64,000 bases of DNA from Streptomyces sp. NBC_00433. Its GTDB lineage: Bacteria > Actinomycetota > Actinomycetes > Streptomycetales > Streptomycetaceae. Location of the stretch: the NCBI GenBank assembly GCA_036015235.1, contig CP107926.1, positions 5,785,501 through 5,849,500 on the forward strand, given 5' to 3'. A model generated the notes under the pieces. It saw only the letters and a program-made list of their open reading frames with translations, did no database searches and was not told where the DNA came from. Within the stretch, counting starts at the first letter, position 1; each line of letters begins with the position of its first letter. A program made the position numbers and the translations under genes. Of the stretch, positions 1 to 64,000 are shown piece after piece.

Positions 1-329
1 CCATCGGCAACCCGGCGGACGGCCCCTACGTGCTGGACATCGCACGACGGACCGGCGGTGCGGTCGAGGACGTGAACGACGAGCAGGTCGTGGACGCCAT
101 CAAGCTGCTGGCCCGCACCGAGGGGATCTTCGCCGAGACGGCCGGCGGGGTGACCGTGGGTGTGCTGAGGAAGCTGATCGAGACCGGGCAGCTCGACCCG
201 GCCGCCGAGACCGTCGTGCTGAACACCGGCGACGGCCTGAAGACCCTGGACGCGGTGGCTCCGACCACCGGGCCGACCGCGACCATCCGTCCCACCGTTG
301 CCGCTTTCCGAGAGGCTGGCCTCGCATGA
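1..329 (+). CDS. thrC: Threonine synthase, C-terminal part (5' end outside window)
   Basis: The window opens inside this gene; the frame read from base 3 gives about 108 residues before the TGA at 327-329. Threonine synthase is a PLP enzyme that converts O-phosphohomoserine to threonine in the cytoplasm. The visible tail carries features of the family C-terminus: a stretch on progression to high locus numbers (EGIFAETAGGVT) and the conserved end strand TVVLNTGDGLKTLDAV. The PLP lysine lies upstream of the window. The stop overlaps the next start by four bases (ATGA), so the downstream sulfur-carrier gene is probably translationally coupled. The call rests on the C-terminal motif only, but this motif plus the neighbour make it quite secure. 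Confidence 0.88.
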   Translation, partial: IGNPADGPYVLDIARRTGGAVEDVNDEQVVDAIKLLARTEGIFAETAGGVTVGVLRKLIETGQLDPAAETVVLNTGDGLKTLDAVAPTTGPTATIRPTVAAFREAGLA

Positions 330-601
330 GTGCTTCCGTACGTATCCCCACCATTCTCCGCACCTACACCGGCGGCCAGGCAGAGGTTCAGGCCGAGGGC
401 GGGACGCTGGCCGCGGTGATCGAGTCGCTGGAAAAGAATCATGCGGGTATTTCCGCGCGGGTTCTCGACGACACCGGAAAGCTCCGCCGTTTCGTGAACG
501 TCTATGTCAACGACGACGATGTCCGCTTTTCCGAGGGTCTTGCCACCGTGGTCCCCGACGGCGCGAGCGTGTCGATCATTCCCGCGGTCGCCGGCGGCTG
601 A
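326..601 (+). CDS. MoaD/ThiS-family sulfur carrier protein (CysO-like)
   Basis: A 91-residue ubiquitin-fold protein ending in the Gly-Gly tail (AVAGG) that is adenylated and thiocarboxylated in sulfur carriers. In the family such proteins deliver sulfur for molybdopterin, thiamine or, for actinobacterial CysO, cysteine biosynthesis. Length and the pattern of a conserved central segment (DDTGKLRRFVNVYVNDDDVRF) followed by VPDGASVSIIPAVAGG fit the CysO-like subgroup. The ATG overlaps the thrC stop, and the arrangement next to threonine synthase is common in Streptomyces. No cysM or mec partner is visible here, so the exact pathway is inferred, not shown. A strong hairpin follows the stop. Confidence 0.88.
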   Translation: MSASVRIPTILRTYTGGQAEVQAEGGTLAAVIESLEKNHAGISARVLDDTGKLRRFVNVYVNDDDVRFSEGLATVVPDGASVSIIPAVAGG

Positions 602-654
602 GCCGCCCCCGTTCCGGTCTGACAGGAATCCGCAGACCCTCTGACGTTTAACCT

Positions 655-695
655 GCGCCCCGCCCGGGAACTGTTTTTGTCCCCGGGTGGGGCGC
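655..695 (+). terminator. Hairpin terminator after the sulfur-carrier gene
   Basis: Two 17-base arms (655-671 and 679-695) pair with only G-U type mismatches around a T-rich 7-base loop. It lies about 55 bases after the MoaD-like stop and probably ends the thrC transcript, so the cold-shock gene downstream has its own promoter. Confidence 0.75.
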
Positions 696-1044
696 CCGCA
701 TGTGGGCCGGTAGTTGTGCCGGGATAGAGTTGCCAGAGGCATGTGGCACTCCTGAGACGGGTTGTGCAGCCGTTGCGGCGATTTATCGCCAAAGTCACAA
801 GCGATTGGTCCGACAGGACCCTTATGTCCGGTCCGAGTTGCCCCGCCATATCATTCCTTCCTGGTGTATTTCCGATCGGTCGCGCCCAGAATTCTCGTCC
901 AATTGACCTGTTGCAGACGGCATCCGTGCAGATACATTCAGCCGCGGTCGACGCGTTCCGGCGCACACCCCCCACGGGGGTGAGGTCTGACCCGGGCCCG
1001 CGGAGCGCGGGGCCGCGATAGGGCCAGTAATAGGGGAGTTAGGA
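696..1044 (+). promoter_or_regulatory. Long leader / promoter region of the cold-shock gene
   Basis: About 350 bases without a convincing gene separate the terminator from the CspA-type ORF. It is relatively AT-rich for this genome. Several -10-like hexamers occur (for example TAGAGT near 724 and TAATAG near 1028) but none has a clearly spaced -35. A GGGGAG motif sits just before the ATG at 1045. Long 5' leaders are typical of cold-shock mRNAs; the transcription start is not determinable from sequence alone. Confidence 0.4.
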
Positions 1045-1248
1045 ATGGCTCAGGGCACCGTCAAGTGGTTCAACGCGGAGAAGGGCTACGGCTTCATCGC
1101 GGTCGACGGTGGTGCGGATGTCTTCGTCCACTACAGCGCGATACAGATGGACGGATACCGCACCCTCGAAGAAGGCCAGCGAGTCGAGTTCGAAATCTCG
1201 CAGGGTCAGAAGGGGCCGCAGGCGGACATGGTCCGACTGGCCGGCTGA
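1045..1248 (+). CDS. Cold-shock protein, CspA family
   Basis: A 67-residue single cold-shock domain with both RNP motifs: KGYGFIAVD (RNP1) and VFVHYSAI (RNP2). These proteins bind single-stranded RNA/DNA and act as RNA chaperones in the cytoplasm. The N-terminus [18 protein letters not shown] is canonical and fixes the start at ATG 1045, preceded by GGGGAG. It is a complete family member at the usual length. It stands alone, flanked by a terminator on each side, and is followed by the CIRCE-controlled groEL2. The Streptomyces ScoF family name may apply, but the paralogue cannot be assigned from sequence alone. A second, longer cold-shock protein lies at 32639. Confidence 0.95.
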
Positions 1249-1288
1249 TCGGCTCGGGCGCGTTCGGCCACCGACGCGACGCCATCAC

Positions 1289-1319
1289 GAAGGGCCACCC
1301 CCGCCAGGGGTGGCCCTTC
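1289..1319 (+). terminator. Hairpin terminator after the cold-shock gene
   Basis: A perfect 13-bp stem (1289-1301 with 1307-1319) and a 5-base loop lie 40 bases after the stop. There is only a weak T run, as is usual in Streptomyces. Confidence 0.8.
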
Positions 1320-1372
1320 ACCTTTGGTGCCCCCGGGGTCACCTCGGGCCGCTTCCTCCACGCCCGAGGCGC

Positions 1373-1401
1373 TTGCACTCGCAGGGGGAGAGTGCTAATC
1401 A
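1373..1401 (+). promoter_or_regulatory. Putative vegetative promoter of groEL2
   Basis: TTGCAC (1373-1378) and TAATCA (1396-1401) are spaced by 17 bp and lie directly upstream of the CIRCE element. The -35 is close to consensus; the -10 is imperfect. Position and heat-shock context support it. Confidence 0.55.
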
Positions 1402-1405
1402 TTGG

Positions 1406-1432
1406 TTAGCACTCTCCGAGTGAGAGTGCCAC
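1406..1432 (+). promoter_or_regulatory. CIRCE operator (HrcA binding site)
   Basis: TTAGCACTC (1406-1414), nine bases, then GAGTGCCAC (1424-1432). The left arm matches the CIRCE consensus perfectly and the right arm differs at two positions. A further GAGTGCTAA arm at 1390-1398 pairs perfectly with the left arm in the opposite order, giving three arms. In actinobacteria HrcA binds this element and represses groE genes until heat shock. Confidence 0.9.
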
Positions 1433-1449
1433 TTGGACCGGGTCGGTGA

Positions 1450-3195
<1,746 letters not shown>

Positions 3196-3225
3196 TCCCC
3201 CGGGATCACCGTCCAGCACGCGACG

Positions 3226-3264
3226 CGGCGCCCCCTTCCCCGTACGTACGGGAAGGGGGCGCCG
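3226..3264. terminator. Bidirectional hairpin between groEL2 and the lipoprotein gene
   Basis: An almost perfect ~18-bp palindrome centred on a TACGTA core sits between two convergent genes (groEL2 ending 3195, lipoprotein ending 3287). It can terminate both. Confidence 0.8.
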
Positions 3265-3286
3265 CTCTGTCGCAGGTCCGTCCGGC

Positions 3287-3649
3287 TCAGCTGCTGGGCA
3301 TGGCCAGCGGCGCGGGCAGGTGGCCGGGGTCGGTGACGGCGATGATGTCGTCCTCGGTCATCACGGCGAGCTCCGGGTCGAGCCCCAGCAGCCGGTAGAC
3401 GCTGACGGGCTGCCGCGGCTCGGGGCCGCCGCCGTCCTGGCAGCCGTCGAAGTAGCCCTGCCCGACCGGGTCGCCCTGGTGCGGCACGACCTTCGCCGAC
3501 TCCTGCCCCGGTGCCATCACGTACAGCCTCCCGCCGTAGTGCAGCTCCCAGGCGCAGTCCATGCCCCCGGTGCCGCTCCCGGCGCCGGAGCAGCCGCCCA
3601 GCGCCAGCAGAGCGGCCGCCGCGAGCACCGCTGGTCCTCGTCCGTTCAC
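3287..3649 (-). CDS. Small predicted lipoprotein
   Basis: A 120-residue secreted protein of unknown function. The start is GTG at 3649, supported by AGGGGG six bases upstream; a more upstream in-frame start at 3685 would add 12 residues before the signal sequence. The N-terminus (VNGRGPAVLAAAALLALGGC) is a lipoprotein signal with lipobox LGGC and lipidation Cys at residue 20. After a short SG-rich linker there are two further cysteines (DCAW, DGCQDGG) that may form a disulfide, then a proline-rich C-terminal region. No catalytic motif is recognised. It probably sits on the outer face of the membrane. Confidence 0.7.
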   Translation of the reverse strand: MNGRGPAVLAAAALLALGGCSGAGSGTGGMDCAWELHYGGRLYVMAPGQESAKVVPHQGDPVGQGYFDGCQDGGGPEPRQPVSVYRLLGLDPELAVMTEDDIIAVTDPGHLPAPLAMPSS

Positions 3650-3719
3650 AGGTCCCCCCTCGTTCGGTGTGCACCTTGGACGCACGACCGCCGAGAGGGG
3701 TTCCGGGGGTGACGGGCGG

Positions 3720-4664
3720 TCAGCCGGCCGCCGACTCCAGGGCCTTGCGCAGGTGGCCGCCGGACTCGGTCAGCAGCCGGGCCGCGGTCGGCGCGTCGAC
3801 CTTGGCCAGCAGGGTGAGGATCGCGGGTTTGACCTCGCCGTCGGTGGCGGACAGCGCACGCTCGATCGCCGTGTCGTCCGCGCCGGTGGCCAGCGACACG
3901 ATCCGCCGGGAGCGGGCCCGCAGCTTCTCGTTGGACGCGCGCACGTCCACCATCAGGTTCCCGTAGGTCTTGCCGAGCCGGATCATGGTGATGGTCGAGA
4001 GCATGTTGAGCACCAGCTTCTGCGCGGTGCCCGACTTCAGCCGGGTGGACCCGACGACCAGCTCGGGCCCGACCACGACCTCGATGCCGTGGTCCGCGGC
4101 GGCGGCCAGCGGCGAGTCGGCGTTGCAGGACAGCCCCACGGTCAGCGCCCCGAGCGCGCGGGCGTGCTCGACCGCGCCGACGGCGTAAGGCGTACGCCCC
4201 GAGGCCGAGACGCCGACGACGGCGTCGGCGGCGGTCAGCCCGAGCGCGTCCAGGTCCTCCGCGGCCAGCTCCTTGCTGTCCTCGGCGCCCTCGATCGAGG
4301 TGACCATGGCGCTCGGCCCGCCCGCGATGAGGCCGACGACCTCCCGCCCGGGTGTGGTGTTGAAGGTCGGCGGGCACTCGCTGGCGTCCAGGACGCCGAG
4401 TCTGCCCGCCGTGCCGGCGCCGGCGTAGACGAGCCGCCCGCCGCGGGCCATCCGGTCGGCGATGCCGTCGATCGCCGCGGCGATGCTCGGCAGTTGGGCG
4501 GCGACGGCGGCCGGCACGGTGGCGTCCTCGCCGTTCATGGTGCGGGCGATGTCGAGGGTGGGCATCCGGTCGATCTCGGCCAGCTCGGGTCGGAAGGCCT
4601 CCGTGGTCAGCGTGTCCAGCTCGCGGCGCAGCTCGGTGTACTGGGGCATGTGCGGCTCGTTCAT
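3720..4664 (-). CDS. murQ: N-acetylmuramic acid 6-phosphate etherase
   Basis: A 314-residue single SIS-domain enzyme that cleaves the D-lactyl ether of MurNAc-6-P to give GlcNAc-6-P and lactate, a peptidoglycan recycling step. Diagnostic motifs are RLVYAGAGTAGRLGVLDASECPPTF (residues about 77-101, shown here only by its key parts: AGAGTAGR and SECPPTF with the catalytic Glu near 96), GVSASGRTPY, and LKSGTAQKLVLNMLST. Length matches the family (about 300). It is divergent in neither direction: the regulator-type gene RpiR lies upstream on the same strand, 262 bases away across tandem repeats, suggesting it is expressed with or controlled by that regulator. No MurNAc transporter or kinase is adjacent. 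Confidence 0.95.
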   Translation of the reverse strand: MNEPHMPQYTELRRELDTLTTEAFRPELAEIDRMPTLDIARTMNGEDATVPAAVAAQLPSIAAAIDGIADRMARGGRLVYAGAGTAGRLGVLDASECPPTFNTTPGREVVGLIAGGPSAMVTSIEGAEDSKELAAEDLDALGLTAADAVVGVSASGRTPYAVGAVEHARALGALTVGLSCNADSPLAAAADHGIEVVVGPELVVGSTRLKSGTAQKLVLNMLSTITMIRLGKTYGNLMVDVRASNEKLRARSRRIVSLATGADDTAIERALSATDGEVKPAILTLLAKVDAPTAARLLTESGGHLRKALESAAG

Positions 4665-4773
4665 CCTTCTCGCATTGGTCAGGTGCGGGCGTGGGGGGAT
4701 GGGCGGCCGGCGTCCTGGTGGCCGCGGAGCAAACGGATTCAGCGGGGGGTGAACGGGGTCGGCGGAGCGGTGG

Positions 4774-4887
4774 GGGCTCGGCGGGGCTGTCAGAGGGCTC
4801 GGCTGGAGGGCTCGGCGGGGCTGTCAGAGGGCTCGGCTGGAGGGCTCGGCGGGGCTGTCAGAGGGCTCGGCTGGAGGGCTCGGCGGA
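4774..4887. repeat. 34-bp tandem repeats upstream of murQ
   Basis: Three identical 34-bp units (4774-4807, 4808-4841, 4842-4875) and a 12-base partial fourth fill the gap between rpiR and murQ. Each unit holds two GGGCTCGGC half-units. The array is flanked on each side by a similar short sequence of the type GCGGAGCAAA...TTCAGCG (near 4722 and 4883), suggesting expansion from one ancestral segment. It lies in the presumed murQ leader on the minus strand. Confidence 0.9.
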
Positions 4888-4926
4888 GCAAAATGGTTTC
4901 AGCGCATTATTTCAGTGCATACGTGG

Positions 4927-5895
4927 TCAGCCGCGGGCGGCACGCGGCCGGTGGCGGTGGGCCAGCGCCTCGTACGACGCGGCCAGCGCGGGCGCCGCCG
5001 ACTCGTACGTCCGCTGCGCCACACCCACGAACAGGCAGTCCACCAGAAGGAGCTGGCTGGTCCTGCTGGACATCGCGGCCGGCCGCAGCTCGCTCTCGCG
5101 CGAGCTGGACGTGGTCAGCACGATGTCCGCCCACTGGGTGACCGGGCCGTCGGGGCGCCCGGTGAGCGCGATGGTCGTCGCCCCCTGGTCGAAGGCGGCC
5201 CGCAGTGGCTCGATCACGTCGTGCGTACCGCCGGAATGCGTGATCGCGATCGCCACGTCGCCCGGCCGCAGCTGCACGGCGTTGGTCACCGCCAGGTGCG
5301 GGTCCGCGTGCGCGTGCGCGATCAGCCCGATCCGCAGCAGCTTCTGCGCCAGGTCCTGCCCGACCAGGCCGGACGCGGCCATCCCGTAGACGTCCGTGCG
5401 TCGCGCGGCGGCCAACGCGGCCACCGCCGCCTCCAGTTGGGCCATGTCCAGCTGGGCCGCGGTGTCGGCGAGGGTCTGCTGCTCCTCAAGGGCGAGCTTG
5501 GCGACGACGTCGGCGAGCGGGTCGTCCACCGCGATGTCCGCGGTCACCGCCGGCGGCACGCCGGCCGCCTGCTGCGCGGCCAGCGCGGCCAGGGCGAGCC
5601 GCAGGTCGCGATATCCCGGATAGCCCAGCAGCCGGGCCGTACGCACCACGGTGGCCTCGCTGGTGCCGGTACGTATCGCGAGCGCGGTGACGGTCTGCTG
5701 GGCGCAGCCGGCCGGGTCGCCCGCGACCGCCTCCGCGACCCGCTGCATCGAGCGGGTCATGGACGGCGCCAGCGTACGGACCTTGGCGGCCAGGGCTCCC
5801 GGGTCGGGAGGCGAAGCAGGTATGACGGGCGCGTCCGCGGCGCCGCGCAGGGGACGGACGCTCGGGGGGAAATTTTCCTTCACGCTGTGGGTCAC
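4927..5895 (-). CDS. MurR/RpiR-family transcriptional regulator (HTH + SIS)
   Basis: About 322 residues from the GTG at 5895; a GTG at 5883 (VKENFPPSVRP) is an equally plausible start. An N-terminal HTH_6 domain occupies roughly residues 35-115 (TVTALAIRTGTSEATVVRTARLLGY contains the recognition helix), followed by a SIS sugar-phosphate sensing domain around 150-290 (VYGMAASGLVGQDLAQKLLRIG and AITHSGGTHDVIEPL). Family members sense phosphosugars and repress catabolic genes. Since murQ follows on the same strand, MurNAc-6-P is the likely ligand, an inference from context. A TGAAA-N5-TTTCA palindrome lies just upstream of the start and could be an autoregulatory operator. An Ala/Pro-rich N-terminal segment precedes the HTH. 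Confidence 0.9.
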   Translation of the reverse strand: MTHSVKENFPPSVRPLRGAADAPVIPASPPDPGALAAKVRTLAPSMTRSMQRVAEAVAGDPAGCAQQTVTALAIRTGTSEATVVRTARLLGYPGYRDLRLALAALAAQQAAGVPPAVTADIAVDDPLADVVAKLALEEQQTLADTAAQLDMAQLEAAVAALAAARRTDVYGMAASGLVGQDLAQKLLRIGLIAHAHADPHLAVTNAVQLRPGDVAIAITHSGGTHDVIEPLRAAFDQGATTIALTGRPDGPVTQWADIVLTTSSSRESELRPAAMSSRTSQLLLVDCLFVGVAQRTYESAAPALAASYEALAHRHRPRAARG

Positions 5896-5899
5896 CCCA

Positions 5900-5914
5900 T
5901 GAAAGGTATTTTCA
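5900..5914. promoter_or_regulatory. Candidate RpiR operator TGAAA-N5-TTTCA
   Basis: A perfect 5-5-5 inverted repeat immediately upstream of the RpiR start. This arrangement is typical of MurR/RpiR operators. Related TTTCA half-sites (TTTCA at about 4896 and 4910) lie upstream of murQ as a direct repeat. Confidence 0.5.
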
Positions 5915-6039
5915 CGCGTCGTCCGACGTCAAGCGACTTTCCGCCACGCTGCGTCTGCTTCGCCGCGACGCCGCCGCCCGGCGGCTCCCCCGCCGCCTCC
6001 GTCCCCGCCTCCGTCCCCGCCCCTGGGACAATGGTCCCC

Positions 6040-6393
6040 ATGGACCACCCCGCAGAGGCGGTGCTGCACAGCGCCCGCGCCCTCGTACTCGCCGACCTCA
6101 CCGCCCGCGACATCGCGGGCCCCGCCATCGTCTCCCTCGTCGAGGACGCCGTCGCCGAACGCCGCTGGTGGCTCGACCAGTGGCCAGACGGCGCCGCCTT
6201 CGTCCCCGGCCTCGTCGCCCAGGACGTCCAGGACGCCCTCCTCGAAACGTACGGCCGCTGGCCCCTGTGCCCGCACTGCGAGGAGCCGCACGCCCTCGCC
6301 GTCGAACCCGAACTGGGCGCCGACCCCCAGTGGGTCTGCGAAGCCCGCGCCGAGGTCATCGCCCCCGTCGGCGCGCTGGGCACCTCCCGATGA
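6040..6393 (+). CDS. Conserved hypothetical protein with Cys cluster
   Basis: A 117-residue acidic, Ala-rich protein. The start is ATG 6040 (MDHPAEAVLHSARALV); ATG 6031 is also in frame but has no better ribosome site. A helical N-terminal half (with WWLDQWPDGAAFVPGLVAQDVQDALLE) is followed by CPHCEEPH and a later lone Cys in DPQWVCEA, which resembles a one-and-a-half zinc ribbon but is not a complete four-Cys site unless a His contributes. Function unknown. The stop overlaps the next ATG by four bases, so the pair is coupled. Confidence 0.75.
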   Translation: MDHPAEAVLHSARALVLADLTARDIAGPAIVSLVEDAVAERRWWLDQWPDGAAFVPGLVAQDVQDALLETYGRWPLCPHCEEPHALAVEPELGADPQWVCEARAEVIAPVGALGTSR

Positions 6394-6665
6394 CCGTCTA
6401 CGTCGACCCCGCCACCTGGCCGGGCCACGGCCGCCTCTGGTCCCACCTGGTCAGCGACACGTCTTACGCCGAGCTGCACGCATTCGCCGTCCGGCTGGGG
6501 GCTCCGCGCCGCGCTTTCGAACGCGACCACTACGACATCCCGGCCGAGCACTACGCCGAGGCCGTGCGGCTCGGCGCCGTGCCAGTCCCCAGCCGCGAGC
6601 TGGTATCCCGCCTCACGGCCGCGGGCCTCCGCCGCCGCAAACACGCTCCGACCCGCACCGACTAG
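6390..6665 (+). CDS. DUF4031 family protein
   Basis: A 91-residue small protein with the conserved DUF4031 pattern: MTVYVDPATWPGHGRLWSHL at the N-terminus, SDTSYAELHAFA, then ERDHYDIPAEHY and AVRLGAVPVPSRELV. Asp, His and Arg residues are concentrated in these blocks and could form an active or binding site, but the function of the family is unknown. The ATG at 6390 is embedded in the upstream stop (ATGA), which fixes the start. A Lys/Arg-rich tail ends the protein. The two-gene unit is followed by about 480 bases of non-coding repeats. Confidence 0.88.
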   Translation: MTVYVDPATWPGHGRLWSHLVSDTSYAELHAFAVRLGAPRRAFERDHYDIPAEHYAEAVRLGAVPVPSRELVSRLTAAGLRRRKHAPTRTD

Positions 6666-7152
6666 CCGGGGGTGCCCCCGCCCGCCTCGACGCGGCGCCG
6701 CCTGCCGCGGAGGGTGCCCCTTGGGGCGCGAGGCTGCATCTGATCTGCGGCTGGCGCCGCGTGGGCGCGCGCAACCACCCACCGGCCGGTGGTCCGGATG
6801 CGACAGCAACTGCCCCTTTCGGCCGGTGGCGACGTGCAGCTTGTCGGTGGCTGGCCGCGCAGTTCCCCGCGCCCCTGAAAAACGCTCGCCGTTCTGCGGA
6901 GGGGGCCGAGCCCCTCAGGGGCGCGAGGAACTGCGCGCGCAACCCACCACCGGCCGGTGGTCCGGGGCGGACCGGGCAGCCCCTTTGGGCCGGTGGCGAC
7001 CCGCGCGCCCGTCGACGGCTGGTCGCGCAGTTCCCCGCGCCCCTTATGGCTCGCCCTCTGCGAAGGGGGCATCCCTCAGGGGCGCGGCCCCGCCGCAGAG
7101 GGTGCCCGGGAAGCGCCCTCGCGCAGAGGGGAAGCGGGCCCGGCCGGCACGG
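6666..7152. repeat. Gene-free region with GC-rich intergenic repeat elements
   Basis: No credible gene. At least three copies, in both orientations, of the window's recurring element are present: cores CGCGCAGTTCCCCGCGCCCC at about 6858-6877 and 7026-7045, and the inverse form near 6918-6938. They are linked by GGCCGGTGGTCCGG and GGCCGGTGGCGAC blocks. The segments can fold into long imperfect hairpins between the DUF4031 gene and the esterase 3' end. Confidence 0.8.
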
Positions 7153-8094
7153 TCAGGTGAAGGAGGCGCGGAGGAAGCCGAGGATTTCCGCGTAGGCGGA
7201 GTCGGCCTGCGGCGCCAGCCCTGGCACGCTGAGGAAGGCATGCCCGGCCCCCGGGTATTCGGTGAGGCGTACGGATGTCCCGCCCGCCGCCAGGCGCTCG
7301 GCGTAGGCCCGCCCCTGATCGGCCAGCGGATCGTCCGTCGGCACGACCAGGAGCGCCGGGGCCAGCCCGCCCACATGTTCGGCGTAGAGCGGCGAGACCG
7401 CACGGGAGTCGGCCCCCGGTGGCACCGCGAGTCGCTGGAAGAGCAGCAGCTGCGGCACGCCGAGGCTCGGCGTGGAGGCGTACTCGACCGCCGAGCCGTA
7501 TTCGAGCATCGTCCCGGTCGCGTCAACCGCAGGATTGACCAGCACCTGCGCCCGCAGCCCGACCCCGGCCTCCCGCGCCCGTATCGCGGCGAGCGCGCAG
7601 ATCAAGGCCCCGCAGCTCTCGCCGAAGACGGCCGTACGCCCCGGGTCGACCCCCCACCGCTCGGCATGCCGTACCACGTGCGCGAGCACGTCCCAGCCGT
7701 CGTCCACCGCGTCCGCCAGCGGACTGTTCTCGTCGAGCAGCCGGTGCTCGACGGAGACGACGACGGCGGGCAGGTGCGCGGCGAGCCGGCTGTTGACCCA
7801 GTCGCTCTGTACGGCCGTGCCCACGAAGCCGCCGCCGTGCACGTGCACGACGAGGGGAAGGTCGGCGCCTTCGGCCGTGGCCGGCCGGTGGACGCGTACC
7901 GGCAGTTCGCGGCCCGGCAGGGCCACCGTCTGCCACTCGATGGCCGCCCCGGGGTCCGGCTCCCCCCGGAAGGGCAGCACCGCGTCGGATGCGCGGAAGC
8001 GGTTTTCCGCGGTGCGGTAGGTGATCAGTTCCTCGCCGGCGATGGTGGCCCAGTCCGGCTCCGGCGGCCGTTGCGCGACAGCGCTCTCGCTCAT
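7153..8094 (-). CDS. Alpha/beta hydrolase, HSL/family IV esterase type
   Basis: A 313-residue enzyme of the hormone-sensitive-lipase esterase family, which hydrolyses short acyl esters in the cytoplasm. The oxyanion motif HGGGF is at residues 86-90, the nucleophile elbow GESCG has Ser160, the acid is in PTDDPLADQG, and the catalytic His is in PGAGHAF. The ATG at 8094 (MSESAVAQRPP) gives the expected length; longer in-frame extension upstream runs through the operator region and is not credible. It is divergent from the TetR gene, with three operator copies between them, so TetR very probably represses it. The substrate is unknown. Confidence 0.9.
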   Translation of the reverse strand: MSESAVAQRPPEPDWATIAGEELITYRTAENRFRASDAVLPFRGEPDPGAAIEWQTVALPGRELPVRVHRPATAEGADLPLVVHVHGGGFVGTAVQSDWVNSRLAAHLPAVVVSVEHRLLDENSPLADAVDDGWDVLAHVVRHAERWGVDPGRTAVFGESCGALICALAAIRAREAGVGLRAQVLVNPAVDATGTMLEYGSAVEYASTPSLGVPQLLLFQRLAVPPGADSRAVSPLYAEHVGGLAPALLVVPTDDPLADQGRAYAERLAAGGTSVRLTEYPGAGHAFLSVPGLAPQADSAYAEILGFLRASFT

Positions 8095-8118
8095 GACGTT
8101 CTCCTTTTCGCGACCTGA

Positions 8119-8170
8119 GGTATCGAAACCAATAGTATCGAAACCTCGGGTATCGAAACAGGTATCGTTG
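8119..8170. promoter_or_regulatory. Triple operator for the TetR regulator
   Basis: GTATCGAAAC occurs at 8120-8129, 8135-8144 and 8150-8159, an exact 15-bp period, followed by a partial GGTATCGTT at 8161. The first copy is nearly palindromic (GGTATCGAAACC). It fills the gap between the divergent esterase and tetR genes and overlaps both likely promoters. Confidence 0.8.
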
Positions 8171-8175
8171 CGCCC

Positions 8176-8742
8176 ATGTCCCCACCGACTCCCGGCAGAC
8201 CCCCCGGCCGCCCACGCGCGGGCGTGACCGCCCCGGTCTTCGCCGCCACCCTGAGCACGGTCCAGGAGGTCGGTTACGCCCGCGCCACCGTCGAACGCAT
8301 CGCCGCCGCGGCGGGTGTCGCGAAGTCCACGGTCTATCGGCGCTGGCCGTCCAAGGGCGAGCTGATCGTGGACTGCCTCCTCGACGCCCTCGGCCCGGCG
8401 CCCCTGGAGGGCGCGACCCGAGCCGAGATCATGTCCTCGACCATCCGCTGGATCGCGGCGAAGATCAGTGAACCGGGGGTGGGCGACGCCTTCGCCGGCG
8501 TCTTCAGCGACGCGGTGAGCGACCCCGCCCTGCGCACGGTCCTCGCCACCCGCTTCCAGGACCCCTACCGCCTCGCGGTCCAGGAGGCCCTGGGTGAGCC
8601 GGAGGACCGCGTCCTCTTCTTCATCGACCTGATCGTCGGCACGTTGCTCCACCGCCTGGGCATGTCGGGCAGGCCGATGTCTGCCCCTGATGTCACCGCC
8701 CTGATCACCGTGGTGACCCCCCACTTCCCCGAACCCTCCTAG
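8176..8742 (+). CDS. TetR-family transcriptional regulator
   Basis: A 188-residue TetR protein. The N-terminal HTH is clear: TVERIAAAAGVAKSTVYRRWPSKGELI (about residues 38-64, the YRRWPSKGEL stretch being the hallmark), preceded by a Pro/Arg-rich arm (SPPTPGRPPGRPRAG). The C-terminal helical domain has the TetR_C layout (FIDLIVGTLLHRLGM). The ATG at 8176 is close to the last operator and has no clear ribosome site, so a very short leader is likely. It lies divergent to the esterase; repression of both genes through the triple operator is the simplest reading. The ligand is unknown. Confidence 0.93.
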   Translation: MSPPTPGRPPGRPRAGVTAPVFAATLSTVQEVGYARATVERIAAAAGVAKSTVYRRWPSKGELIVDCLLDALGPAPLEGATRAEIMSSTIRWIAAKISEPGVGDAFAGVFSDAVSDPALRTVLATRFQDPYRLAVQEALGEPEDRVLFFIDLIVGTLLHRLGMSGRPMSAPDVTALITVVTPHFPEPS

Positions 8743-8754
8743 CACCTCGCCCTT

Positions 8755-9008
8755 GCGTAGAGCAGCGCCTTTCAGGGGCGCGGGGAACTGCGCGACCAGC
8801 CCACGACGGGCTGCACGTCGCCACCGGCCGAGAGGGGCTGTTGCTGTCGCTACCGGACCACCGGCCGGTGGGTGGCTGAGCGCGCAGTTCCCCGCGCCCC
8901 TGGGTGGTTGCCCTCTGCGCAAGACGGCACCCCATAGGGGCGCGGGGAACGGCGCGGCCAGCCCCGGACAGGGTGCACGTCGCCACCGCTCCCGTCCCTG
9001 GCGGTGTC
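8755..9008. repeat. Intergenic repeat elements between tetR and the truncated caspase gene
   Basis: Contains the core GGGGCGCGGGGAACTGCGCG at about 8775-8794, its inverse near 8880-8900, and a variant near 8937-8956. The right end fuses directly to the truncated caspase gene. Confidence 0.8.
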
Positions 9009-9545
9009 AGTCGGCCGGACGAAAAGCGCGACCTGCGCGGGCGAACAGGCGTAGACGTACGCCACTTTGCGCCGCAGCGCCGCCGCGATGCGCTGCCTGC
9101 CCCAACCCTGCACGCCCGCCGGGCTCTTGGAGTCCCGTGCGAAGCCCTCCCGGCAGGCGTCGACCAGGAAGACGACCTGCGCCGCCGCCGAGTCCTCCAG
9201 CTCCTTCTGCCAGTCGATCTCCACGCAGCACTCGGAGAAGGGCCGGATCTGGAAGCCGGCGTCCTCCGGGATCAGGTAGTCGGCGCCCTCGAAGCGCTGC
9301 CCGTGACCGCTGAGCACGATGAAGAGCACGTCGTCCCTGCGGGCCTCCCGCAGGAAGCCGCTGACCCGCGCGTTCACCGTCGTCCTGATGATGCCGCGCG
9401 GCGCCTCCAGGATCTCCACGGACGCGAACTCCCGCGCGACGAGGACGCTTTGCAGCCGCCGCAGATCCTCCGGCACGAAGAGGAGGTCGCCGATCGCCGG
9501 ATCGTCGTACGCGCTCGCGCCGATCAGCAGCGCTCTGTACGCCAC
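8850..9545 (-). pseudogene. Truncated caspase-like peptidase (EACC1-associated type)
   Basis: A 231-codon ORF starting at GTG 9545. Residues 1-178 are a good peptidase C14 fold: MAYRALLIGASAYDD (first strand), catalytic His81 in VLSGHGQR and catalytic Cys131 in VFLVDACREGF, then VAYVYACSPAQVALFVRPTDTARDGSG. From about 9008 downward the frame reads through the intergenic repeat element, giving a Pro/Arg-rich nonsense tail to the stop at 8850. Full-length relatives normally continue with additional caspase strands and C-terminal effector domains, so this is a 3' truncation. It is the last gene of an operon headed by an XRE regulator. Whether the catalytic dyad is still active in the stub is unknown. 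Confidence 0.8.
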
Positions 9546-9561
9546 GCCTGCCGCCGCCGGC

Positions 9562-9867
9562 CTACGGGAGCCGGAAGGTCAGCGTCAGCCCCCGGGTGCC
9601 CTGCACCTGCCCGGTGCCGATCAGCTGCACACCGCCGCTCGCCGTCACCTGGAAGGACAACTGCGCCTCCGCGAGGGGCAGGGTGCCGTTCCGCGCGGCC
9701 ACGTCCTTGAAGACCTCCTGCAAGGCGTCCACGGTCGCCGCCAGATTCCGCCGCAGCGGTCCGAGCGGTACGGCACGCAGCACCGGGTCACCGCCGAGCA
9801 GCCCCATGGCGTCCGGGTCCTCGTCGTCCGCCTCCACCCAGAACGGCAACGTCTCCGTCTCGTCCAC
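9562..9867 (-). CDS. Small caspase-associated component (Pepco/trypco-like)
   Basis: A 101-residue protein from GTG 9867. An acidic N-terminus with FWVEADDEDPDAMGL is followed by an amphipathic helix (LRRNLAATVDALQEVFKDVAAR) and two C-terminal beta strands (AEAQLSFQVTASGGVQLIGTG and RGLTLTFRLP). This layout matches the small constant components encoded beside actinobacterial caspase and trypsin conflict genes; the exact subfamily name is uncertain. It lies 16 bases upstream of the truncated caspase gene in the same direction, so the two were probably one transcript. Confidence 0.65.
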   Translation of the reverse strand: MDETETLPFWVEADDEDPDAMGLLGGDPVLRAVPLGPLRRNLAATVDALQEVFKDVAARNGTLPLAEAQLSFQVTASGGVQLIGTGQVQGTRGLTLTFRLP

Positions 9868-9913
9868 GCACCTGCCCCCAAGTCCCGCCACCGGTCGATT
9901 CGGTGGGCCAACT

Positions 9914-10471
9914 CTAGGCGGACGGCGGGCGCCAGCGGGGCGCTTCGTCGTCGGGGGTGTCGGGACTCGCGAAGTGGAACGGCACGGAGAGCCGCGCCGC
10001 CAGCGCCCCGCCCGCCGCGACGGCGGCCGCCGCCGAGGGGTGGCGCGGACCCGAGACCGCGTCCGTCCCCACGTAACGGGCCCCCGCGCCCCGGTAGATG
10101 CGGGCGAGCGACTGCTCGCCCACCGGGTCGTCGGTGATGGCCAGCAGGTCCACGAACCAGTCGTGGACGGTGTCCCCGTCCCAGACCGCCTCGATCGCCA
10201 CGATCCGCCCGGGACACCCGTCGGCGAGGGCGCCCAGCGACGCCGGGTCGAGCGGGCTGTCGGGCGTACGGGCGACGCGGCCGCCGAGGTGGTCGTAGCG
10301 GCTCTGGACCACGCCCATGGCGTCGTTGAGCCCCAGGCCGATCCCACGCCCTGCCTGGCGGACGATCCTGATGGCGGACATGAGGGAGTCCTGGAGGACG
10401 TAGCCGTCGACCTGCTCACGTATGCCCGCGGGCAGCCGATCCCACCACTCGCCCGGCTCCGTGCCCGCCAT
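9914..10471 (-). CDS. Conserved hypothetical protein of the caspase operon
   Basis: A 185-residue protein starting at ATG 10471 (MAGTEPGEWWDRLPAGIREQVDGYVLQDSLM). It is predicted soluble and mixed alpha/beta. The most distinctive segments are GRIVAIEAVWDGDTVHDWFVDLLAIT and RLSVPFHFASPDTPDDEAPRW. No catalytic family is recognised, and no membrane segment is present. It starts four bases after the DUF397 stop and 46 bases before the Pepco-like gene, so it belongs to the operon. A role in the caspase system, possibly as sensor or regulator, is inferred only from position. Confidence 0.7.
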   Translation of the reverse strand: MAGTEPGEWWDRLPAGIREQVDGYVLQDSLMSAIRIVRQAGRGIGLGLNDAMGVVQSRYDHLGGRVARTPDSPLDPASLGALADGCPGRIVAIEAVWDGDTVHDWFVDLLAITDDPVGEQSLARIYRGAGARYVGTDAVSGPRHPSAAAAVAAGGALAARLSVPFHFASPDTPDDEAPRWRPPSA

Positions 10472-10475
10472 GTCC

Positions 10476-10763
10476 CTATCCGGCGGCGGGGAATTCGCCC
10501 CGCGCGACCGCGTCGACGAACGCGGTCCACGCGGTGGGCGTGAAGGTCAGGGCGGGGCCCTGAGGGTCCTTGCTGTCCCTGACCGGGATGACGTCGGGGA
10601 GGTTGGCGGCGAACTCGATGCACTCGCCGCCGCTTCCGCCGCTGTGGCTGGTCTTACGCCAACTGGCCTGCGTCAAACTGTCGCTGGCCTCGATGCAGTC
10701 GTCGCCGCTGCCGCCGCTGTACGTGCTCTTACGCCACGTCACCGCCGCTGCGTTGAGATCCAT
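10476..10763 (-). CDS. DUF397 protein with duplicated N-terminal motif
   Basis: A 95-residue protein with two tandem DUF397 openings: WRKSTYSGGSGDDCIE and then WRKTSHSGGSGGECIE, followed by a single complete ending (VIPVRDSKDPQGPALTFTPTAW and a helical FVDAVARGEF). DUF397 proteins are small Streptomyces partners of XRE/DUF5753 regulators, often described as antitoxin- or anti-regulator-like; BldB-associated examples control development. The gene overlaps the 3' end of the XRE gene by 35 bases, showing co-expression and coupling. The first module is truncated, so one functional domain probably remains. Confidence 0.9.
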   Translation of the reverse strand: MDLNAAAVTWRKSTYSGGSGDDCIEASDSLTQASWRKTSHSGGSGGECIEFAANLPDVIPVRDSKDPQGPALTFTPTAWTAFVDAVARGEFPAAG

Positions 10764-11607
10764 GCTCGTACTCCTCGGCTGCCGTCTCGATGAAATCGAG
10801 GGAAGCTTCCGGCGAAAGTGCCGCCGCTGCGAGAAGATCGTAAGTCAATGTGCATCGCGTGATGGTCGCAGGATCGTCCAGGAGCGTGCCGGTCTCCTGG
10901 GCCTGTACGTAGGCCATAGGGCTGTCGTCCTCGAACGTCATCAGTTTCAGCGCGCCTTCCATGCCCGGGTGGGAGCCCGCGCTGTACGGCAGCACTTGGA
11001 AGATGATCCGCCCCTCGCGCGCCATCGCGGCGACATAGCGCAGTTGCCCAGCCATGGTGGCCAGACCGCCGGTCGGACGGCGTACGGCAGCCTCGTCCAC
11101 GATTGCCCAGAACAGTGGCCGTTCGGCGTTCTGGAAGATATGCGCTCGCGCGAGCCGGGCGTCCTGCCTCTTCTTGACCACCTCGGCAGGGGCCACGGGG
11201 TCGTACCCGCGGATGACGGCGAGCGCGTAGCCCGGCGTCTGTAGCAGGCCTGGCATGAGCAGCGGCTCCCACTGCTTGATGGTGAGGGCAACGCTCTCCA
11301 ACTCGGCGACATCTGCGAAATGCTCGCGGTACGGCGTCGCCCGCCCCGCAGCCAGGTTGCGGACGAAGAACCCTCCCGCGTCCAGGACGCGATCGAGCTG
11401 CTCGGCCATGTCCGGCTGGACACGCCGCTCTCCGGTCTCCATCTTCGCGATCAGCGAATTGCCGACGTACAGCAACTCGCCCAGGCCGGACTGGCTGAGC
11501 CCGGCCCGCTCGCGCTGGAAGCGCAGTTCGGCGCCGTACATGGCGCGGGGCGACTGGGCGGGGTCGAGTTTCTTCGCGGAGGCGGAGGTGGGCTTGCGTT
11601 CGGCCAT
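10729..11607 (-). CDS. XRE-family regulator with DUF5753 sensor domain
   Basis: A 292-residue regulator from ATG 11607 (MAERKPTSASAKKLDP); an upstream start at 11652 would add 15 unlikely residues. The XRE helix-turn-helix spans about residues 25-80 (LRFQRERAGLSQSGLGELLYVGNSLIAKMETGERR with the recognition helix). The C-terminal DUF5753 domain contains the hallmark IKQWEPLLMPGLLQTPGYALAVI and RQDARLARAHIF, then VDEAAVRRPTGG and IIFQVLPYSAG. Such proteins are paired with DUF397 genes throughout Streptomyces, and that pairing is seen here. It heads the caspase-containing operon, so it probably controls it. Confidence 0.95.
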   Translation of the reverse strand: MAERKPTSASAKKLDPAQSPRAMYGAELRFQRERAGLSQSGLGELLYVGNSLIAKMETGERRVQPDMAEQLDRVLDAGGFFVRNLAAGRATPYREHFADVAELESVALTIKQWEPLLMPGLLQTPGYALAVIRGYDPVAPAEVVKKRQDARLARAHIFQNAERPLFWAIVDEAAVRRPTGGLATMAGQLRYVAAMAREGRIIFQVLPYSAGSHPGMEGALKLMTFEDDSPMAYVQAQETGTLLDDPATITRCTLTYDLLAAAALSPEASLDFIETAAEEYEHGSQRSGGDVA

Positions 11608-11884
11608 GACGGGACTCCCGTGCGTTCGTGGGGCGTGCGGGAACAGCACCATGACCGAGAGTAACGCGTACTACGCACTCTGTCGGGAGAATGGGCGAAT
11701 TCACCCCGAGTGCCCCACCGAACCCCTCCCGTCTGCGGGTTCGCGATGAACGGCATTGCGGTCCCGGTCGACTTCAGCCAATATTCACAAGCTGCTCACA
11801 TCGTTCCGTTGTCCGGGCCGAGTGGCGGCACCCTCGGCGTGCTCACCAGGGCGCGTCGGCCCTTCCGCAGCTCAGGACGGCCCC

Positions 11885-13633
11885 GTGAGGCACCACCGCA
11901 TATCCCGTACCCGGCTCGCTGTCGCCACGGCCGTGGCCTTCGCTGCGGGGATCGCCGGACTGCCCGGCGTCGCGGCGGCCGACGACGCGCCTCCGGCGCC
12001 GGGGATTTCGGTCGGAATCGTCTCGGTCGAGGTCAACGGGGCCTCGGCCGAGTGGGACGTCACGGTGACCGATCCGCCCGCGGCCGACGCGTACGTACGC
12101 CTGACAGTCAATGACGGAGGTACGGGCGGCCTGCACATCACCGACGACGCAGGCAACGCCCTTCCGCTGGTCGACGTGCCCGGAAGCACGGGCCAGATCC
12201 TCATCGGCGCAGAGGACAGCGACCATGACGGCGTGCCCGGCGCACCGATGTCCGCCGGTGTGATCCGCCTTCATGTCAGCGCCACCTATCCCGTTCCGAC
12301 ACTGAACGGAGTCCGGGGATTCCTTGAGGACGGCGCCACAGGCGCCGACCTCGCCCACACCGCGTACGGGACCAACGGATCGATCGAGGTGCACGAGCCG
12401 TTCTTCCAGGCGGTCTGGCAGGATCCGGACCGCATGACGGGCGGTTCGTACGTGGACGTGGCGACCGGAGACAAGCGCGCCACGACGGGCCACGTGGTGA
12501 CCGGGCAGTCCACGCCGCTGGCTCCGGTGACCTCGACGCGGCTGACGATTACCGCCGCCTCGATCGCCGGGTCCGGTTACACGCCAGAGCAGCTGGCTTC
12601 CGCACTGCACCTCAGCTATTCCACCGACGCCGCCGCCTACGCCTCCCAGGAATTGACGGTCGCGGCGGACGGCTCGCTCACGGTGGAATTCCCGGGCAGG
12701 CAGTGGACCGTCGGCGGCACGGCCGGCGAGTACCTGAAACTCACCGCTGACTGGGGGCTGCCCGCTGGAAAGGTCATTGCCCGGGCTCAAACCCTCGACC
12801 AGGACGGGAAGGTACGCGGCTCCACCGCGGCAGAACTCACCTTCACGACGTCCGTGCTCCCCGCCGACCTGCGCTCGGCATTCTACGGGCGGGACAGCGC
12901 GGGTGTGCTCTGGCAGTACCAGAGCACACCCGATGTCACCCGCCCCGGCCAGCTCGCCAGTCGCACCAGCGTGGGCGGCGGCTGGCAGGGCTACACCGCG
13001 CTCGCCCCGCTCGGCGCCTTCAAGGCGGACGGCACCGGCGACCTCGTGGCGCGCGACGCCTCCGGTGTGTTGTGGCTGTACCGCGGTACAGGCTCGGCGA
13101 CGAAGCCGTTCGCGAACCGCGTCCGCATCGGCGGTGGTTGGAACATCTACCCGACCCTGGTCGGCGCGGGCGACCTCACCGGCGACGGGCACGCCGACCT
13201 GCTCGGGCGCGACAGCGCGGGCGTGTTGTGGCTGTACCGCGGTACAGGCTCGGCGACGAAGCCGCTCGCGGACCGCGTCCGGGTGGGCGGCGGCTGGCAG
13301 GGCTACACGACGCTCACCGGCGCGGGCGACGTGACCGGCGACGGGCGCGGCGACCTGCTCGCCGTGGACAGCGCGGGCAAGATGTGGCTCTACGCGAGCA
13401 CCGGCAATGCCGCCGCCCCCTACCGGAACCGCGCCCAGATCGGCGGCGGCTGGCAGATATACAACCGCGTCGTCGGCGTCGCCGACATGACCGGCGACGG
13501 CCACCCCGACCTGCTCGCGCGCGACCCCGCCGGCCGCCTCTGGTATTACCGCGGCACCGGCAACCCGGCCGCCCCGTACGCGAGTCGGGTGCAGAACGGT
13601 ACGGGCTGGAACATCTTCAACACCCTCCTCTGA
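11885..13633 (+). CDS. Secreted FG-GAP/VCBS-repeat protein
   Basis: A 582-residue exported protein. The GTG at 11885 (VRHHRISRTRLAVATAVAFAAGIAGLPGVAAADD) begins a Sec-type signal peptide with cleavage after AAA; the upstream extension to 11756 is not credible. The N-terminal half contains an Ig-like beta region (VEVNGASAEWDVTVTDPPAADAYV). The C-terminal half carries about five repeats of roughly 50 residues with the FG-GAP calcium motif DxTGDGxxDLL (GDLTGDGHADLLGRD, GDVTGDGRGDLLAVD, ADMTGDGHPDLLARD) and W[LQ]Y.GTG. It is probably a cell-surface or secreted beta-propeller whose ligand is unknown. A 42-bp stretch is repeated identically within the propeller. Confidence 0.9.
   Translation: MRHHRISRTRLAVATAVAFAAGIAGLPGVAAADDAPPAPGISVGIVSVEVNGASAEWDVTVTDPPAADAYVRLTVNDGGTGGLHITDDAGNALPLVDVPGSTGQILIGAEDSDHDGVPGAPMSAGVIRLHVSATYPVPTLNGVRGFLEDGATGADLAHTAYGTNGSIEVHEPFFQAVWQDPDRMTGGSYVDVATGDKRATTGHVVTGQSTPLAPVTSTRLTITAASIAGSGYTPEQLASALHLSYSTDAAAYASQELTVAADGSLTVEFPGRQWTVGGTAGEYLKLTADWGLPAGKVIARAQTLDQDGKVRGSTAAELTFTTSVLPADLRSAFYGRDSAGVLWQYQSTPDVTRPGQLASRTSVGGGWQGYTALAPLGAFKADGTGDLVARDASGVLWLYRGTGSATKPFANRVRIGGGWNIYPTLVGAGDLTGDGHADLLGRDSAGVLWLYRGTGSATKPLADRVRVGGGWQGYTTLTGAGDVTGDGRGDLLAVDSAGKMWLYASTGNAAAPYRNRAQIGGGWQIYNRVVGVADMTGDGHPDLLARDPAGRLWYYRGTGNPAAPYASRVQNGTGWNIFNTLL
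13067..13264 (+). repeat. Identical 42-bp direct repeat within the FG-GAP gene
   Basis: Bases 13067-13108 and 13223-13264 are identical, 156 bp apart (52 codons, one FG-GAP repeat). This could support recombination or gene conversion that changes repeat number. Confidence 0.9.
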
Positions 13634-13647
13634 CGCCCGCCGCGGGC

Positions 13648-14337
13648 TTACGCCTCCAGCAGCTCCAGCTCCGTCGTGAGGTTGCGGCGGGCGGTGCGCT
13701 CCCAGTGCTGCTGGCCGTACGGGGTGCGGAAGAGGTGCGGGAGGTCGAGGAGTTGGCGCAGGACGGCCGCGCGGCCGGAGCGGAAGTCGGCGTCCGGGAC
13801 GAAGGCGTATTCGTCGCGGACGGCGGCGGCGTAGGCGGCGTAGGAGGCGGGGTCGCCCGCGAGGACGGCGAGGTCGGCGTCGCAGAGGACTTCGCCGTCG
13901 GCGTCGCCGGGGGCCGGGTCGTGGGTGACGGTGAGCAGGACCAGGCGGACGACCTCGGACGTGCGGTCGGCGTCGACGCCCGCCTCGGCCAGGGCGCGGC
14001 GGGCGAGGTCGGCGCTGCGCTGCTCGTTCTCGCTGCGGTCGGGGCGGTAGACGGCGTCGTGGAACCAGACGGCCAGGGCGACCGTGTCGGGGTCGTCGGC
14101 GTAGGCGGTCAGCTCGGTGGCGCGGGCCAGGACGTCGGACAGGTGGTCCACCGTGTGGTAGCGGCGCTGCGGTTCACCCCAGCGTTCCAGCAGCTCACGG
14201 CCGTAGGGTGCCGGGTCGGGCGCGTCGTCCGGGCCTGCTGCTGCGCCCTGGCAGCGGCGCAGCAACTCGTTCCACTCGGCGAGCAGTGCCTCGTAGCGGG
14301 GGTGGGCGGCGGCCCTGGTGTGCGGCATGCGGGCCAT
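13648..14337 (-). CDS. HD-domain-type predicted phosphohydrolase
   Basis: A 229-residue protein from ATG 14337 (MARMPHTRAAAHPRYEALL); ATG 14328 is an alternative. HD superfamily signatures are RYHTVDHLSDVL (His and HD-like ...HTVDHL), LAVWFHDAVY (the HD pair) and LLTVTHDP with CDADLAVLAG. These residues coordinate metal in HD phosphohydrolases. Members of this predicted group act on nucleotide or phosphate ester substrates in the cytoplasm, but the substrate is unknown. The gene is convergent with the FG-GAP gene, only 14 bases apart. A repeat-rich gap precedes its start. Confidence 0.88.
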   Translation of the reverse strand: MARMPHTRAAAHPRYEALLAEWNELLRRCQGAAAGPDDAPDPAPYGRELLERWGEPQRRYHTVDHLSDVLARATELTAYADDPDTVALAVWFHDAVYRPDRSENEQRSADLARRALAEAGVDADRTSEVVRLVLLTVTHDPAPGDADGEVLCDADLAVLAGDPASYAAYAAAVRDEYAFVPDADFRSGRAAVLRQLLDLPHLFRTPYGQQHWERTARRNLTTELELLEA

Positions 14338-14404
14338 TGTGACGGAATCGTGAACGCGTTTTCTGTGCGGGGTCGGTGTTCGAGCCATCACATTCGGTGA
14401 GGAA

Positions 14405-14735
14405 GGCCTCGTGTCACGCCCGCCACTCCCTGCGGGGTGCTGTCGCGTCCCCACCCGCCGCCCGATGGGTGGCTTGTCGCGCGGTTCCCCGCGCCCCTTT
14501 GGGTCCTGCGTCCTCCTGCGCCCGGCGTTTGCCCCTGGCAGGGGCTGGGCTTTGTGGAGGAGGGCACGCGATTTTCAGGGGCGCGTGGGGGGACCCCCAG
14601 GCGAAGCGCTGGGGGAGAACGGAGCGACAAGCCCCCACGGAGCGCAAGTGCGGAGTCCGTAACAGCACCCCGCAGGGAGTGGCGGGGAACTGCGCGACAA
14701 GCCCCCACCGGGCCGCGGGTGAGGACGTAACAGCA
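14405..14735. repeat. Repeat-rich gap between the HD gene and cutC
   Basis: About 540 bases (14338-14877) lack a credible gene. CACTCCCTGCGGGGTGCTGT (about 14426-14445) recurs in inverse form near 14665-14684. Between them lie GGGAACTGCGCGACAAGC-type blocks and a GACCCCCAGGCGAAGCGCTGG hairpin (arms at about 14590-14613) of a kind common in Streptomyces gaps. It may form a large cruciform or terminator. Confidence 0.7.
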
Positions 14736-14877
14736 CCCCCGAACTGGGCGATTCGGTGCGAACCGGGCTGCCGGGCGGCAGGGGGAGCCCGGGGTGGGGC
14801 CCCGGGGGAATGGGGGCGCCCGGGATATGCGTACCCGGGGGTCGCGTGCCGCGTAGGCATGTGGCAGGCTTGGTCAT

Positions 14878-15588
14878 ATGTCTAGACCAATCTTCGAGGT
14901 GATCGCCCTCGGCGCGGACGACGCCGCAGCAGCAGAGGCCGGCGGCGCCGACCGCCTCGAACTGGTCACCGATATGGCCGCGGACGGCCTCACCCCTTCC
15001 CGCGCGACCTTCGGCGCGATCCGCGCCGCCGTCGACATCCCGCTGCGCGTGATGCTGCGGCTCTCCGACGGCTTCACCACGGGCGGCGCCCGCCAGCTCG
15101 ACGCGCTCTGCGAGGCCGCGCAGGGCCTGCGGTCCGAGGGGGCTGAGGAATTCGTCCTGGGCTTCCTCGACGCCCGCGGCGGCGCGGACCTGGACGCCGT
15201 ACACGCGCTCGTCGACGTACTCGACGGTTGCCGGTGGACCTTCCACCGGGCGATCGACCGGGCCGCCGACCGCGACGCGGTACGCCTCCAACTCGCCGGG
15301 CTCCCCGGCCTCGACACGTACCTGACCGCGGGCTCCGCGGACGGCGTCGGCGCGGGCATGCCCGTGCTGTGCGCGGAAGCCGCCCGCGGCGGCGAACCGG
15401 GCTACGAGCCCCGCCTCCTCGTGGGCGGCGGCCTCCTCCTCGCCCACGTCCCCGAGCTGCGCGCCGCGGGCCTCGACGCCTTCCACGTCGGCGGCGCGGT
15501 CCGCGCGGGCGGCTGGGCGGGCCCGGTGGACGTCAGCGCGGTCCGCACGTGGCGCGAGGTGCTCGACACCTCCGTCGCGGTGGGCTGA
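14878..15588 (+). CDS. cutC: Copper homeostasis protein CutC
   Basis: A 236-residue TIM-barrel protein of the CutC family, associated with copper tolerance. The N-terminus FEVIALGADDAAAAEAGGADRLELVTDMAADGLTPS is diagnostic, including GGADRLEL. Downstream landmarks are GAEEFVLGFLD, WTFHRAID and LLVGGGLLLAHV. The length is slightly short for the family (about 240-250). The start at ATG 14878 follows a short leader with no strong ribosome site. A methyltransferase gene follows 35 bases later on the same strand. Confidence 0.93.
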   Translation: MSRPIFEVIALGADDAAAAEAGGADRLELVTDMAADGLTPSRATFGAIRAAVDIPLRVMLRLSDGFTTGGARQLDALCEAAQGLRSEGAEEFVLGFLDARGGADLDAVHALVDVLDGCRWTFHRAIDRAADRDAVRLQLAGLPGLDTYLTAGSADGVGAGMPVLCAEAARGGEPGYEPRLLVGGGLLLAHVPELRAAGLDAFHVGGAVRAGGWAGPVDVSAVRTWREVLDTSVAVG

Positions 15589-15623
15589 CCTCAACCCCGC
15601 GGGCGCAGCCCTATCGTGTGCGG

Positions 15624-16313
15624 ATGCGCGCACACCACATCGACCGCCCGGCGGACCTCGACACCGTCCGTGAGTCCTACGACCGGGTGGCGGACAACTA
15701 CGCCGACATGGTGCAGACGACAGGCATGGGCGACATCCGCCGCCACCCCTGGCTCAAGGCGTCGATCGACGCCTTCGCCGACACGGTGGGCGGCCTCGGG
15801 CCCGTGCTCGACGTGGGCTGCGGGCCGGGGACGGTGACCGCCTACCTCGACGAGCGCGGGCTCGACGTGTCCGGAGTCGACCTCTCGTCCCGCATGATCG
15901 AGAACGCCCGCCGCCTCCACCCGCAGTGCCGCTTCAGCGTCTCCTCCGCCACCGATCTCGCGCTCGAAGCGGAGTCCCTCGGCGGTGTCCTCGGCTGGTG
16001 GTCGCTGTTCAACCTCCCCCGCGACGTCCTCCCGCAGGTGCTCGCCCTCTTCGCGCGCGCCCTGAAGCCCGGCGGCCACTTCATCACCGGGACGCACGTC
16101 GGCGACGAGGACGCGCTGCGTACGGAGGCGTACGGGGGAGTGCCCGTCCGCTGGACCACCCACAAGTGGCGCCCGGAGCAGCTCGTGGCCCTGATAGAGG
16201 AGGCCGGCCTGCGGCCGGTCGCCGAACTGCGGCTTCCCGCGGACGAGTGGAGCGGCCCGGGGGTGGTCATCATGGCCGAGCGGCCCGCCGAGGGGACCGC
16301 GCCGGGAGCCTGA
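15624..16313 (+). CDS. SAM-dependent class I methyltransferase
   Basis: A 229-residue methyltransferase from ATG 15624 (GTG 15618 is two codons upstream). Motif I is VLDVGCGPGTVTAYL; motif II follows as DVSGVDLSSRMIENAR. The acidic post-I strand and the motif LGWWSLFNLPRDVLPQVLALFARALKPGGHFITGTHVG are also present. The N-terminus YDRVADNYADMVQTTGMGDI suggests a small-molecule methyltransferase. The substrate is unknown; there is no biosynthetic cluster nearby. It is 35 bases after cutC and convergent with the HelD gene. Confidence 0.9.
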   Translation: MRAHHIDRPADLDTVRESYDRVADNYADMVQTTGMGDIRRHPWLKASIDAFADTVGGLGPVLDVGCGPGTVTAYLDERGLDVSGVDLSSRMIENARRLHPQCRFSVSSATDLALEAESLGGVLGWWSLFNLPRDVLPQVLALFARALKPGGHFITGTHVGDEDALRTEAYGGVPVRWTTHKWRPEQLVALIEEAGLRPVAELRLPADEWSGPGVVIMAERPAEGTAPGA

Positions 16314-16351
16314 CCGTTCGCACCGGCCGGCCGGCCGCCGCGGCTCCCGGC

Positions 16352-18421
16352 TCAGTCCGCCAGCGCGGCGGGCAGCGGCTGCGCGTGGAGGACGGAGAGG
16401 CCGGAGACCGCCCTGGTCAGGGCCACGTAGAGGCGGCGCAGGCCGGTGCGGGCGTCGGGCTCGGACGCGACGATCGTGGCGGGCTCGTCCAGGACCACGT
16501 AGTCGTATTCGAGGCCCTTGGCCAGGGACGCGGGGACCAGCGTCAGGCGGGCGGACGCCGAGGTCTCCGCGCCCGGCGGGAGGTAGGCGAGGCCGGCCTC
16601 CGTCAGGGCGGCGGCCAGCGTCGCGATGCGGGGGTCGGCGGCGATCAGGCCGATGGAACCCTCGTGGCGCAGGGCGGTGTGGCAGGCCGCCACCACGGAG
16701 GCGTCCAGGTCGGCCGGGGCGACGGACAGCACCGCGAAGTCGCCGCCCGCCTCGCGGACCGAGGTGGCGGGGGCCAGGTCGGGGGCGATCTCGGGGAGGA
16801 GCCGGGAGGCGTAGGAGATGACCTCGCGGGGGACGCGGAAGCCGCGGGTCAACTCCTCGATTCGGGCGTCGGGTTTGCCGAGATGGCGGAGCGCCTCGGA
16901 CCAACTGGGCGTCGCCCAGGGGGTGGTGCCCTGCGCGATGTCGCCGAGGACGGTGGCGGAACCGGTGGAGCAGCGGCGGCCGACGGCCCTGTACTGCATC
17001 GGGGAGAGGTCCTGCGCCTCGTCGAGGACGACATGGCCGAGGGAGGCGGTGCGCTGCACCAAGTCGCGGGCCTCGTCGATCAGTACGGCGTCCGCGGCGG
17101 ACCACTTCGCCGACGCGAGCCCGCGCGCGGGCTTCTCCCACAGGACGGCCTTCTGCTCGTCCGCGTCCAGCAGGCCGTCGGCCGAGGCGGCGAGGAATTC
17201 CGGGTCGGACAGCAGCCGCAGCACCAGCTTCGCCGGATCGACGGGCGGCCAGCACGCCTTGACCGCGGCCTTCACGGCCGTATTGCGGGCGACCGAGTCC
17301 TGCACGCGGTCGTCGGGCGCCTCGCCCGCCCGCTCCATCTGGACCAGCACCGCGTGGGCGATCCGCTGCGGAAGGGCGTCGTGCGCGGCACCGTAGCGGA
17401 TGTCCCGGTCGGCCAACTCCCTGACGATCTCCTCCAGTTCGTACGCCGGGACCCGCCAGCGCCGCGACCCGCGCACCACCATCACCGGCTCGGTCGGCAT
17501 CCGGATACCCGAACGCACCGCCCGCCGCAGCACCTCCGCCATCCGGGCGTCGCCCTTGACGCGGGCGGTCTCCGCCGAGTCGGTTCCGCTCAGCGGGACA
17601 TGGGCGACCAGGTCGTCCACCGTGGCCTGCTTGACCTGGAGTTCACCGAGCGCGGGCAGCACCTGCTCGATGTACTGGAGGAAGGACGCGTTCGGCCCGA
17701 TCACCAACGTGCCGGTCCGGGCGAGGCGCTCGCGGTGTGCGTAGAGCAGGTAGGCCACCCGGTGCAGCCCCACCGCCGTCTTCCCGGTGCCCGGCGCCCC
17801 CTGCACGCAGACCGTGCCGGTGACCCCGGCACGTACGATCTCGTCCTGCTCGGGCTGGATCGTCGCCACGATGTCGCGCATCGGCCCGACACGGGGCCGT
17901 TCGATCTCGGTCTGGAGCAGCTTGCTCGTGGTGTCGGACTCCGCCGGGTCGGACAGGTGCTCGTCCTCGTACGCGGTCAACTCGCCGCCCGTGTAGCCGA
18001 ACCTGCGCCGCAGCCGTACGTCCATCGGCTCGACGCGCGAGGCGCGGTAGAAGGGCTGCGAGACCGGCGCCCGCCAGTCGATCACCATCGGGTCGCCGTC
18101 GGCGTCGTGCACATGGCGGCGCCCGATGTAGAAGCTCTCCCCCTCCGCGCCCTCGGCCAGCTCCACACCGGGCGCGTGGCCGTAGTCGAGGCGGCCGAAG
18201 AAGAGCGGGGTGTGGGCGAGGTCGGCGAGCGCCTTGATGCGGACCTCGATCTCACCGGCGAGGATCCTGGCATTCACCCAGTTGCCCGTGACATCGCGGA
18301 TGTCGAGCGCCTCGACGTCCTCCCGCATCGCCCGCAGCGCGGACCGGGACGACGACAGGTGGTCGCGCTCCCGCTGGAGGGGATCGGGGGTGTGGCCTTG
18401 GATCGGGGCGTGCGAGGGCAC
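16352..18421 (-). CDS. helD: HelD-like RNA polymerase recycling ATPase (UvrD-type)
   Basis: A 689-residue superfamily 1 ATPase. Start is GTG 18421, supported by GGAGG seven bases upstream; a reading from 18652 adds 77 unlikely residues. An N-terminal coiled coil (DPLQRERDHLSSSRSALRAMRED) precedes Walker A GAPGTGKT (residues 208-215). DEAQDLSPMQYRAVGRR marks Walker B in the C-terminal half, and SRLTLVPASLAKGLEYDYVVLDEP and RRLYVALTRA are the UvrD-type helicase end motifs. The insertion pattern fits actinobacterial HelD, which pries RNA polymerase off DNA and contributes to rifamycin tolerance. Function in transcription recycling is by family knowledge. Confidence 0.9.
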   Translation of the reverse strand: MPSHAPIQGHTPDPLQRERDHLSSSRSALRAMREDVEALDIRDVTGNWVNARILAGEIEVRIKALADLAHTPLFFGRLDYGHAPGVELAEGAEGESFYIGRRHVHDADGDPMVIDWRAPVSQPFYRASRVEPMDVRLRRRFGYTGGELTAYEDEHLSDPAESDTTSKLLQTEIERPRVGPMRDIVATIQPEQDEIVRAGVTGTVCVQGAPGTGKTAVGLHRVAYLLYAHRERLARTGTLVIGPNASFLQYIEQVLPALGELQVKQATVDDLVAHVPLSGTDSAETARVKGDARMAEVLRRAVRSGIRMPTEPVMVVRGSRRWRVPAYELEEIVRELADRDIRYGAAHDALPQRIAHAVLVQMERAGEAPDDRVQDSVARNTAVKAAVKACWPPVDPAKLVLRLLSDPEFLAASADGLLDADEQKAVLWEKPARGLASAKWSAADAVLIDEARDLVQRTASLGHVVLDEAQDLSPMQYRAVGRRCSTGSATVLGDIAQGTTPWATPSWSEALRHLGKPDARIEELTRGFRVPREVISYASRLLPEIAPDLAPATSVREAGGDFAVLSVAPADLDASVVAACHTALRHEGSIGLIAADPRIATLAAALTEAGLAYLPPGAETSASARLTLVPASLAKGLEYDYVVLDEPATIVASEPDARTGLRRLYVALTRAVSGLSVLHAQPLPAALAD

Positions 18422-18709
18422 GGCTCTGCCTCCGGTGGTCTGCGCGTGCGCGGCGGGGGCCGACCGGTTTCCGTCCGGCCGGCGGCACTCCCGTCCGGGA
18501 GGCGTCCGGGAGGCGGCAAGACGGGTGATCTTACGCTCCGGGGGTGCGGGACGCGAACGGTTTATCGGGGCGCCTGGTCGTGCGGGGTCTCGGGGTGACC
18601 CTGATACCGGGGTCGGGGTCCGGGGTCCGACCAGGGGCTGAGCGCGGGGCAAGAGGAATCAGACCTGAGCCCGATGTGGTGCGAATGCCAGATTTCGTAC
18701 CGTGGAGGT

Positions 18710-18880
18710 ATGACTTCCACGATCGCTCCACCAGGTCCGGCCGTTCACGGTGCCACCGTGTTCGACACCCCTCTCGACCTCCCGCGTTACCGCCTCGGCA
18801 ATGCTCTGCACGCGATTCGCGTCTACGCCGTCGCCGTGGTGGAGGTGGCGCTGCTCCCCCACGAGAGCAAGCGCTTCTGA
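18710..18880 (+). CDS. Small hypothetical protein (56 aa)
   Basis: A 56-residue ORF from ATG 18710 (MTSTIAPPGPAVHGATVFDT) with GGAGG immediately upstream at very short spacing. The middle (RYRLGNALHAIRVYAVAVVEVALL) is an amphipathic-to-hydrophobic helix that resembles small conserved Streptomyces proteins of 50-60 residues, but a family cannot be named. It stands in the gap between the divergent HelD gene and the XPB gene. An MFS-type remnant follows in the same frame after its stop. Confidence 0.5.
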   Translation: MTSTIAPPGPAVHGATVFDTPLDLPRYRLGNALHAIRVYAVAVVEVALLPHESKRF

Positions 18881-19048
18881 CCGCCGACGGCCCTGACCAG
18901 CGGCGTCACGGCGACGATGACCAGCGCGCTGGTGCAGACCCGGGCCGACCCCCGCTGCCTGGGCCGGGTCACGTCGGTGACGACGCTGTGCACCATGGGC
19001 CTGGCCCCGCTGCTCTTCCCGGCGGCCGGCCGCACCGGTACCGCCTGA
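18881..19048 (+). pseudogene. MFS transporter remnant
   Basis: Directly after the stop of the 56-aa ORF, the same frame reads LTSGVTATMTSALVQTRADPRCLGR then VTSVTTLCTMGLAPLLFPAAG before a stop at 19046. This matches the late transmembrane region of MFS transporters (the RVTSVTTLCTLGLSPLLYP pattern) with no start or upstream half. It is probably a deletion scar. Confidence 0.6.
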
Positions 19049-19063
19049 GAAGTAGCTCGGGGG

Positions 19064-20716
19064 TCAGGTGTCCTCGCCCGCGTCCGTCAGGAGGTCGTCC
19101 GCGTCCACGATCCGGTAGGCGTAGCCCTGCTCCGCCAGGAAGCGCTGCCGGTGGGCGGCGAAGTCCTGGTCGATGGTGTCGCGGGCGACGACCGAGTAGA
19201 AGCGGGCCTCGTGCCCGTCCGCCTTCGGCCGCAGCACCCGGCCGAGCCGCTGCGCCTCCTCCTGGCGGGAGCCGAACGTGCCCGACACCTGGATCGCGAC
19301 CGTCGCCTCCGGCAGGTCGATCGAGAAGTTGGCCACCTTCGACACCACGAGCACCGACAGCTCGCCCTGCCGGAAGGCCTCGAAGAGCTTCTCGCGCTGC
19401 GAGTTCGGCGTCTCGCCCTTGATCACCGGGGCGTTGAGATGCTCGCCCAGCTCGTCCAGCTGGTCGATGTACTGCCCGATGACCAGCGTCTGCTCCCCGG
19501 CGTGCTTGGCGACCAGCGCCTCGGTGACCTTGCGCTTGGTCGCCGTCGTGGCGCAGTAGCGGTACTTCTCCTCGGTCTCGGCGGTCGCGTAGGCCAGCCG
19601 CTCCGAATCCGTGAGGTTGACCCGGACCTCGACGCAGTCGGCGGGCGCGATGTAGCCCTGCGCCTCGATCTCCTTCCAGGGCGCGTCGAAGCGCTTCGGC
19701 CCGATGAGGGAGAAGACGTCCGACTCGCGGCCGTCCTCGCGTACGAGGGTCGCCGTCAGCCCGAGCCGGCGGCGGGCCTGGAGGTCCGCGGTGAATTTGA
19801 AGACGGGTGCGGGCAGCAGGTGCACCTCGTCGTAGACGATCAGACCCCAGTCGCGGGAGTCGAACAGCTCCAGGTGCGGGTAGACGCCCTTCCGCCGCGT
19901 CGTCAGCACCTGGTAGGTGGCGATGGTGACCGGGCGGATCTCCTTGCGCGTACCGCTGTACTCGCCGATCTCCTCCTCGGTGAGCGAGGTCCGCTTGACC
20001 AGCTCGTGCTTCCACTGCCGGGCCGAGACCGTGTTGGTGACCAGGATCAGCGTCGTCGCCTTCGCCTCGGCCATCGCGCCCGCGCCGACCAGCGTCTTCC
20101 CCGCGCCGCAGGGCAGCACGACCACGCCCGAGCCGCCGTGCCAGAAGCCCTCCACGGCCTGCTTCTGATACGGCCGCAGCGCCCAGCCGTCCTCGGCCAG
20201 CTCGATCGGATGCGCCTCGCCGTCCACATACCCGGCGAAGTCCTCGGCGGGCCAGCCCAGCTTGAGCAGCACCTGCTTGATCTGCCCGCGCTCCGACGGG
20301 TGCACGGCGACCGTGTCCTGGTCGATCCGCGCCCCGACCAGCGGCTGCACCCGCTTCGAGCGGAGGATCTCCTCCAGCACCGGCCGGTCGGTCGTGGTCA
20401 GCACCAGCCCGTGCGCCGGGTCCTTGCTCAGCCGCAGCCGCCCGTAGCGGTCCATCGTCTCGGCGACATCGACGAGCAGCGCGTGCGGCACCGGGTAGCG
20501 GCTGTACTCGACGAGCGCGTCCACCACCTGCTCCGCGTCATGCCCGGCCGCCCGAGCATTCCACAGCCCGAGCGGTGTGAGGCGGTACGTGTGGATGTGC
20601 TCGGGCGCCCGCTCCAGCTCGGCGAACGGGGCGATGGCGCGGCGGCAGGCGTCAGCCTGCTCGTGGTCGACCTCAAGGAGGAGGGTCTTGTCGCTCTGGA
20701 CGATCAGGCAGGACAC
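19064..20716 (-). CDS. XPB/Ssl2-family DNA repair helicase
   Basis: A 550-residue superfamily 2 helicase, the bacterial homologue of eukaryotic XPB (ERCC3). Start GTG 20716 has GGAGGT eight bases upstream; an earlier in-frame start adds 61 residues of intergenic sequence. The N-terminal DRD-like domain (residues about 1-170) contains SCLIVQSDKTLLLEV. Walker A is GAGKT (residues 204-208), Walker B DEVH 296-299, then GLTATLVREDG and, late in the protein, QEEAQRLGRVLRPK (motif VI) and FYSVVARDTIDQDFAAHRQRFL. It unwinds DNA in repair. An XPB-associated protein lies at 23316-25790 on the same strand, a typical actinobacterial pairing. Confidence 0.95.
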   Translation of the reverse strand: MSCLIVQSDKTLLLEVDHEQADACRRAIAPFAELERAPEHIHTYRLTPLGLWNARAAGHDAEQVVDALVEYSRYPVPHALLVDVAETMDRYGRLRLSKDPAHGLVLTTTDRPVLEEILRSKRVQPLVGARIDQDTVAVHPSERGQIKQVLLKLGWPAEDFAGYVDGEAHPIELAEDGWALRPYQKQAVEGFWHGGSGVVVLPCGAGKTLVGAGAMAEAKATTLILVTNTVSARQWKHELVKRTSLTEEEIGEYSGTRKEIRPVTIATYQVLTTRRKGVYPHLELFDSRDWGLIVYDEVHLLPAPVFKFTADLQARRRLGLTATLVREDGRESDVFSLIGPKRFDAPWKEIEAQGYIAPADCVEVRVNLTDSERLAYATAETEEKYRYCATTATKRKVTEALVAKHAGEQTLVIGQYIDQLDELGEHLNAPVIKGETPNSQREKLFEAFRQGELSVLVVSKVANFSIDLPEATVAIQVSGTFGSRQEEAQRLGRVLRPKADGHEARFYSVVARDTIDQDFAAHRQRFLAEQGYAYRIVDADDLLTDAGEDT

Positions 20717-20981
20717 GCGGTTACCTCCGGCGGGCCGGGTGGTGGGCGAACTGTCAAGTCTACCGCCCTGTGCCAGGCCCCCGGCGGCCTCGCCCCCGGG
20801 GGGCGTGATCCCGGGCCGCCAGGGGCGCGGGGGACCGCGCGACCGGCCCCACCGAGCCCGCAGACGCGCGGCCACCGCGAGTGGCACCCACCCCCCCATG
20901 GGACGACCATTCGTGCTAATCCACCGCCTCCTTAACCGTGGCTTACATGGCTATTAGTCCTATTTGATGTTTTCTGCCCCC

Positions 20982-22115
20982 ATGGATCACCAGCAGACGC
21001 AACCCCCCGCAGAGCCGCGCCGGCGGGGTACGTTCCGCGCCGTCGCGGCCTCCTCGGCTGTCGTCGTCGCGGGAGTCATCGCCGCGGCCGGCCTGCTGCT
21101 CCCCGCCTCTGCCAGCGCCTCCGGCGGTGGAACGGCGGGCGACGAGTGGGCGTTCTCCGGCTCCCGGACCTCCCAGCCCTCCGACCAGCCCAGCCGGCCC
21201 GACTCGTCGTGGCCCAGCAGCGGCCCCGACACGTCGTGGCCCAGCAGCGGGCCCGACACGTCGTGGCCGGTCGAGACGACCAGCTGCCCGCCCACCACGC
21301 CGCCGACGTACGGCCACCCGACTCACCCGTCGGGCCACCAACACCCTCCGGGCCACCACCACCCCTCGCACCACCCGGGCGATCACCCGTCGCATCACCC
21401 GAGCCACCCGCCGACGGGCCACCCGGGCGATCACCCGTCGCATCACCCGAGCCACCCGCCGACGGGCCACCCGGGCCATCACCCGTCGCATCACCCGTCG
21501 CATCACCCGAGCCACCCGCCGACGGGCCACCCGGGCCATCACCCGTCGCATCACCCGTCGCATCACCCGAGCCACCCGCCGACGGGCCACCCGGGCCATC
21601 ACCCGTCGCATCACCCGTCGCATCACCCGAGCCACCCGCCGACGGGCCACCCGAGCCACCCCCCGACCCATCACCCGACGCATCACCCGAGCCACCCGCC
21701 CACGCATCACCCGTCGCACCCGCCGACGCATCACCCGTCCCACCCCCCGACTCACCACCCCTCGCACCCGCCGACGCATCACCCGAGTCACCCGCCGACG
21801 GGCCACCCGAGTCACCCGCCGACTCACCACCCGTCGCACCCGCCGACGCATCACCCGTCCCACCCCCCGACTCACCACCCGTCGCACCCGCCGACGACGA
21901 CGCCTCCCACGACCCCCCCGACAAGCCCTCCGACCACCAGCACGCCGCCGTGGCACCCCTCGCACCACCCGTCCCAGCCGCCCACCACGCCTCCGGGGCT
22001 GCCGCACACCGGTGCTGACGGGGTGGAATGGATCGCCGCCTCCGCGGTCGCGGTGCTCGGAGCCGGCGGAACGCTGATCTTCCTGGCGCGACGCCGACGC
22101 GGACAGCACGGATGA
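20982..22115 (+). CDS. His/Pro-repeat LPXTG cell-wall-anchored protein
   Basis: About 377 residues from ATG 20982; ATG 20967 and TTG 20964 are in-frame alternatives, and no ribosome site clearly decides. A signal peptide (RRRGTFRAVAASSAVVVAGVIAAAGLLLPASASASG) is followed by a Trp/Ser/Pro linker and more than 200 residues of HPSHHPSHPPTGHPGHH-type repeats. A sortase signal LPHTG lies 38 residues from the end, then a hydrophobic helix (AASAVAVLGAGGTLIFLA) and RRRR tail. It is therefore exported, cleaved by sortase and linked to peptidoglycan. High His content suggests metal binding or a cell-wall-spanning stalk. Function is not known. The repeats are encoded by a 60-bp tandem array. Confidence 0.85.
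   Translation: MDHQQTQPPAEPRRRGTFRAVAASSAVVVAGVIAAAGLLLPASASASGGGTAGDEWAFSGSRTSQPSDQPSRPDSSWPSSGPDTSWPSSGPDTSWPVETTSCPPTTPPTYGHPTHPSGHQHPPGHHHPSHHPGDHPSHHPSHPPTGHPGDHPSHHPSHPPTGHPGHHPSHHPSHHPSHPPTGHPGHHPSHHPSHHPSHPPTGHPGHHPSHHPSHHPSHPPTGHPSHPPTHHPTHHPSHPPTHHPSHPPTHHPSHPPTHHPSHPPTHHPSHPPTGHPSHPPTHHPSHPPTHHPSHPPTHHPSHPPTTTPPTTPPTSPPTTSTPPWHPSHHPSQPPTTPPGLPHTGADGVEWIAASAVAVLGAGGTLIFLARRRRGQHG
21353..21910 (+). repeat. 60-bp tandem repeats encoding His/Pro motifs
   Basis: Lines at 21421-21480, 21481-21540, 21541-21600 and 21601-21660 share an almost identical 60-bp unit; the second and third are identical. Degenerate shorter repeats continue to about 21910. The period is a multiple of three (20 codons), so copy number can change without a frameshift. 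Confidence 0.95.
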
Positions 22116-22177
22116 GGTTGTCCCCGAGGTAAGACCCTCTGCCGCCGCGCCCACCCCCAGCGGCGAGGAGAGGTTTT

Positions 22178-22215
22178 CCGGCCGCCTACGCCGCCACCCG
22201 GCGTACGGCGGCCGG
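22178..22215 (+). terminator. Hairpin between the LPXTG gene and the VanZ gene
   Basis: CCGGCCGCC-TACGCCG pairs with CGGCGTA-CGGCGGCCGG with a single bulge and a short loop, directly after a TTTT run. It probably ends the LPXTG transcript. Confidence 0.55.
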
Positions 22216-22264
22216 TTCGGGGTAAGCGGCGCCATGAAGGCGTCCACTGAGGGGGGTACGGCCG

Positions 22265-23014
22265 ATGGCTATCCGCGGCGCACTGTTCGACCGGGCGCGC
22301 CGGCCGAAGTCCGAGCCGGAGGCTCCGGCGCAAGCGGCCACGAAGGCGAGGTCGCGGCCGGGGCCGAAGCCGGCCCGGAAGCCCGAGCCCAAGCCGGCGG
22401 CGAAGCCGCGGCCGAAGGCCGAGCCCAAGGCCGTGGACAACCCGAAGCGGACGCCGACGTCACGGCAACGACCGCGACCGCGGCAGCGCGTGCGTAAGAC
22501 CCCGCCGCCGGTGCTGCAACGGCGCACCCTCGGCCCGACGCTCGCGCGTGCCGCGGTCCTGGCCGTCGCCATCGTCTGCATGGTGGCGTTCGCGGTTGCG
22601 CTGGCCAAGGTCACGTTGGTGCCGTCGCCGGCGTCGGACGCGCTCATCCACACCAACCTGCGGCCGGGCGCGTCCATCCGCGCCTACCTCGACCAGCCCG
22701 CCATGCGCGACACGATCAAGCAGATCGGCGGCAACGTCCTGCTGGGCGTCCCCTTCGGCATCCTGCTCCCGATGCTCTTCCCGCGCGCCCGCGGCCTGCT
22801 CCGGGTCGCCGTCGTCACCGCCCTGGTGATGGTCCTCATCGAGGCCGCGCAAGGAGCCCTCGTGGAGGGCCGCGCCTTCGACATCGACGACGTCATCCTC
22901 AACACCCTGGGCGCCCTTATCGGCTACCTCCTCCTGGGCCGCCGCCTCGGCTCCGCCCTCCACCCCCACCGCACCCACTGGTGGCACCGCTTCCGCTCCA
23001 CGGCGGCGAAGTAG
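22265..23014 (+). CDS. VanZ-family membrane protein with Lys/Pro-rich N-terminal tail
   Basis: A 249-residue membrane protein from ATG 22265, with a GGGGGG purine run eight to twelve bases upstream. Residues 1-80 are a low-complexity cationic tail (KPARKPEPKPAAKPRPKAEPK), presumably cytoplasmic. The VanZ core follows with about four transmembrane helices: PTLARAAVLAVAIVCMVAFAV, then the hallmark DTIKQIGGNVLLGVPFGILLPMLFP, RGLLRVAVVTALVMVLIEAAQ and FDIDDVILNTLGALIGYLLL. VanZ-like proteins are linked to glycopeptide tolerance in some bacteria; in Streptomyces most have unknown roles. It is the last gene before a repeat-rich gap. Confidence 0.88.
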   Translation: MAIRGALFDRARRPKSEPEAPAQAATKARSRPGPKPARKPEPKPAAKPRPKAEPKAVDNPKRTPTSRQRPRPRQRVRKTPPPVLQRRTLGPTLARAAVLAVAIVCMVAFAVALAKVTLVPSPASDALIHTNLRPGASIRAYLDQPAMRDTIKQIGGNVLLGVPFGILLPMLFPRARGLLRVAVVTALVMVLIEAAQGALVEGRAFDIDDVILNTLGALIGYLLLGRRLGSALHPHRTHWWHRFRSTAAK

Positions 23015-23024
23015 CTCCGACCTC

Positions 23025-23265
23025 GCGGTGGCGACGCGCAGCTCGTGGACGGCTGGCCGCGCAGTTCCCCGCGCCCCTGAAAAACGCTCACCCTTCTGCG
23101 GAGGAGGGCAAGCCATAAGGGGCGCGGGGAACTGCGCGCCCAGCCCTTCACCGGCCGGTGGTCCGGAGACGACAGCAACTGCCCCTTTGGGCCGGTGACG
23201 ACGTGCAACCCCGGTGGTGGGTTGGCCGCGCAGTTCCCCGCGCCCCTATGGGGCGCCGTCCGGCG
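23025..23265. repeat. Intergenic repeat elements downstream of the VanZ gene
   Basis: Two cores CGCGCAGTTCCCCGCGCCCC (about 23059-23078 and 23228-23247) flank an inverted GGGGCGCGGGGAACTGCGCG (about 23119-23138). Between them are GGCCGGTGGTCCGGAGACGA and a CAGCAACTGCCCC block seen also at 6800. No gene. Confidence 0.85.
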
Positions 23266-23315
23266 CAGAGGACCGGCGCTCGGCGACGGCGGGAGGAGGC
23301 CCGGGACGGGCCAGG

Positions 23316-25790
23316 TCAGGCCGGGTCTTCGGCGAGTTCGGCCACGCCGGTGACCCGGTGGATCGCGAAGGTGCGGACCTCGTCCGCGGTGTGGTCGTAC
23401 GCGGTGACGTAACCGCCCTCGACACGCACCGGGGCGATGACGCGCTGCGTGGCGTTGCCCTCCGCGTTGACGTAGCCGATCCAGAGGGACTCGCCGGTCA
23501 GGACGGCGGACTGGATGGTGGCGAGGGTGTCGGCCGCGGGGGTGCGGGGGAGGCCGGGGGGTGGGGCGGTCGCGGGGCGGTGGACGGCGGTGGCCGCGCG
23601 GTCGCCGGCGCGGATGGCCTTGACCGCCAGGCCGAGGAGCGCGGCGTCGGGGACGGGCGGCCCGTCGGGCACGGGGACGGGGGCGCTGCGGGGCGGGGTG
23701 CGGCGGGCGTCGGGGCGGGTGATGAGGACGTCGCCCTCGGCGGACTCCGCGGCGGGGGCCAGGCCCATGGCCCGCAGCCGTTCGAGCAGGGTCGACGGGT
23801 CGGTCTGGGCGGCGAGCACGGTCGGGGCGAGCCGGCGCAGGCCGAGCCCGGAGGCGCGGCGGTCCGCGAGCAGCTCGGTGAGCAGCGCGTCGTCGTCGCA
23901 GCGCAGATACGCGGCCGCGGCGCCGACCCGTAGTGTGCCGTGCCGGCGGGCCACGTCGTCGATGAGGTAGCTGAGCGGCTGCGGCACCGGCGTACGGGAG
24001 TGCTCGGTCAGGAAGGCCTGCAATTCCGCCGCCGTACGCCCGGCGTCCAGAGCGCGGCGTACGGACTCGGGGGTGAAGCGGTAGACGGTCGCGCCGCCCT
24101 TGGACTCGATGTCGGCCAGGACGCCGAGCGTCTCGGCGAGCGCGGCGATCAGCGGGCCGGGGGCGACCGCCGTGAGGTCGGCCTGGAGCAGGACGTGGTC
24201 GAGGGGCTCGGGCAGCAGCGGGGCGAGCAGGGCCGCGGCCCGCTCGGGGTCCGGGTCGGCTTCGAGCAGCGGGCGGGTGTGCGCGGCGAGCGCGCCGCGG
24301 CCGGTGACGCCGAGCGTCTCCGCGTCGTGCAGCGTCCAGCCGAGCACGTCCTCGCGCAGCGCGTCCGCGCCGGCCCGCAGCGGCCGCTCCCAGCGCAGCC
24401 GGGCCAGCAGGTCCGGGCGGCCCGCCGCCGAGCCGACCGGCAGCGCGGCCAGCAGCCGCAGCGCCCCGCGGCGTACCTGGGGCGTGAGCGAACGGTCCAG
24501 GTCGGGCCCGAGCGCCGCCAGCGCCCTGCCCTTCGGGTCGCGGGTGCCGACCAGGCCCGGCGTGCGGGTCGCGGCCAGCCAGGCGCCGGCCAGCACCGCC
24601 CACTGCCGCTCGGCGGGCAGCAGCAGCCACTCGTCGGCGGCGGGAGTGGGCGCGTAGGCCTCGTCCAGCTCGCCGTCGGTGGCGACGAGGCCGGCCGCGT
24701 AGGCCAGCTCCAGCCAGAAGGCGGTCTGCGGCTCGGTGAGGTCCAGCGCGCTCGCGGTACGCCGCAGGTCGCGGACGCTGATACCGCCCGCCCGCAGCAC
24801 CGCGGGACCGCCGGTCTGCCACTCCTTGAGCAGGTCGGTGACCGTGCGGACGGCGGTGAAGGCCTGGCCGGCGGCGGTGGCGTTCACCGTCTTCGCGGTA
24901 CGCGGCACCGGTTCGATCCGCGGCGGCAGCGGCTGCGGGGCGCGGTGGGCGCGGCCGGCCCGCAGCGCGAGCGCCGCCTCCCTGGGCAGCACGACATTGT
25001 GCTGGCCGGCCGGCAGCAGCAGGCCCCGGGCCAGCAGCCACTGCACGGGGGTGGACGCGCCGGCCGCCCGTACGGCCGCCGTCGCATCCCTGACCTCGCC
25101 GTACGGCGGACCCCACACCAGCCGGTCGAGCACCGCCCGCGCGCCCTCAGGCGCCCCGTCGAGCAGCGCCGCGAAACGCTCCGGGTCGGCGAAGAGCCCG
25201 GCCAGCGCGGTGATCGCGCTCTGCGGGTCGTGCGTCGCGGCGAGCCCGGCGTCGGCGAGGACCTCCTGGAGCCTGGCGGGCGACATCCCGGCCGTCGCCT
25301 CGGCCACGGAAGGGCCGAGCCCGGTCGCCGACGGCACCGCGGCGGACGGCGCGAGCACGTCCCGCGCGGTACGCACCAGCCGCAGCCGGCCCTCCTCGCC
25401 CCACACCAGCCCGCGCTCCCGCAGCGCGGCGACGGCCCGCGGCAAGGCGTCGGCCACGGCGCCCGCGACCTCCGGGTCCAGCGGCTCACCGGTCATCCGC
25501 GTACCGCCGGGCCGCCCGGTCATCAGCTCGCGCAACACCTCGTACGCACACCCGTCCGCCGTCAGCGCCAGCGCCTCCGCGGTCTGCTGCGTGAAGGCGT
25601 CCAGGTGATCGAGCGCCCGCAGCACCGACGTGCGCGTCGCGGCGCGCGTCGCGAGCTGCGTGAGGTCGGTGGGCACCGGGGCCAGCAGATCCGGCCGCGC
25701 GCGCAGCAGCACCGCCAGCGCGTCGTCGTCACGGGCGCGCAGGTCCTCCGCGAGGGTGCGCGGGGCACCGCTGTGGCCTCCGGTCGTCAT
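23316..25790 (-). CDS. Helicase-associated (XPB partner) protein with WYL-like C-terminus
   Basis: An 824-residue protein from ATG 25790 (MTTGGHSGAPRTLAEDL); an upstream start at 25823 is also possible. It has many helical repeats with LRRTASALDLTEPQTAFWLELAYAAGLV, then a conserved middle segment PEPLDHVLLQADLTAVAPGPL and DIESKGGATVYRFTPESVRRALDAGRTAAELQAFL (the family's hallmark, winged-helix region), and LSYLIDDVARRHGTLRVG. The C-terminal ~80 residues (DTLATIQSAVLTGESLWIGYVNAEGNATQRVI ... AYDHTADEVRTFAIHRV) resemble a WYL ligand-binding domain. Proteins like this are encoded next to or near XPB helicases in actinobacteria. The XPB gene here is about 2.6 kb away on the same strand, separated by two unrelated genes. 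Confidence 0.88.
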   Translation of the reverse strand: MTTGGHSGAPRTLAEDLRARDDDALAVLLRARPDLLAPVPTDLTQLATRAATRTSVLRALDHLDAFTQQTAEALALTADGCAYEVLRELMTGRPGGTRMTGEPLDPEVAGAVADALPRAVAALRERGLVWGEEGRLRLVRTARDVLAPSAAVPSATGLGPSVAEATAGMSPARLQEVLADAGLAATHDPQSAITALAGLFADPERFAALLDGAPEGARAVLDRLVWGPPYGEVRDATAAVRAAGASTPVQWLLARGLLLPAGQHNVVLPREAALALRAGRAHRAPQPLPPRIEPVPRTAKTVNATAAGQAFTAVRTVTDLLKEWQTGGPAVLRAGGISVRDLRRTASALDLTEPQTAFWLELAYAAGLVATDGELDEAYAPTPAADEWLLLPAERQWAVLAGAWLAATRTPGLVGTRDPKGRALAALGPDLDRSLTPQVRRGALRLLAALPVGSAAGRPDLLARLRWERPLRAGADALREDVLGWTLHDAETLGVTGRGALAAHTRPLLEADPDPERAAALLAPLLPEPLDHVLLQADLTAVAPGPLIAALAETLGVLADIESKGGATVYRFTPESVRRALDAGRTAAELQAFLTEHSRTPVPQPLSYLIDDVARRHGTLRVGAAAAYLRCDDDALLTELLADRRASGLGLRRLAPTVLAAQTDPSTLLERLRAMGLAPAAESAEGDVLITRPDARRTPPRSAPVPVPDGPPVPDAALLGLAVKAIRAGDRAATAVHRPATAPPPGLPRTPAADTLATIQSAVLTGESLWIGYVNAEGNATQRVIAPVRVEGGYVTAYDHTADEVRTFAIHRVTGVAELAEDPA

Positions 25791-25896
25791 CCGTCCCACA
25801 TTAGGCCCTGCCCGGGGCATCATGCGGAGTCCCTACCCGCTATCCACCCCCGGGACCCCGCCCCGAGCCCGCTCGGAGCCGCGCCGGGCCGCCCCC

Positions 25897-26212
25897 GCCA
25901 GGGCCGGCGCTTGGCGTGGGAGGGCGCAGGCCGAAGGGGTGCGGGGAACTGCGCGCCCCGCCCGAGGGGCGGGAGAGCCGACGGCCCACCGCAAGGGGCA
26001 GCTCCGTGGTCGCGGGGCACGGTGTTGCCGCCGCACCCAGCGTGGCGGCAGCCCGACGGGCGCGGGGGGCTGCGCGCGCGGCCACCGCCGTGGTGAAGGC
26101 GGCAGACACCGCGACCAGGCGGCCTCTGCCAGGGCCGGCGCTTGGCGTAGGAGGGCGCAGGCCGAAAGGGGCGCGGGGAACTGCGCGCCCCGCCCGAGGG
26201 GTGGGAAAGCCG
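25897..26212. repeat. Pair of ~85-bp direct repeats in a gene-free gap
   Basis: Copies at 25897-25980 and 26128-26212 share GCCAGGGCCGGCGCTTGGCG, an AGGGCGCAGGCCGAA block, the core GCGGGGAACTGCGCGCCCCG and a CCGAGGGG tail, with few mismatches. The gap 25791-26400 carries no credible gene otherwise. Confidence 0.85.
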
Positions 26213-26400
26213 AGAGGCAGCCCTGGGGCACGGTGCTCGCCCCGGGGCCGTGCGACGCGGGTGGTAGGCGAACCGCGGCCGACGGGTGTTCTCCCCGCAA
26301 CCTGACCGGGGGATTCGAGGGCTGGACGCGAGGACAGGCGCGGCGGTTGGCGGGTACGGTCGGCGGTGGTGAAATCCGGGCGCGTGAGGGGATTTGGGCG

Positions 26401-27366
26401 GTGGGGGTCGAGAGCGATCGGCTGGTGTTCGACTATCTGAGCCGGGTCGGGGACCTGGCGCAGACCGCGATGCCCGCCGCGCAACGCAGGGACCTGGTCG
26501 CGCAGTTGCGCAACGACATCGACCGGGAGCGGCGCGGGGGCGACTCGGAGGCCGCGGTGCGGCGCATCCTGGGCCGGATCGGCAGCCCGGACGCGGTGGT
26601 GGAGGCCGCCGCGGGCTCGGGTGGTTCCGGGCGGGCGGCCGCGCCGCCGCCGGAGGAGCCGCCGCCCGGGTCGTACGGGCCGTACGCGAAGGCGCCGGGG
26701 CCGCAGGTGCCGCGGACGGCGCGGGTTCCGAAGCCGGGGCGGGCGGGGGACGACGGGGACGGCGACGAGCGGGAGTGGTGGCAGGGCGACGGGCGGGGCG
26801 GGCGGCCCCGGGCCGGGGACGAGCTGGCGGGGCTGCCGGGGATGACCGGCGGGGTCTTCATCTCCTTCGACGACGAGGAGCTGGACGCCGAGGACGGCCG
26901 GCCCCCGCGCAAGAGCGAAGCCGTCGAAGCCGTCGAGGCCGTCGAGGGGGAGGAAGAGGCCGCCGGGCGGCCGGCCCGGCGCCTCCTGCGCCGCAGGCCG
27001 CGCGGCGAGCGCGCGGAGCGCCGCCCCCGGAACTGGGGCAGCCCCGTCTTGCTGCTGGCCGCCGCCCTGCTGGTCGCCGGCGCGGCGATCGGCTCGCTGA
27101 TCCCGCTGGGCCTGGGCTGGCTGACCGCCTACCTCTCGCGCCGGCTCAGCAGGCCGCAGGCCAAGTTCGCGGTGCTGTTCATCCCGGGGGCCTTCGCCGC
27201 CGGGATGCTGGTGTGGGTCTGGGGGCGGGACGTGGGCAAGTGGGGCGAGCCCATCGCGCAGGGCCAGATGGGCGAGGCCTTCCTGGACGCCTACCCGCCG
27301 ACCGTGCGGCTGGCCGCCGTCGGCACCGCGCTGTATCTGCTGTGGCGGAACCGCCGGTCGGCCTGA
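26401..27366 (+). CDS. Predicted membrane protein with HAAS-like N-terminal domain
   Basis: About 321 residues from GTG 26401 (VGVESDRLVFDYLSRVGDLA); GAGGGG lies ten bases upstream. The N-terminal 60 residues (FDYLSRVGDLAQTAMPAAQRRDLVAQLRNDIDRER) resemble the HAAS domain that occurs on PadR-linked membrane proteins. A long acidic, Gly/Pro-rich disordered region follows (GPYAKAPGPQVPRTARVP, DDGDGDEREWWQGD). Three transmembrane helices end the protein (SPVLLLAAALLVAGAAIGSLIPLGLGWLTAY, FAVLFIPGAFAAGMLVWVWG, PTVRLAAVGTALYLLWR). Function unknown; it is conserved in Streptomyces. It lies alone between a repeat gap and the siderophore transport operon. Confidence 0.75.
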   Translation: MGVESDRLVFDYLSRVGDLAQTAMPAAQRRDLVAQLRNDIDRERRGGDSEAAVRRILGRIGSPDAVVEAAAGSGGSGRAAAPPPEEPPPGSYGPYAKAPGPQVPRTARVPKPGRAGDDGDGDEREWWQGDGRGGRPRAGDELAGLPGMTGGVFISFDDEELDAEDGRPPRKSEAVEAVEAVEGEEEAAGRPARRLLRRRPRGERAERRPRNWGSPVLLLAAALLVAGAAIGSLIPLGLGWLTAYLSRRLSRPQAKFAVLFIPGAFAAGMLVWVWGRDVGKWGEPIAQGQMGEAFLDAYPPTVRLAAVGTALYLLWRNRRSA

Positions 27367-27490
27367 GGTCCCGCCCCGGGACGCGGCGCGTCGTCGGCTG
27401 ACGACAACGCTGGGGGCACCTCCCGCCGAAGGCAGGGGGAAGATGTGCGTGCCGGACACCGCGACGCCGCGGAGATCCAAACGACAGGCC

Positions 27491-28471
27491 CTATCCGGCG
27501 GTCAGGTCCTGCCGCAGCAGGTCGAGGAGCTTGCCGGCGGCGGTGTAGCCGATGCCCTGGTACCAGAGCTGGTCGTCCACCTGGTGGGCGCGGCCGGCGC
27601 GCACCGCGGTGAGCCGCTTCCACAGCGAACTGCCCAGCACCTGCGTCTCCTTGGCGGCCTTCGGGTCGCCGTAGGCGGCGTAGAAGAGCGCGTCGCCGTC
27701 CGCCTTGTCGATCTGCTCGGGGCTGACGTCGACGCTGAGCCGGTCGACGTCCTGCACCGAAGGCCGGGACAGGCCCACGTCCTTGAGGACGGTGCCGATG
27801 TAACTGGCGTTGCCGTAAAGGCGGATGTCCGCGCCCTCCACGAAGCGCACCATGCTCACCTTCGTCGCCGCCGCCTTCGCGGCACCGCCGAGCGCCGCGG
27901 TGACCTCCTTGACGTGGTCCTGGTAGGCGGCGACCGCCTGCGCGGCCTGTGCGGTGCGGCCCAACGCGGCGGCGTGCAGCTGGAAGTCGGCCTTCCAGGG
28001 CGCCCCGGTGGTCTCGGTGAGCACGGTCGGTGCGATCTTCGACAGGGCGTCGTAGTGGGCGCCGTCGCGCACCTTGCTGCTGAGGATCAGGTCGGGCTTG
28101 AGCGCGGCGACCGCTTCCAGGTTGGGGTCGGCGATCTCGCCGACGTTCTTGATCCCGGCGACCTCGTCCGGCGGCAGGTAGTCCAGGAAGCCGGAGCTGG
28201 TGCCCGCGCTGGTCGCGCCGACCGGCTTGACGCCGAGGGTGACCGCCGAGTCCAGCTCGGCGGTGTCGAGGACGACGACCCGCCGCGGGTGGTCGGGCAC
28301 CGCCACCGGGCCCATGGCCGTGTCGACGCTGTGCGTGCCACCCGCTTTGCCCGTCCCGTCGCCGTTGCCCTCGGACGAAGAGGAGCAGGAGGCGACCGCA
28401 AGCGCCGTGCAGAGCAGGACGGCGGCGACGGCAGGTAAGCGGGTCGAACGGGCGCTGCTGGTACGGGACAT
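27491..28471 (-). CDS. Iron-siderophore ABC transporter substrate-binding lipoprotein
   Basis: A 326-residue lipoprotein of the FecB/FepB type. The signal peptide carries lipobox VASC (Cys at about residue 29) followed by a Ser/Gly-rich linker. The mature domain has the family elements RRVVVLDTAELDSAVTLGVKPVGA, GEIADPNLEAVAALKPDLILSS and SKIAPTVL. It binds ferric siderophore outside the membrane and delivers it to the two permeases. The gene is last in the permease-permease-ATPase-SBP operon, 13 bases after the ATPase stop; SBP in final position is less usual. Expression is presumably iron-repressed via the iron box at 31525. The particular siderophore is not apparent. Confidence 0.95.
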   Translation of the reverse strand: MSRTSSARSTRLPAVAAVLLCTALAVASCSSSSEGNGDGTGKAGGTHSVDTAMGPVAVPDHPRRVVVLDTAELDSAVTLGVKPVGATSAGTSSGFLDYLPPDEVAGIKNVGEIADPNLEAVAALKPDLILSSKVRDGAHYDALSKIAPTVLTETTGAPWKADFQLHAAALGRTAQAAQAVAAYQDHVKEVTAALGGAAKAAATKVSMVRFVEGADIRLYGNASYIGTVLKDVGLSRPSVQDVDRLSVDVSPEQIDKADGDALFYAAYGDPKAAKETQVLGSSLWKRLTAVRAGRAHQVDDQLWYQGIGYTAAGKLLDLLRQDLTAG

Positions 28472-28484
28472 GGCGGATCTCCGT

Positions 28485-29384
28485 TCAGAGGTGCGGAGTT
28501 GCGGTGGCGTCCTGCGGGGCCGGTTCGGGCAGCTGCCAGGGTGCGCCCGGGACCACCAGCGGGCTGCCGGTCACCGGGTCGGGCACGACGACCGACGCGA
28601 GGCCGAAGACCTCGCGCACCAGCTCCGCGGTGACGACCTCGCCCGGCGGGCCCTCGGCGACGATCAGGCCGGCCTTCATCGCGATCAGGTGGTCGGCGTA
28701 GCGGGCGGCCTGGTTGAGGTCGTGCAGCACGGCGACGACGGTCCGGCCGCGCTCGCGGTTGAGGCGGCGCACCAGGTCGAGCACCTCGACCTGGTGGGCG
28801 ATGTCCAGGAAGGTCGTCGGCTCGTCGAGCAGCAGCAGGTCGGTGTCCTGGGCCAGCGCCATCGCGATCCAGGCCCGCTGGCGCTGCCCGCCGGACAGCT
28901 CGTCCACCAGCCGGCCGGCCAGGTCGCTCGTCGCCGTACGCTCCATGGCCTCGGCGACCAGCCGCTCGTCGGACTCCGACCACTGCTGCCACCACTTCTG
29001 GTGCGGCTGGCGGCCGCGGGAGACCAGGTCGGCGACCGTGATGCCCTCCGGCGGCACCGGCGACTGCGGCAGCAGGCCCAGGGTGCGGGCGATCTGCCGG
29101 GTCGGCACCTTGGCCAGCTCGGCGCCGTCCAGCAGCACCGAGCCGTTCCTGGGCTTGAGCAGCCGGCCCAGGGCGCGCAGCAGGGTGGACTTGCCGCACG
29201 CGTTGGGGCCGACGATGACCGTGACCTGGCCGTCGGGGATCTCCAGGTCGAGCCCGTCGACCACGACCCGGTCCTCGTAGGCGAGGGTGAGGCCGCGGGC
29301 GGCGAGCCGGTTCGCCGGCGCGGCCTCCCGTGCGGAAGCGGGCTCCACGGGGGCCGGCGCGGGGGTGGGCTCTGGGGTCGTCAT
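28485..29384 (-). CDS. Iron-siderophore ABC transporter ATP-binding protein
   Basis: A 299-residue ABC ATPase. Walker A is GPNACGKST, the Q-loop region [23 protein letters not shown] is typical of ferrichrome/FepC-type importers, the signature is [17 protein letters not shown], Walker B is [12 protein letters not shown] and the H-loop is [11 protein letters not shown]. An N-terminal Pro/Glu/Ala-rich extension of about 25 residues precedes the domain. ATG 29384 overlaps the stop of the upstream permease (ATGA), so it is translationally coupled. It energises siderophore uptake on the cytoplasmic side. Confidence 0.96.
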
Positions 29385-30481
29385 GACGGCTCTCCGGAAC
29401 GGCTGCGGCTGCGGACGATCAGCCACATCAGGTAGGGCGCGCCGACGGCGGCGGTCATCACACCGACCGGCAGCTCGGTCGGCGAGAACAGCTTGCGGGC
29501 CAGCAGGTCCGCGACCACCACGACCAGCGCGCCGGTCAGCGCGGACGCCGGCAGCGGGATCTGCGCGGTCCTGGTCAGCCGGCGGGCGATCTGCGGGGCG
29601 AGCAGCGCCACGAAGTCGACCGGGCCGGCCGCCCCCGTCGCGACCGAGGCCAGCACGACGCCGAGCGCGACCAGGCCGAACCTGACCCTGCCCAGCCGGA
29701 CGCCCAGCGCGGTCGCGGTGTCGTCGTCGAAGGACACCGTGCGCTGCGCGCGTGCCGCCCACAGCGCGCACGGCAGCGCGAGCAGCAGGACGAGCGCGAG
29801 CGGCCGCGCCTCGGCATAGCCGCGGCCGTTGAGCGAACCGGTCAGCCAGACCTTGGCCTGCTGGGCGACCAGGTAGTCGCCCTTGGTGAGGAAGAGCTGG
29901 GTGACCGACGACAGCGCCACCGAGAAGCCGATGCCGATGAGCACGAAGCGGGCCGCGTGCAGGCCGCGCCGCCACGCGAAGACGTAGACCAGGGCCGCCG
30001 CGGTCAGCCCGCCGGCGATCGAGAGGTACGGCAGCGCCGAGTACGACGTCACGCCGTACGTCATCGCGGCCACCGTCACCGCGCCCGCGCCGTGGGTGAC
30101 CCCGATGACGTCGGGGCTGGCCAGCGGATTGCGGGCGACGGTCTGGATCAGCGCACCGGACACGCCGAAGGCCGCACCGACCAGCAGCCCGAGCGCGAGC
30201 CGCGGCTCGCGCAGCTCGCCGACCACCAGCTCGTCGGGGCTGGGCCGCCCGAAGACCACCTTCACGACCTCGCCGGGTGCCACGAAGGACTCCCCGACGC
30301 ACAGATACGCCACGCAGACCGCCGCCAGCAGCGCGGCCAGCACGCAGGTGACGGTGAGCGCCCGCCGGTGCACCAGGAAGGACCCGCGCCCGCCGGGCCG
30401 TACGACGGAGTAGCCCGCGGGCCGCACCCCCGCCCTCGCTCCCGCCTTCGTCCCGGCCGCCGCCGGACGTGTCGCGCTCAT
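29381..30481 (-). CDS. Iron-siderophore ABC transporter permease (second)
   Basis: A 366-residue FecCD-family permease with about ten transmembrane helices. Diagnostic segments are [45 protein letters not shown] and a late [23 protein letters not shown]-type end (here [18 protein letters not shown]). An N-terminal cytoplasmic arm ([19 protein letters not shown]) precedes the first helix. It forms the transmembrane channel as a heterodimer with the neighbouring permease. Its start overlaps the stop of the upstream permease by four bases (ATGA) and its stop overlaps the ATPase start. Confidence 0.95.
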
Positions 30482-31476
30482 GCCGCCACCACCGACCTGC
30501 GCCGGACCAGCGCCACCAGGAAGGGCACGCCGATCAGCGCGGTCATGACCGCCACCGGGACCTCCGAGGGCGGGAAGACGATCCGGCCGACGACGTCCGA
30601 GACCAGGATCATCACCGGGCCGAGCAGCGCCGCCATCGGCAGCACCCAGCGGTGGGCGGTGCCGACCAGGGCGCGGGCCAGGTGCGGCACGGCAAGGCCG
30701 ACGAAGGCGATCGGGCCCGCGGCGGCGACCGCGGCACCGGTCAGCACCGTGGCGCCGAGCGCGCCGGTCAGCCGCAGCACCGCCACGTTCTGCCCGAGGC
30801 CCTTGGCGACGTCCTCGCCGAGCGCGAGCGCGTCCAGGCCGCGGGCCATCGCCAGCACCAGCAGCAGGCCGACCGCCAGGAAGGGCCAGATCATGCCGAT
30901 GATGTCGGTGTCCCGCCCCGACAGCGAACCGACCTGCCAGAAGCGGTAGGTGTCCAGCGTCTGCGCGTCGGTGGTCAGCACCCCGGAGACGATCGACGTC
31001 AGGAACGCGTTCATGGCCGCGCCCGCCAGCGCGAGCTTCACCGGGGACGCGCCGCCCCTGCCGCGGGCGGCCACCGCGTAGACGGCGACGGCGGCCGCTC
31101 CGGCGCCCGCGAAGGCGAACCAGACGTAGCCGCTGAGCGTGCCCACCCCGGCGTACGCGATGGCGCACACCACGCCGAGCGACGCGCCCTGGCTGACCCC
31201 GAGGATGCCGGGCTCCGCGATCGGGTTGCGGGTGACGCCCTGCATCACGACCCCGGCGACCGCCAGCGCGGCGCCGACCATGATGCCGATCACCGTCCGC
31301 GGCACCCGCAGGCTGCGGACGACCTCGGCATTCTGGCTGGTGCCGCCGTGCAGCAGCGCGTCGAGCACCTGGGACGGGGGTATCTCGCGGCTCCCGACGG
31401 CCAGGCTGAGCAGGACCGCGAGCAGGAGTGCCGCCGTCGCCGCAGCCATCCAGCCGGTGCGGCGGCGCAATTGCAT
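30478..31476 (-). CDS. Iron-siderophore ABC transporter permease (first)
   Basis: A 332-residue FecCD-family permease and first gene of the importer operon. Key blocks are [67 protein letters not shown] and [25 protein letters not shown]. About nine to ten transmembrane helices are visible. Starts at ATG 31476, preceded by GGAGG about ten bases upstream. The DmdR-type iron box at 31525-31543 lies 50 bases upstream, so the whole operon should be induced in iron starvation. Confidence 0.95.
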
Positions 31477-31524
31477 GTCGGGCGGTCCTCCGGGAGGCGG
31501 CGACCGTCTGGCGCCGGGCAGGGC

Positions 31525-31543
31525 TTAGCTTAGGCTGCGCTAA
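31525..31543. promoter_or_regulatory. Iron box (DmdR/IdeR operator)
   Basis: TTAGCTTAGGCTGCGCTAA is a 19-bp interrupted palindrome matching the actinobacterial DtxR/IdeR consensus TTAGGTTAGGCTNACCTAA at most positions. It lies between the importer operon and the divergent HAD gene; control of the importer is the expected role. Confidence 0.85.
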
Positions 31544-31596
31544 CTATACGGTGTCCCTTCTGTACCTCTGGGGGGAGGTTGACCGGACAGGTGACA

Positions 31597-32244
31597 ATGG
31601 GTGCTGTGACCAACGACTTCTCCTCCGTTCCGCCGACCCTGACGGTCGGCTTCGACCTCGACATGACCCTGATCGACTCCCGGCCCGGGATCAAGGCCGT
31701 GTACGACCGGCTCGCGGCGGAGACCGGCGTCTTCATCGACTCCGACCTCGCCGTCACCCGGCTCGGCCCGCCCCTGGACGACGAGCTGGCGAACTGGTTC
31801 CCCCGCGAGCGGGTCCCCGAGATCGCCGACCGCTACCGCACCCTCTACCCCGACCACGCCATCACCCCGACGCCCGCGATGCCGGGCGCCGCGGAAGCCG
31901 TGGCGGCCGTCCGGGCGGCCGGCGGGCGCCCCGTGGTCGTCACCGCGAAATACGGTCCCAACGCCGAGCTGCACCTCGCCCATGTCGGCATCGAGGCAGA
32001 GCTGCGCGGCTGGCTCTGGGCGGAGGCCAAGGCCGAGGCTTTGATCGAGTGGGGTGCGACCGTCTACGTGGGCGACCACACCGGGGATGTGCGCGGCGCC
32101 CACAAGGCGGGCGCCCTTTCTGTGGCGGTGGCCACCGGGCCGTGCAGCGCGGCGGAGCTGCGGGCGGCGGGGGCCGATGTCGTACTTGCCGACCTCAGGG
32201 ATTTTCCCGGCTGGCTCGCCGCTCACACCTCCGCAGCGGCCTGA
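31597..32244 (+). CDS. HAD-family phosphatase
   Basis: A 215-residue HAD hydrolase with motif I GFDLDMTLIDSRPG (nucleophile Asp), cap domain region LGPPLDDELANWFPRE, motif II VVVTAKYG and the acidic motif VYVGDHTGDVRGAHKAGALSVAVATG. The layout fits the phosphoglycolate-phosphatase-like subgroup; the substrate is unknown. Start: ATG 31597 with AGG six bases upstream; GTG 31591 and GTG 31606 are alternatives. It is divergent from the siderophore operon and could be influenced by the iron box, but no evidence shows iron control of this gene. Convergent with the next small gene. Confidence 0.88.
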   Translation: MGAVTNDFSSVPPTLTVGFDLDMTLIDSRPGIKAVYDRLAAETGVFIDSDLAVTRLGPPLDDELANWFPRERVPEIADRYRTLYPDHAITPTPAMPGAAEAVAAVRAAGGRPVVVTAKYGPNAELHLAHVGIEAELRGWLWAEAKAEALIEWGATVYVGDHTGDVRGAHKAGALSVAVATGPCSAAELRAAGADVVLADLRDFPGWLAAHTSAAA

Positions 32245-32253
32245 CCTCCGAAT

Positions 32254-32481
32254 TCACGCCTGTGGGTGACGCTGCGCGAGTGCCGACCGCAGCAGGCCCA
32301 GCAGTGCCAGGGCCAGTCCGACCCCCATCAGCATCGACACGAAGTAGGCCGGCGTCGGCAGCCGGCGGGTGCCGAGCAGCAGCGGCGCCACCGTGGCCAG
32401 CGTGCCGACCGCCCCGACGATGAAGACGATCGCGCCGATCCTGACCAGCAGGTCACCGGCGCCCATGGTTTGTTTGCTCAC
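32254..32481 (-). CDS. Small two-helix membrane protein
   Basis: A 75-residue protein from GTG 32481 (VSKQTMGAGDLLVRIG); ATG 32466 is an alternative. Two hydrophobic helices are clear: IGAIVFIVGAVGTLATVAPLLLG and AYFVSMLMGVGLALALLGLLRSAL, separated by a short polar turn (TRRLPTP). Function unknown. It ends 9 bases from the convergent HAD gene and begins about 160 bases from the divergent cold-shock gene. Confidence 0.7.
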   Translation of the reverse strand: MSKQTMGAGDLLVRIGAIVFIVGAVGTLATVAPLLLGTRRLPTPAYFVSMLMGVGLALALLGLLRSALAQRHPQA

Positions 32482-32638
32482 CGCACAAGGGTAGGTCCGT
32501 GCTGTGGGGCGCGGGAGAACGGGACCTCGCCGTCTTGTCACACAGCACCTGGCCATTAGCCTTGGTGTCAGCGGGTCTCCGGTGGACCCGCTGCTGTCTT
32601 ATTCAGAGCGGTTTCGAGCAATGAGGACGAGGTCGGAC

Positions 32639-33022
32639 GTGCCTACCGGCAAGGTCAAGTGGTTCAACAGCGAGAAGGGCTTCGGCTTTCTCTCCCGCGA
32701 TGACGGCGGCGATGTCTTCGTGCACTCCTCGGTGCTGCCCGACGGGGTCGCGGCGCTCAAACCCGGCCAGCGTGTGGAATTCGGTGTCGTCGCGGGCCAG
32801 CGGGGCGATCAGGCGCTCTCGGTGACATTGCTGGACCCCGCGCCCTCGGTCGCCGCGGCCCAGCGCCGCAAGCCCGATGAGCTGCTGCCGATCGTCCAGG
32901 ACCTGACCACCCTGCTCGAAGACGTCGCCAGGTCATTGCAGCGCGGCCGCTATCCGGACAAGGCCCACGGCCACAAGATCGCGTCCGTGCTGCGGGTGGT
33001 CGCCGACCAGCTCGACGTATAA
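32639..33022 (+). CDS. Cold-shock domain protein with C-terminal extension
   Basis: A 127-residue protein from GTG 32639 (VPTGKVKWFNSEKGFGFLSRDDGG). Residues 1-65 are a standard cold-shock domain with RNP1 KGFGFLS and RNP2 VFVHSSVL. The remaining ~60 residues (LLDPAPSVAAAQRRKPDELLPIVQDLTTLLEDVARSLQRGRYPDKAHGHKIASVLRVVADQLDV) are a helical, charged extension seen in some actinobacterial cold-shock proteins. The extension could mediate oligomerisation or RNA polymerase contact; that is inference. It is convergent with mqnD across a hairpin terminator. Confidence 0.93.
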   Translation: MPTGKVKWFNSEKGFGFLSRDDGGDVFVHSSVLPDGVAALKPGQRVEFGVVAGQRGDQALSVTLLDPAPSVAAAQRRKPDELLPIVQDLTTLLEDVARSLQRGRYPDKAHGHKIASVLRVVADQLDV

Positions 33023-33104
33023 GGCCCCGGGTAAGGCCTGGGGTGAGGACCCGGGTAAGGACTCGGGGCAGCCGACTAACGACACGGGGAGCCGACGCGG
33101 AAGG

Positions 33105-33143
33105 CGGCGCTTTACCGGAGGTGCATCTTCCGGTAAAGCGCCG
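33105..33143. terminator. Hairpin terminator between the cold-shock gene and mqnD
   Basis: A perfect 15-bp stem (33105-33119 with 33129-33143) and a 9-base loop lie between two convergent genes and can serve both. Confidence 0.85.
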
Positions 33144-33208
33144 TAGCGCGTTTTTCGGCCCCCGCGATTCTTCGCGCGCCCCGCGAATGGCGAGGCGGGG
33201 CAATATTT

Positions 33209-34102
33209 TCAGAAAGCCAGCGCGTCCGGGCCGAGCGCGGGCACGAGGCCTTCGGCCGCCGCCCGAGTGAGCAGCCCGCGTACGGCCGCGTATCCGTCCT
33301 CGCCGAGGTCCGCCGTGAATTCGTTCACGTACAGGCCGATGTGCTGGTCGGCGACCTCCGGATCCATCTCCTGGGAATGCGCCAGCACATAGTCGCGGGA
33401 GGCCGTCGGATCGTCCCACGCCATACGGACCGAGGCGCGCGCCGCGTCGGCGAGCGCGTGCAGCCGCTCCTTGCCCAGCGAGCGGCGGGCGATGATCGCG
33501 CCCAGCGGGATGGGCAGGCCCGTGGTGGCCTCCCAGTGCTCGCCCATGTCCGCGAGCTTGTGCAGCCCGTAGTTCCGGTAGGTGAAGCGCGCCTCGTGGA
33601 TCACCAGGCCCGCGTCCACCCGGCCGTCCCGCACCGCGGGCATGATCTCGTGGAAGGGCATCACCACGATCTCCCCGACACCGCCGGCCACCTCGGTCGC
33701 CGCCCACAGCCGGAAGAGCAGATACGCCGTCGAGCGCTCGCTCGGCACCGCGACCGTCCGCCCCGCCAGGTCGGTGCCCGGCTCCCGGGTCAGCACCAGC
33801 GGCCCGCAGCCGCGCCCCAGCGCTCCGCCGCAGGGCAGCAGCGCCCAGTCGTCCAGCACCCACGGCAGCACCGCGTAGGACACCTTGAGCACGTCCAGCT
33901 CGCCGCGCTCGGCCATCCCGTTGGTGATGTCGATGTCGGCGAAGGTCACGTCGAGCGGCGGCGCGTCCGGCACCAGGCCGTGCGCCCACGCGTGGAAGAC
34001 GAAGGTGTCGTTGGGACAGGGCGAGTACGCGATGCGCAGGGCGTCAGTGCCGCCGGTGCATCGGGTGCCGCCGTCGCCTCGGGTGCTGTCAGGTGTCGTC
34101 AT
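33209..34102 (-). CDS. mqnD: 1,4-dihydroxy-6-naphthoate synthase
   Basis: A 297-residue menaquinone enzyme of the futalosine pathway, converting cyclic de-hypoxanthinylfutalosine to 1,4-dihydroxy-6-naphthoate. The N-terminus LRIAYSPCPNDTFVFHAWAHGLV is diagnostic, with later landmarks VPSERSTAYLLFRLW, GLVIHEARFTYRNYGL and HIGLYVNEFTADLGEDGYAAV. It uses a periplasmic-binding-protein-like fold in the cytoplasm. ATG 34102 (GAGG six bases upstream) is preferred over the earlier in-frame start. It overlaps the upstream mqnB end by 14 bases, so the two pathway genes are coupled. Confidence 0.95.
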   Translation of the reverse strand: MTTPDSTRGDGGTRCTGGTDALRIAYSPCPNDTFVFHAWAHGLVPDAPPLDVTFADIDITNGMAERGELDVLKVSYAVLPWVLDDWALLPCGGALGRGCGPLVLTREPGTDLAGRTVAVPSERSTAYLLFRLWAATEVAGGVGEIVVMPFHEIMPAVRDGRVDAGLVIHEARFTYRNYGLHKLADMGEHWEATTGLPIPLGAIIARRSLGKERLHALADAARASVRMAWDDPTASRDYVLAHSQEMDPEVADQHIGLYVNEFTADLGEDGYAAVRGLLTRAAAEGLVPALGPDALAF

Positions 34103-34784
34103 GTGCCGCCTCAACCTCCAGGACGCCCGGGAGCTTCCCGAACGCCGACGTCAGCGCCGCCAGTGCCTCGCCGATCCGCCAGGCTTCGCGGTCCCGCGGG
34201 CCGACCGCGTTGGACACCGCGCGGATCTCCAGAACGGGTATGCCGAAGCAGGCCGCCGCCTCCGCCACCCCGAAGCCCTCCATCGCCTCGGCCACCGCTC
34301 CCGGGTGCCGGCCTGCCAGCTCGGCCGCGCGGGCCGCGGTCCCGGTGACCGTGCTGACCGTCAGGACGGGCCCGTAGGCCGCGCCCAGCGCCATGGCCAC
34401 GGCACGGCTCAGCCGGGCGGGCGGGCGGTGCTCGGAGCGGCCGAAACCCAGCTCGGCGACCGGGGTGAAGCCGTCCGCGGTCTGCGCGCCGAGGTCGGCG
34501 GCCACGACCGTCTCCGCGACGGCGAGCGAGCCGACCGGTGCGAGGGGGGCGAAACCGCCGCCGATGCCCGCGGAGACCACCAGGTCGGGCCGCGTGTGCT
34601 CCACCGCGAGCCGCGACATCAGCGCGTACGTCGCCCGTGCCGCCGCGGCCGCGGGGCCGACACCCACCGTGAGCACCTCGGTCCCGCGGGCGGCCTCGCC
34701 CGCTGCCGACAGGCCCGCCGTGACGGCCGCGCGCTCGGCGTCGACCGCGGTCAGCACCAGGACGCGCCTGCGGCGGTCAGGCAC
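34089..34784 (-). CDS. mqnB: Futalosine hydrolase
   Basis: A 231-residue nucleoside phosphorylase-fold enzyme that removes hypoxanthine from futalosine in menaquinone biosynthesis. Seen motifs: VLVLTAVDAERAAVTAGL, PDLVVSAGIGGGFAPLAPVGSLAVAETVVAADLGAQTADGF, AVAEAMEGFGVAEAA (catalytic Glu region) and VLEIRAVSNAVGPRDREAW. Start GTG 34784. It sits between the DUF2771 gene (4 bases upstream) and mqnD (14-base overlap), forming a compact operon. Its partner steps (mqnA, mqnC) are outside the window. Confidence 0.95.
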   Translation of the reverse strand: MPDRRRRVLVLTAVDAERAAVTAGLSAAGEAARGTEVLTVGVGPAAAAARATYALMSRLAVEHTRPDLVVSAGIGGGFAPLAPVGSLAVAETVVAADLGAQTADGFTPVAELGFGRSEHRPPARLSRAVAMALGAAYGPVLTVSTVTGTAARAAELAGRHPGAVAEAMEGFGVAEAAACFGIPVLEIRAVSNAVGPRDREAWRIGEALAALTSAFGKLPGVLEVEAAHDDT

Positions 34785-34788
34785 GGCC

Positions 34789-35280
34789 CTACTGCCCCCG
34801 GATCAGGTTGAACTGGATGACGCGGAAGGAGTCCTCGCCGCTGGTGTCGGCCGACTCCACGATGTTGAGCGTCACCTGCTTGGCGGTGGTGGTGCCGCCG
34901 GTCTGCTGGTCCTGGGTGTTGAACAGCTGCTCGCTGTCCACCGACCAGAACGTCTTGTCCTTGAGGGGCTCCGGCGTGACCAGGGTGGTGCCGGCCGCGA
35001 TGAGCCAGCCCTTGTCCCCGATCGACGGGTCCACGCCGATCCGCACCTGGTCGCCGACGGGGACGGTGATGTGGTGCTTCGGGGTGCCCTGCAGGCAGGC
35101 GAGGAAGGCCACCTGCGCCAGCTTCTTGCCGTCGTTGAAGCACTTGTCCGCGGCTTCCGCCTGTACGGACTTGCTGCCCACGGTCACGGTCGCCATGGCG
35201 GTCGGCTTGTCGCAGGCGGTCAGGGCGACAAGCCCGAGGGAGATGGCACCGATGGTGGTGGCAGCGCGGCGAATGCTCAT
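34789..35280 (-). CDS. DUF2771 lipoprotein
   Basis: A 163-residue exported protein with signal peptide and lipobox LTAC (Cys at residue 23). The mature part contains DKCFNDGKKLAQVAFLACLQGTPKHHITVPVGDQVRIGVDPSIGDKGWL, the DUF2771 hallmark, and two mature cysteines that probably pair. It is anchored to the outer leaflet of the membrane. Function unknown. It is the first gene of the operon with mqnB and mqnD (four-base gap), although DUF2771 itself is not a known menaquinone enzyme. No promoter is distinct upstream. Confidence 0.85.
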   Translation of the reverse strand: MSIRRAATTIGAISLGLVALTACDKPTAMATVTVGSKSVQAEAADKCFNDGKKLAQVAFLACLQGTPKHHITVPVGDQVRIGVDPSIGDKGWLIAAGTTLVTPEPLKDKTFWSVDSEQLFNTQDQQTGGTTTAKQVTLNIVESADTSGEDSFRVIQFNLIRGQ

Positions 35281-35479
35281 GGCAGGAGGCTACCGGGCGG
35301 TCGCTCCCAGTCCGCGCGGGGGTGCGCGTGTCCCCAGGTGGGGCCCGCGGCGACCCGCCGCGGCAGACCCGTACGGGTGACCCCGCCGCCGACCCCGCCG
35401 TACATTGCCGCGCCGCGAATACGCCGTGCGGGCACCGACCGTACGTCGGGGTGACTCTCCGTCACCTGGATCGACGTGG

Positions 35480-36856
35480 TCAGGCCACGCGCGCGCGGGC
35501 CGTACTGCCGCGGCGGGCGCCGCCGACCAGGCCGCGTACCGACAGCAGGAAGGCCACCAGGACCAGGCCGGCCGCGCACGACATGCCCAGCGGGCCGTTC
35601 AGCGGCAGCAGTATGCCCAGGCCGCCGCCGACCACCCAGGACAGCTGGAGCGCCGTCTCGGACCGCGCGAAGGCAGAGGTCCGCACCAGCTCCGGCACAT
35701 CGCGCTGGATCAGCGCGTCGAGCGACAGCTTCGCCAGCGCCTGCGAGATACCGGCCGTCGCGGTCAGCGCGGCGACCGTGACCAGGCTGTACCAGCCCGC
35801 CGCTATCGTCGCCGCGCTCAGCGCGCAGATCAGCACCGTGGCGATGATCACCTCGGGTCCGCGGGCCTTGAGCCAGGCGCCGAGCGCGGTGCCGAACGCG
35901 TTCCCGACGCCCGCCGCCACACCGACCACGCCCAGCGACGCCGCCGGCGACAGACCGCCCAGTGGATGCTCGCGCATCATGAAGGCCAGGAACATCGTCA
36001 GGAAGCCGGACAGCGACCGCAGCCCGCCGTTGCCCTGCAAGGCGTGCAGCACCGACGAGCCGACGCCCAGCAGGCCGGGCTTGCGGCCCGGGATGCCGGT
36101 CGGCTCCGGCTGCGCCTCCTCGTCCGCCGACAGCCGCACCCGCTGCTCACCGCGGGCCGAGTCGACCTTGGCCGGCAGCGACAGCGACAGCATGGCGCCG
36201 CCGACGAAGACCACGAAAGCGCCGTAGAGCGGCCACTGCGGCCCGATCACATTCAGACCCGCGGCGACCGGTGCCGCCACCGCGGTGGCCAGCAGGCCCG
36301 ACAGGGTGACCCGGGAATTCGCCTTCACCAGCGTCGTACGCCCCGGCAAGAGCCGTGGCACCACCGCACTGCGCACGACGCCGTACGCCTTGGACGCCAC
36401 CAGCACGCCGAGCGCCGCCGGATACAGGCCCAGGCCCGCCGTCGAGATCACCCCGGCCATCGTCCAGGCCAGCACCGCCCTGGCCACCATGGCCACCGCT
36501 ATCGCGGCCCTGCGGCCGTGCTGCAGCCGGTCCAGCAGCGGGCCGATCACCGGGGCGAGCAGCGCGAAGGGCGCCATCGTCACCAGCAGATACAGCGCGA
36601 CCCGGCCGCGGGCCTCGCCGCTGGGCACCGAGAAGAAGACCGTGCTGGCGAGCGCGACGGTGATCATCATGTCGCCGGCCGAATTCACCGCGTGCAGCTC
36701 GATCAGTTTCGCCAGACCGGACTCGCCCGCGCCTCCGGCATGTGTCGTACGCCGGATACGCCGGCCTAGTGCGCCTGCCGGGGCGCCCACGCCGTGTGCG
36801 AGGGCGCGGCCGGCTCTGCGCACAGGCCCTCGGGCGGTGGTCGCGGTTCTTGCCAT
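35480..36856 (-). CDS. MFS transporter
   Basis: A 458-residue major facilitator with 12 predicted helices. ATG 36856 (MARTATTARGPVRRAGRAL) gives a basic N-terminal cytoplasmic segment before helix 1 (SAGDMMITVALASTVFFSV). The interhelix 2-3 signature is PVIGPLLDRLQHGRRAAIAVAMVARAVLAW. A large charged central loop (DSARGEQRVRLSADEEAQPEPTGIPGRKPG) separates the halves. Family and substrate are unresolved; related Streptomyces proteins are annotated as drug or metabolite exporters. It is divergent from the DUF3027 gene with a 250-base gap between. Confidence 0.9.
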   Translation of the reverse strand: MARTATTARGPVRRAGRALAHGVGAPAGALGRRIRRTTHAGGAGESGLAKLIELHAVNSAGDMMITVALASTVFFSVPSGEARGRVALYLLVTMAPFALLAPVIGPLLDRLQHGRRAAIAVAMVARAVLAWTMAGVISTAGLGLYPAALGVLVASKAYGVVRSAVVPRLLPGRTTLVKANSRVTLSGLLATAVAAPVAAGLNVIGPQWPLYGAFVVFVGGAMLSLSLPAKVDSARGEQRVRLSADEEAQPEPTGIPGRKPGLLGVGSSVLHALQGNGGLRSLSGFLTMFLAFMMREHPLGGLSPAASLGVVGVAAGVGNAFGTALGAWLKARGPEVIIATVLICALSAATIAAGWYSLVTVAALTATAGISQALAKLSLDALIQRDVPELVRTSAFARSETALQLSWVVGGGLGILLPLNGPLGMSCAAGLVLVAFLLSVRGLVGGARRGSTARARVA

Positions 36857-37106
36857 GACGCAATCCTGCCCCAAACGGAAGAGACCTCACCCCCTCCTTT
36901 GCGGGCGTGGTGCGCACAGGTACCGTGCGATCACGCAGAATGGGTGTCAACAGGTGCGCCCGAGGACGCTCGGGCAGGGCCGGATGAGGCAGGGAACGTA
37001 GGCGTCGAAGCGGTCCGCAGGTCCGCTCCGCTGCAGCTCTCCGCCCGTCGGGTCCTTCCGCCCACGAGCGCACACGTGAGACGGCGTAGAGAGAGAAACG
37101 ATTTCT

Positions 37107-38042
37107 GTGAGTGCAGCGATGCGAAGCCGTACCCCTGACCGCCTGTGCGCCGAGGCCGTCGACGTAGCGAGGGCGGTCACGCTGGAGGCGGCGGGGCCGG
37201 AGTCGGTCGGCGAGCACCTCGGGGTCGCCGCGGAGGGCGACCGGGTCGTCACCCACTACTTCGCCTGTACGGAGCCGGCCTACCGCGGGTGGCGCTGGGC
37301 CACCACGCTGACCAGGGCGTCCCGCGCCAAGGTCGTCACCGTCGACGAAACGGTGCTGCTGCCCGGCACCGACGCCATCCTCGCGCCCGAGTGGGTGCCG
37401 TGGAGCGAGCGGCTGCGGCCCGGCGACATGGGACCCGGCGACCTGCTGCCGACCGAGGCGGACGACCTGCGCCTGGAGCCGGGCTGGACCGGTGACGACG
37501 AGCCGCCGGCCGGCGAGCCCGGCGCCGAGGTCGAGGACGAGGGCGCCGACATCGTCGTGCCGTCCGTCGCGACGATCGGCTCGATCGCCGGACAGCTCGG
37601 CCTGGGCCGCCCCCGGGTGCTGTCCCGCTACGGCCTGCACGCCGCCGCCGACCGCTGGGACGAGCAGTTCGGGCCGAAGACGCCGATGGCGCAGGCCGCG
37701 CCCGCCAACTGCGTCAGCTGCGGCTTCCTGGTGCCGATCGCCGGCTCGCTCAGCCAGGCCTTCGGGATCTGCGCCAACGAGTTCTCGCCGGCCGACGGCC
37801 GCCTGGTCTCCCTTGGCTACGGCTGCGGCGGCCACTCCGAGGCCGCCGTCATGCCGCGCCCGCCGCAGCCCGCGCCGATGGTCCTCGACGAGCTGCACGA
37901 CACCGACCCGATGGCGCTGCACACCGCCGCGGCGGTGGACGGCGGCTCGGCAGTGAGCGACGGCTCGGCAAGGGACGACGGCTCGGCAAGGGGCAGCGCC
38001 GATCCGCACGCGGGCGGCGGGGAGGACAAGGGGCGCCCCTGA
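37107..38042 (+). CDS. DUF3027 family protein
   Basis: A 311-residue soluble protein from GTG 37107. The conserved core includes VTHYFACTEPAYRGWRWATTLTRASRAKVVTVDETVLLPG and a Trp-rich segment (WVPWSERLRPGDMGPGDLLP), then VLSRYGLHAAADRW and a Cys cluster NCVSCGFLVPIAGSL ... GICANEFSPADGR ... YGCGGHSEA that may bind zinc. The C-terminal 60 residues are Gly/Ala/Asp-rich and likely disordered. DUF3027 is restricted largely to actinobacteria and has no established function. It precedes the sacsin-like ATPase gene by about 140 bases on the same strand. Confidence 0.88.
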   Translation: MSAAMRSRTPDRLCAEAVDVARAVTLEAAGPESVGEHLGVAAEGDRVVTHYFACTEPAYRGWRWATTLTRASRAKVVTVDETVLLPGTDAILAPEWVPWSERLRPGDMGPGDLLPTEADDLRLEPGWTGDDEPPAGEPGAEVEDEGADIVVPSVATIGSIAGQLGLGRPRVLSRYGLHAAADRWDEQFGPKTPMAQAAPANCVSCGFLVPIAGSLSQAFGICANEFSPADGRLVSLGYGCGGHSEAAVMPRPPQPAPMVLDELHDTDPMALHTAAAVDGGSAVSDGSARDDGSARGSADPHAGGGEDKGRP

Positions 38043-38185
38043 CGCCCCCCGGGTCCGCGGCTCCGGCCCCTGACCGGGTGGTGGTCCCGCGGCCCCGGAC
38101 GCGGGATGAAGGGCACGCCGAATGGCGGTACGGTCACCGTGCACAGCCCCACGAGGGGCGGCACCCGGCGAGCGAAGGACCGTAC

Positions 38186-41100
38186 GTGACCCGCGCAGGC
38201 GTAATCCGGACGGCCCCGGAAGGCCACCCCGACCCCTTCCGCACCGCGGACCTGCGCCGGGCGGTCCTCACCGCCTGGACCGCGTCGGCCGCCCGCTTCC
38301 GCGAGGACGCCAACGCCGAGGAGGACCTCGCCCTCGGCGGCCACCGCGACCGGCTGATCATCGAGCTGGCGCAGAACGCCGCGGACGCCGCCACCCGCGC
38401 CGGCGTCCAGGGCCGCCTGCGGCTGACCTACCACGAGGCCACCGGCGACGCCCCCGCGCTGCTCGCCGCCGCCAATACCGGCGCCCCGCTGGACGCCCCC
38501 GCCGTGGAGTCGCTGTCCACGCTGCGCGCCTCCGCGAAACGCGACGAGGGACCCGCCGCCGTCGGCCGCTTCGGCGTCGGCTTCGCCGCCGTCCTCGCGG
38601 TCAGCGACGAGCCCGCCGTGGTCGGCCGCAGCGGCGGTGTGCGCTGGTCCCTGACCGAGGCGCGCGCCCTGGCCGCCGAAGTGCCCGGCCTGGCAGAGGA
38701 ACTGCGCCGCAGGGACGGCCATGTGCCGCTGCTGCGGCTCCCGTTGCCCGCGGAGGGCAGCGCACCCGACACGTACGACACCGTCGTCGTCCTGCCACTG
38801 CGGGACGGCGCCGCGGAGGACCTGGCCGGGCGGCTGCTTGCCGCCGTGGACGACGCCCTGCTGCTGGCCCTGCCCGGCCTCGCAGAGGTCGTCATCGAGA
38901 CGCCCGTCGGCTCACGGACCCTGACCCGCCGCGGCACCGACGACGGCGACGTCCTGGTCGAGGACTCCGCCGCGCCCGCGCCCACCCGCTGGCGGGTCGT
39001 CGGCGACGGCGGCGCCCTCACCGCCGAACTGCTCGCCGACCGCCCTGTGGAGGAGCGCCTGCGCCCGGTCTGGTCGGTGACCTGGGCCGTGCCCGTCGCC
39101 GCCGACGGCGCCCCCGCCGTGCCCCGCACCGCCGGCGTCGTGCACGCCCCGACGCCGACCGACGAACCGCTCGGCCTGCCCGCCCTGCTGCTGGCCTCGC
39201 TGCCGCTCGACCCGACCCGCAGGCACGCCGCCCCCGGCCCGCTCACCGACTTCCTGGTCGAGCGCGCCGCCGACGCCTATGTGCGGCTGCTCGCCGACTG
39301 GCGCCCCACCAGCACCGGCGTCGTCGACCTGGTGCCTGGACCGCTCGGCAAGGGCGAACTCGACGCCGAACTGCGCCGCCGCATCCTGGCGCAGCTCCCG
39401 CGCACCCCGTTCCTGCCGCGCGCCGCCGAGGTCCCGCCGGACGTCGAGGCGGCCCCCGCGCCCGACGCCGACGGCTGGGACGGCGGCGGCCCGCTCGCCG
39501 GCGAGAGCCACGCGCTGCGGCCCGTCGAGGCCGAGGTCGTCGAGGGCGCCACCGCCGAGGCCGTCCGCGTCCTCGCCGAGGTGCTGCCCACCCTCGTCCC
39601 CTCCGCGCTCGAACGCCGCCCCGCCCTGCGCCAGTTGGGCGTCGCCCGGCTCTCGCTGGCCGACGCCGTCGACCGGCTGTCCGGCACCGAGCGGCCCGCC
39701 GGCTGGTGGTGGCGGCTCTACGACGCCCTGGCCGGCACCGACGCCGACGTCCTCAGCGGCCTGCCCGTGCCGCTCGCCGACGGCCGTACGGTGATCGGGC
39801 CGCGGCAGGTGCTGCTGCCGGTGCCGGGCGAGGACTCCGCGGCCGTGGACCCGGCGCTGCTGGCCAGGCTCGGCCTGCGGGTCGCCCACCCGGACGCCGC
39901 CCACCCGCTGCTGGAGAAGCTCGGCGCCGCCCCCGCCACGCCCCGGGCGGTGCTGACCACCCCGCAGGTGCGGGCCGCGGTCGCCGCGTCGCTGGACGAG
40001 GACACCGCCTGGGACCAGGACGAGGCGGGCCTGGACGCCGACGAACTCGCCGACACCGTGTTCTCGCTGGCCCGCGCCGCCGGCCTCGCCCCCGGCGACG
40101 AACCCTGGCTGGCCGCGCTCGCGCTGCCCGACGAGGAGGGCGAACTGGCCCCGGCCGGTGAACTCGTGCTGCCCGGCAGCCCGCTGGAGGCCGTCCTGCG
40201 CGAGGGCGAACTCGGCACCCTGGACGCCGACCTCGCCGAGCGCTGGGGCGAGCAGCCGCTGACCGCCGTCGGGGTGCTCGCCACCTTCGCCCTGGTCCGC
40301 GCCACCGACGTGGTCCTGGACCCCGACGACCTCGAACCGCGCGACAGCGACTGGGCCGAGCCCGACGACGCCGGCCTGCTGGACGCCGTGGACGTCTGGT
40401 GCGAGGACGTCCTGGACCAGCTGCCCGAGACCGATGTGCCGCCGGTCGCCACCGAGATCATCGGGGTCCGCGACCTGGACCTCGTCGACGACGACGCCTG
40501 GCCGCAGGCCCTCGCGCTGCTCTCCCGGCCGCCGCTGCGGGACGCCGTGACCGCCCCGGTCCGGGTGCTGCTCCCCGACGGCACCACCGAATCCGTACGC
40601 CCCTACGCCGCCTGGTGGCTGCGCGACCACCCGGTCCTCGACGGCCGCCGCCCGGTCGGCCTGCGCGCGGCAGGCGGCGACCGGCTGCTCGCCGGGCTCT
40701 ACGACGAGGCCGAGACCGACACCGCCGTGGACGAACAGGTGCTGCGGGCGCTCGGCGTACGCACCACGGTGGCCGCGCTGCTGGCCGAGCCCGGGGGCGC
40801 CGCGGAACTGCTCGGCCGCCTCGCCGAGCCGGAGCGCCCGGTCGACCCGGCCCAGCTGCACGCCCTCTACGCGGCCCTGGCCGAGCTGGACCCCGACCAG
40901 GTCACCCTGCCCGACGAGCTGCGGGCGGTGGTCGACGGGGAGACGGTCGTCGTGGACGCCGCCGACGCCCTGGTCGCCGACGCCCCCGACCTGCTGCCGC
41001 TGGCCGCCGGGCTGGCGCTGCTGCCGGTGCCGCCGCGGCTCGCCGCCGACCTGGCCGAGCTCTTCCAGGTCCGCCGCCTCAGCGAGGCCGTGGACGCCGC

Positions 41101-41383
41101 CGTGACCTCGCAGGGCGAGCCGCACGACGTGCTGCCCGCCGTCCACGACCTGCTCCCGGGCGCCCCCGGCTCCTACGTCGAGCACGAGGAGCTGCTGCTC
41201 ACCGGTGGCGTCGAGGTCGACTGGCGATACGCGGACGGCACGCTGCACGCCGCCACCGTCGAGGGTGTCGCGGCGGGCCTGGCCTGGGCCGCGGGCCACT
41301 GGGAGCGCCGCTTCGAGCTGGCGGCGCTGATCGAGGACCCGTCCCGTACCGAGGAGCTGGCGCGCGACCGCTGGTTCGTCTGA
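38186..41383 (+). CDS. Sacsin/Hsp90-like GHKL ATPase domain protein
   Basis: A 1065-residue acidic protein from GTG 38186, with GAAGGA about eight bases upstream. Near the N-terminus (residues about 55-150) are GHKL ATPase boxes: LIIELAQNAADAATRAGV (the N box with catalytic Glu and Mg-binding Asn) and VGRFGVGFAAVLAV (the G2-like lid). This is the sacsin N-terminal ATPase domain. The rest is a long, Asp/Glu/Leu-rich region without recognised repeats. Related actinobacterial proteins are annotated as molecular chaperone Hsp90-like. It probably has chaperone or DNA-related ATPase activity, but the role is unknown. It ends 39 bases from the convergent P-type ATPase gene. Confidence 0.88.
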   Translation: MTRAGVIRTAPEGHPDPFRTADLRRAVLTAWTASAARFREDANAEEDLALGGHRDRLIIELAQNAADAATRAGVQGRLRLTYHEATGDAPALLAAANTGAPLDAPAVESLSTLRASAKRDEGPAAVGRFGVGFAAVLAVSDEPAVVGRSGGVRWSLTEARALAAEVPGLAEELRRRDGHVPLLRLPLPAEGSAPDTYDTVVVLPLRDGAAEDLAGRLLAAVDDALLLALPGLAEVVIETPVGSRTLTRRGTDDGDVLVEDSAAPAPTRWRVVGDGGALTAELLADRPVEERLRPVWSVTWAVPVAADGAPAVPRTAGVVHAPTPTDEPLGLPALLLASLPLDPTRRHAAPGPLTDFLVERAADAYVRLLADWRPTSTGVVDLVPGPLGKGELDAELRRRILAQLPRTPFLPRAAEVPPDVEAAPAPDADGWDGGGPLAGESHALRPVEAEVVEGATAEAVRVLAEVLPTLVPSALERRPALRQLGVARLSLADAVDRLSGTERPAGWWWRLYDALAGTDADVLSGLPVPLADGRTVIGPRQVLLPVPGEDSAAVDPALLARLGLRVAHPDAAHPLLEKLGAAPATPRAVLTTPQVRAAVAASLDEDTAWDQDEAGLDADELADTVFSLARAAGLAPGDEPWLAALALPDEEGELAPAGELVLPGSPLEAVLREGELGTLDADLAERWGEQPLTAVGVLATFALVRATDVVLDPDDLEPRDSDWAEPDDAGLLDAVDVWCEDVLDQLPETDVPPVATEIIGVRDLDLVDDDAWPQALALLSRPPLRDAVTAPVRVLLPDGTTESVRPYAAWWLRDHPVLDGRRPVGLRAAGGDRLLAGLYDEAETDTAVDEQVLRALGVRTTVAALLAEPGGAAELLGRLAEPERPVDPAQLHALYAALAELDPDQVTLPDELRAVVDGETVVVDAADALVADAPDLLPLAAGLALLPVPPRLAADLAELFQVRRLSEAVDAAVTSQGEPHDVLPAVHDLLPGAPGSYVEHEELLLTGGVEVDWRYADGTLHAATVEGVAAGLAWAAGHWERRFELAALIEDPSRTEELARDRWFV

Positions 41384-41422
41384 CGCCGCACCGGACGCCG
41401 CCGCATATGGCGGAGGCGTGGC

Positions 41423-43888
41423 TCATTGCCGCGCCCGTCGCACAGGGCGGCGGGCGCCGCCCATTGCCGAGCCTTCGTCCCAGCGCCGCGCCAGCGCCCA
41501 GGAGACCTCCAGCGCCACCGCCCCCATCGCCGAGATCCCGACCGCCGACCAGGGCACCTCCTCGCCCACCAGCCGCACCGCGAAGAACTGCTGCAACCAC
41601 GGTGTGACCAGCACGATCACGAACCCCAGGCCCATCGCGAGCACCAGCGCGATCCGCCACCAGGTGTAGGGGCGGGCGACGATCGCCAGCACCCACAGCT
41701 CCGTCAGGAACAGCGTCAGCGTCGCCGCGCTGGTCTCCGCGTCCAGCGCGCCCGGCCCGGTGTAGACGTGCCGCGCCATCAGATACGTCGCGAAGGCCGC
41801 GGCCCCGCAGATGATCCCGGCGGGCGTCGAGTACCGCATGACCCGGCGCACGAAGTGCGGTCTGGCCCGCTCCTTGTTGGGCGCCAGCGCCAGGAAGAAG
41901 GCCGGCACCCCGATGGTCAGCGTGGACAGCAGCGTCAGATGCCGCGGCAGGAACGGATACGGCACCTGCCAGCACACCACAAGCACCGCGAGCAGCACAG
42001 AGAAGACCGTCTTGGTGAGGAAGAGCGTCGCGACCCGGGTGATGTTGCCGATCACCCGGCGCCCCTCGGCCACCACCGAGGGCAGCGTGGCGAAGCTGTT
42101 GTCCAGCAGCACGATCTGCGCGACCGCCCTGGTCGCCTCGGAGCCCGAGCCCATCGACACGCCGATGTCGGCGTCCTTGAGGGCGAGCACGTCGTTGACA
42201 CCGTCGCCGGTCATGGCCACGTTGTGCCCGCGGGACTGGAGGGCGCCCACCATGTCGCGCTTCTGCTGCGGGGTGACCCGGCCGAAGACCGAGCCCCGCT
42301 CCAGCACCGCGGCCATCGCGTCCCGCTCGGGCGGCAGCCGCCGTGCGTCGACCGGGTCCTCCGCGCCCGGCAGCCCGAGCTTGCCGGCGACCGCGCCGAC
42401 CGACACGGCGTTGTCGCCGGAGATCACCTTGGCCTGCACATCCTGCTCGGCGAAGTAGCGCAGGGTGTCGCCGGCCTCCGGCCGCAGCCGCTGTTCCAGC
42501 ACCACCAGCGCCAGCGGGACGACCGAGGCCGCGACCTGCGGGTCGTCCAGCGGCCGCCGGGCGCGGGCCAGCAGCAGCACCCGCAGCCCCTCGTCGTTGA
42601 GCCGGTCGACGTCGCCCAGCGCGGCATGCCCGGCGGGCAGCAGCACGTCGGGCGCCCCGAGCAGCCACGTACTGTCCGTGCCGTCCGGCTCGGTGAAGGC
42701 CGCACCGCTGTATTTGCGGGCCGAGCTGAAAGGCAGCGTCCCCCGGCCGCGCCAGCCGGCCGCGCCGTCCGGCGGATAGGCGTCGACGACCGCCTGCAGG
42801 CTGGCGTTGGGCCGCGGGTCGGCCCCGCCCAGCGCGGCCAGGGCGCGGGCCGCGTACGCCTCGTCGCCGCCGTCCAGCACGCGCAGCGCGGTGACGTCCA
42901 TGCCGCCCTCGGTGAGGGTGCCCGTCTTGTCCAGGCAGACCACGTCGACCCGGGCCAGGCCCTCGATCGCGGGCAGCTCCTGCACCAGGCACTGCTTGCG
43001 GCCGAGCCGGACCACCCCGATCGCGAAGGCCACCGACGTCAGCAGCACCAGGCCCTCGGGCACCATCGGCGTGATGCCGCCGACCGTCCGGCGCACCGCC
43101 TCGCGGGCGTCGTGGCTCTCCACCGTGAACTGGCTGACGATCAGCCCCGCCGCGGTCGGCACCATCATCCAGGTGACGTACTTCAGGATCCGGCTGATGC
43201 CGTTGCGCAGCTCGGAATCGACCAGGGTGAAGCGGGCCGCCTCGTCGGCGAGCTGGGCGGCGTAGGCCTGGCGGCCGACCTTGGTGGCGGTGAAGGCGCC
43301 GCCGCCGGCGACCACGAAGCTGCCGGACATCACCGGGTCGCCCGCGTGCTTGACCACCGGGTCGGCCTCGCCGGTGAGCAGCGACTCGTCGATCTCCAGG
43401 CTGTCGGCCTCGTCGACCACCCCGTCGACCACCACCTTGTCGCCGGGGCCCAGCTCGATCAGGTCGCCCAGCACGATCTGCGAGGTGGAGAGGGCTGTGG
43501 TCACGCCGTCCCTGCGCACCTCGGGCCTGGCCTCGCCGATCACCGCGAGGCTGTCCAGGGTCCGCTTGGCACGCAGCTCCTGGACGATGCCGATCGCGGT
43601 GTTGGCGACGATGACGAAGCCGAACAGCCCGTCCTGGATCGGGCCCACCACCAGGATGACCAGGAAGAGCCCGCCGATGATCGCGTTGAAGCGGGTGAGG
43701 ACGTTGGCCCTGACGATGTCCGTGGCCGAGCGGGACGACCGTACGGGGACGTCGTTGACCTCGCCGGCCGCGATCCGCCGCTCGACCTCGGCGCCGCTGA
43801 GCCCCGGGTGCCGCGCGACCGCCCCGGCACTCCGACCGGTGCCGCCGCCGGGTTCGGTGTCCGCGCCGGTCTCCGTGCCTTCCGTCAT
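41423..43888 (-). CDS. P-type cation-transport ATPase, CtpE-like
   Basis: An 821-residue membrane ATPase from ATG 43888 (MTEGTETGADTEPGG). The phosphorylation motif DKTGTLTEGG has Asp320, the TGE motif is at about 172-174 (SLLTGEADPV), and VPEGLVLLTSVAFAIGVVRLGRK lies just before the phosphorylation site, placing PEGL in M4 (277-280). TGDGVND is present later in the P domain, and about ten membrane helices can be seen. The PEGL/LVQELPAIEGLARVDVVCLDKTG pattern matches actinobacterial CtpE, described for calcium transport in mycobacteria; ion choice here is inferred. Convergent with the sacsin-like gene. Confidence 0.92.
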   Translation of the reverse strand: MTEGTETGADTEPGGGTGRSAGAVARHPGLSGAEVERRIAAGEVNDVPVRSSRSATDIVRANVLTRFNAIIGGLFLVILVVGPIQDGLFGFVIVANTAIGIVQELRAKRTLDSLAVIGEARPEVRRDGVTTALSTSQIVLGDLIELGPGDKVVVDGVVDEADSLEIDESLLTGEADPVVKHAGDPVMSGSFVVAGGGAFTATKVGRQAYAAQLADEAARFTLVDSELRNGISRILKYVTWMMVPTAAGLIVSQFTVESHDAREAVRRTVGGITPMVPEGLVLLTSVAFAIGVVRLGRKQCLVQELPAIEGLARVDVVCLDKTGTLTEGGMDVTALRVLDGGDEAYAARALAALGGADPRPNASLQAVVDAYPPDGAAGWRGRGTLPFSSARKYSGAAFTEPDGTDSTWLLGAPDVLLPAGHAALGDVDRLNDEGLRVLLLARARRPLDDPQVAASVVPLALVVLEQRLRPEAGDTLRYFAEQDVQAKVISGDNAVSVGAVAGKLGLPGAEDPVDARRLPPERDAMAAVLERGSVFGRVTPQQKRDMVGALQSRGHNVAMTGDGVNDVLALKDADIGVSMGSGSEATRAVAQIVLLDNSFATLPSVVAEGRRVIGNITRVATLFLTKTVFSVLLAVLVVCWQVPYPFLPRHLTLLSTLTIGVPAFFLALAPNKERARPHFVRRVMRYSTPAGIICGAAAFATYLMARHVYTGPGALDAETSAATLTLFLTELWVLAIVARPYTWWRIALVLAMGLGFVIVLVTPWLQQFFAVRLVGEEVPWSAVGISAMGAVALEVSWALARRWDEGSAMGGARRPVRRARQ

Positions 43889-43980
43889 GGATCGACGGTA
43901 CGTGCGGCCGGTGGCTTCCACCCGTTCTGTGCGCTTTGCGCGCCTCTGGGGGCCTTCAGGGGGCCTTCCGGGGCGCTTGC

Positions 43981-44259
43981 CTACCCGTCCTGGGGTGTCC
44001 GGCCCCCGCCGGCGGCTGCGGCGCGTGCGATGGCGTCCCGGCGGGCCCGTACGTACTTCAGGCCGATCAGGCCGAGCACCCCGCCGGCCGCGCAGGTCCA
44101 GATGAACCAGGTGTGGCCGTGGTCGTCGTACCAGCCGTAGAAGGGCAGCTGCACGACGAAGAGCGCGAACCAGACGATCGTGCCGACCGTGACGGTGGCG
44201 ACGTCGTTGGCCTCCATCGGCTCGGGGGCCGCGCGCAGTGGCGTCTGCTGCTTGCTCAT
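43981..44259 (-). CDS. DUF2530 membrane protein
   Basis: A 92-residue protein with two membrane helices (VATVTVGTIVWFALFVVQLPFYGWY and TWFIWTCAAGGVLGLIGLKYV), the DUF2530 layout, and a basic tail (RARRDAIARAAAAGGG). The ATG at 44259 (MSKQQTPLRAAP) is favoured over an ATG three codons upstream because a -10-like TACGAT ends eight bases upstream, consistent with a leaderless mRNA. Function unknown. It lies between the P-type ATPase (same strand) and the divergent purine permease. Confidence 0.85.
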   Translation of the reverse strand: MSKQQTPLRAAPEPMEANDVATVTVGTIVWFALFVVQLPFYGWYDDHGHTWFIWTCAAGGVLGLIGLKYVRARRDAIARAAAAGGGRTPQDG

Positions 44260-44449
44260 GGCGCCCATCGTATGCGGCGCGCACGCGGCGGCTCCGGCCG
44301 GCCGGGGGAGGCCTGCGGGCCCGGGGGTCTACGCGCGGAGATGGTTTTTGACCAATTGGTTATTCATACTGAAACCGGTCACCGCTGACTGAAAACACTC
44401 GTACGATCGCCCAAATGCGGGCCAGATCGCGCCCCCCTTGAGGATTCAC

Positions 44450-45904
44450 ATGCCCACCTCGGCCCCCGCTCCGGTCGACATGGGTCGGTCGTCGGACCGC
44501 CCGCCCACCAGCCCGCTGGACCGCTATTTCCGCATCTCGGAACGCGGCTCCTCCATCCCGCGGGAGATCCGCGGCGGCCTGGCCACCTTCTTCGCGATGG
44601 CCTACATCATCGTGCTGAACCCGATCATCCTGGGCTCGGCGGTGGACAAATTCGGCCACCACCTCAACGGCGGCCAGCTGGTCACCGCGACCGTGATCAC
44701 CGCGGCCTTCACCACGCTGCTGATGGGCGTCATCGGCAATGTGCCGGTCGCGCTGGCCGCCGGACTCGGCGTGAACACCGTCGTGGCGCTCCAGCTCGCC
44801 CCGAAGATGAGCTGGCCGGACGCGATGGGCATGGTCGTCCTCGCCGGCTTCGCGATCATGGTCATGGTCGCCACCGGGCTGCGCGAGCGCGTCATGAGCG
44901 CGGTGCCGCTGGGCCTGCGCAAGGGCATCGCCATCGGCATCGGCCTGTTCATCCTGCTGATCGGCCTGGTGGACTCCGGCTTCGTCACCCGCATCCCGGA
45001 CGCCGCGCACACCACCGTGCCGCTGCAGCTCGGCGCCGACGGCCACCTCAAGGGATGGCCGGTGCTGATCTTCATCCTCGGCGCGCTGCTGACCCTGTCG
45101 CTGATCATCCGCAAGGTCGCCGGCGCCATCCTGATCTCCATCGTCGCCATGACCGTCCTCGCGCTGATCGTGAACGCGGTCGCCGACGTCCCGGCCGCCA
45201 ACTGGGGCCTGACGGTCCCCACGTGGCCCGGCAACCCGGTCGCCACCCCGGACTTCGGCCTGATCGGCAAGGTCAGCCTCTTCGGCGGCTTCCACGAGGT
45301 CGGCATCCTGACCGGGCTGCTGTTCGTCTTCACCGTGCTGCTGTCGTGCTTCTTCGACGCGATGGGCACCATCCTCGGCGTCAGCGACGAGGCGGGGCTG
45401 CTCGACGACAAGGGCGACCTGCCGGGCATCAACAAGGTCCTGATGATCGACGGTGTCGCCACCGCGGTCGGCGGCGCCTCGTCGTCGTCCGCGAACACCT
45501 GCTTCGTGGAGTCCACCGCCGGCGTCGGCGAGGGCGCGCGGACCGGCCTCGCCAGCGTCGTCACCGGGCTGATGTTCGTCCTCGCGCTGTTCCTCACGCC
45601 GGTGGCCACCATGGTCCCGGCGCAGGCCGCCACGCCCGCGCTGGTCGCGGTGGGCTTCCTGATCCTGGCCGGGTCGATCCGCGAGATCGACTGGAGCGAC
45701 TTCACCATCGCCGTCCCGGCCTTCCTGACGATGGTGCTGATGCCGTTCACGTACTCGATCACCAACGGCATCGGCATCGGCTTCCTCAGCTTCTGCGTGC
45801 TGCGGCTGGTGGCGGGGCGCGGCAAGGAGGTCCCGGTCGCGCTCTACGCGGTCGCCGCCGTCTTCGCCTTCTACTACCTGATGCCGGCGCTCGGGCTGCT
45901 GTAG
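44450..45904 (+). CDS. NCS2-family purine permease
   Basis: A 484-residue nucleobase transporter with about twelve to fourteen helices. GAGGA lies five bases before ATG 44450. Recognisable segments: GGLATFFAMAYIIVLNPIILG, VALAAGLGVNTVVALQL, the carboxyl-rich motif FFDAMGTILGVSDEAGLLDDKGDLPGINKVLMIDG and ASSSSANTCFVESTAGVGEGARTGLASVVTGLM. These are typical of AzgA-like hypoxanthine/guanine/adenine permeases that use proton symport. The exact purine cannot be told. The upstream region contains a CCAATTGG palindrome near 44350, possibly regulatory. Confidence 0.94.
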   Translation: MPTSAPAPVDMGRSSDRPPTSPLDRYFRISERGSSIPREIRGGLATFFAMAYIIVLNPIILGSAVDKFGHHLNGGQLVTATVITAAFTTLLMGVIGNVPVALAAGLGVNTVVALQLAPKMSWPDAMGMVVLAGFAIMVMVATGLRERVMSAVPLGLRKGIAIGIGLFILLIGLVDSGFVTRIPDAAHTTVPLQLGADGHLKGWPVLIFILGALLTLSLIIRKVAGAILISIVAMTVLALIVNAVADVPAANWGLTVPTWPGNPVATPDFGLIGKVSLFGGFHEVGILTGLLFVFTVLLSCFFDAMGTILGVSDEAGLLDDKGDLPGINKVLMIDGVATAVGGASSSSANTCFVESTAGVGEGARTGLASVVTGLMFVLALFLTPVATMVPAQAATPALVAVGFLILAGSIREIDWSDFTIAVPAFLTMVLMPFTYSITNGIGIGFLSFCVLRLVAGRGKEVPVALYAVAAVFAFYYLMPALGLL

Positions 45905-46146
45905 GGCGGGGCCGGGGTCCGGTCCCGCTCCGGGCCCTGGTCCTGGTGGTCCTGCTCCCGGTCCTGGCGGTGGCCGTAGAAGCGCTCGGTCTCCTCGACC
46001 GCCGCCTTGAAGCGCTCGTCGAAATCGTCACGGACCAGCGCCGTGACGACGTAGTCCTGGGCGGTCATCCCGCGTCTGGCGGCATGCTCGCGGATGCGGT
46101 CCCACAGGTCTGCGTCTATGCGCAGGCTGAGCACTCTCGATGCCAT
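45874..46146 (-). CDS. Ribbon-helix-helix (CopG-type) protein
   Basis: A 90-residue protein from ATG 46146. The N-terminal half (SRVLSLRIDADLWDRIREHAARRGMTAQDYVVTALVRDDFDERFKAAVEETERF) matches the ribbon-helix-helix DNA-binding fold: a beta strand with SLRID followed by two helices. The tail (HRQDREQDHQDQGPERDRTPAPP) is Gln/Asp/Pro-rich and may be disordered. Family members include CopG repressors and antitoxins, but no toxin gene is adjacent. The 3' end overlaps the end of the convergent permease gene by 31 bases. An unusual perfect palindrome lies upstream of its start. Confidence 0.75.
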   Translation of the reverse strand: MASRVLSLRIDADLWDRIREHAARRGMTAQDYVVTALVRDDFDERFKAAVEETERFYGHRQDREQDHQDQGPERDRTPAPPYSSPSAGIR

Positions 46147-46188
46147 GTGCCCACGGTCGCGGGCCGGCGTGGCAATGTGCGTCGCTTT

Positions 46189-46226
46189 CGCCCGCCATCT
46201 CACCCGTTCGGGTGAGATGGCGGGCG
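46189..46226. other. Perfect 38-bp palindrome between divergent genes
   Basis: Eighteen-base arms (46189-46206 and 46209-46226) pair perfectly across a two-base centre (effective loop GTTC). It lies in a 248-base gap between the RHH gene (starts 46146, minus) and marR (starts 46395, plus), so it is not an ordinary terminator of either. It could be an attenuator, a processed leader or a protein-binding palindrome. Confidence 0.85.
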
Positions 46227-46363
46227 GTGGCGGTTGAAGGCCCCCGCGGTCGGGCCGGAGGCGTGCCCGGCACGGGCGGGTCGCGGGTACCTGCGCGGGT
46301 CGCGGGTGCGCGGGCGGGGCGGGTGTGATCCCGTGGGTCACGGGTGTTGCGTGCAGAGTGTAC

Positions 46364-46390
46364 TTAGGTTGCCTAATGAGCTAGGCTAAG
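46364..46390. promoter_or_regulatory. MarR operator and leaderless promoter
   Basis: TTAGGTTGCCTAA (46364-46376) is a perfect 5-3-5 palindrome. It is followed by CTAGGCTAAG (46381-46390) that can supply a -10 (TAGGCT, 46382-46387) seven bases before the GTG at 46395. Operator and promoter overlap, as expected for autorepression. Confidence 0.65.
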
Positions 46391-46394
46391 CACC

Positions 46395-46829
46395 GTGACC
46401 GAACTGTCCGAGGACGACCGCGCCGCAGTCAACGAACTGCGGGGCGCAGTGATGCGGCTCTCCCGCCGGCTGCGCCACCAGCGTGTCGACGAGACGCTCA
46501 GCCCGACCGAGATGTCGGTGCTCGGCACCCTTGCCCGCTGCGGCTCCGCCACACCGGGGGAGCTGGCCCGCAAGGAGCACGTGCAGCCCCCGTCGATGAC
46601 CCGCATCGTGGCGATGCTGGAGGCCAAGGGGCTGGTCCGCAGGGAACCGCACCCCGACGACCGGCGCCAGGTCGTGGTGTCCCGCACGGAGCAGGCCGCG
46701 GCGATGCTCGCCGAGAGCCGCACCAAGCGGAACGCCTGGCTGGCCTCGCTCGCCGAGGGCCTCACGGCGGACGAACTCGCCGTGATGCGCCAGGCGGCTC
46801 CCGTCCTCGAAAAGCTCGCGCACCTTTGA
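46395..46829 (+). CDS. MarR-family transcriptional regulator
   Basis: A 144-residue winged-helix regulator. GTG 46395 has no ribosome site but sits at the expected distance from a -10 hexamer, so translation is probably leaderless. HTH and wing are clear: LSPTEMSVLGTLARCGSATPGELARKEHVQPPSMTRIVAMLEAKGLVRREPHPDDRRQVVVS. It ends with dimer helices (LAEGLTADELAVMRQAAPVLEKLA). It is 41 bases upstream of an MFS exporter on the same strand, the classical MarR-efflux pair, and probably represses itself and the transporter until a drug-like ligand binds. Confidence 0.94.
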   Translation: MTELSEDDRAAVNELRGAVMRLSRRLRHQRVDETLSPTEMSVLGTLARCGSATPGELARKEHVQPPSMTRIVAMLEAKGLVRREPHPDDRRQVVVSRTEQAAAMLAESRTKRNAWLASLAEGLTADELAVMRQAAPVLEKLAHL

Positions 46830-46869
46830 CCCGACCGGAAACACCCGATGAGGGGGAGGCGAGTACCGA

Positions 46870-48387
46870 TTGAGTTCGGCAGCCGGACCAGACGCCGCAA
46901 CCGAACCTGACCGTCCCGCGGACACGAGAACGGGCACCTTCAGCGCCCTGAAGATCCGCAACTACCGGCTTTTCGCGACCGGTGCCGTGGTGTCCAACAC
47001 CGGCACCTGGATGTCGCGGATCGCCCAGGACTGGCTGGTGCTCAGCATCACCGGGTCCTCCTTCGCGGTGGGTATCACCACCGCGCTGCAGTTCCTGCCG
47101 ATGCTGCTTTTCGGCCTCTACGGCGGAGTGATCGCCGACCGCTATCCCAAGCGGCAGATCCTGCTGGGCACCCAGGCCGCGCTCGGCGTGCTCGGGCTGC
47201 TGCTGGCCGGACTCACCCTGGGCGGCGTCGTCCAGGTCTGGCACGTCTACACGATCGCCTTCCTGCTCGGCATGGTCACCGTCGTGGACAACCCCACCCG
47301 GCAGACCTTCGTGGTCGAGATGGTCGGCCCTTCGGTGATGCGCAACGCCGTCTCGCTGAACGCCGCGAACTTCCAGGCCGCCCGGCTGGTCGGCCCCGCC
47401 GTCGCCGGTGTGCTCATCACCGCGGTCGGCAGCGGCTGGGCCTTCCTGATCAACGGCCTGTCCTTCATCGCCCCGCTGACCGGCCTGCTGCTGATGCGCA
47501 CCGCGGACCTGCACAAGGTCGAGCGGGCCCCGCGCGGCGGCAAGGGCCAGCTCCGCGAAGGCCTGCACTACGTCGCCGGCAAGCCCGAGCTGATCTGGCC
47601 GATCGTGCTGGTCGGCTTCATCGGCACCTTCGGCTTCAACTTCCCGATCTGGCTGTCCGCCTTCGCCAACAAGGTCTTCGACAGCGGCGCCGGCACCTAC
47701 GGCCTGCTGAACACCCTGATGGCCGCGGGCTCCCTGCTGGGCGCACTGCTCGCCGCCCGCCGCAGCCGCACCCGGCTGCGGATGCTCGTGGCCGCCGCAG
47801 CGGTCTTCGGCCTGCTGGAGGGCGCCGCCGCCCTCGCGCCGGCCTTCTGGCTCTTCGCCGCCCTGCTGGTGCCGATCGGCATCTTCGGCCTGACCTTCAA
47901 CACCACGGCGAACGCCACCGTGCAGCTCGCCACGGAGCCCGTCATGCGCGGCCGGGTGATGAGCCTGTACATGATGGTCTTCGTCGGCGGCACCCCCATC
48001 GGCGGCCCCGTCATGGGCTGGGTCACCGACACCTACGGCGCCCGGGTCGGCTTCCTGTCCGGCGGCCTGATCTCCGCCGCCGCGGCCGTCGCGGTCGGCC
48101 TGGTCCTGGCCAGAGCGGCGGGCCTGCGGCCCCGTGTCGACCTCCGGCGCGGCAACGGCCGGCCCCTGGTCTCCTTCGTCCCCCGCGACGGCGCCCTCCA
48201 GAAGGTCCCTGCCGACGGCACCGACACCCCGGAGGACGGCGACAGCGTGTCCGGCGACGAGAGCAAGGACACGGGCGAGGTCAAGGGCACGGGCAACATC
48301 AAGGGCACGGGCCCGGAAGCCGGTGCGGATTCCGGCACCGGCTCCGGCACCGGCGGGAACGCACCGCAGCTGACCACGGCCGTATGA
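46870..48387 (+). CDS. MFS transporter controlled by MarR
   Basis: A 505-residue major facilitator starting with TTG 46870 (MSSAAGPDAATEPDRPADTRTGTFSALKIRNYRLF), supported by a GGGGGAGG site about ten bases upstream. Twelve helices are apparent. The A-like motif ADRYPKRQILLGTQAALGVLGLLLAGL follows helix 2, and the fold region GLTFNTTANATVQLATEPVMRGRVMSLYMMVFVGGTPIGG is typical of the DHA3/Enterobactin-exporter-like family. A 60-residue hydrophilic Gly/Thr-rich tail with KGTGNIKGTG ends the protein. It probably exports a toxic compound. The stop overlaps the thpR start (ATGA). Confidence 0.92.
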   Translation: MSSAAGPDAATEPDRPADTRTGTFSALKIRNYRLFATGAVVSNTGTWMSRIAQDWLVLSITGSSFAVGITTALQFLPMLLFGLYGGVIADRYPKRQILLGTQAALGVLGLLLAGLTLGGVVQVWHVYTIAFLLGMVTVVDNPTRQTFVVEMVGPSVMRNAVSLNAANFQAARLVGPAVAGVLITAVGSGWAFLINGLSFIAPLTGLLLMRTADLHKVERAPRGGKGQLREGLHYVAGKPELIWPIVLVGFIGTFGFNFPIWLSAFANKVFDSGAGTYGLLNTLMAAGSLLGALLAARRSRTRLRMLVAAAAVFGLLEGAAALAPAFWLFAALLVPIGIFGLTFNTTANATVQLATEPVMRGRVMSLYMMVFVGGTPIGGPVMGWVTDTYGARVGFLSGGLISAAAAVAVGLVLARAAGLRPRVDLRRGNGRPLVSFVPRDGALQKVPADGTDTPEDGDSVSGDESKDTGEVKGTGNIKGTGPEAGADSGTGSGTGGNAPQLTTAV

Positions 48388-48998
48388 GGCTCTTCGCCGC
48401 GGTGATGCCGCCGCCCGCCGCGGTCACCGCGCTGGCGGCGGCACTGCACCCGCTGCACGCCTTGCCGGGCGCCCGCGCACTGCGCTGGACGGCACCGGCG
48501 GGCTGGCACTACACGCTGGCCTTCCTCGGCGAGGTGCCCGACGACGTACGCCCCGGCCTCGACGAACGGCTCGCCCGAGCCGCCCGCCGCCACCAGCCCT
48601 GCGAGCTGCGTACGGCCGGCGGCGGCCGCTTCGGCGACCGGGCGCTGTGGACCGGCGCGGAGGGCGACCTGCGGGCACTGACAGCCCTCGCCGACACCGT
48701 ACGGGCGGCCGCGCGCAGGGCCGGGGCGCCCGCCGCCGAGGAGCACGGCTTCCGGGCGCACCTGACGGTGGCCCGCACGTCGAAGAACGCGCCCGTCGAC
48801 CTGCGCCCCTTCGCCGCGGCCCTCACCGACTACCGCAGCCCCTGGTGGCAGGCGGACACCCTCAGCCTCGTCGCCAGCGCGCTGCCCAGCTCCGGGGTCC
48901 CCGGCGAGCAGCCGGCCTACACCGTCGTGGCCGGCTGGGCGCTGGGCGTTCCCCCCGACCCGCCGCCCGAGCGCGGGGCACCGGGCAAGGCCGGTTAA
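48384..48998 (+). CDS. thpR: RNA 2',3'-cyclic phosphodiesterase (ThpR/LigT)
   Basis: A 204-residue 2H phosphoesterase. Both HxT motifs are visible: WHYTLAFLG (residues about 34-42) and FRAHLTVART in the C-terminal half. The N-terminus MRLFAAVMPP is standard. The enzyme hydrolyses 2',3'-cyclic phosphate in RNA, or ligates tRNA halves in vitro. It is translationally coupled to the upstream MFS gene by ATGA, a co-occurrence without an obvious functional reason. A Pro/Gly tail follows the domain. Confidence 0.94.
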   Translation: MRLFAAVMPPPAAVTALAAALHPLHALPGARALRWTAPAGWHYTLAFLGEVPDDVRPGLDERLARAARRHQPCELRTAGGGRFGDRALWTGAEGDLRALTALADTVRAAARRAGAPAAEEHGFRAHLTVARTSKNAPVDLRPFAAALTDYRSPWWQADTLSLVASALPSSGVPGEQPAYTVVAGWALGVPPDPPPERGAPGKAG

Positions 48999-49007
48999 CC
49001 TCGGAGC

Positions 49008-49094
49008 GTGGACCCCAAGACCCGTACCCGTGTGATGACCGCCGCCTTCGTCCTGATGCTCGTGGTGGTGGTCGTCGCCGCCGCGGTGCACTGA
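49008..49094 (+). CDS. 28-residue single-pass membrane peptide
   Basis: A short ORF beginning at GTG 49008: a basic N-terminus (MDPKTRTRVM) and a hydrophobic stretch (TAAFVLMLVVVVVAAAVH) that can span the membrane once. CGGAG precedes the GTG at very short spacing. Third-codon GC and clean structure suggest a real mini-gene; similar peptides are annotated at this locus in streptomycetes as I recall. It sits between thpR and the convergent aldo/keto reductase gene. Confidence 0.6.
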   Translation: MDPKTRTRVMTAAFVLMLVVVVVAAAVH

Positions 49095-49125
49095 CCCGCG
49101 GCGGCGACACCCGTACGGCCCGCCC

Positions 49126-50121
49126 CTACCAGGCGAAGGCCTCGGGGGAGGTGCCGGGACCGGGGAAGATGCCGTCCAGGGCCGCCAGGAACTCCGCGGA
49201 CAGCTCCAGCTCCACCGCCCGCAGCGCGGACTCCAGCTGCCCCGCGGTGCGCGGCCCCACGATCGGCCCGGTCACCCCGGGGCGGGTGAGCAGCCACGCC
49301 AGGCCCACGTCGCCCGGCTCCAGGCTGTGCTTGTCGCACAGGTCCTCGTAAGCCTGGATCTTGTCGCGCAGCTCCTGGTCCGCCAGCGAGTCCGCGGCCC
49401 GCCCACTGGCCGAGCGGGACGCGCCGCCGTCGCGCTGCTTGCGCAGCACACCGCCCAGCAGCCCGCCGTGCAGCGGCGACCAGGGGATGACACCGAGGCC
49501 GTACCCTTGCGCCGCCGGGATCACCTCCATCTCCGCCCGCCGCTCCACCAGGTTGTACAGGCACTGCTCGGAGGTCAGCCCGAGCGAACCGCGCCGCTTG
49601 GCGGCCTCGTTGGCCTGGGCGATGTGCCAGCCGGCGAAGTTGCTCGACCCGGCGTAGAGGATCTTGCCCTGGGCGACCAGGACGTCGATGGCCTGCCAGA
49701 TCTCGTCCCAGGGCGTGGCCCGGTCCACGTGGTGGAACTGGTACAGGTCGATGTAGTCGGTGCCGAGCCGCTTGAGGCTCGCGTCCACCGCCCGGCGGAT
49801 GTTCAGCGCCGACAGCTTGTCGTTGTTCGGCCAGGTGTCGCCCTCGGCGGCCATGTTGCCGTAGACCTTGGTCGCCAGCACCGTCTTGTCGCGGCGGCCG
49901 CCGCCCTTGGCGAACCAGCTGCCGACGATCTCCTCGGTACGTCCCTTGTTCTCGCCCCAGCCGTAGACGTTGGCGGTGTCGAAGAAGTTGACGCCGGCGC
50001 CGAGCGCCGCGTCCATGATCGCGTGGCTGTCCGCCTCATCGGTCTGCGGTCCGAAGTTCATGGTGCCGAGCACCAGACGGCTGACCTTGAGCCCCGTGCG
50101 TCCGAGCTGTGTGTACTCCAT
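49126..50121 (-). CDS. Aldo/keto reductase
   Basis: A 331-residue NADPH-dependent oxidoreductase. The barrel begins MEYTQLGRTGLKVSRLVLGTMNFG; the catalytic Tyr and Asp are in NFFDTANVYGWGENKGRTEEIVG, the Lys in TKVYGNMA, and the His in LYQFHHVDRATP. Cofactor residues appear in PIVGPRTAGQLESAL. Length and layout match the YakC-like AKR subgroup. Substrate unknown. ATG 50121 starts the gene; upstream is a ~115-base gap and the SGNH hydrolase in the same direction. Confidence 0.93.
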   Translation of the reverse strand: MEYTQLGRTGLKVSRLVLGTMNFGPQTDEADSHAIMDAALGAGVNFFDTANVYGWGENKGRTEEIVGSWFAKGGGRRDKTVLATKVYGNMAAEGDTWPNNDKLSALNIRRAVDASLKRLGTDYIDLYQFHHVDRATPWDEIWQAIDVLVAQGKILYAGSSNFAGWHIAQANEAAKRRGSLGLTSEQCLYNLVERRAEMEVIPAAQGYGLGVIPWSPLHGGLLGGVLRKQRDGGASRSASGRAADSLADQELRDKIQAYEDLCDKHSLEPGDVGLAWLLTRPGVTGPIVGPRTAGQLESALRAVELELSAEFLAALDGIFPGPGTSPEAFAW

Positions 50122-50235
50122 GGCTGCCAGCCAAGCTCTTCGAGTGCGCTCGAATCAAGCGGCCGTTGCGCCGTCCGCGCCCGATTCCCCGTCCGTTCGC
50201 CCGGTGCCCGCCGGGCGCTCCCGCTGCCGCCGGCT

Positions 50236-50916
50236 TCAGTGTCCGGCGTAGGGCGCCCCGACGCCCCAGGCCTGGTACATGGCGTCGGCGAAGGCCGCCG
50301 CCAGCTTGTGCTCGCCCGCCGCGTTGGGATGGGTGCCGTCGTAGGTGTCGAGCAGGATGTCGTAGCCCTCGGGCCGGGAGGCCAGCAGCAGGGGCGAGGC
50401 CGGCGTGTCGTGGTCGGCGACCGCCTTGGCCAGCAGCGCGTTCAACTCGGCGCACTGGTCGCCGAAGCCCGGGTCCAGGTCGGCGCGGGTGTTGGGGATG
50501 ACCGGCAGCAGCACCATCCGCACCCGCGGCGCCGCGGCCCGCGCCTCGGTGATGAAGCGCTCCACATTGTCCGCGGTCTGCCCGGCGTCGGTGTAGAAGC
50601 CGAGGTCGATCAGACCGAGCGATATCAGCAGCACGTCGGGCCGGTGCTCGCGGACGACCCCGCCGATCACCGGCGCCAGGTGCAGCCAGCCCTCACCCCA
50701 GCCCGCCAGGTGGCGCCTGGCGCGCGGCGGGAAGGACGGGTCGGCGTAGTCGGCGGACACCGCGGCGTCCGCCGCGCTGTCGTACAGCCCGTCGCGCGGC
50801 CCGACCACGGCGAAGGGCTCACCCAGCTCGCACAGGTGCCGCCACATGCGGTAGCGCCAGGTGTAGTCGCCGGCGGCGCCAATGGTCATCGAGTCGCCGA
50901 CGAAGAGGTAACGCAT
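50236..50916 (-). CDS. SGNH/GDSL-type hydrolase with altered block III
   Basis: A 226-residue protein from ATG 50916 (MRYLFVGDSMTIGAAGDYTWRY); an upstream in-frame start at 50955 adds 13 residues. Block I GDSM contains the nucleophile Ser. Block V DGTHPN provides Asp and His. The region corresponding to block III reads LISLGLIDLGFYT, lacking the usual Asn of GxND, so the oxyanion hole is non-canonical. The enzyme class hydrolyses esters of lipids or carbohydrates; substrate unknown. It lacks a signal peptide. It lies on the minus strand, divergent from a secreted propeller gene. Confidence 0.88.
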   Translation of the reverse strand: MRYLFVGDSMTIGAAGDYTWRYRMWRHLCELGEPFAVVGPRDGLYDSAADAAVSADYADPSFPPRARRHLAGWGEGWLHLAPVIGGVVREHRPDVLLISLGLIDLGFYTDAGQTADNVERFITEARAAAPRVRMVLLPVIPNTRADLDPGFGDQCAELNALLAKAVADHDTPASPLLLASRPEGYDILLDTYDGTHPNAAGEHKLAAAFADAMYQAWGVGAPYAGH

Positions 50917-50963
50917 GCCGGGCATCATCCCCGACGGCCCGCCGACCAGGGACACTGGGGTGC

Positions 50964-52010
50964 ATGCGCGCGTACATCCCGACGGCCGCCGCCTGTGCCG
51001 CCCTCGCCCTGGCCTGGGGCTGCGCGGTGCCCGCCGCCGCGGACTCCGGACCGTCCACGGCCTTCACGATCACCGACCCCCGCATCACCGAGTCCAGCGG
51101 CCTGGCCGCCAGCCGCCTGCACCCCGGGATCTACTGGACGCACAACGACAGCAGCGACGGCCCCTACGTCTACGCGGTCGACTCGGCCACCGGCAAGACC
51201 GTCGCGAGGGTCACGATGCGCGGCATCCACCCCCGGGACGTGGAGGCCGTCTCGATCGGCCCGGACGGCGACCTCTACCTCGGCGACATCGGCGACAACC
51301 TCGGCGGCGCCTGGCCGGAGGTGTGGATCTACCGCTTCCACGAACCCGCGAAGCTGGGCGACCAGACCGTGGACGTCACCCGCTACACCGTCCGCTACGA
51401 CGCCGGACCGCGCAATGCCGAGGCGCTGATGGTGCAGCCGCAGACCGGCCGGGTCTACATCGCCAGCAAGAACGAGGACGGCGGCGGCCTCTACCGCGGC
51501 CCCGCGAAGCTCAGCCCCCACGGCGTCAACGTCTTCCGCAGGATCGCCGATGTGCCGTGGGTGACCGACGGGGCCTTCTCGCCCGACGGCAGCCGCCTGG
51601 TGCTGCGCGGATACTTCTGGGCGGCCGAATACCGCTGGACCGGCGGCGCCCCGCACAAACTCACCGACCTCGACGTGCCCATGCAACCGCAGGGCGAGGG
51701 GGTGGCCTTCACACCGGACGGCAAGGCGCTCATGTACAGCAGCGAGGGCAGGAACAGCCAGGTGTGGCGCGCGCCGCTGTCCGGCGGCGAACTGCCCGAC
51801 AGTGTGCCGACCGCCTCTCCGGGCGCCACCAAGGCCGCAGGCGGCTCACAGGGCGGCGGGAAGGACCAGGGCGGCTCGGGCGCGGCCGCCCGGGACTCGT
51901 CGTCAGGCGGCAGCGGCAGCAGCGACAAGACGCTGGGCTTCGGGGCGCTGGTGATCGTCGGCGCGCTCGGCTTCGGCCTGCGCCGGATGATGCGCCGCCG
52001 CCGGGCCTGA
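50964..52010 (+). CDS. Secreted beta-propeller protein with C-terminal membrane anchor
   Basis: A 348-residue protein from ATG 50964. A signal peptide (MRAYIPTAAACAALALAWGCAVPAAADS) ends near AAA-DS; a lipobox reading (AWGC) is weaker. The globular part has WD40/SMP-30-like blades (ESSGLAASRLHPGIYWTHNDSSDGPYVYAVDSATGKTVARV, VEAVSIGPDGDLYLGDIGDNLGGAW, GVAFTPDGKALMYSSEGRN). A Gly/Ser-rich linker leads to a C-terminal helix (LGFGALVIVGALGFGL) and RRMMRRRR stop-transfer tail. It is probably anchored to the membrane with the propeller outside. Ligand unknown. A hairpin overlaps its stop codon. Confidence 0.88.
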   Translation: MRAYIPTAAACAALALAWGCAVPAAADSGPSTAFTITDPRITESSGLAASRLHPGIYWTHNDSSDGPYVYAVDSATGKTVARVTMRGIHPRDVEAVSIGPDGDLYLGDIGDNLGGAWPEVWIYRFHEPAKLGDQTVDVTRYTVRYDAGPRNAEALMVQPQTGRVYIASKNEDGGGLYRGPAKLSPHGVNVFRRIADVPWVTDGAFSPDGSRLVLRGYFWAAEYRWTGGAPHKLTDLDVPMQPQGEGVAFTPDGKALMYSSEGRNSQVWRAPLSGGELPDSVPTASPGATKAAGGSQGGGKDQGGSGAAARDSSSGGSGSSDKTLGFGALVIVGALGFGLRRMMRRRRA

Positions 52011-52025
52011 ACCCGGCGGCGGCGC
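51992..52025 (+). terminator. Hairpin overlapping the stop codon of the propeller gene
   Basis: A perfect 14-bp stem (51992-52005 with 52012-52025) encloses a 6-base loop that contains the TGA stop (52008-52010). It lies before the convergent serC and can terminate both transcripts. Confidence 0.75.
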
Positions 52026-52043
52026 CCCGATGGTGTCAGCCGG

Positions 52044-56278
<4,235 letters not shown>

Positions 56279-56355
56279 CGCCGCGCGCGGGTCCGCGCCA
56301 CTGCCCCGCGTGCCGCCTGCCGCCTGCCGCCGACGGCACGTCACTTCGTAAGCGC

Positions 56356-56394
56356 GGCCCGGTTGCCCGGCAGGGCCTGCCGGGCAACCGGGCC
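56356..56394. terminator. Perfect palindrome between the dehydrogenase and citrate synthase genes
   Basis: Nineteen-base arms (56356-56374 and 56376-56394) around a single base lie between two convergent genes and can terminate both. Confidence 0.85.
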
Positions 56395-56405
56395 GGGGCG
56401 GCGGG

Positions 56406-57506
56406 TCAGGAAGAGGTGGTCGGGTCGCCCTCGATCGTGTGGAGGCTGCGGGCGCTCGGGCCGATGTAGCGGGCCGACGGGCGGACCAGGCGCCCGGTGC
56501 GCTTCTGCTCCAGGATGTGGGCCGACCAGCCGGCCGTACGGGCACAGGTGAACATCGACGTGAACATGTGCGCGGGCACCTCGGCGAAGTCCAGCATGAT
56601 CGCCGCCCAGAATTCCACGTTGGTGGCCAGGACGCGGTCGGGGCGCCGCTCGTGCAGCTCGGCGAGCGCCGCCTTCTCCAGCGCCTCCGCCACCTCGAAG
56701 CGCGGTGCGCCCAGCTCGCGGGCCGTACGGCGCAGGACGCGCGCCCGCGGGTCCTCGGCCCGGTAGACGCGGTGCCCGAAGCCCATCAGGCGCTCGCCCT
56801 TGTCGAGCGCGGACTTCACATAGCCCTCGGCGTCACCCGTGCGCTCGATCTCCTCGATCATGCCGAGGACCCGGGACGGAGCACCGCCGTGCAGCGGCCC
56901 CGACATGGCGCCGACCGCGCCGGACAGGGCGGCGGCCACGTCGGCGCCGGTCGAGGCGATGACGCGGGCGGTGAAGGTGGAGGCGTTCATGCCGTGCTCG
57001 GCCGCCGAGGTCCAATACGCGTCCACCGCGGCGACATGCCGCGGGTCCGGCTCGCCGCGCCAGCGGATCATGAAGCGCTCGGTAATGGACCGAGCCTTGT
57101 CGATCTCCTTCTGCGGCACCATGGGCCGCCCCTGGCCGCGCGCGGACTGGGCGACGTACGACAGGGCCATGACCGCGGCCCGCGCGAGGTCGTCACGGGC
57201 CTCCTCGGCGTCGATGTCGAGCAGCGGGCGCAGCCCCCACACGGGCGCGAGCATGGCCAGCGCGGACTGCACGTCCACCCGGATGTCGCCGGAGTGCACG
57301 GGGATGGGGAAGGGCTCGGCGGGCGGCAGCCCGGGGTCGAACCGGCCGTCGACCAGCAGGCCCCATACATTGCCGAAGCTCACATGCCCGACCAACTCCT
57401 CGATGTCGACACCGCGATAGCGCAGTGATCCGCCTTCCCGGTCGGGTTCGGCGATCTCCGTCTCGAACGCGACGACTCCTTCGAGCCCGGGTACGAAGTC
57501 GGACAT
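56406..57506 (-). CDS. Citrate synthase 2 (CitA-like) with Asp-to-Glu change
   Basis: A 366-residue type II-like citrate synthase paralogue. The first catalytic His is in SGPLHGGAPSRVLGM and the second in LMGFGHRVYRAEDPR. The third residue, usually Asp in NVDF, is Glu here: ATNVEFWAAIMLDFAEVPAHMFTSMFT. The C-terminus (AGWSAHILEQKRTGRLVRPSARYIGP) is typical of the shorter actinobacterial paralogue. It may make citrate or 2-methylcitrate from oxaloacetate and acyl-CoA; activity with Glu is plausible but unproven. AGGAG lies eight bases before ATG 57506. It is divergent from pdxH. Confidence 0.92.
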   Translation of the reverse strand: MSDFVPGLEGVVAFETEIAEPDREGGSLRYRGVDIEELVGHVSFGNVWGLLVDGRFDPGLPPAEPFPIPVHSGDIRVDVQSALAMLAPVWGLRPLLDIDAEEARDDLARAAVMALSYVAQSARGQGRPMVPQKEIDKARSITERFMIRWRGEPDPRHVAAVDAYWTSAAEHGMNASTFTARVIASTGADVAAALSGAVGAMSGPLHGGAPSRVLGMIEEIERTGDAEGYVKSALDKGERLMGFGHRVYRAEDPRARVLRRTARELGAPRFEVAEALEKAALAELHERRPDRVLATNVEFWAAIMLDFAEVPAHMFTSMFTCARTAGWSAHILEQKRTGRLVRPSARYIGPSARSLHTIEGDPTTSS

Positions 57507-57705
57507 GCGGCGGCTCCTCTTGATCCTGTCGATGCTCGCGGCGGTACGGCACTCCGGTCATGCCCCGTCACCGGAGTGCGCACCCTGCTCCATTCGGACC
57601 AGTCATTCTCCCGGCATGTGGACATGTCAGAGAGCGTGAGATGCCGCACACGCCGGCGAAAGGCACCCTGCACGGCGCCTTCCCGGGCACTGCAAGGATG
57701 TGCGG

Positions 57706-58389
57706 GTGCGAGAACCACAGGACGACCAGCGGGACCGGCCCGACCCGGCCGCCATGCGCCGGCGCTACCGGTCGACGGGAATGACCGAGGACGACCTGGC
57801 GGCCGAGCCGTACGCGCAGTTCACGCGCTGGTTCGCGGACGCGGTCGCCGCGGCCGAGGGCGGCGTCATCGCGGAGCCCAACGCCATAGTGCTGTCCACC
57901 GCGGACGCCGACGGCCTGCCCAGCTCGCGCACGGTCCTGCTCAAGGGCTACGACCGGCGCGGATTCGTCTTCTTCAGCAGCTACGAGTCCCGCAAGGGCC
58001 GCGCGCTGGCCGCCAACCCGCGGGCCTCGCTGCTCTTCCCCTGGCATCCGATCGCCCGCCAGGTCATCGTCGGCGGCGACGTTACCAGGGTGTCGCCGGA
58101 AGAAACCGCCGCCTATTTCCGCAGCCGCCCCTACGGTTCGCAGATCGGCGCGTGGGCGAGCGAGCAGTCCAGCGTCGTCGCCTCCCGTGCGGTGATCGAG
58201 AAGCGCTACGCGGAATCGGCCCTGCGCTGGCCGGAGGGCACCGAGGTGCCGGTGCCGCCCTTCTGGGGCGGCTTCCGCGTCGAGCCGGCCACCGTCGAGT
58301 TCTGGCAGGGCCGGGAGAACCGGCTGCACGACCGGCTGCGGTACGTACGCGTGGCGGACGGCTGGTCCGTGGAGCGACTGGAGCCGTAG
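57706..58389 (+). CDS. pdxH: Pyridoxamine 5'-phosphate oxidase
   Basis: A 227-residue FMN enzyme that makes pyridoxal 5'-phosphate from pyridoxine/pyridoxamine 5'-phosphate. Start GTG 57706 ([21 protein letters not shown]) with AAGGA seven bases upstream; GTG 57700 is in frame two codons earlier. FMN/PLP-binding motifs: [40 protein letters not shown] and the C-terminal [28 protein letters not shown]. It supplies PLP, used by the nearby SerC and ThrC. It is followed by a structured 3' region. Confidence 0.95.
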
Positions 58390-58777
58390 CGCGGCGGGGC
58401 GGGCGTGACGCCAAAGGCACGGCACGTTGCCACGGCGGCGCCGCCCCGGCATGTTGTCCCGGCACATTGCCGCGGGTCCGCCGTCCGTGAACGCGAACGA
58501 CCCGCGGGCTGCTCCCCGGAGCCTTTGACGGCTCCGAGCACCGGCCGGACAAGTCCGACGAGCCCGCGGGTCGGGTGAACTGCGTGGGATTGGCGCGCAT
58601 CGCGCACGCCCAGTGCGCGGTGCTAGCCCGCAGCCACCTCACGTGTCCGACTGCAACTCATGCTTCAGACCACCTCCCTTCGTGTGTGCCGCAACAGTAA
58701 GAAACCCAGGAGAGCCGCACAACCGATTTATGCAAAAAGCGTGTGACGCAGCCCACACGAGGGTTGAATGTTGCGAC
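58390..58777. other. Gap between pdxH and the PAS gene
   Basis: No credible gene. The left part is GC-rich and holds the structured element at 58498-58573; the right part (58640-58775) is AT-richer with a -10-like TTGAAT at 58764-58769, eight bases before the GTG at 58778. Confidence 0.6.
58498..58573. ncRNA. Candidate three-way-junction structured RNA
   Basis: A 13-bp closing stem (58498-58510 with 58561-58573) encloses at least two internal hairpins: GGAGCC-TTTGAC-GGCTCC (58518-58535) and CGGA-CAAG-TCCG (58546-58557). The whole is within the 389-base gap between pdxH and the PAS gene. It may be a complex terminator, a leader structure of the PAS gene or a small RNA; orientation is not known. 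Confidence 0.4.
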
Positions 58778-60211
58778 GTGCAGCCTTTCGATGCGCAACC
58801 GAAACCGCTGGGCAACAGCAGCGGCGATGACGACACCGACGGCACGGCGGGGGCTCAGGCCCCTGCGGGAGCCGAGGGGCACGAGGGTGACGAGCAGCTG
58901 CTCGCGGCGCTGCTCGACGGCATGGAGGCGGGTCTGTGCGCCTTCGACCGCACAGGGGTGATCACGCACTGGAATGCCGAGGCGGCCAGGATCCTCGGCT
59001 GGACCGCGGACGACGCCGTCGGGCGGCATGGCTTCGCCGGCTGGGCGGCCCGCTCCTCCGACGCGGCGGAGGCTGAGGAAAGGCTGCTGGGGGCGATGGA
59101 CTCCGCCGGCCGTCAGGTGCACGAATTCGCCCTGCTGACCAAGGACGGCCGCCGGGTGCTGGTGCGCACCCAGTCCGCGGCGGTGCAGGGCGCGGACGGG
59201 CGGCCCGCGGGGGTCTACTGCGCCTTCTCCGAGGTGCATGTGCAGATCGACCTGGAGCGTTCCATCGCGCTCAGCGAGGCGCTGTTCACGGACGCGTCCT
59301 GGGGCGTGGTGCTCATAGACGCCGATCTGCGGCCGGCCGTGGTCAACGCGAAGGCCGCCCGCCTGCTCCAGACGGGCCGGGAGGAGGTGCTCGGGCGTCC
59401 GCTGGGCAATCTGCTCACCCAGGGCGTGGAAGAGCTGGAGAACGCGTTGCAGCATGTGCTCGCCGAAGGCGCGCCACCGGCCACCGCCGACCTGTGGCTG
59501 GCGCTGAGCGCGGACCAGGAGAACCGGCGGCGCTGCTGGCGCAGCGGATTCGTCCGGCTCGGCTCACCGCTCGGCGAGGAGCCGGTGCCGCTGGGCGTCG
59601 GCTGGCTGTTCATCGACATCACCCGGCAGAAGGCGACGGAAACCGACAACGCCCAGGTCAGGTTCCGCTACCAGCAGCTGCACCGCGCCGACCGGGCGGC
59701 GGCCGAGTGCGGCACCGCACTGGACGCGGCGGCGCTCCAGCTGGACTTCGCGCTGGCGGGCTTCGCCGACCACGCGCTGCTCGACCTCGCCGACGGCGCC
59801 GAGCGCTTGGTGCGGATCGCGGCCACCCCCACGGGCGAGCCGGGCCCGTGCGAGCTGACGCCAGGCGCGGCGGAGAGCGGCATACCGGTGGGCTACCCGC
59901 TCGCCCACCCGGCGCTTCAGGCGCTGGAGCGGATCGGCACCGTACGGACCAGTTTCGGGCCGCCGCCCGCGGCGGAGGAGGCCGCCGGCGCCCGGATCGA
60001 CGAATGGGCCGCGGCCAGGCGCTGGCCGCCGGGGACCGTACACGGGCTGGTCACGGTGCTGCGCAGCCGCGGCCGCACGGTCGGGGCGCTGACCTTCCTG
60101 CGCGGCTCGGGGCGCCGCCTCTTCGACCGCGCCGACGCGGCCTATGCCGAGGACGTGGCCGCGCGGGTCGCGATGGCGCTCGACCTGGCCGGGCTCGCGG
60201 GCGAGCGGTGA
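58778..60211 (+). CDS. PAS-domain signalling protein with GAF-like C-terminus
   Basis: About 477 residues from GTG 58778 (VQPFDAQPKPLGNSSGDD); ATG 58730 is an alternative, but its leading residues (MQKACDAAHTRVECCD) look non-coding. Two PAS domains: LLAALLDGMEAGLCAFDRTGVITHWNAEAARILGWTADDAVG and ALFTDASWGVVLIDADLRPAVVNAKAARLLQTGREEVLG. A degenerate GAF-like segment ends the protein (AVARMALDLAGLAGER). No kinase, phosphatase or output domain is present, so it may act as a stand-alone sensor or PP2C partner. Ligand unknown. It is flanked by pdxH and the SIS protein. Confidence 0.82.
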   Translation: MQPFDAQPKPLGNSSGDDDTDGTAGAQAPAGAEGHEGDEQLLAALLDGMEAGLCAFDRTGVITHWNAEAARILGWTADDAVGRHGFAGWAARSSDAAEAEERLLGAMDSAGRQVHEFALLTKDGRRVLVRTQSAAVQGADGRPAGVYCAFSEVHVQIDLERSIALSEALFTDASWGVVLIDADLRPAVVNAKAARLLQTGREEVLGRPLGNLLTQGVEELENALQHVLAEGAPPATADLWLALSADQENRRRCWRSGFVRLGSPLGEEPVPLGVGWLFIDITRQKATETDNAQVRFRYQQLHRADRAAAECGTALDAAALQLDFALAGFADHALLDLADGAERLVRIAATPTGEPGPCELTPGAAESGIPVGYPLAHPALQALERIGTVRTSFGPPPAAEEAAGARIDEWAAARRWPPGTVHGLVTVLRSRGRTVGALTFLRGSGRRLFDRADAAYAEDVAARVAMALDLAGLAGER

Positions 60212-60367
60212 TCCCCGCGGGGGAGCGGCGACCACGGAGGGGTGCCGCGGAGTGGGTGAGGCGCGGCGGTTGCCGCGGGGCCGGGGAGGCGCTCCGACGT
60301 GCCGGGGGCCCGGTGAGGCGACGCAGAGTGCCCCGAGCCACGTGAGGCGCGGCAATTAGCCGCGGCT

Positions 60368-61129
60368 TCAGTGGCGGAAGAAGATCCGGTCGCGGTACTG
60401 CTCGAAGATCCGGCCGTTCCAGTCGTGACCGCCGTCCACGTTGCCCGAGCGCAGCATGGGCGGGGTGATGCCGCGCTCGGCGAGGTCGGTGGCCGCGGTG
60501 GCGACGACGGCCTGCATCAGGGCGCTGGTGACGACGGTGGAGGCCGGGCCGAACGGCGCGGGAATGGCGTCGTCCGACAGTTCGGCGTCGCCGACCGCGA
60601 TCTTGGAGTCCAGCACGATGTTGCAGTGGTCCTTGAGGAAGGTGCCCGACACGTGCCGGGAGCTGGTCTGCTCGCTGTAGGCGACCGAGGTGACGCCGAT
60701 GACGGTCAGGCCGAGCGCGCGGGCATTCTGCGCCATCTCCACCGGCAGGGAATTGCGGCCGGACAGCGAGATCACGAACAGCACGTCGCCGCGCTGGACG
60801 GGACTGGTGTCCAGGACCACCCCGGCCAGGCCGTCGACCCGCTCCAGGGCGCTGCCGAGCGTCGCGGGCATGACGTCCACGCCGACGACGCCCGGGACGG
60901 CGAGCAGGTTGATCAGGGCGAGGCCGCCGGCCCGGTAGACGACGTCCTGGGCGGGCAGCGAGGAGTGCCCCGCGCCGAAGACGAAGACCCGCCCGCCGGA
61001 GGCGATGGCGTCCGCGACCGCGGTCGCGGCGGCCTTGATGCCGGCCGCCTCCTCGTCTCGGACCCGGCGCAGCAGCCCGATAGCGGCGTCGAAATACCGG
61101 TCGGCCAGGTCCTCGCGGGGCTCAGTCAT
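60368..61129 (-). CDS. SIS-domain sugar-phosphate protein (UPF0309)
   Basis: A 253-residue SIS protein from ATG 61129 (MTEPREDLADRYFDAAIGLLRRV). Sugar isomerase motifs: GGRVFVFGAGHSSLPAQDVVYRAGG, then DVLFVISLSGRNSLPVEMAQNARALGLTVIGVTS, and a C-terminal PFGPASTVVTSALMQAVVA with PMLRSGNVDGGHDWN. This is the UPF0309 group, which probably binds phosphosugars but has no defined reaction. It is divergent from the dmdR1 gene with a 338-base gap. It lies upstream of no transporter or kinase. Confidence 0.9.
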   Translation of the reverse strand: MTEPREDLADRYFDAAIGLLRRVRDEEAAGIKAAATAVADAIASGGRVFVFGAGHSSLPAQDVVYRAGGLALINLLAVPGVVGVDVMPATLGSALERVDGLAGVVLDTSPVQRGDVLFVISLSGRNSLPVEMAQNARALGLTVIGVTSVAYSEQTSSRHVSGTFLKDHCNIVLDSKIAVGDAELSDDAIPAPFGPASTVVTSALMQAVVATAATDLAERGITPPMLRSGNVDGGHDWNGRIFEQYRDRIFFRH

Positions 61130-61467
61130 GCGGATCACCGTGGTGCCAGGGCGCGGCCGGTGTCAAGAAATCGGCGGGGGCGGAAGGCCCATTCGCCCCG
61201 CGCCGCGGCCGGGGCGGTGCGATCGTCCACGATGTGGACGCTCGGGGGACGGCGGGTGAAGTCGGTCACCGTGTGCTCCCGGGGGCGGGCGGACGGGCTT
61301 CGTGGCCGCTCAGGGTCACGGCGGGGTCCCGTCCCCGGATTTTCCGGTCCGCAGGGGGCTCGCGGCGACGGGCCGTGAGGAGCGCGGCCGCTCGCAGCGG
61401 GGCCGGTTGTCGGTGCGATGCGTCAGAATTGTTCTCAGGGCCACGCACGAATGAACGAGGGGCGCGC
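61130..61467. promoter_or_regulatory. Divergent promoter region of the SIS gene and dmdR1
   Basis: A 338-base gap with no gene. GTCCACGATGTGGAC (61225-61239), a perfect 6-3-6 palindrome, is the clearest operator-like site. GAGGGG at 61457-61462 is the dmdR1 ribosome site. Confidence 0.6.
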
Positions 61468-62160
61468 ATGTCCGGACTGATCGACACGACGGAGATGTAT
61501 CTCCGCACCATCCTGGAGCTGGAGGAGGAGGGTGTGGTCCCTATGCGCGCCCGAATCGCCGAGCGGCTCGACCAGAGCGGCCCGACGGTCTCCCAGACGG
61601 TGGCGCGGATGGAGCGGGACGGGCTGCTGCATGTGGCCGGTGACCGCCATCTGGAACTGACCGAGGAGGGGCGCCGCACCGCCACCCGCGTGATGCGCAA
61701 GCACCGTATCGCGGAGTGCCTGCTGGTCGATGTGATCGGGCTGGAGTGGGAGCACGTGCATGCCGAGGCATGCCGCTGGGAGCACGTGATGAGCGAGGCC
61801 GTGGAGCGACGGGTGCTCGAGCTGCTTCGGCACCCCACGGAGTCGCCGTACGGCAACCCGATCCCGGGCCTGGAGGAGCTGGGCGAGAAGGGCGAGGCCG
61901 ATCCGTTCCTTGAGGACGGCATGGTCAGTCTGAACGACCTCAAGCCCGGTGCGGGCTCGACCAGCGTGGTCGTCCGCAGGATCGGCGAGCCGATCCAGAC
62001 CGACGCGCAGGTGATGTACACGCTGCGGCGGGCCGGTGTGCAGCCGGGCGCCGTGGTGAGCGTGACCGCCGCTCCTGGAGGTGTGCTGGTCGGCAGCGGT
62101 GGCGAGGCCGCCGAGCTGGACGCGGAGGTCGCCTCGCACGTCTTCGTGGCCAGGCGGTAG
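61468..62160 (+). CDS. dmdR1: Iron-dependent repressor DmdR1 (DtxR family)
   Basis: A 230-residue DtxR-family regulator. The winged helix contains YLRTILELEEEGVVPMRARIAERLDQSGPTVSQTVARMERDGLLHVAGDRHLELTEEGR. The metal-binding and dimer domain shows RKHRIAECLLVDVIGLEWEHVHAEACRWEHVMSEAVERRVLELLRHPTESPYGNPIPG, with Cys, Glu and His ligands, and an SH3-like C-terminal domain. With Fe2+ it represses siderophore genes through iron boxes, such as the one at 31525. Start ATG 61468 with GAGGGG five bases upstream. A long antisense ORF runs through it, as described for S. coelicolor. Confidence 0.95.
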   Translation: MSGLIDTTEMYLRTILELEEEGVVPMRARIAERLDQSGPTVSQTVARMERDGLLHVAGDRHLELTEEGRRTATRVMRKHRIAECLLVDVIGLEWEHVHAEACRWEHVMSEAVERRVLELLRHPTESPYGNPIPGLEELGEKGEADPFLEDGMVSLNDLKPGAGSTSVVVRRIGEPIQTDAQVMYTLRRAGVQPGAVVSVTAAPGGVLVGSGGEAAELDAEVASHVFVARR

Positions 62161-62220
62161 GACACCGGCCGGCGATCAGCCCGCACACTGGCCGGCGAAG
62201 AGCCGGCAGCTAGGACGAGG

Positions 62221-62262
62221 GGCCGCCCCGGCACCGTGCTGACGGTGCCGGGGCGGCCTTTT
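62221..62262 (+). terminator. Intrinsic terminator after dmdR1
   Basis: A perfect 17-bp stem (62221-62237 with 62242-62258), a GCTG loop and a TTTT run; the best classical terminator in the window. Confidence 0.9.
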
Positions 62263-62411
62263 CCCTCCCTCGTCCCTCCCCATGGAGACCCCCACGGAGG
62301 AGCCGGGACCCCGAGCTTCCCGGTACCTCCCCGCGACCCGCTTCCCCTTCGCGCCGCGCCCCGCTGAAGGTCTCCCCTCGGCCCGGGCCGTCAATCCCTG
62401 GGTGTTGTCAC

Positions 62412-62462
62412 TCGAACGAGCGGTGTTGGGCGCGTGAGCCGCTTGTTCGAATAGAAGTTCGA
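62412..62462 (+). promoter_or_regulatory. SOS-like (LexA) box and inverted repeat upstream of the alpha/beta hydrolase
   Basis: TCGAATAGAAGTTCGA (62447-62462) matches the actinobacterial LexA consensus TCGAAC-N4-GTTCGA except at one base. In addition TCGAACGAGCGG (62412-62423) pairs with CCGCTTGTTCGA (62439-62450) with one mismatch. Both lie about 80-120 bases before the hydrolase start. Confidence 0.6.
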
Positions 62463-62534
62463 TAGCGTGGATCGAGAAGACACGAGGAGACGACACCAGG
62501 ACAAACGACGACCCGTAGGAAGGGGGTGCGGCAC

Positions 62535-63575
62535 ATGAAGCAGTACGTGGACCGGCACACGACCCGGCGTTTCGAGGTCACGGGAGCGGGCGGGATACGC
62601 CTCGCGGCCTGGGACTACGCGGCGGCGGCCGTCGCGGGCGCCGCGGCGGAGCCGAGGGCCGGCGCCCGGCCCGGCCAAGGGGCCGCTGCGTTCCGGCGCG
62701 GAGCCGCTGCCGGCGCCCGTCCCGGACCCGGACTCGGGCTCGGGCTCGCCGGCACGGGAGCCGCCGGCCCCGGAGCCGAGGAAGGCGGCCGCCCCGGTGT
62801 GCTGCTACTGCACGGGCTGCTCGGCCGCGCCTCGCACTGGGCGGCGACCGCGCGCCGGCTGGCCCCCCGCTATCGGGCGCTCGCCCTCGACCAGCGCGGT
62901 CACGGCCGCAGCGAGCGGCCGGAGGGCCCGTACGCCACGGAGGCCTATCTCGCCGACGCGGTCGCCGCCGTCGAGCAGCTCGGCCTCGCCCCGGTCACCG
63001 TGATCGGCCACTCCATGGGCGCGCTCACGGCCTGGCAGTTGGCGGCCCACCGCCCCGACCTCGTCGCCGCGGTCGTCATCTGCGACATGCGGGCCGCCGC
63101 GCTGGGCGAGGCGGGCCAGCGCGAGTGGGAGGACTGGACGCGGTCCTGGCCGCTGCCCTTCGCCACCCTCGGGGACGCGCGCCGCTGGTTCGCGGAGCAG
63201 GACCCCTGGGCCGACCCGCCGGATCCGGTGCGCGGCGAATTCTTCGCCGAGGTCATGGTGGAAGGCGACGACGGGTGGCGCCCGCAGTACGCCCCGCGCC
63301 ATCTGCTGCGATCCCGCGACCCGTGGATACGTGACGCGCACTGGGACGAGCTGGCGGAAGTCGCCTGCCCCGCGCTGGTGGTGCGGGGGCTCGGCGGGGA
63401 GCTGGGGCGGGCGGAGGCCCAGGAGATGGTGCGAGTGCTGCCCCGCGGGCGTTACGCCGAGATCCCCGACGCCGGCCACCTCGTCCCGTGGGACCAGCCG
63501 GAGGCGTGGTGCGACACGGTGGAGCGGTTCCTCCGGGAGGTGGTGCGGGAGCCGGAGCGCGCGGCACCGGCCTGA
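62535..63575 (+). CDS. Alpha/beta hydrolase with Gly/Ala-rich insert
   Basis: A 346-residue hydrolase from ATG 62535, preceded by AGGAAGGGGG. After an N-terminal strand (RRFEVTGAGGIRLAAWDY) there is a ~50-residue low-complexity insert ([30 protein letters not shown]) before the core begins at PGVLLLHGLLGRASHW. Catalytic motifs: nucleophile GHSMG, acid region VRGLGGELG and His in DAGHLVPWDQP. The LDQRGHGRSERPEGPY stretch is typical of epoxide hydrolase/lipase-like members. Substrate unknown. An SOS-like box lies upstream, raising the possibility of damage induction. Confidence 0.9.
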   Translation: MKQYVDRHTTRRFEVTGAGGIRLAAWDYAAAAVAGAAAEPRAGARPGQGAAAFRRGAAAGARPGPGLGLGLAGTGAAGPGAEEGGRPGVLLLHGLLGRASHWAATARRLAPRYRALALDQRGHGRSERPEGPYATEAYLADAVAAVEQLGLAPVTVIGHSMGALTAWQLAAHRPDLVAAVVICDMRAAALGEAGQREWEDWTRSWPLPFATLGDARRWFAEQDPWADPPDPVRGEFFAEVMVEGDDGWRPQYAPRHLLRSRDPWIRDAHWDELAEVACPALVVRGLGGELGRAEAQEMVRVLPRGRYAEIPDAGHLVPWDQPEAWCDTVERFLREVVREPERAAPA

Positions 63576-63846
63576 CAGCGGCAAGGCGGGCCTTGCGGGA
63601 GTGCGGGGGCGACAGGAGTGCGGGACTTGCGTGTGGGTGGTGTGAGGGCTCGGTGATAAATGGCGGTGGCGATGGGCGGTGCGGCGGCAGGGTGCTGAAG
63701 GGCGGCAAGTCCTGGCGCGGGCCTGGGGGCTGGGCGGCCGGTTCGCGGGGGCTCGCCGCAGGTCGGCCCGGTCGGCGCGCACACGCTGTCGCGGCCTGCT
63801 GGTAGCTTGCCGTCGCTGGATTCTTATCGCGTCATGGGGGAGCACA

Positions 63847-64000
63847 GTGCGTCTTACGTTCACAAGAGCGGGAATCGCCGCGGTGGCGGTCGCCGCCGCG
63901 CTGGCGCTGAGCAGTTGTGGCAGCAGCGGCGACGACGGGACGAAGCAGCCGACGGCGAGCACCACCGCGAGCCCGACGGGCGGTCAGCCGGCGCCGACCA
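63847..64000 (+). CDS. Lipoprotein, 5' part (runs off window end)
   Basis: The first 51 codons of a lipoprotein starting at GTG 63847 with GGGGGAG five bases upstream. The signal sequence (MRLTFTRAGIAAVAVAAALALSSC) ends in lipobox LSSC with Cys at residue 24. A Thr/Ser/Pro-rich linker (DDGTKQPTASTTASPTGGQP) follows. Function cannot be judged; the remainder is outside the window. The gap before it (63576-63846) contains a small GCAAGGC hairpin at 63581-63596. Confidence 0.8.
   Translation, partial: MRLTFTRAGIAAVAVAAALALSSCGSSGDDGTKQPTASTTASPTGGQPAPT

Follow-up and report, generated by a model that had tools for sequence, protein, structure and literature searches.

In a 64,000-nucleotide stretch of DNA from Streptomyces sp. 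NBC_00433 (contig CP107926.1, positions 5,785,501 to 5,849,500; hereafter the window), we identified a gene for a predicted wall-anchored protein with a long stalk of histidine and proline. The explanation that we consider best, and to which we give about even confidence, is a clade-specific, secreted surface protein of Actinacidiphila, which a sortase would fix via an LPHTG motif and in which a disordered, Pro-rich spacer with a cysteine at its border would carry a pH-sensitive charge in the His-rich members. Our analysis establishes the gene, its anatomy, its pattern of conservation, its phylogenetic range and the predicted disorder of its product.

Architecture of the stalk protein

The open reading frame at 20982..22115 on the plus strand (377 codons, the stop being included in the coordinates) is a genuine gene and not a chance frame, because its N- and C-terminal parts are kept in 24 of the 35 genomes of the genus. 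Comparison of the orthologs also supports the start codon at 20982, since the in-frame ATG upstream of it, at 20967, is missing in some of them (e.g., CTG stands there in L011).

All features of the protein described below lie on the plus strand. Residues 1-47 (20982..21122) form a signal peptide with a putative cleavage site at its end. Such a signal had been proposed in an earlier note on this DNA, and a helix at residues 21-36 predicted by AlphaFold2 together with a conserved basic-hydrophobic N-terminus bears this out, the secretion signal being judged from alignment and helix prediction. It is followed by a low-complexity head of Ser, Asp, Pro and Trp (21123..21284), which is predicted to be disordered and contains SGPDTSWPS repeats, found by tandem-repeat analysis as a 27-bp repeat at 21191-21268. 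The sole cysteine of the protein, Cys102 (21285..21287), marks the border between head and stalk within the sequence SCPPT. The stalk itself comprises residues 103-339 (21288..21998), i.e., 237 residues with 75 His (32%), 82 Pro (35%), 30 Thr and 29 Ser, so that the His/Pro/Ser/Thr repeats do cover more than 200 residues, as claimed previously. The LPHTG sorting motif (residues 340-344; 21999..22013) and a C-terminal membrane helix with an RRRRGQHG tail (22023..22112), as judged from the alignment and AlphaFold2, complete the protein.

AlphaFold2, employing an alignment of 18 orthologs, predicted two helices only, at residues 21-36 and 348-372, both of which lie in signal regions, and no folded domain anywhere in the protein. 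The mean pLDDT was 53.7, a low confidence that cannot separate an extended from a collapsed chain. Among the orthologs, no Pfam families were found beyond the anchor and a PT repeat. Matches to solved structures (OCM3 and circumsporozoite protein) were set aside as low-complexity similarity, and a single match to a Nonomuraea plasmid lay within the repeat and was compositional.

The sorting signal is of the LPXTG type

The LPHTG anchor named in the earlier note is supported by the model TIGR01167, which scored 18.8 bits against a cut-off of 15.9; Pfam Gram_pos_anchor scored 15.7 and stayed below its cut-off of 20. Among the aligned members, TIGR01167 matched 18 of 18 and Gram_pos_anchor 14 of 18 at an E-value of 0.01. 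Of 21 distinct C-termini among the orthologs, 20 carry LPHTG and one (G001) LPNTG, as counted with an LxxTG filter, so that LPHTG was not presupposed. The copy with LPNTG (L183) also has a very long head rich in QGQ and QHNW, and lysine in its stalk.

The features expected of an LPXTG substrate, i.e., an N-terminal secretion signal, an LPXTG-like motif, a hydrophobic helix and a basic tail, were all found. Substrates of class E sortases (LAXTG) have alanine at the second motif position, where all 21 C-termini carry proline, and the window protein fell below the cut-offs of the LAETG and LAVTG models. Class E sortases of Streptomyces (SrtE1) favour LAXTG (PMC5148588). The LAXTG proteins anchored by them share with the window protein a secretion signal, sorting motif, helix and basic tail in the same order (PMC5148588), and the latter differs by its LPHTG motif and its long disordered stalk. 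Within its own genome, TIGR01167 yielded two matches, which is no full count of the LPXTG proteins encoded there; the second protein carries LAATG. The same genome gave seven sortase-domain matches: a tandem pair of class E, one further match read out as class F, and four others (L033, L034, L035 and L037) for which no clean protein was obtained. A literature search for Actinacidiphila together with sortase found no paper.

A related design is described for SspA of Actinoplanes missouriensis (PMC13293333), which is likewise actinobacterial, has a sortase signal and a mature part predicted to be disordered. SspA has been detected on the cell surface, where the window protein is predicted to lie; unlike the latter, it is a spore protein of 191 residues that is described only in Micromonosporaceae, and it is not known to have a His/Pro stalk. 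The likeness lies in these described features. Together, the conserved sorting and secretion signals and the lack of a predicted folded domain support the previous suggestion of a sortase-anchored stalk that spans the wall, the anchoring itself being predicted.

Orthologs share their ends and a single cysteine

Each of the 18 complete LPHTG orthologs contains exactly one cysteine, which lies at the border between head and stalk and is followed by PP or SP; the border cysteine is also found in the readable copies of G001, G011, G015 and G034. The head can be as short as 31 or as long as 298 residues, its composition varying between SYGQ-like and QGQ-rich, and stalks span 44 to 237 residues. Histidine makes up 20-32% of the stalk in 12 of the 18 orthologs; the other six form three pairs, at 14-15%, 5-6% and 0-1% (0% in G003). 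The invariant design is therefore secretion, the border cysteine, a Pro-rich spacer predicted to be disordered, and the anchor.

Repeats turn over between species

The earlier note had the protein built from a 60-bp tandem array. Three 60-bp copies (HHPSHHPSHHPSHPPTGHP(G/S)) do lie at 21477..21656, the first two being identical in DNA and the third differing by one base; however, they make up a minority of the stalk, whose base register is 12/24 bp. TRF reported 43.8 copies of a 12-bp unit and 14.9 copies of a 24-bp unit. Along the stalk, two 48-bp copies of the GDHPSHHPSHPPTGHP type (21381..21476) precede the 60-bp trio, which is followed by (P)SHPPTHH repeats in the 24-bp register (21657..21896), and the 12-bp unit lies beneath all of these. 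The length of every unit is a multiple of three bases. Two other repeats were seen in the window: a 34-bp repeat at 4774-4888 (3.3 perfect copies), whose period does not divide by three, so that a change of copy number would shift any frame read through it, and a 156-bp tandem repeat at 13067-13525, whose consensus (DLTGDGHADLLA) resembles FG-GAP/VCBS repeats.

The earlier note suggested that the copy number may change in frame. Stalk length and repeat type differ across species, each represented by one genome, and even between two close ones. A. paucisporea, whose XPB gene is 96% identical in DNA, carries plain HHPS arrays in place of the 60-bp unit, which indicates that the arrays turn over fast between species. 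One ortholog (L184, from G034) loses its frame within the stalk: the frame of the N-terminus does not reach LPHTG, a different frame encodes the conserved C-terminus, and the cysteine segment is present twice. This break may be a recent mutation, a phase change or an assembly error.

Genomic context and phylogenetic range

The stalk gene is divergent from an XPB-type helicase gene (19064..20722, minus strand; PF16203/PF13625), its constant positional partner wherever tested, as also seen from synteny. Where further genera were tested, the place next to XPB is taken by different genes or is empty. Downstream lies a gene for a VanZ-family membrane protein (22265..23014, plus strand; PF04892). 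An operon of both genes was considered and dropped, as G007, G019, G020 and G021 have VanZ but no stalk gene, and in L044 VanZ lies on the far side of XPB. By coordinates, G031 and G023 show this arrangement as well, so that VanZ has changed its position with respect to the stalk gene.

Directly 5' of the start codon, the ortholog alignment revealed a non-coding block of 26 bases, AGTCNTATTTGATGTTTTCTGCCCCC (20956..20981, plus strand), most columns of which are identical in 18-22 of 22 orthologs. It occurs as a single copy in its own genome with three mismatches allowed, and a control with the reversed pattern gave 0 matches. No Shine-Dalgarno sequence was recognisable in the block and a scan for sigma-70 promoters found nothing. 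Judging from its position and conservation, AGTCNTATTTGATGTTTTCTGCCCCC is a probable near-leaderless promoter and start.

The host genome belongs to Actinacidiphila, a genus of acid-tolerant Streptomycetaceae, and not to Streptomyces; its named relatives are A. paucisporea, A. cocklensis, A. rubida and A. yanglinensis. The N-terminal half of the gene was found in 23 genomes of the genus and a C-terminus at a contig end in one more; these figures come from a broad genome search, as a scan of the genome contigs with a single pattern was too narrow (7 loci). In Streptomyces sp. NRRL F-5123 (L010/L041), the frame runs into VSYTHLRAHETGRNLVCRL at a contig end, which resembles translated sequencing adapter. 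The N-terminal half was not found in any other genus searched. In a search of 294 genomes of the order, those outside the genus gave weak matches, which for the most part covered only the C-terminal sorting signal; judged as a group, the C-terminal-only matches were taken as ordinary sorting signals and not as orthologs. In a tree of the VanZ gene, a single short gene of under 500 bases rooted at the midpoint, the 23 placeable carriers form one clade (support 0.967) with seven non-carriers outside, and no remnant of the stalk gene was found in the non-carriers checked (G007, G014, G019, G020 and G021). One gain followed by retention would be the simplest reading.

Possible roles of the histidine-rich stalk

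Metal buffering had been suggested as a role of the stalk. As a conserved role this is not supported, since stalk histidine drops to 0-6% in four of the 18 complete orthologs, which retain anchor and cysteine. A store in the cell wall that takes up Zn, Ni or Cu, either to buffer these metals or to supply them, would be in line with the HHPS and GHP motifs, which resemble the Zn- and Cu-binding GHHPH repeats of vertebrate histidine-rich glycoprotein (HRG; PMC5372734), and with wall-anchored zinc proteins known in Corynebacterium (PMC12445094). Conserved metal ligands were not found, however, the histidine share ranging from 0 to 32%, and the neighbours of the stalk gene (DNA helicase, VanZ and a WYL protein) include no metal-transport gene. 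The Corynebacterium proteins ZnuG and CmrA are likewise wall proteins with sortase signals, but they are tied to metal by specific HxD/HxH motifs and zinc-regulated clusters, neither of which was seen for the stalk gene (PMC12445094). HRG, an unrelated plasma protein that is not wall-anchored, serves as an analogy only: its His-rich region has tandem His/Pro repeats, whose charge is set by pH and Zn, and it releases nearly all Zn by pH 5.5 (PMC5372734), so that metal binding by the stalk would be weak in acid soil. We consider a metal store unlikely. Histidine could instead be neutral, produced when repeats slip in a Pro/Thr spacer of which only length and disorder matter; the low-His members retain all other parts, and stalks poor in His appeared on two or more branches of the clade. 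Yet random change of Pro and His codons should also yield Leu, Arg, Gln and Asp, and the pooled stalks of the 18 orthologs (96% P/T/H/S/G) contain 509 His against 0 Leu, 10 Arg, 13 Gln, 14 Tyr, 5 Asp and 2 Asn. As the one-base neighbours of His and Pro codons are nearly absent, histidine seems specific and not mutational noise. With 14% His or more in 14 of the 18 orthologs, it is favoured in most species but dispensable, and we regard its neutrality as rather improbable.

A different proposal centres on stalk length, which, together with the reach of the head, would change through recombination between identical DNA repeats, as in the Periscope Proteins SasG, Rib and Sgo_0707 (PMC8201768). 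These are also surface proteins with repeats that are near-identical in DNA and stalks of variable length. The matching 60-bp copies, the spread of stalk lengths between species, the different arrays of A. paucisporea, several contigs that terminate inside or close to the stalk, and the frame break in G034 would all be compatible with such a mechanism. Known Periscope Proteins, however, have folded repeat domains, an N-terminal functional domain and repeat numbers seen varying between strains (PMC8201768); the repeat here is disordered, with no folded domain predicted, the three-copy array is short, our comparison is between species only, and the frameshift in G034 may be an assembly error. 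This proposal appears unlikely to us.

The preferred reading, a sortase-fixed surface protein with a pH-sensitive spacer, would work as follows. Sortase would fix the secreted protein to peptidoglycan via LPHTG, and the Pro-rich stalk would most likely form an extended spacer through the wall, with a contour length of ~70 nm in the window protein if polyproline-II-like. The spacer would hold the low-complexity, mostly acidic head outside the wall, and a disulphide at the single border cysteine would probably join two molecules. A wall-crossing spacer with a head and one thiol is most likely the reading that suits every member. A His-rich stalk would carry hardly any charge at neutral pH and a strong positive charge in acid soil, which would stretch the chain and enable it to attach to acidic heads, polymers of the wall or surfaces. 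For the mature window protein, we computed a charge of -3 at pH 7.5, +59 at pH 5.5 and +70 at pH 4.5, values that are overstated by the use of fixed pKa values; members with long acidic heads (L012 and L017) are computed to be net negative even at pH 4.5. The GHHPH repeats of HRG offer a precedent for a charge that responds to acid (PMC5372734), and Actinacidiphila includes acidotolerant and acidophilic strains (PMC9893292). By this analogy, a pH-dependent positive charge would fit an acid-tolerant genus better than metal buffering does, and the pH-responsive stalk suggested in the earlier note is thus allowed. With histidine at 0-6% in four of the 18 orthologs, not every member can act as a pH switch. 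We put forward only speculatively, and at low probability, a clade-specific, disulphide-linked and wall-anchored brush, whose His/Pro stalk would act as a charge switch for soil pH, uncharged and compact at neutral pH and polycationic and extended in acid, and whose repeat turnover would adjust the His content of each species. By analogy to the protein O-glycosylation known in Streptomyces coelicolor (PMC6593405), the Thr/Pro stalks may be O-mannosylated.

Taken as a whole, the protein represents a clade-specific variant of wall-anchored disordered proteins. Its 18 complete orthologs form a natural series with the same ends, a single cysteine, stalks of 44-237 residues and 0-32% His, which would allow the effects of length, disorder and His content to be separated in a bacterial wall protein. 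The series also raises the question of which sortase processes a signal of LPXTG type where the enzymes known from Streptomyces favour LAXTG.
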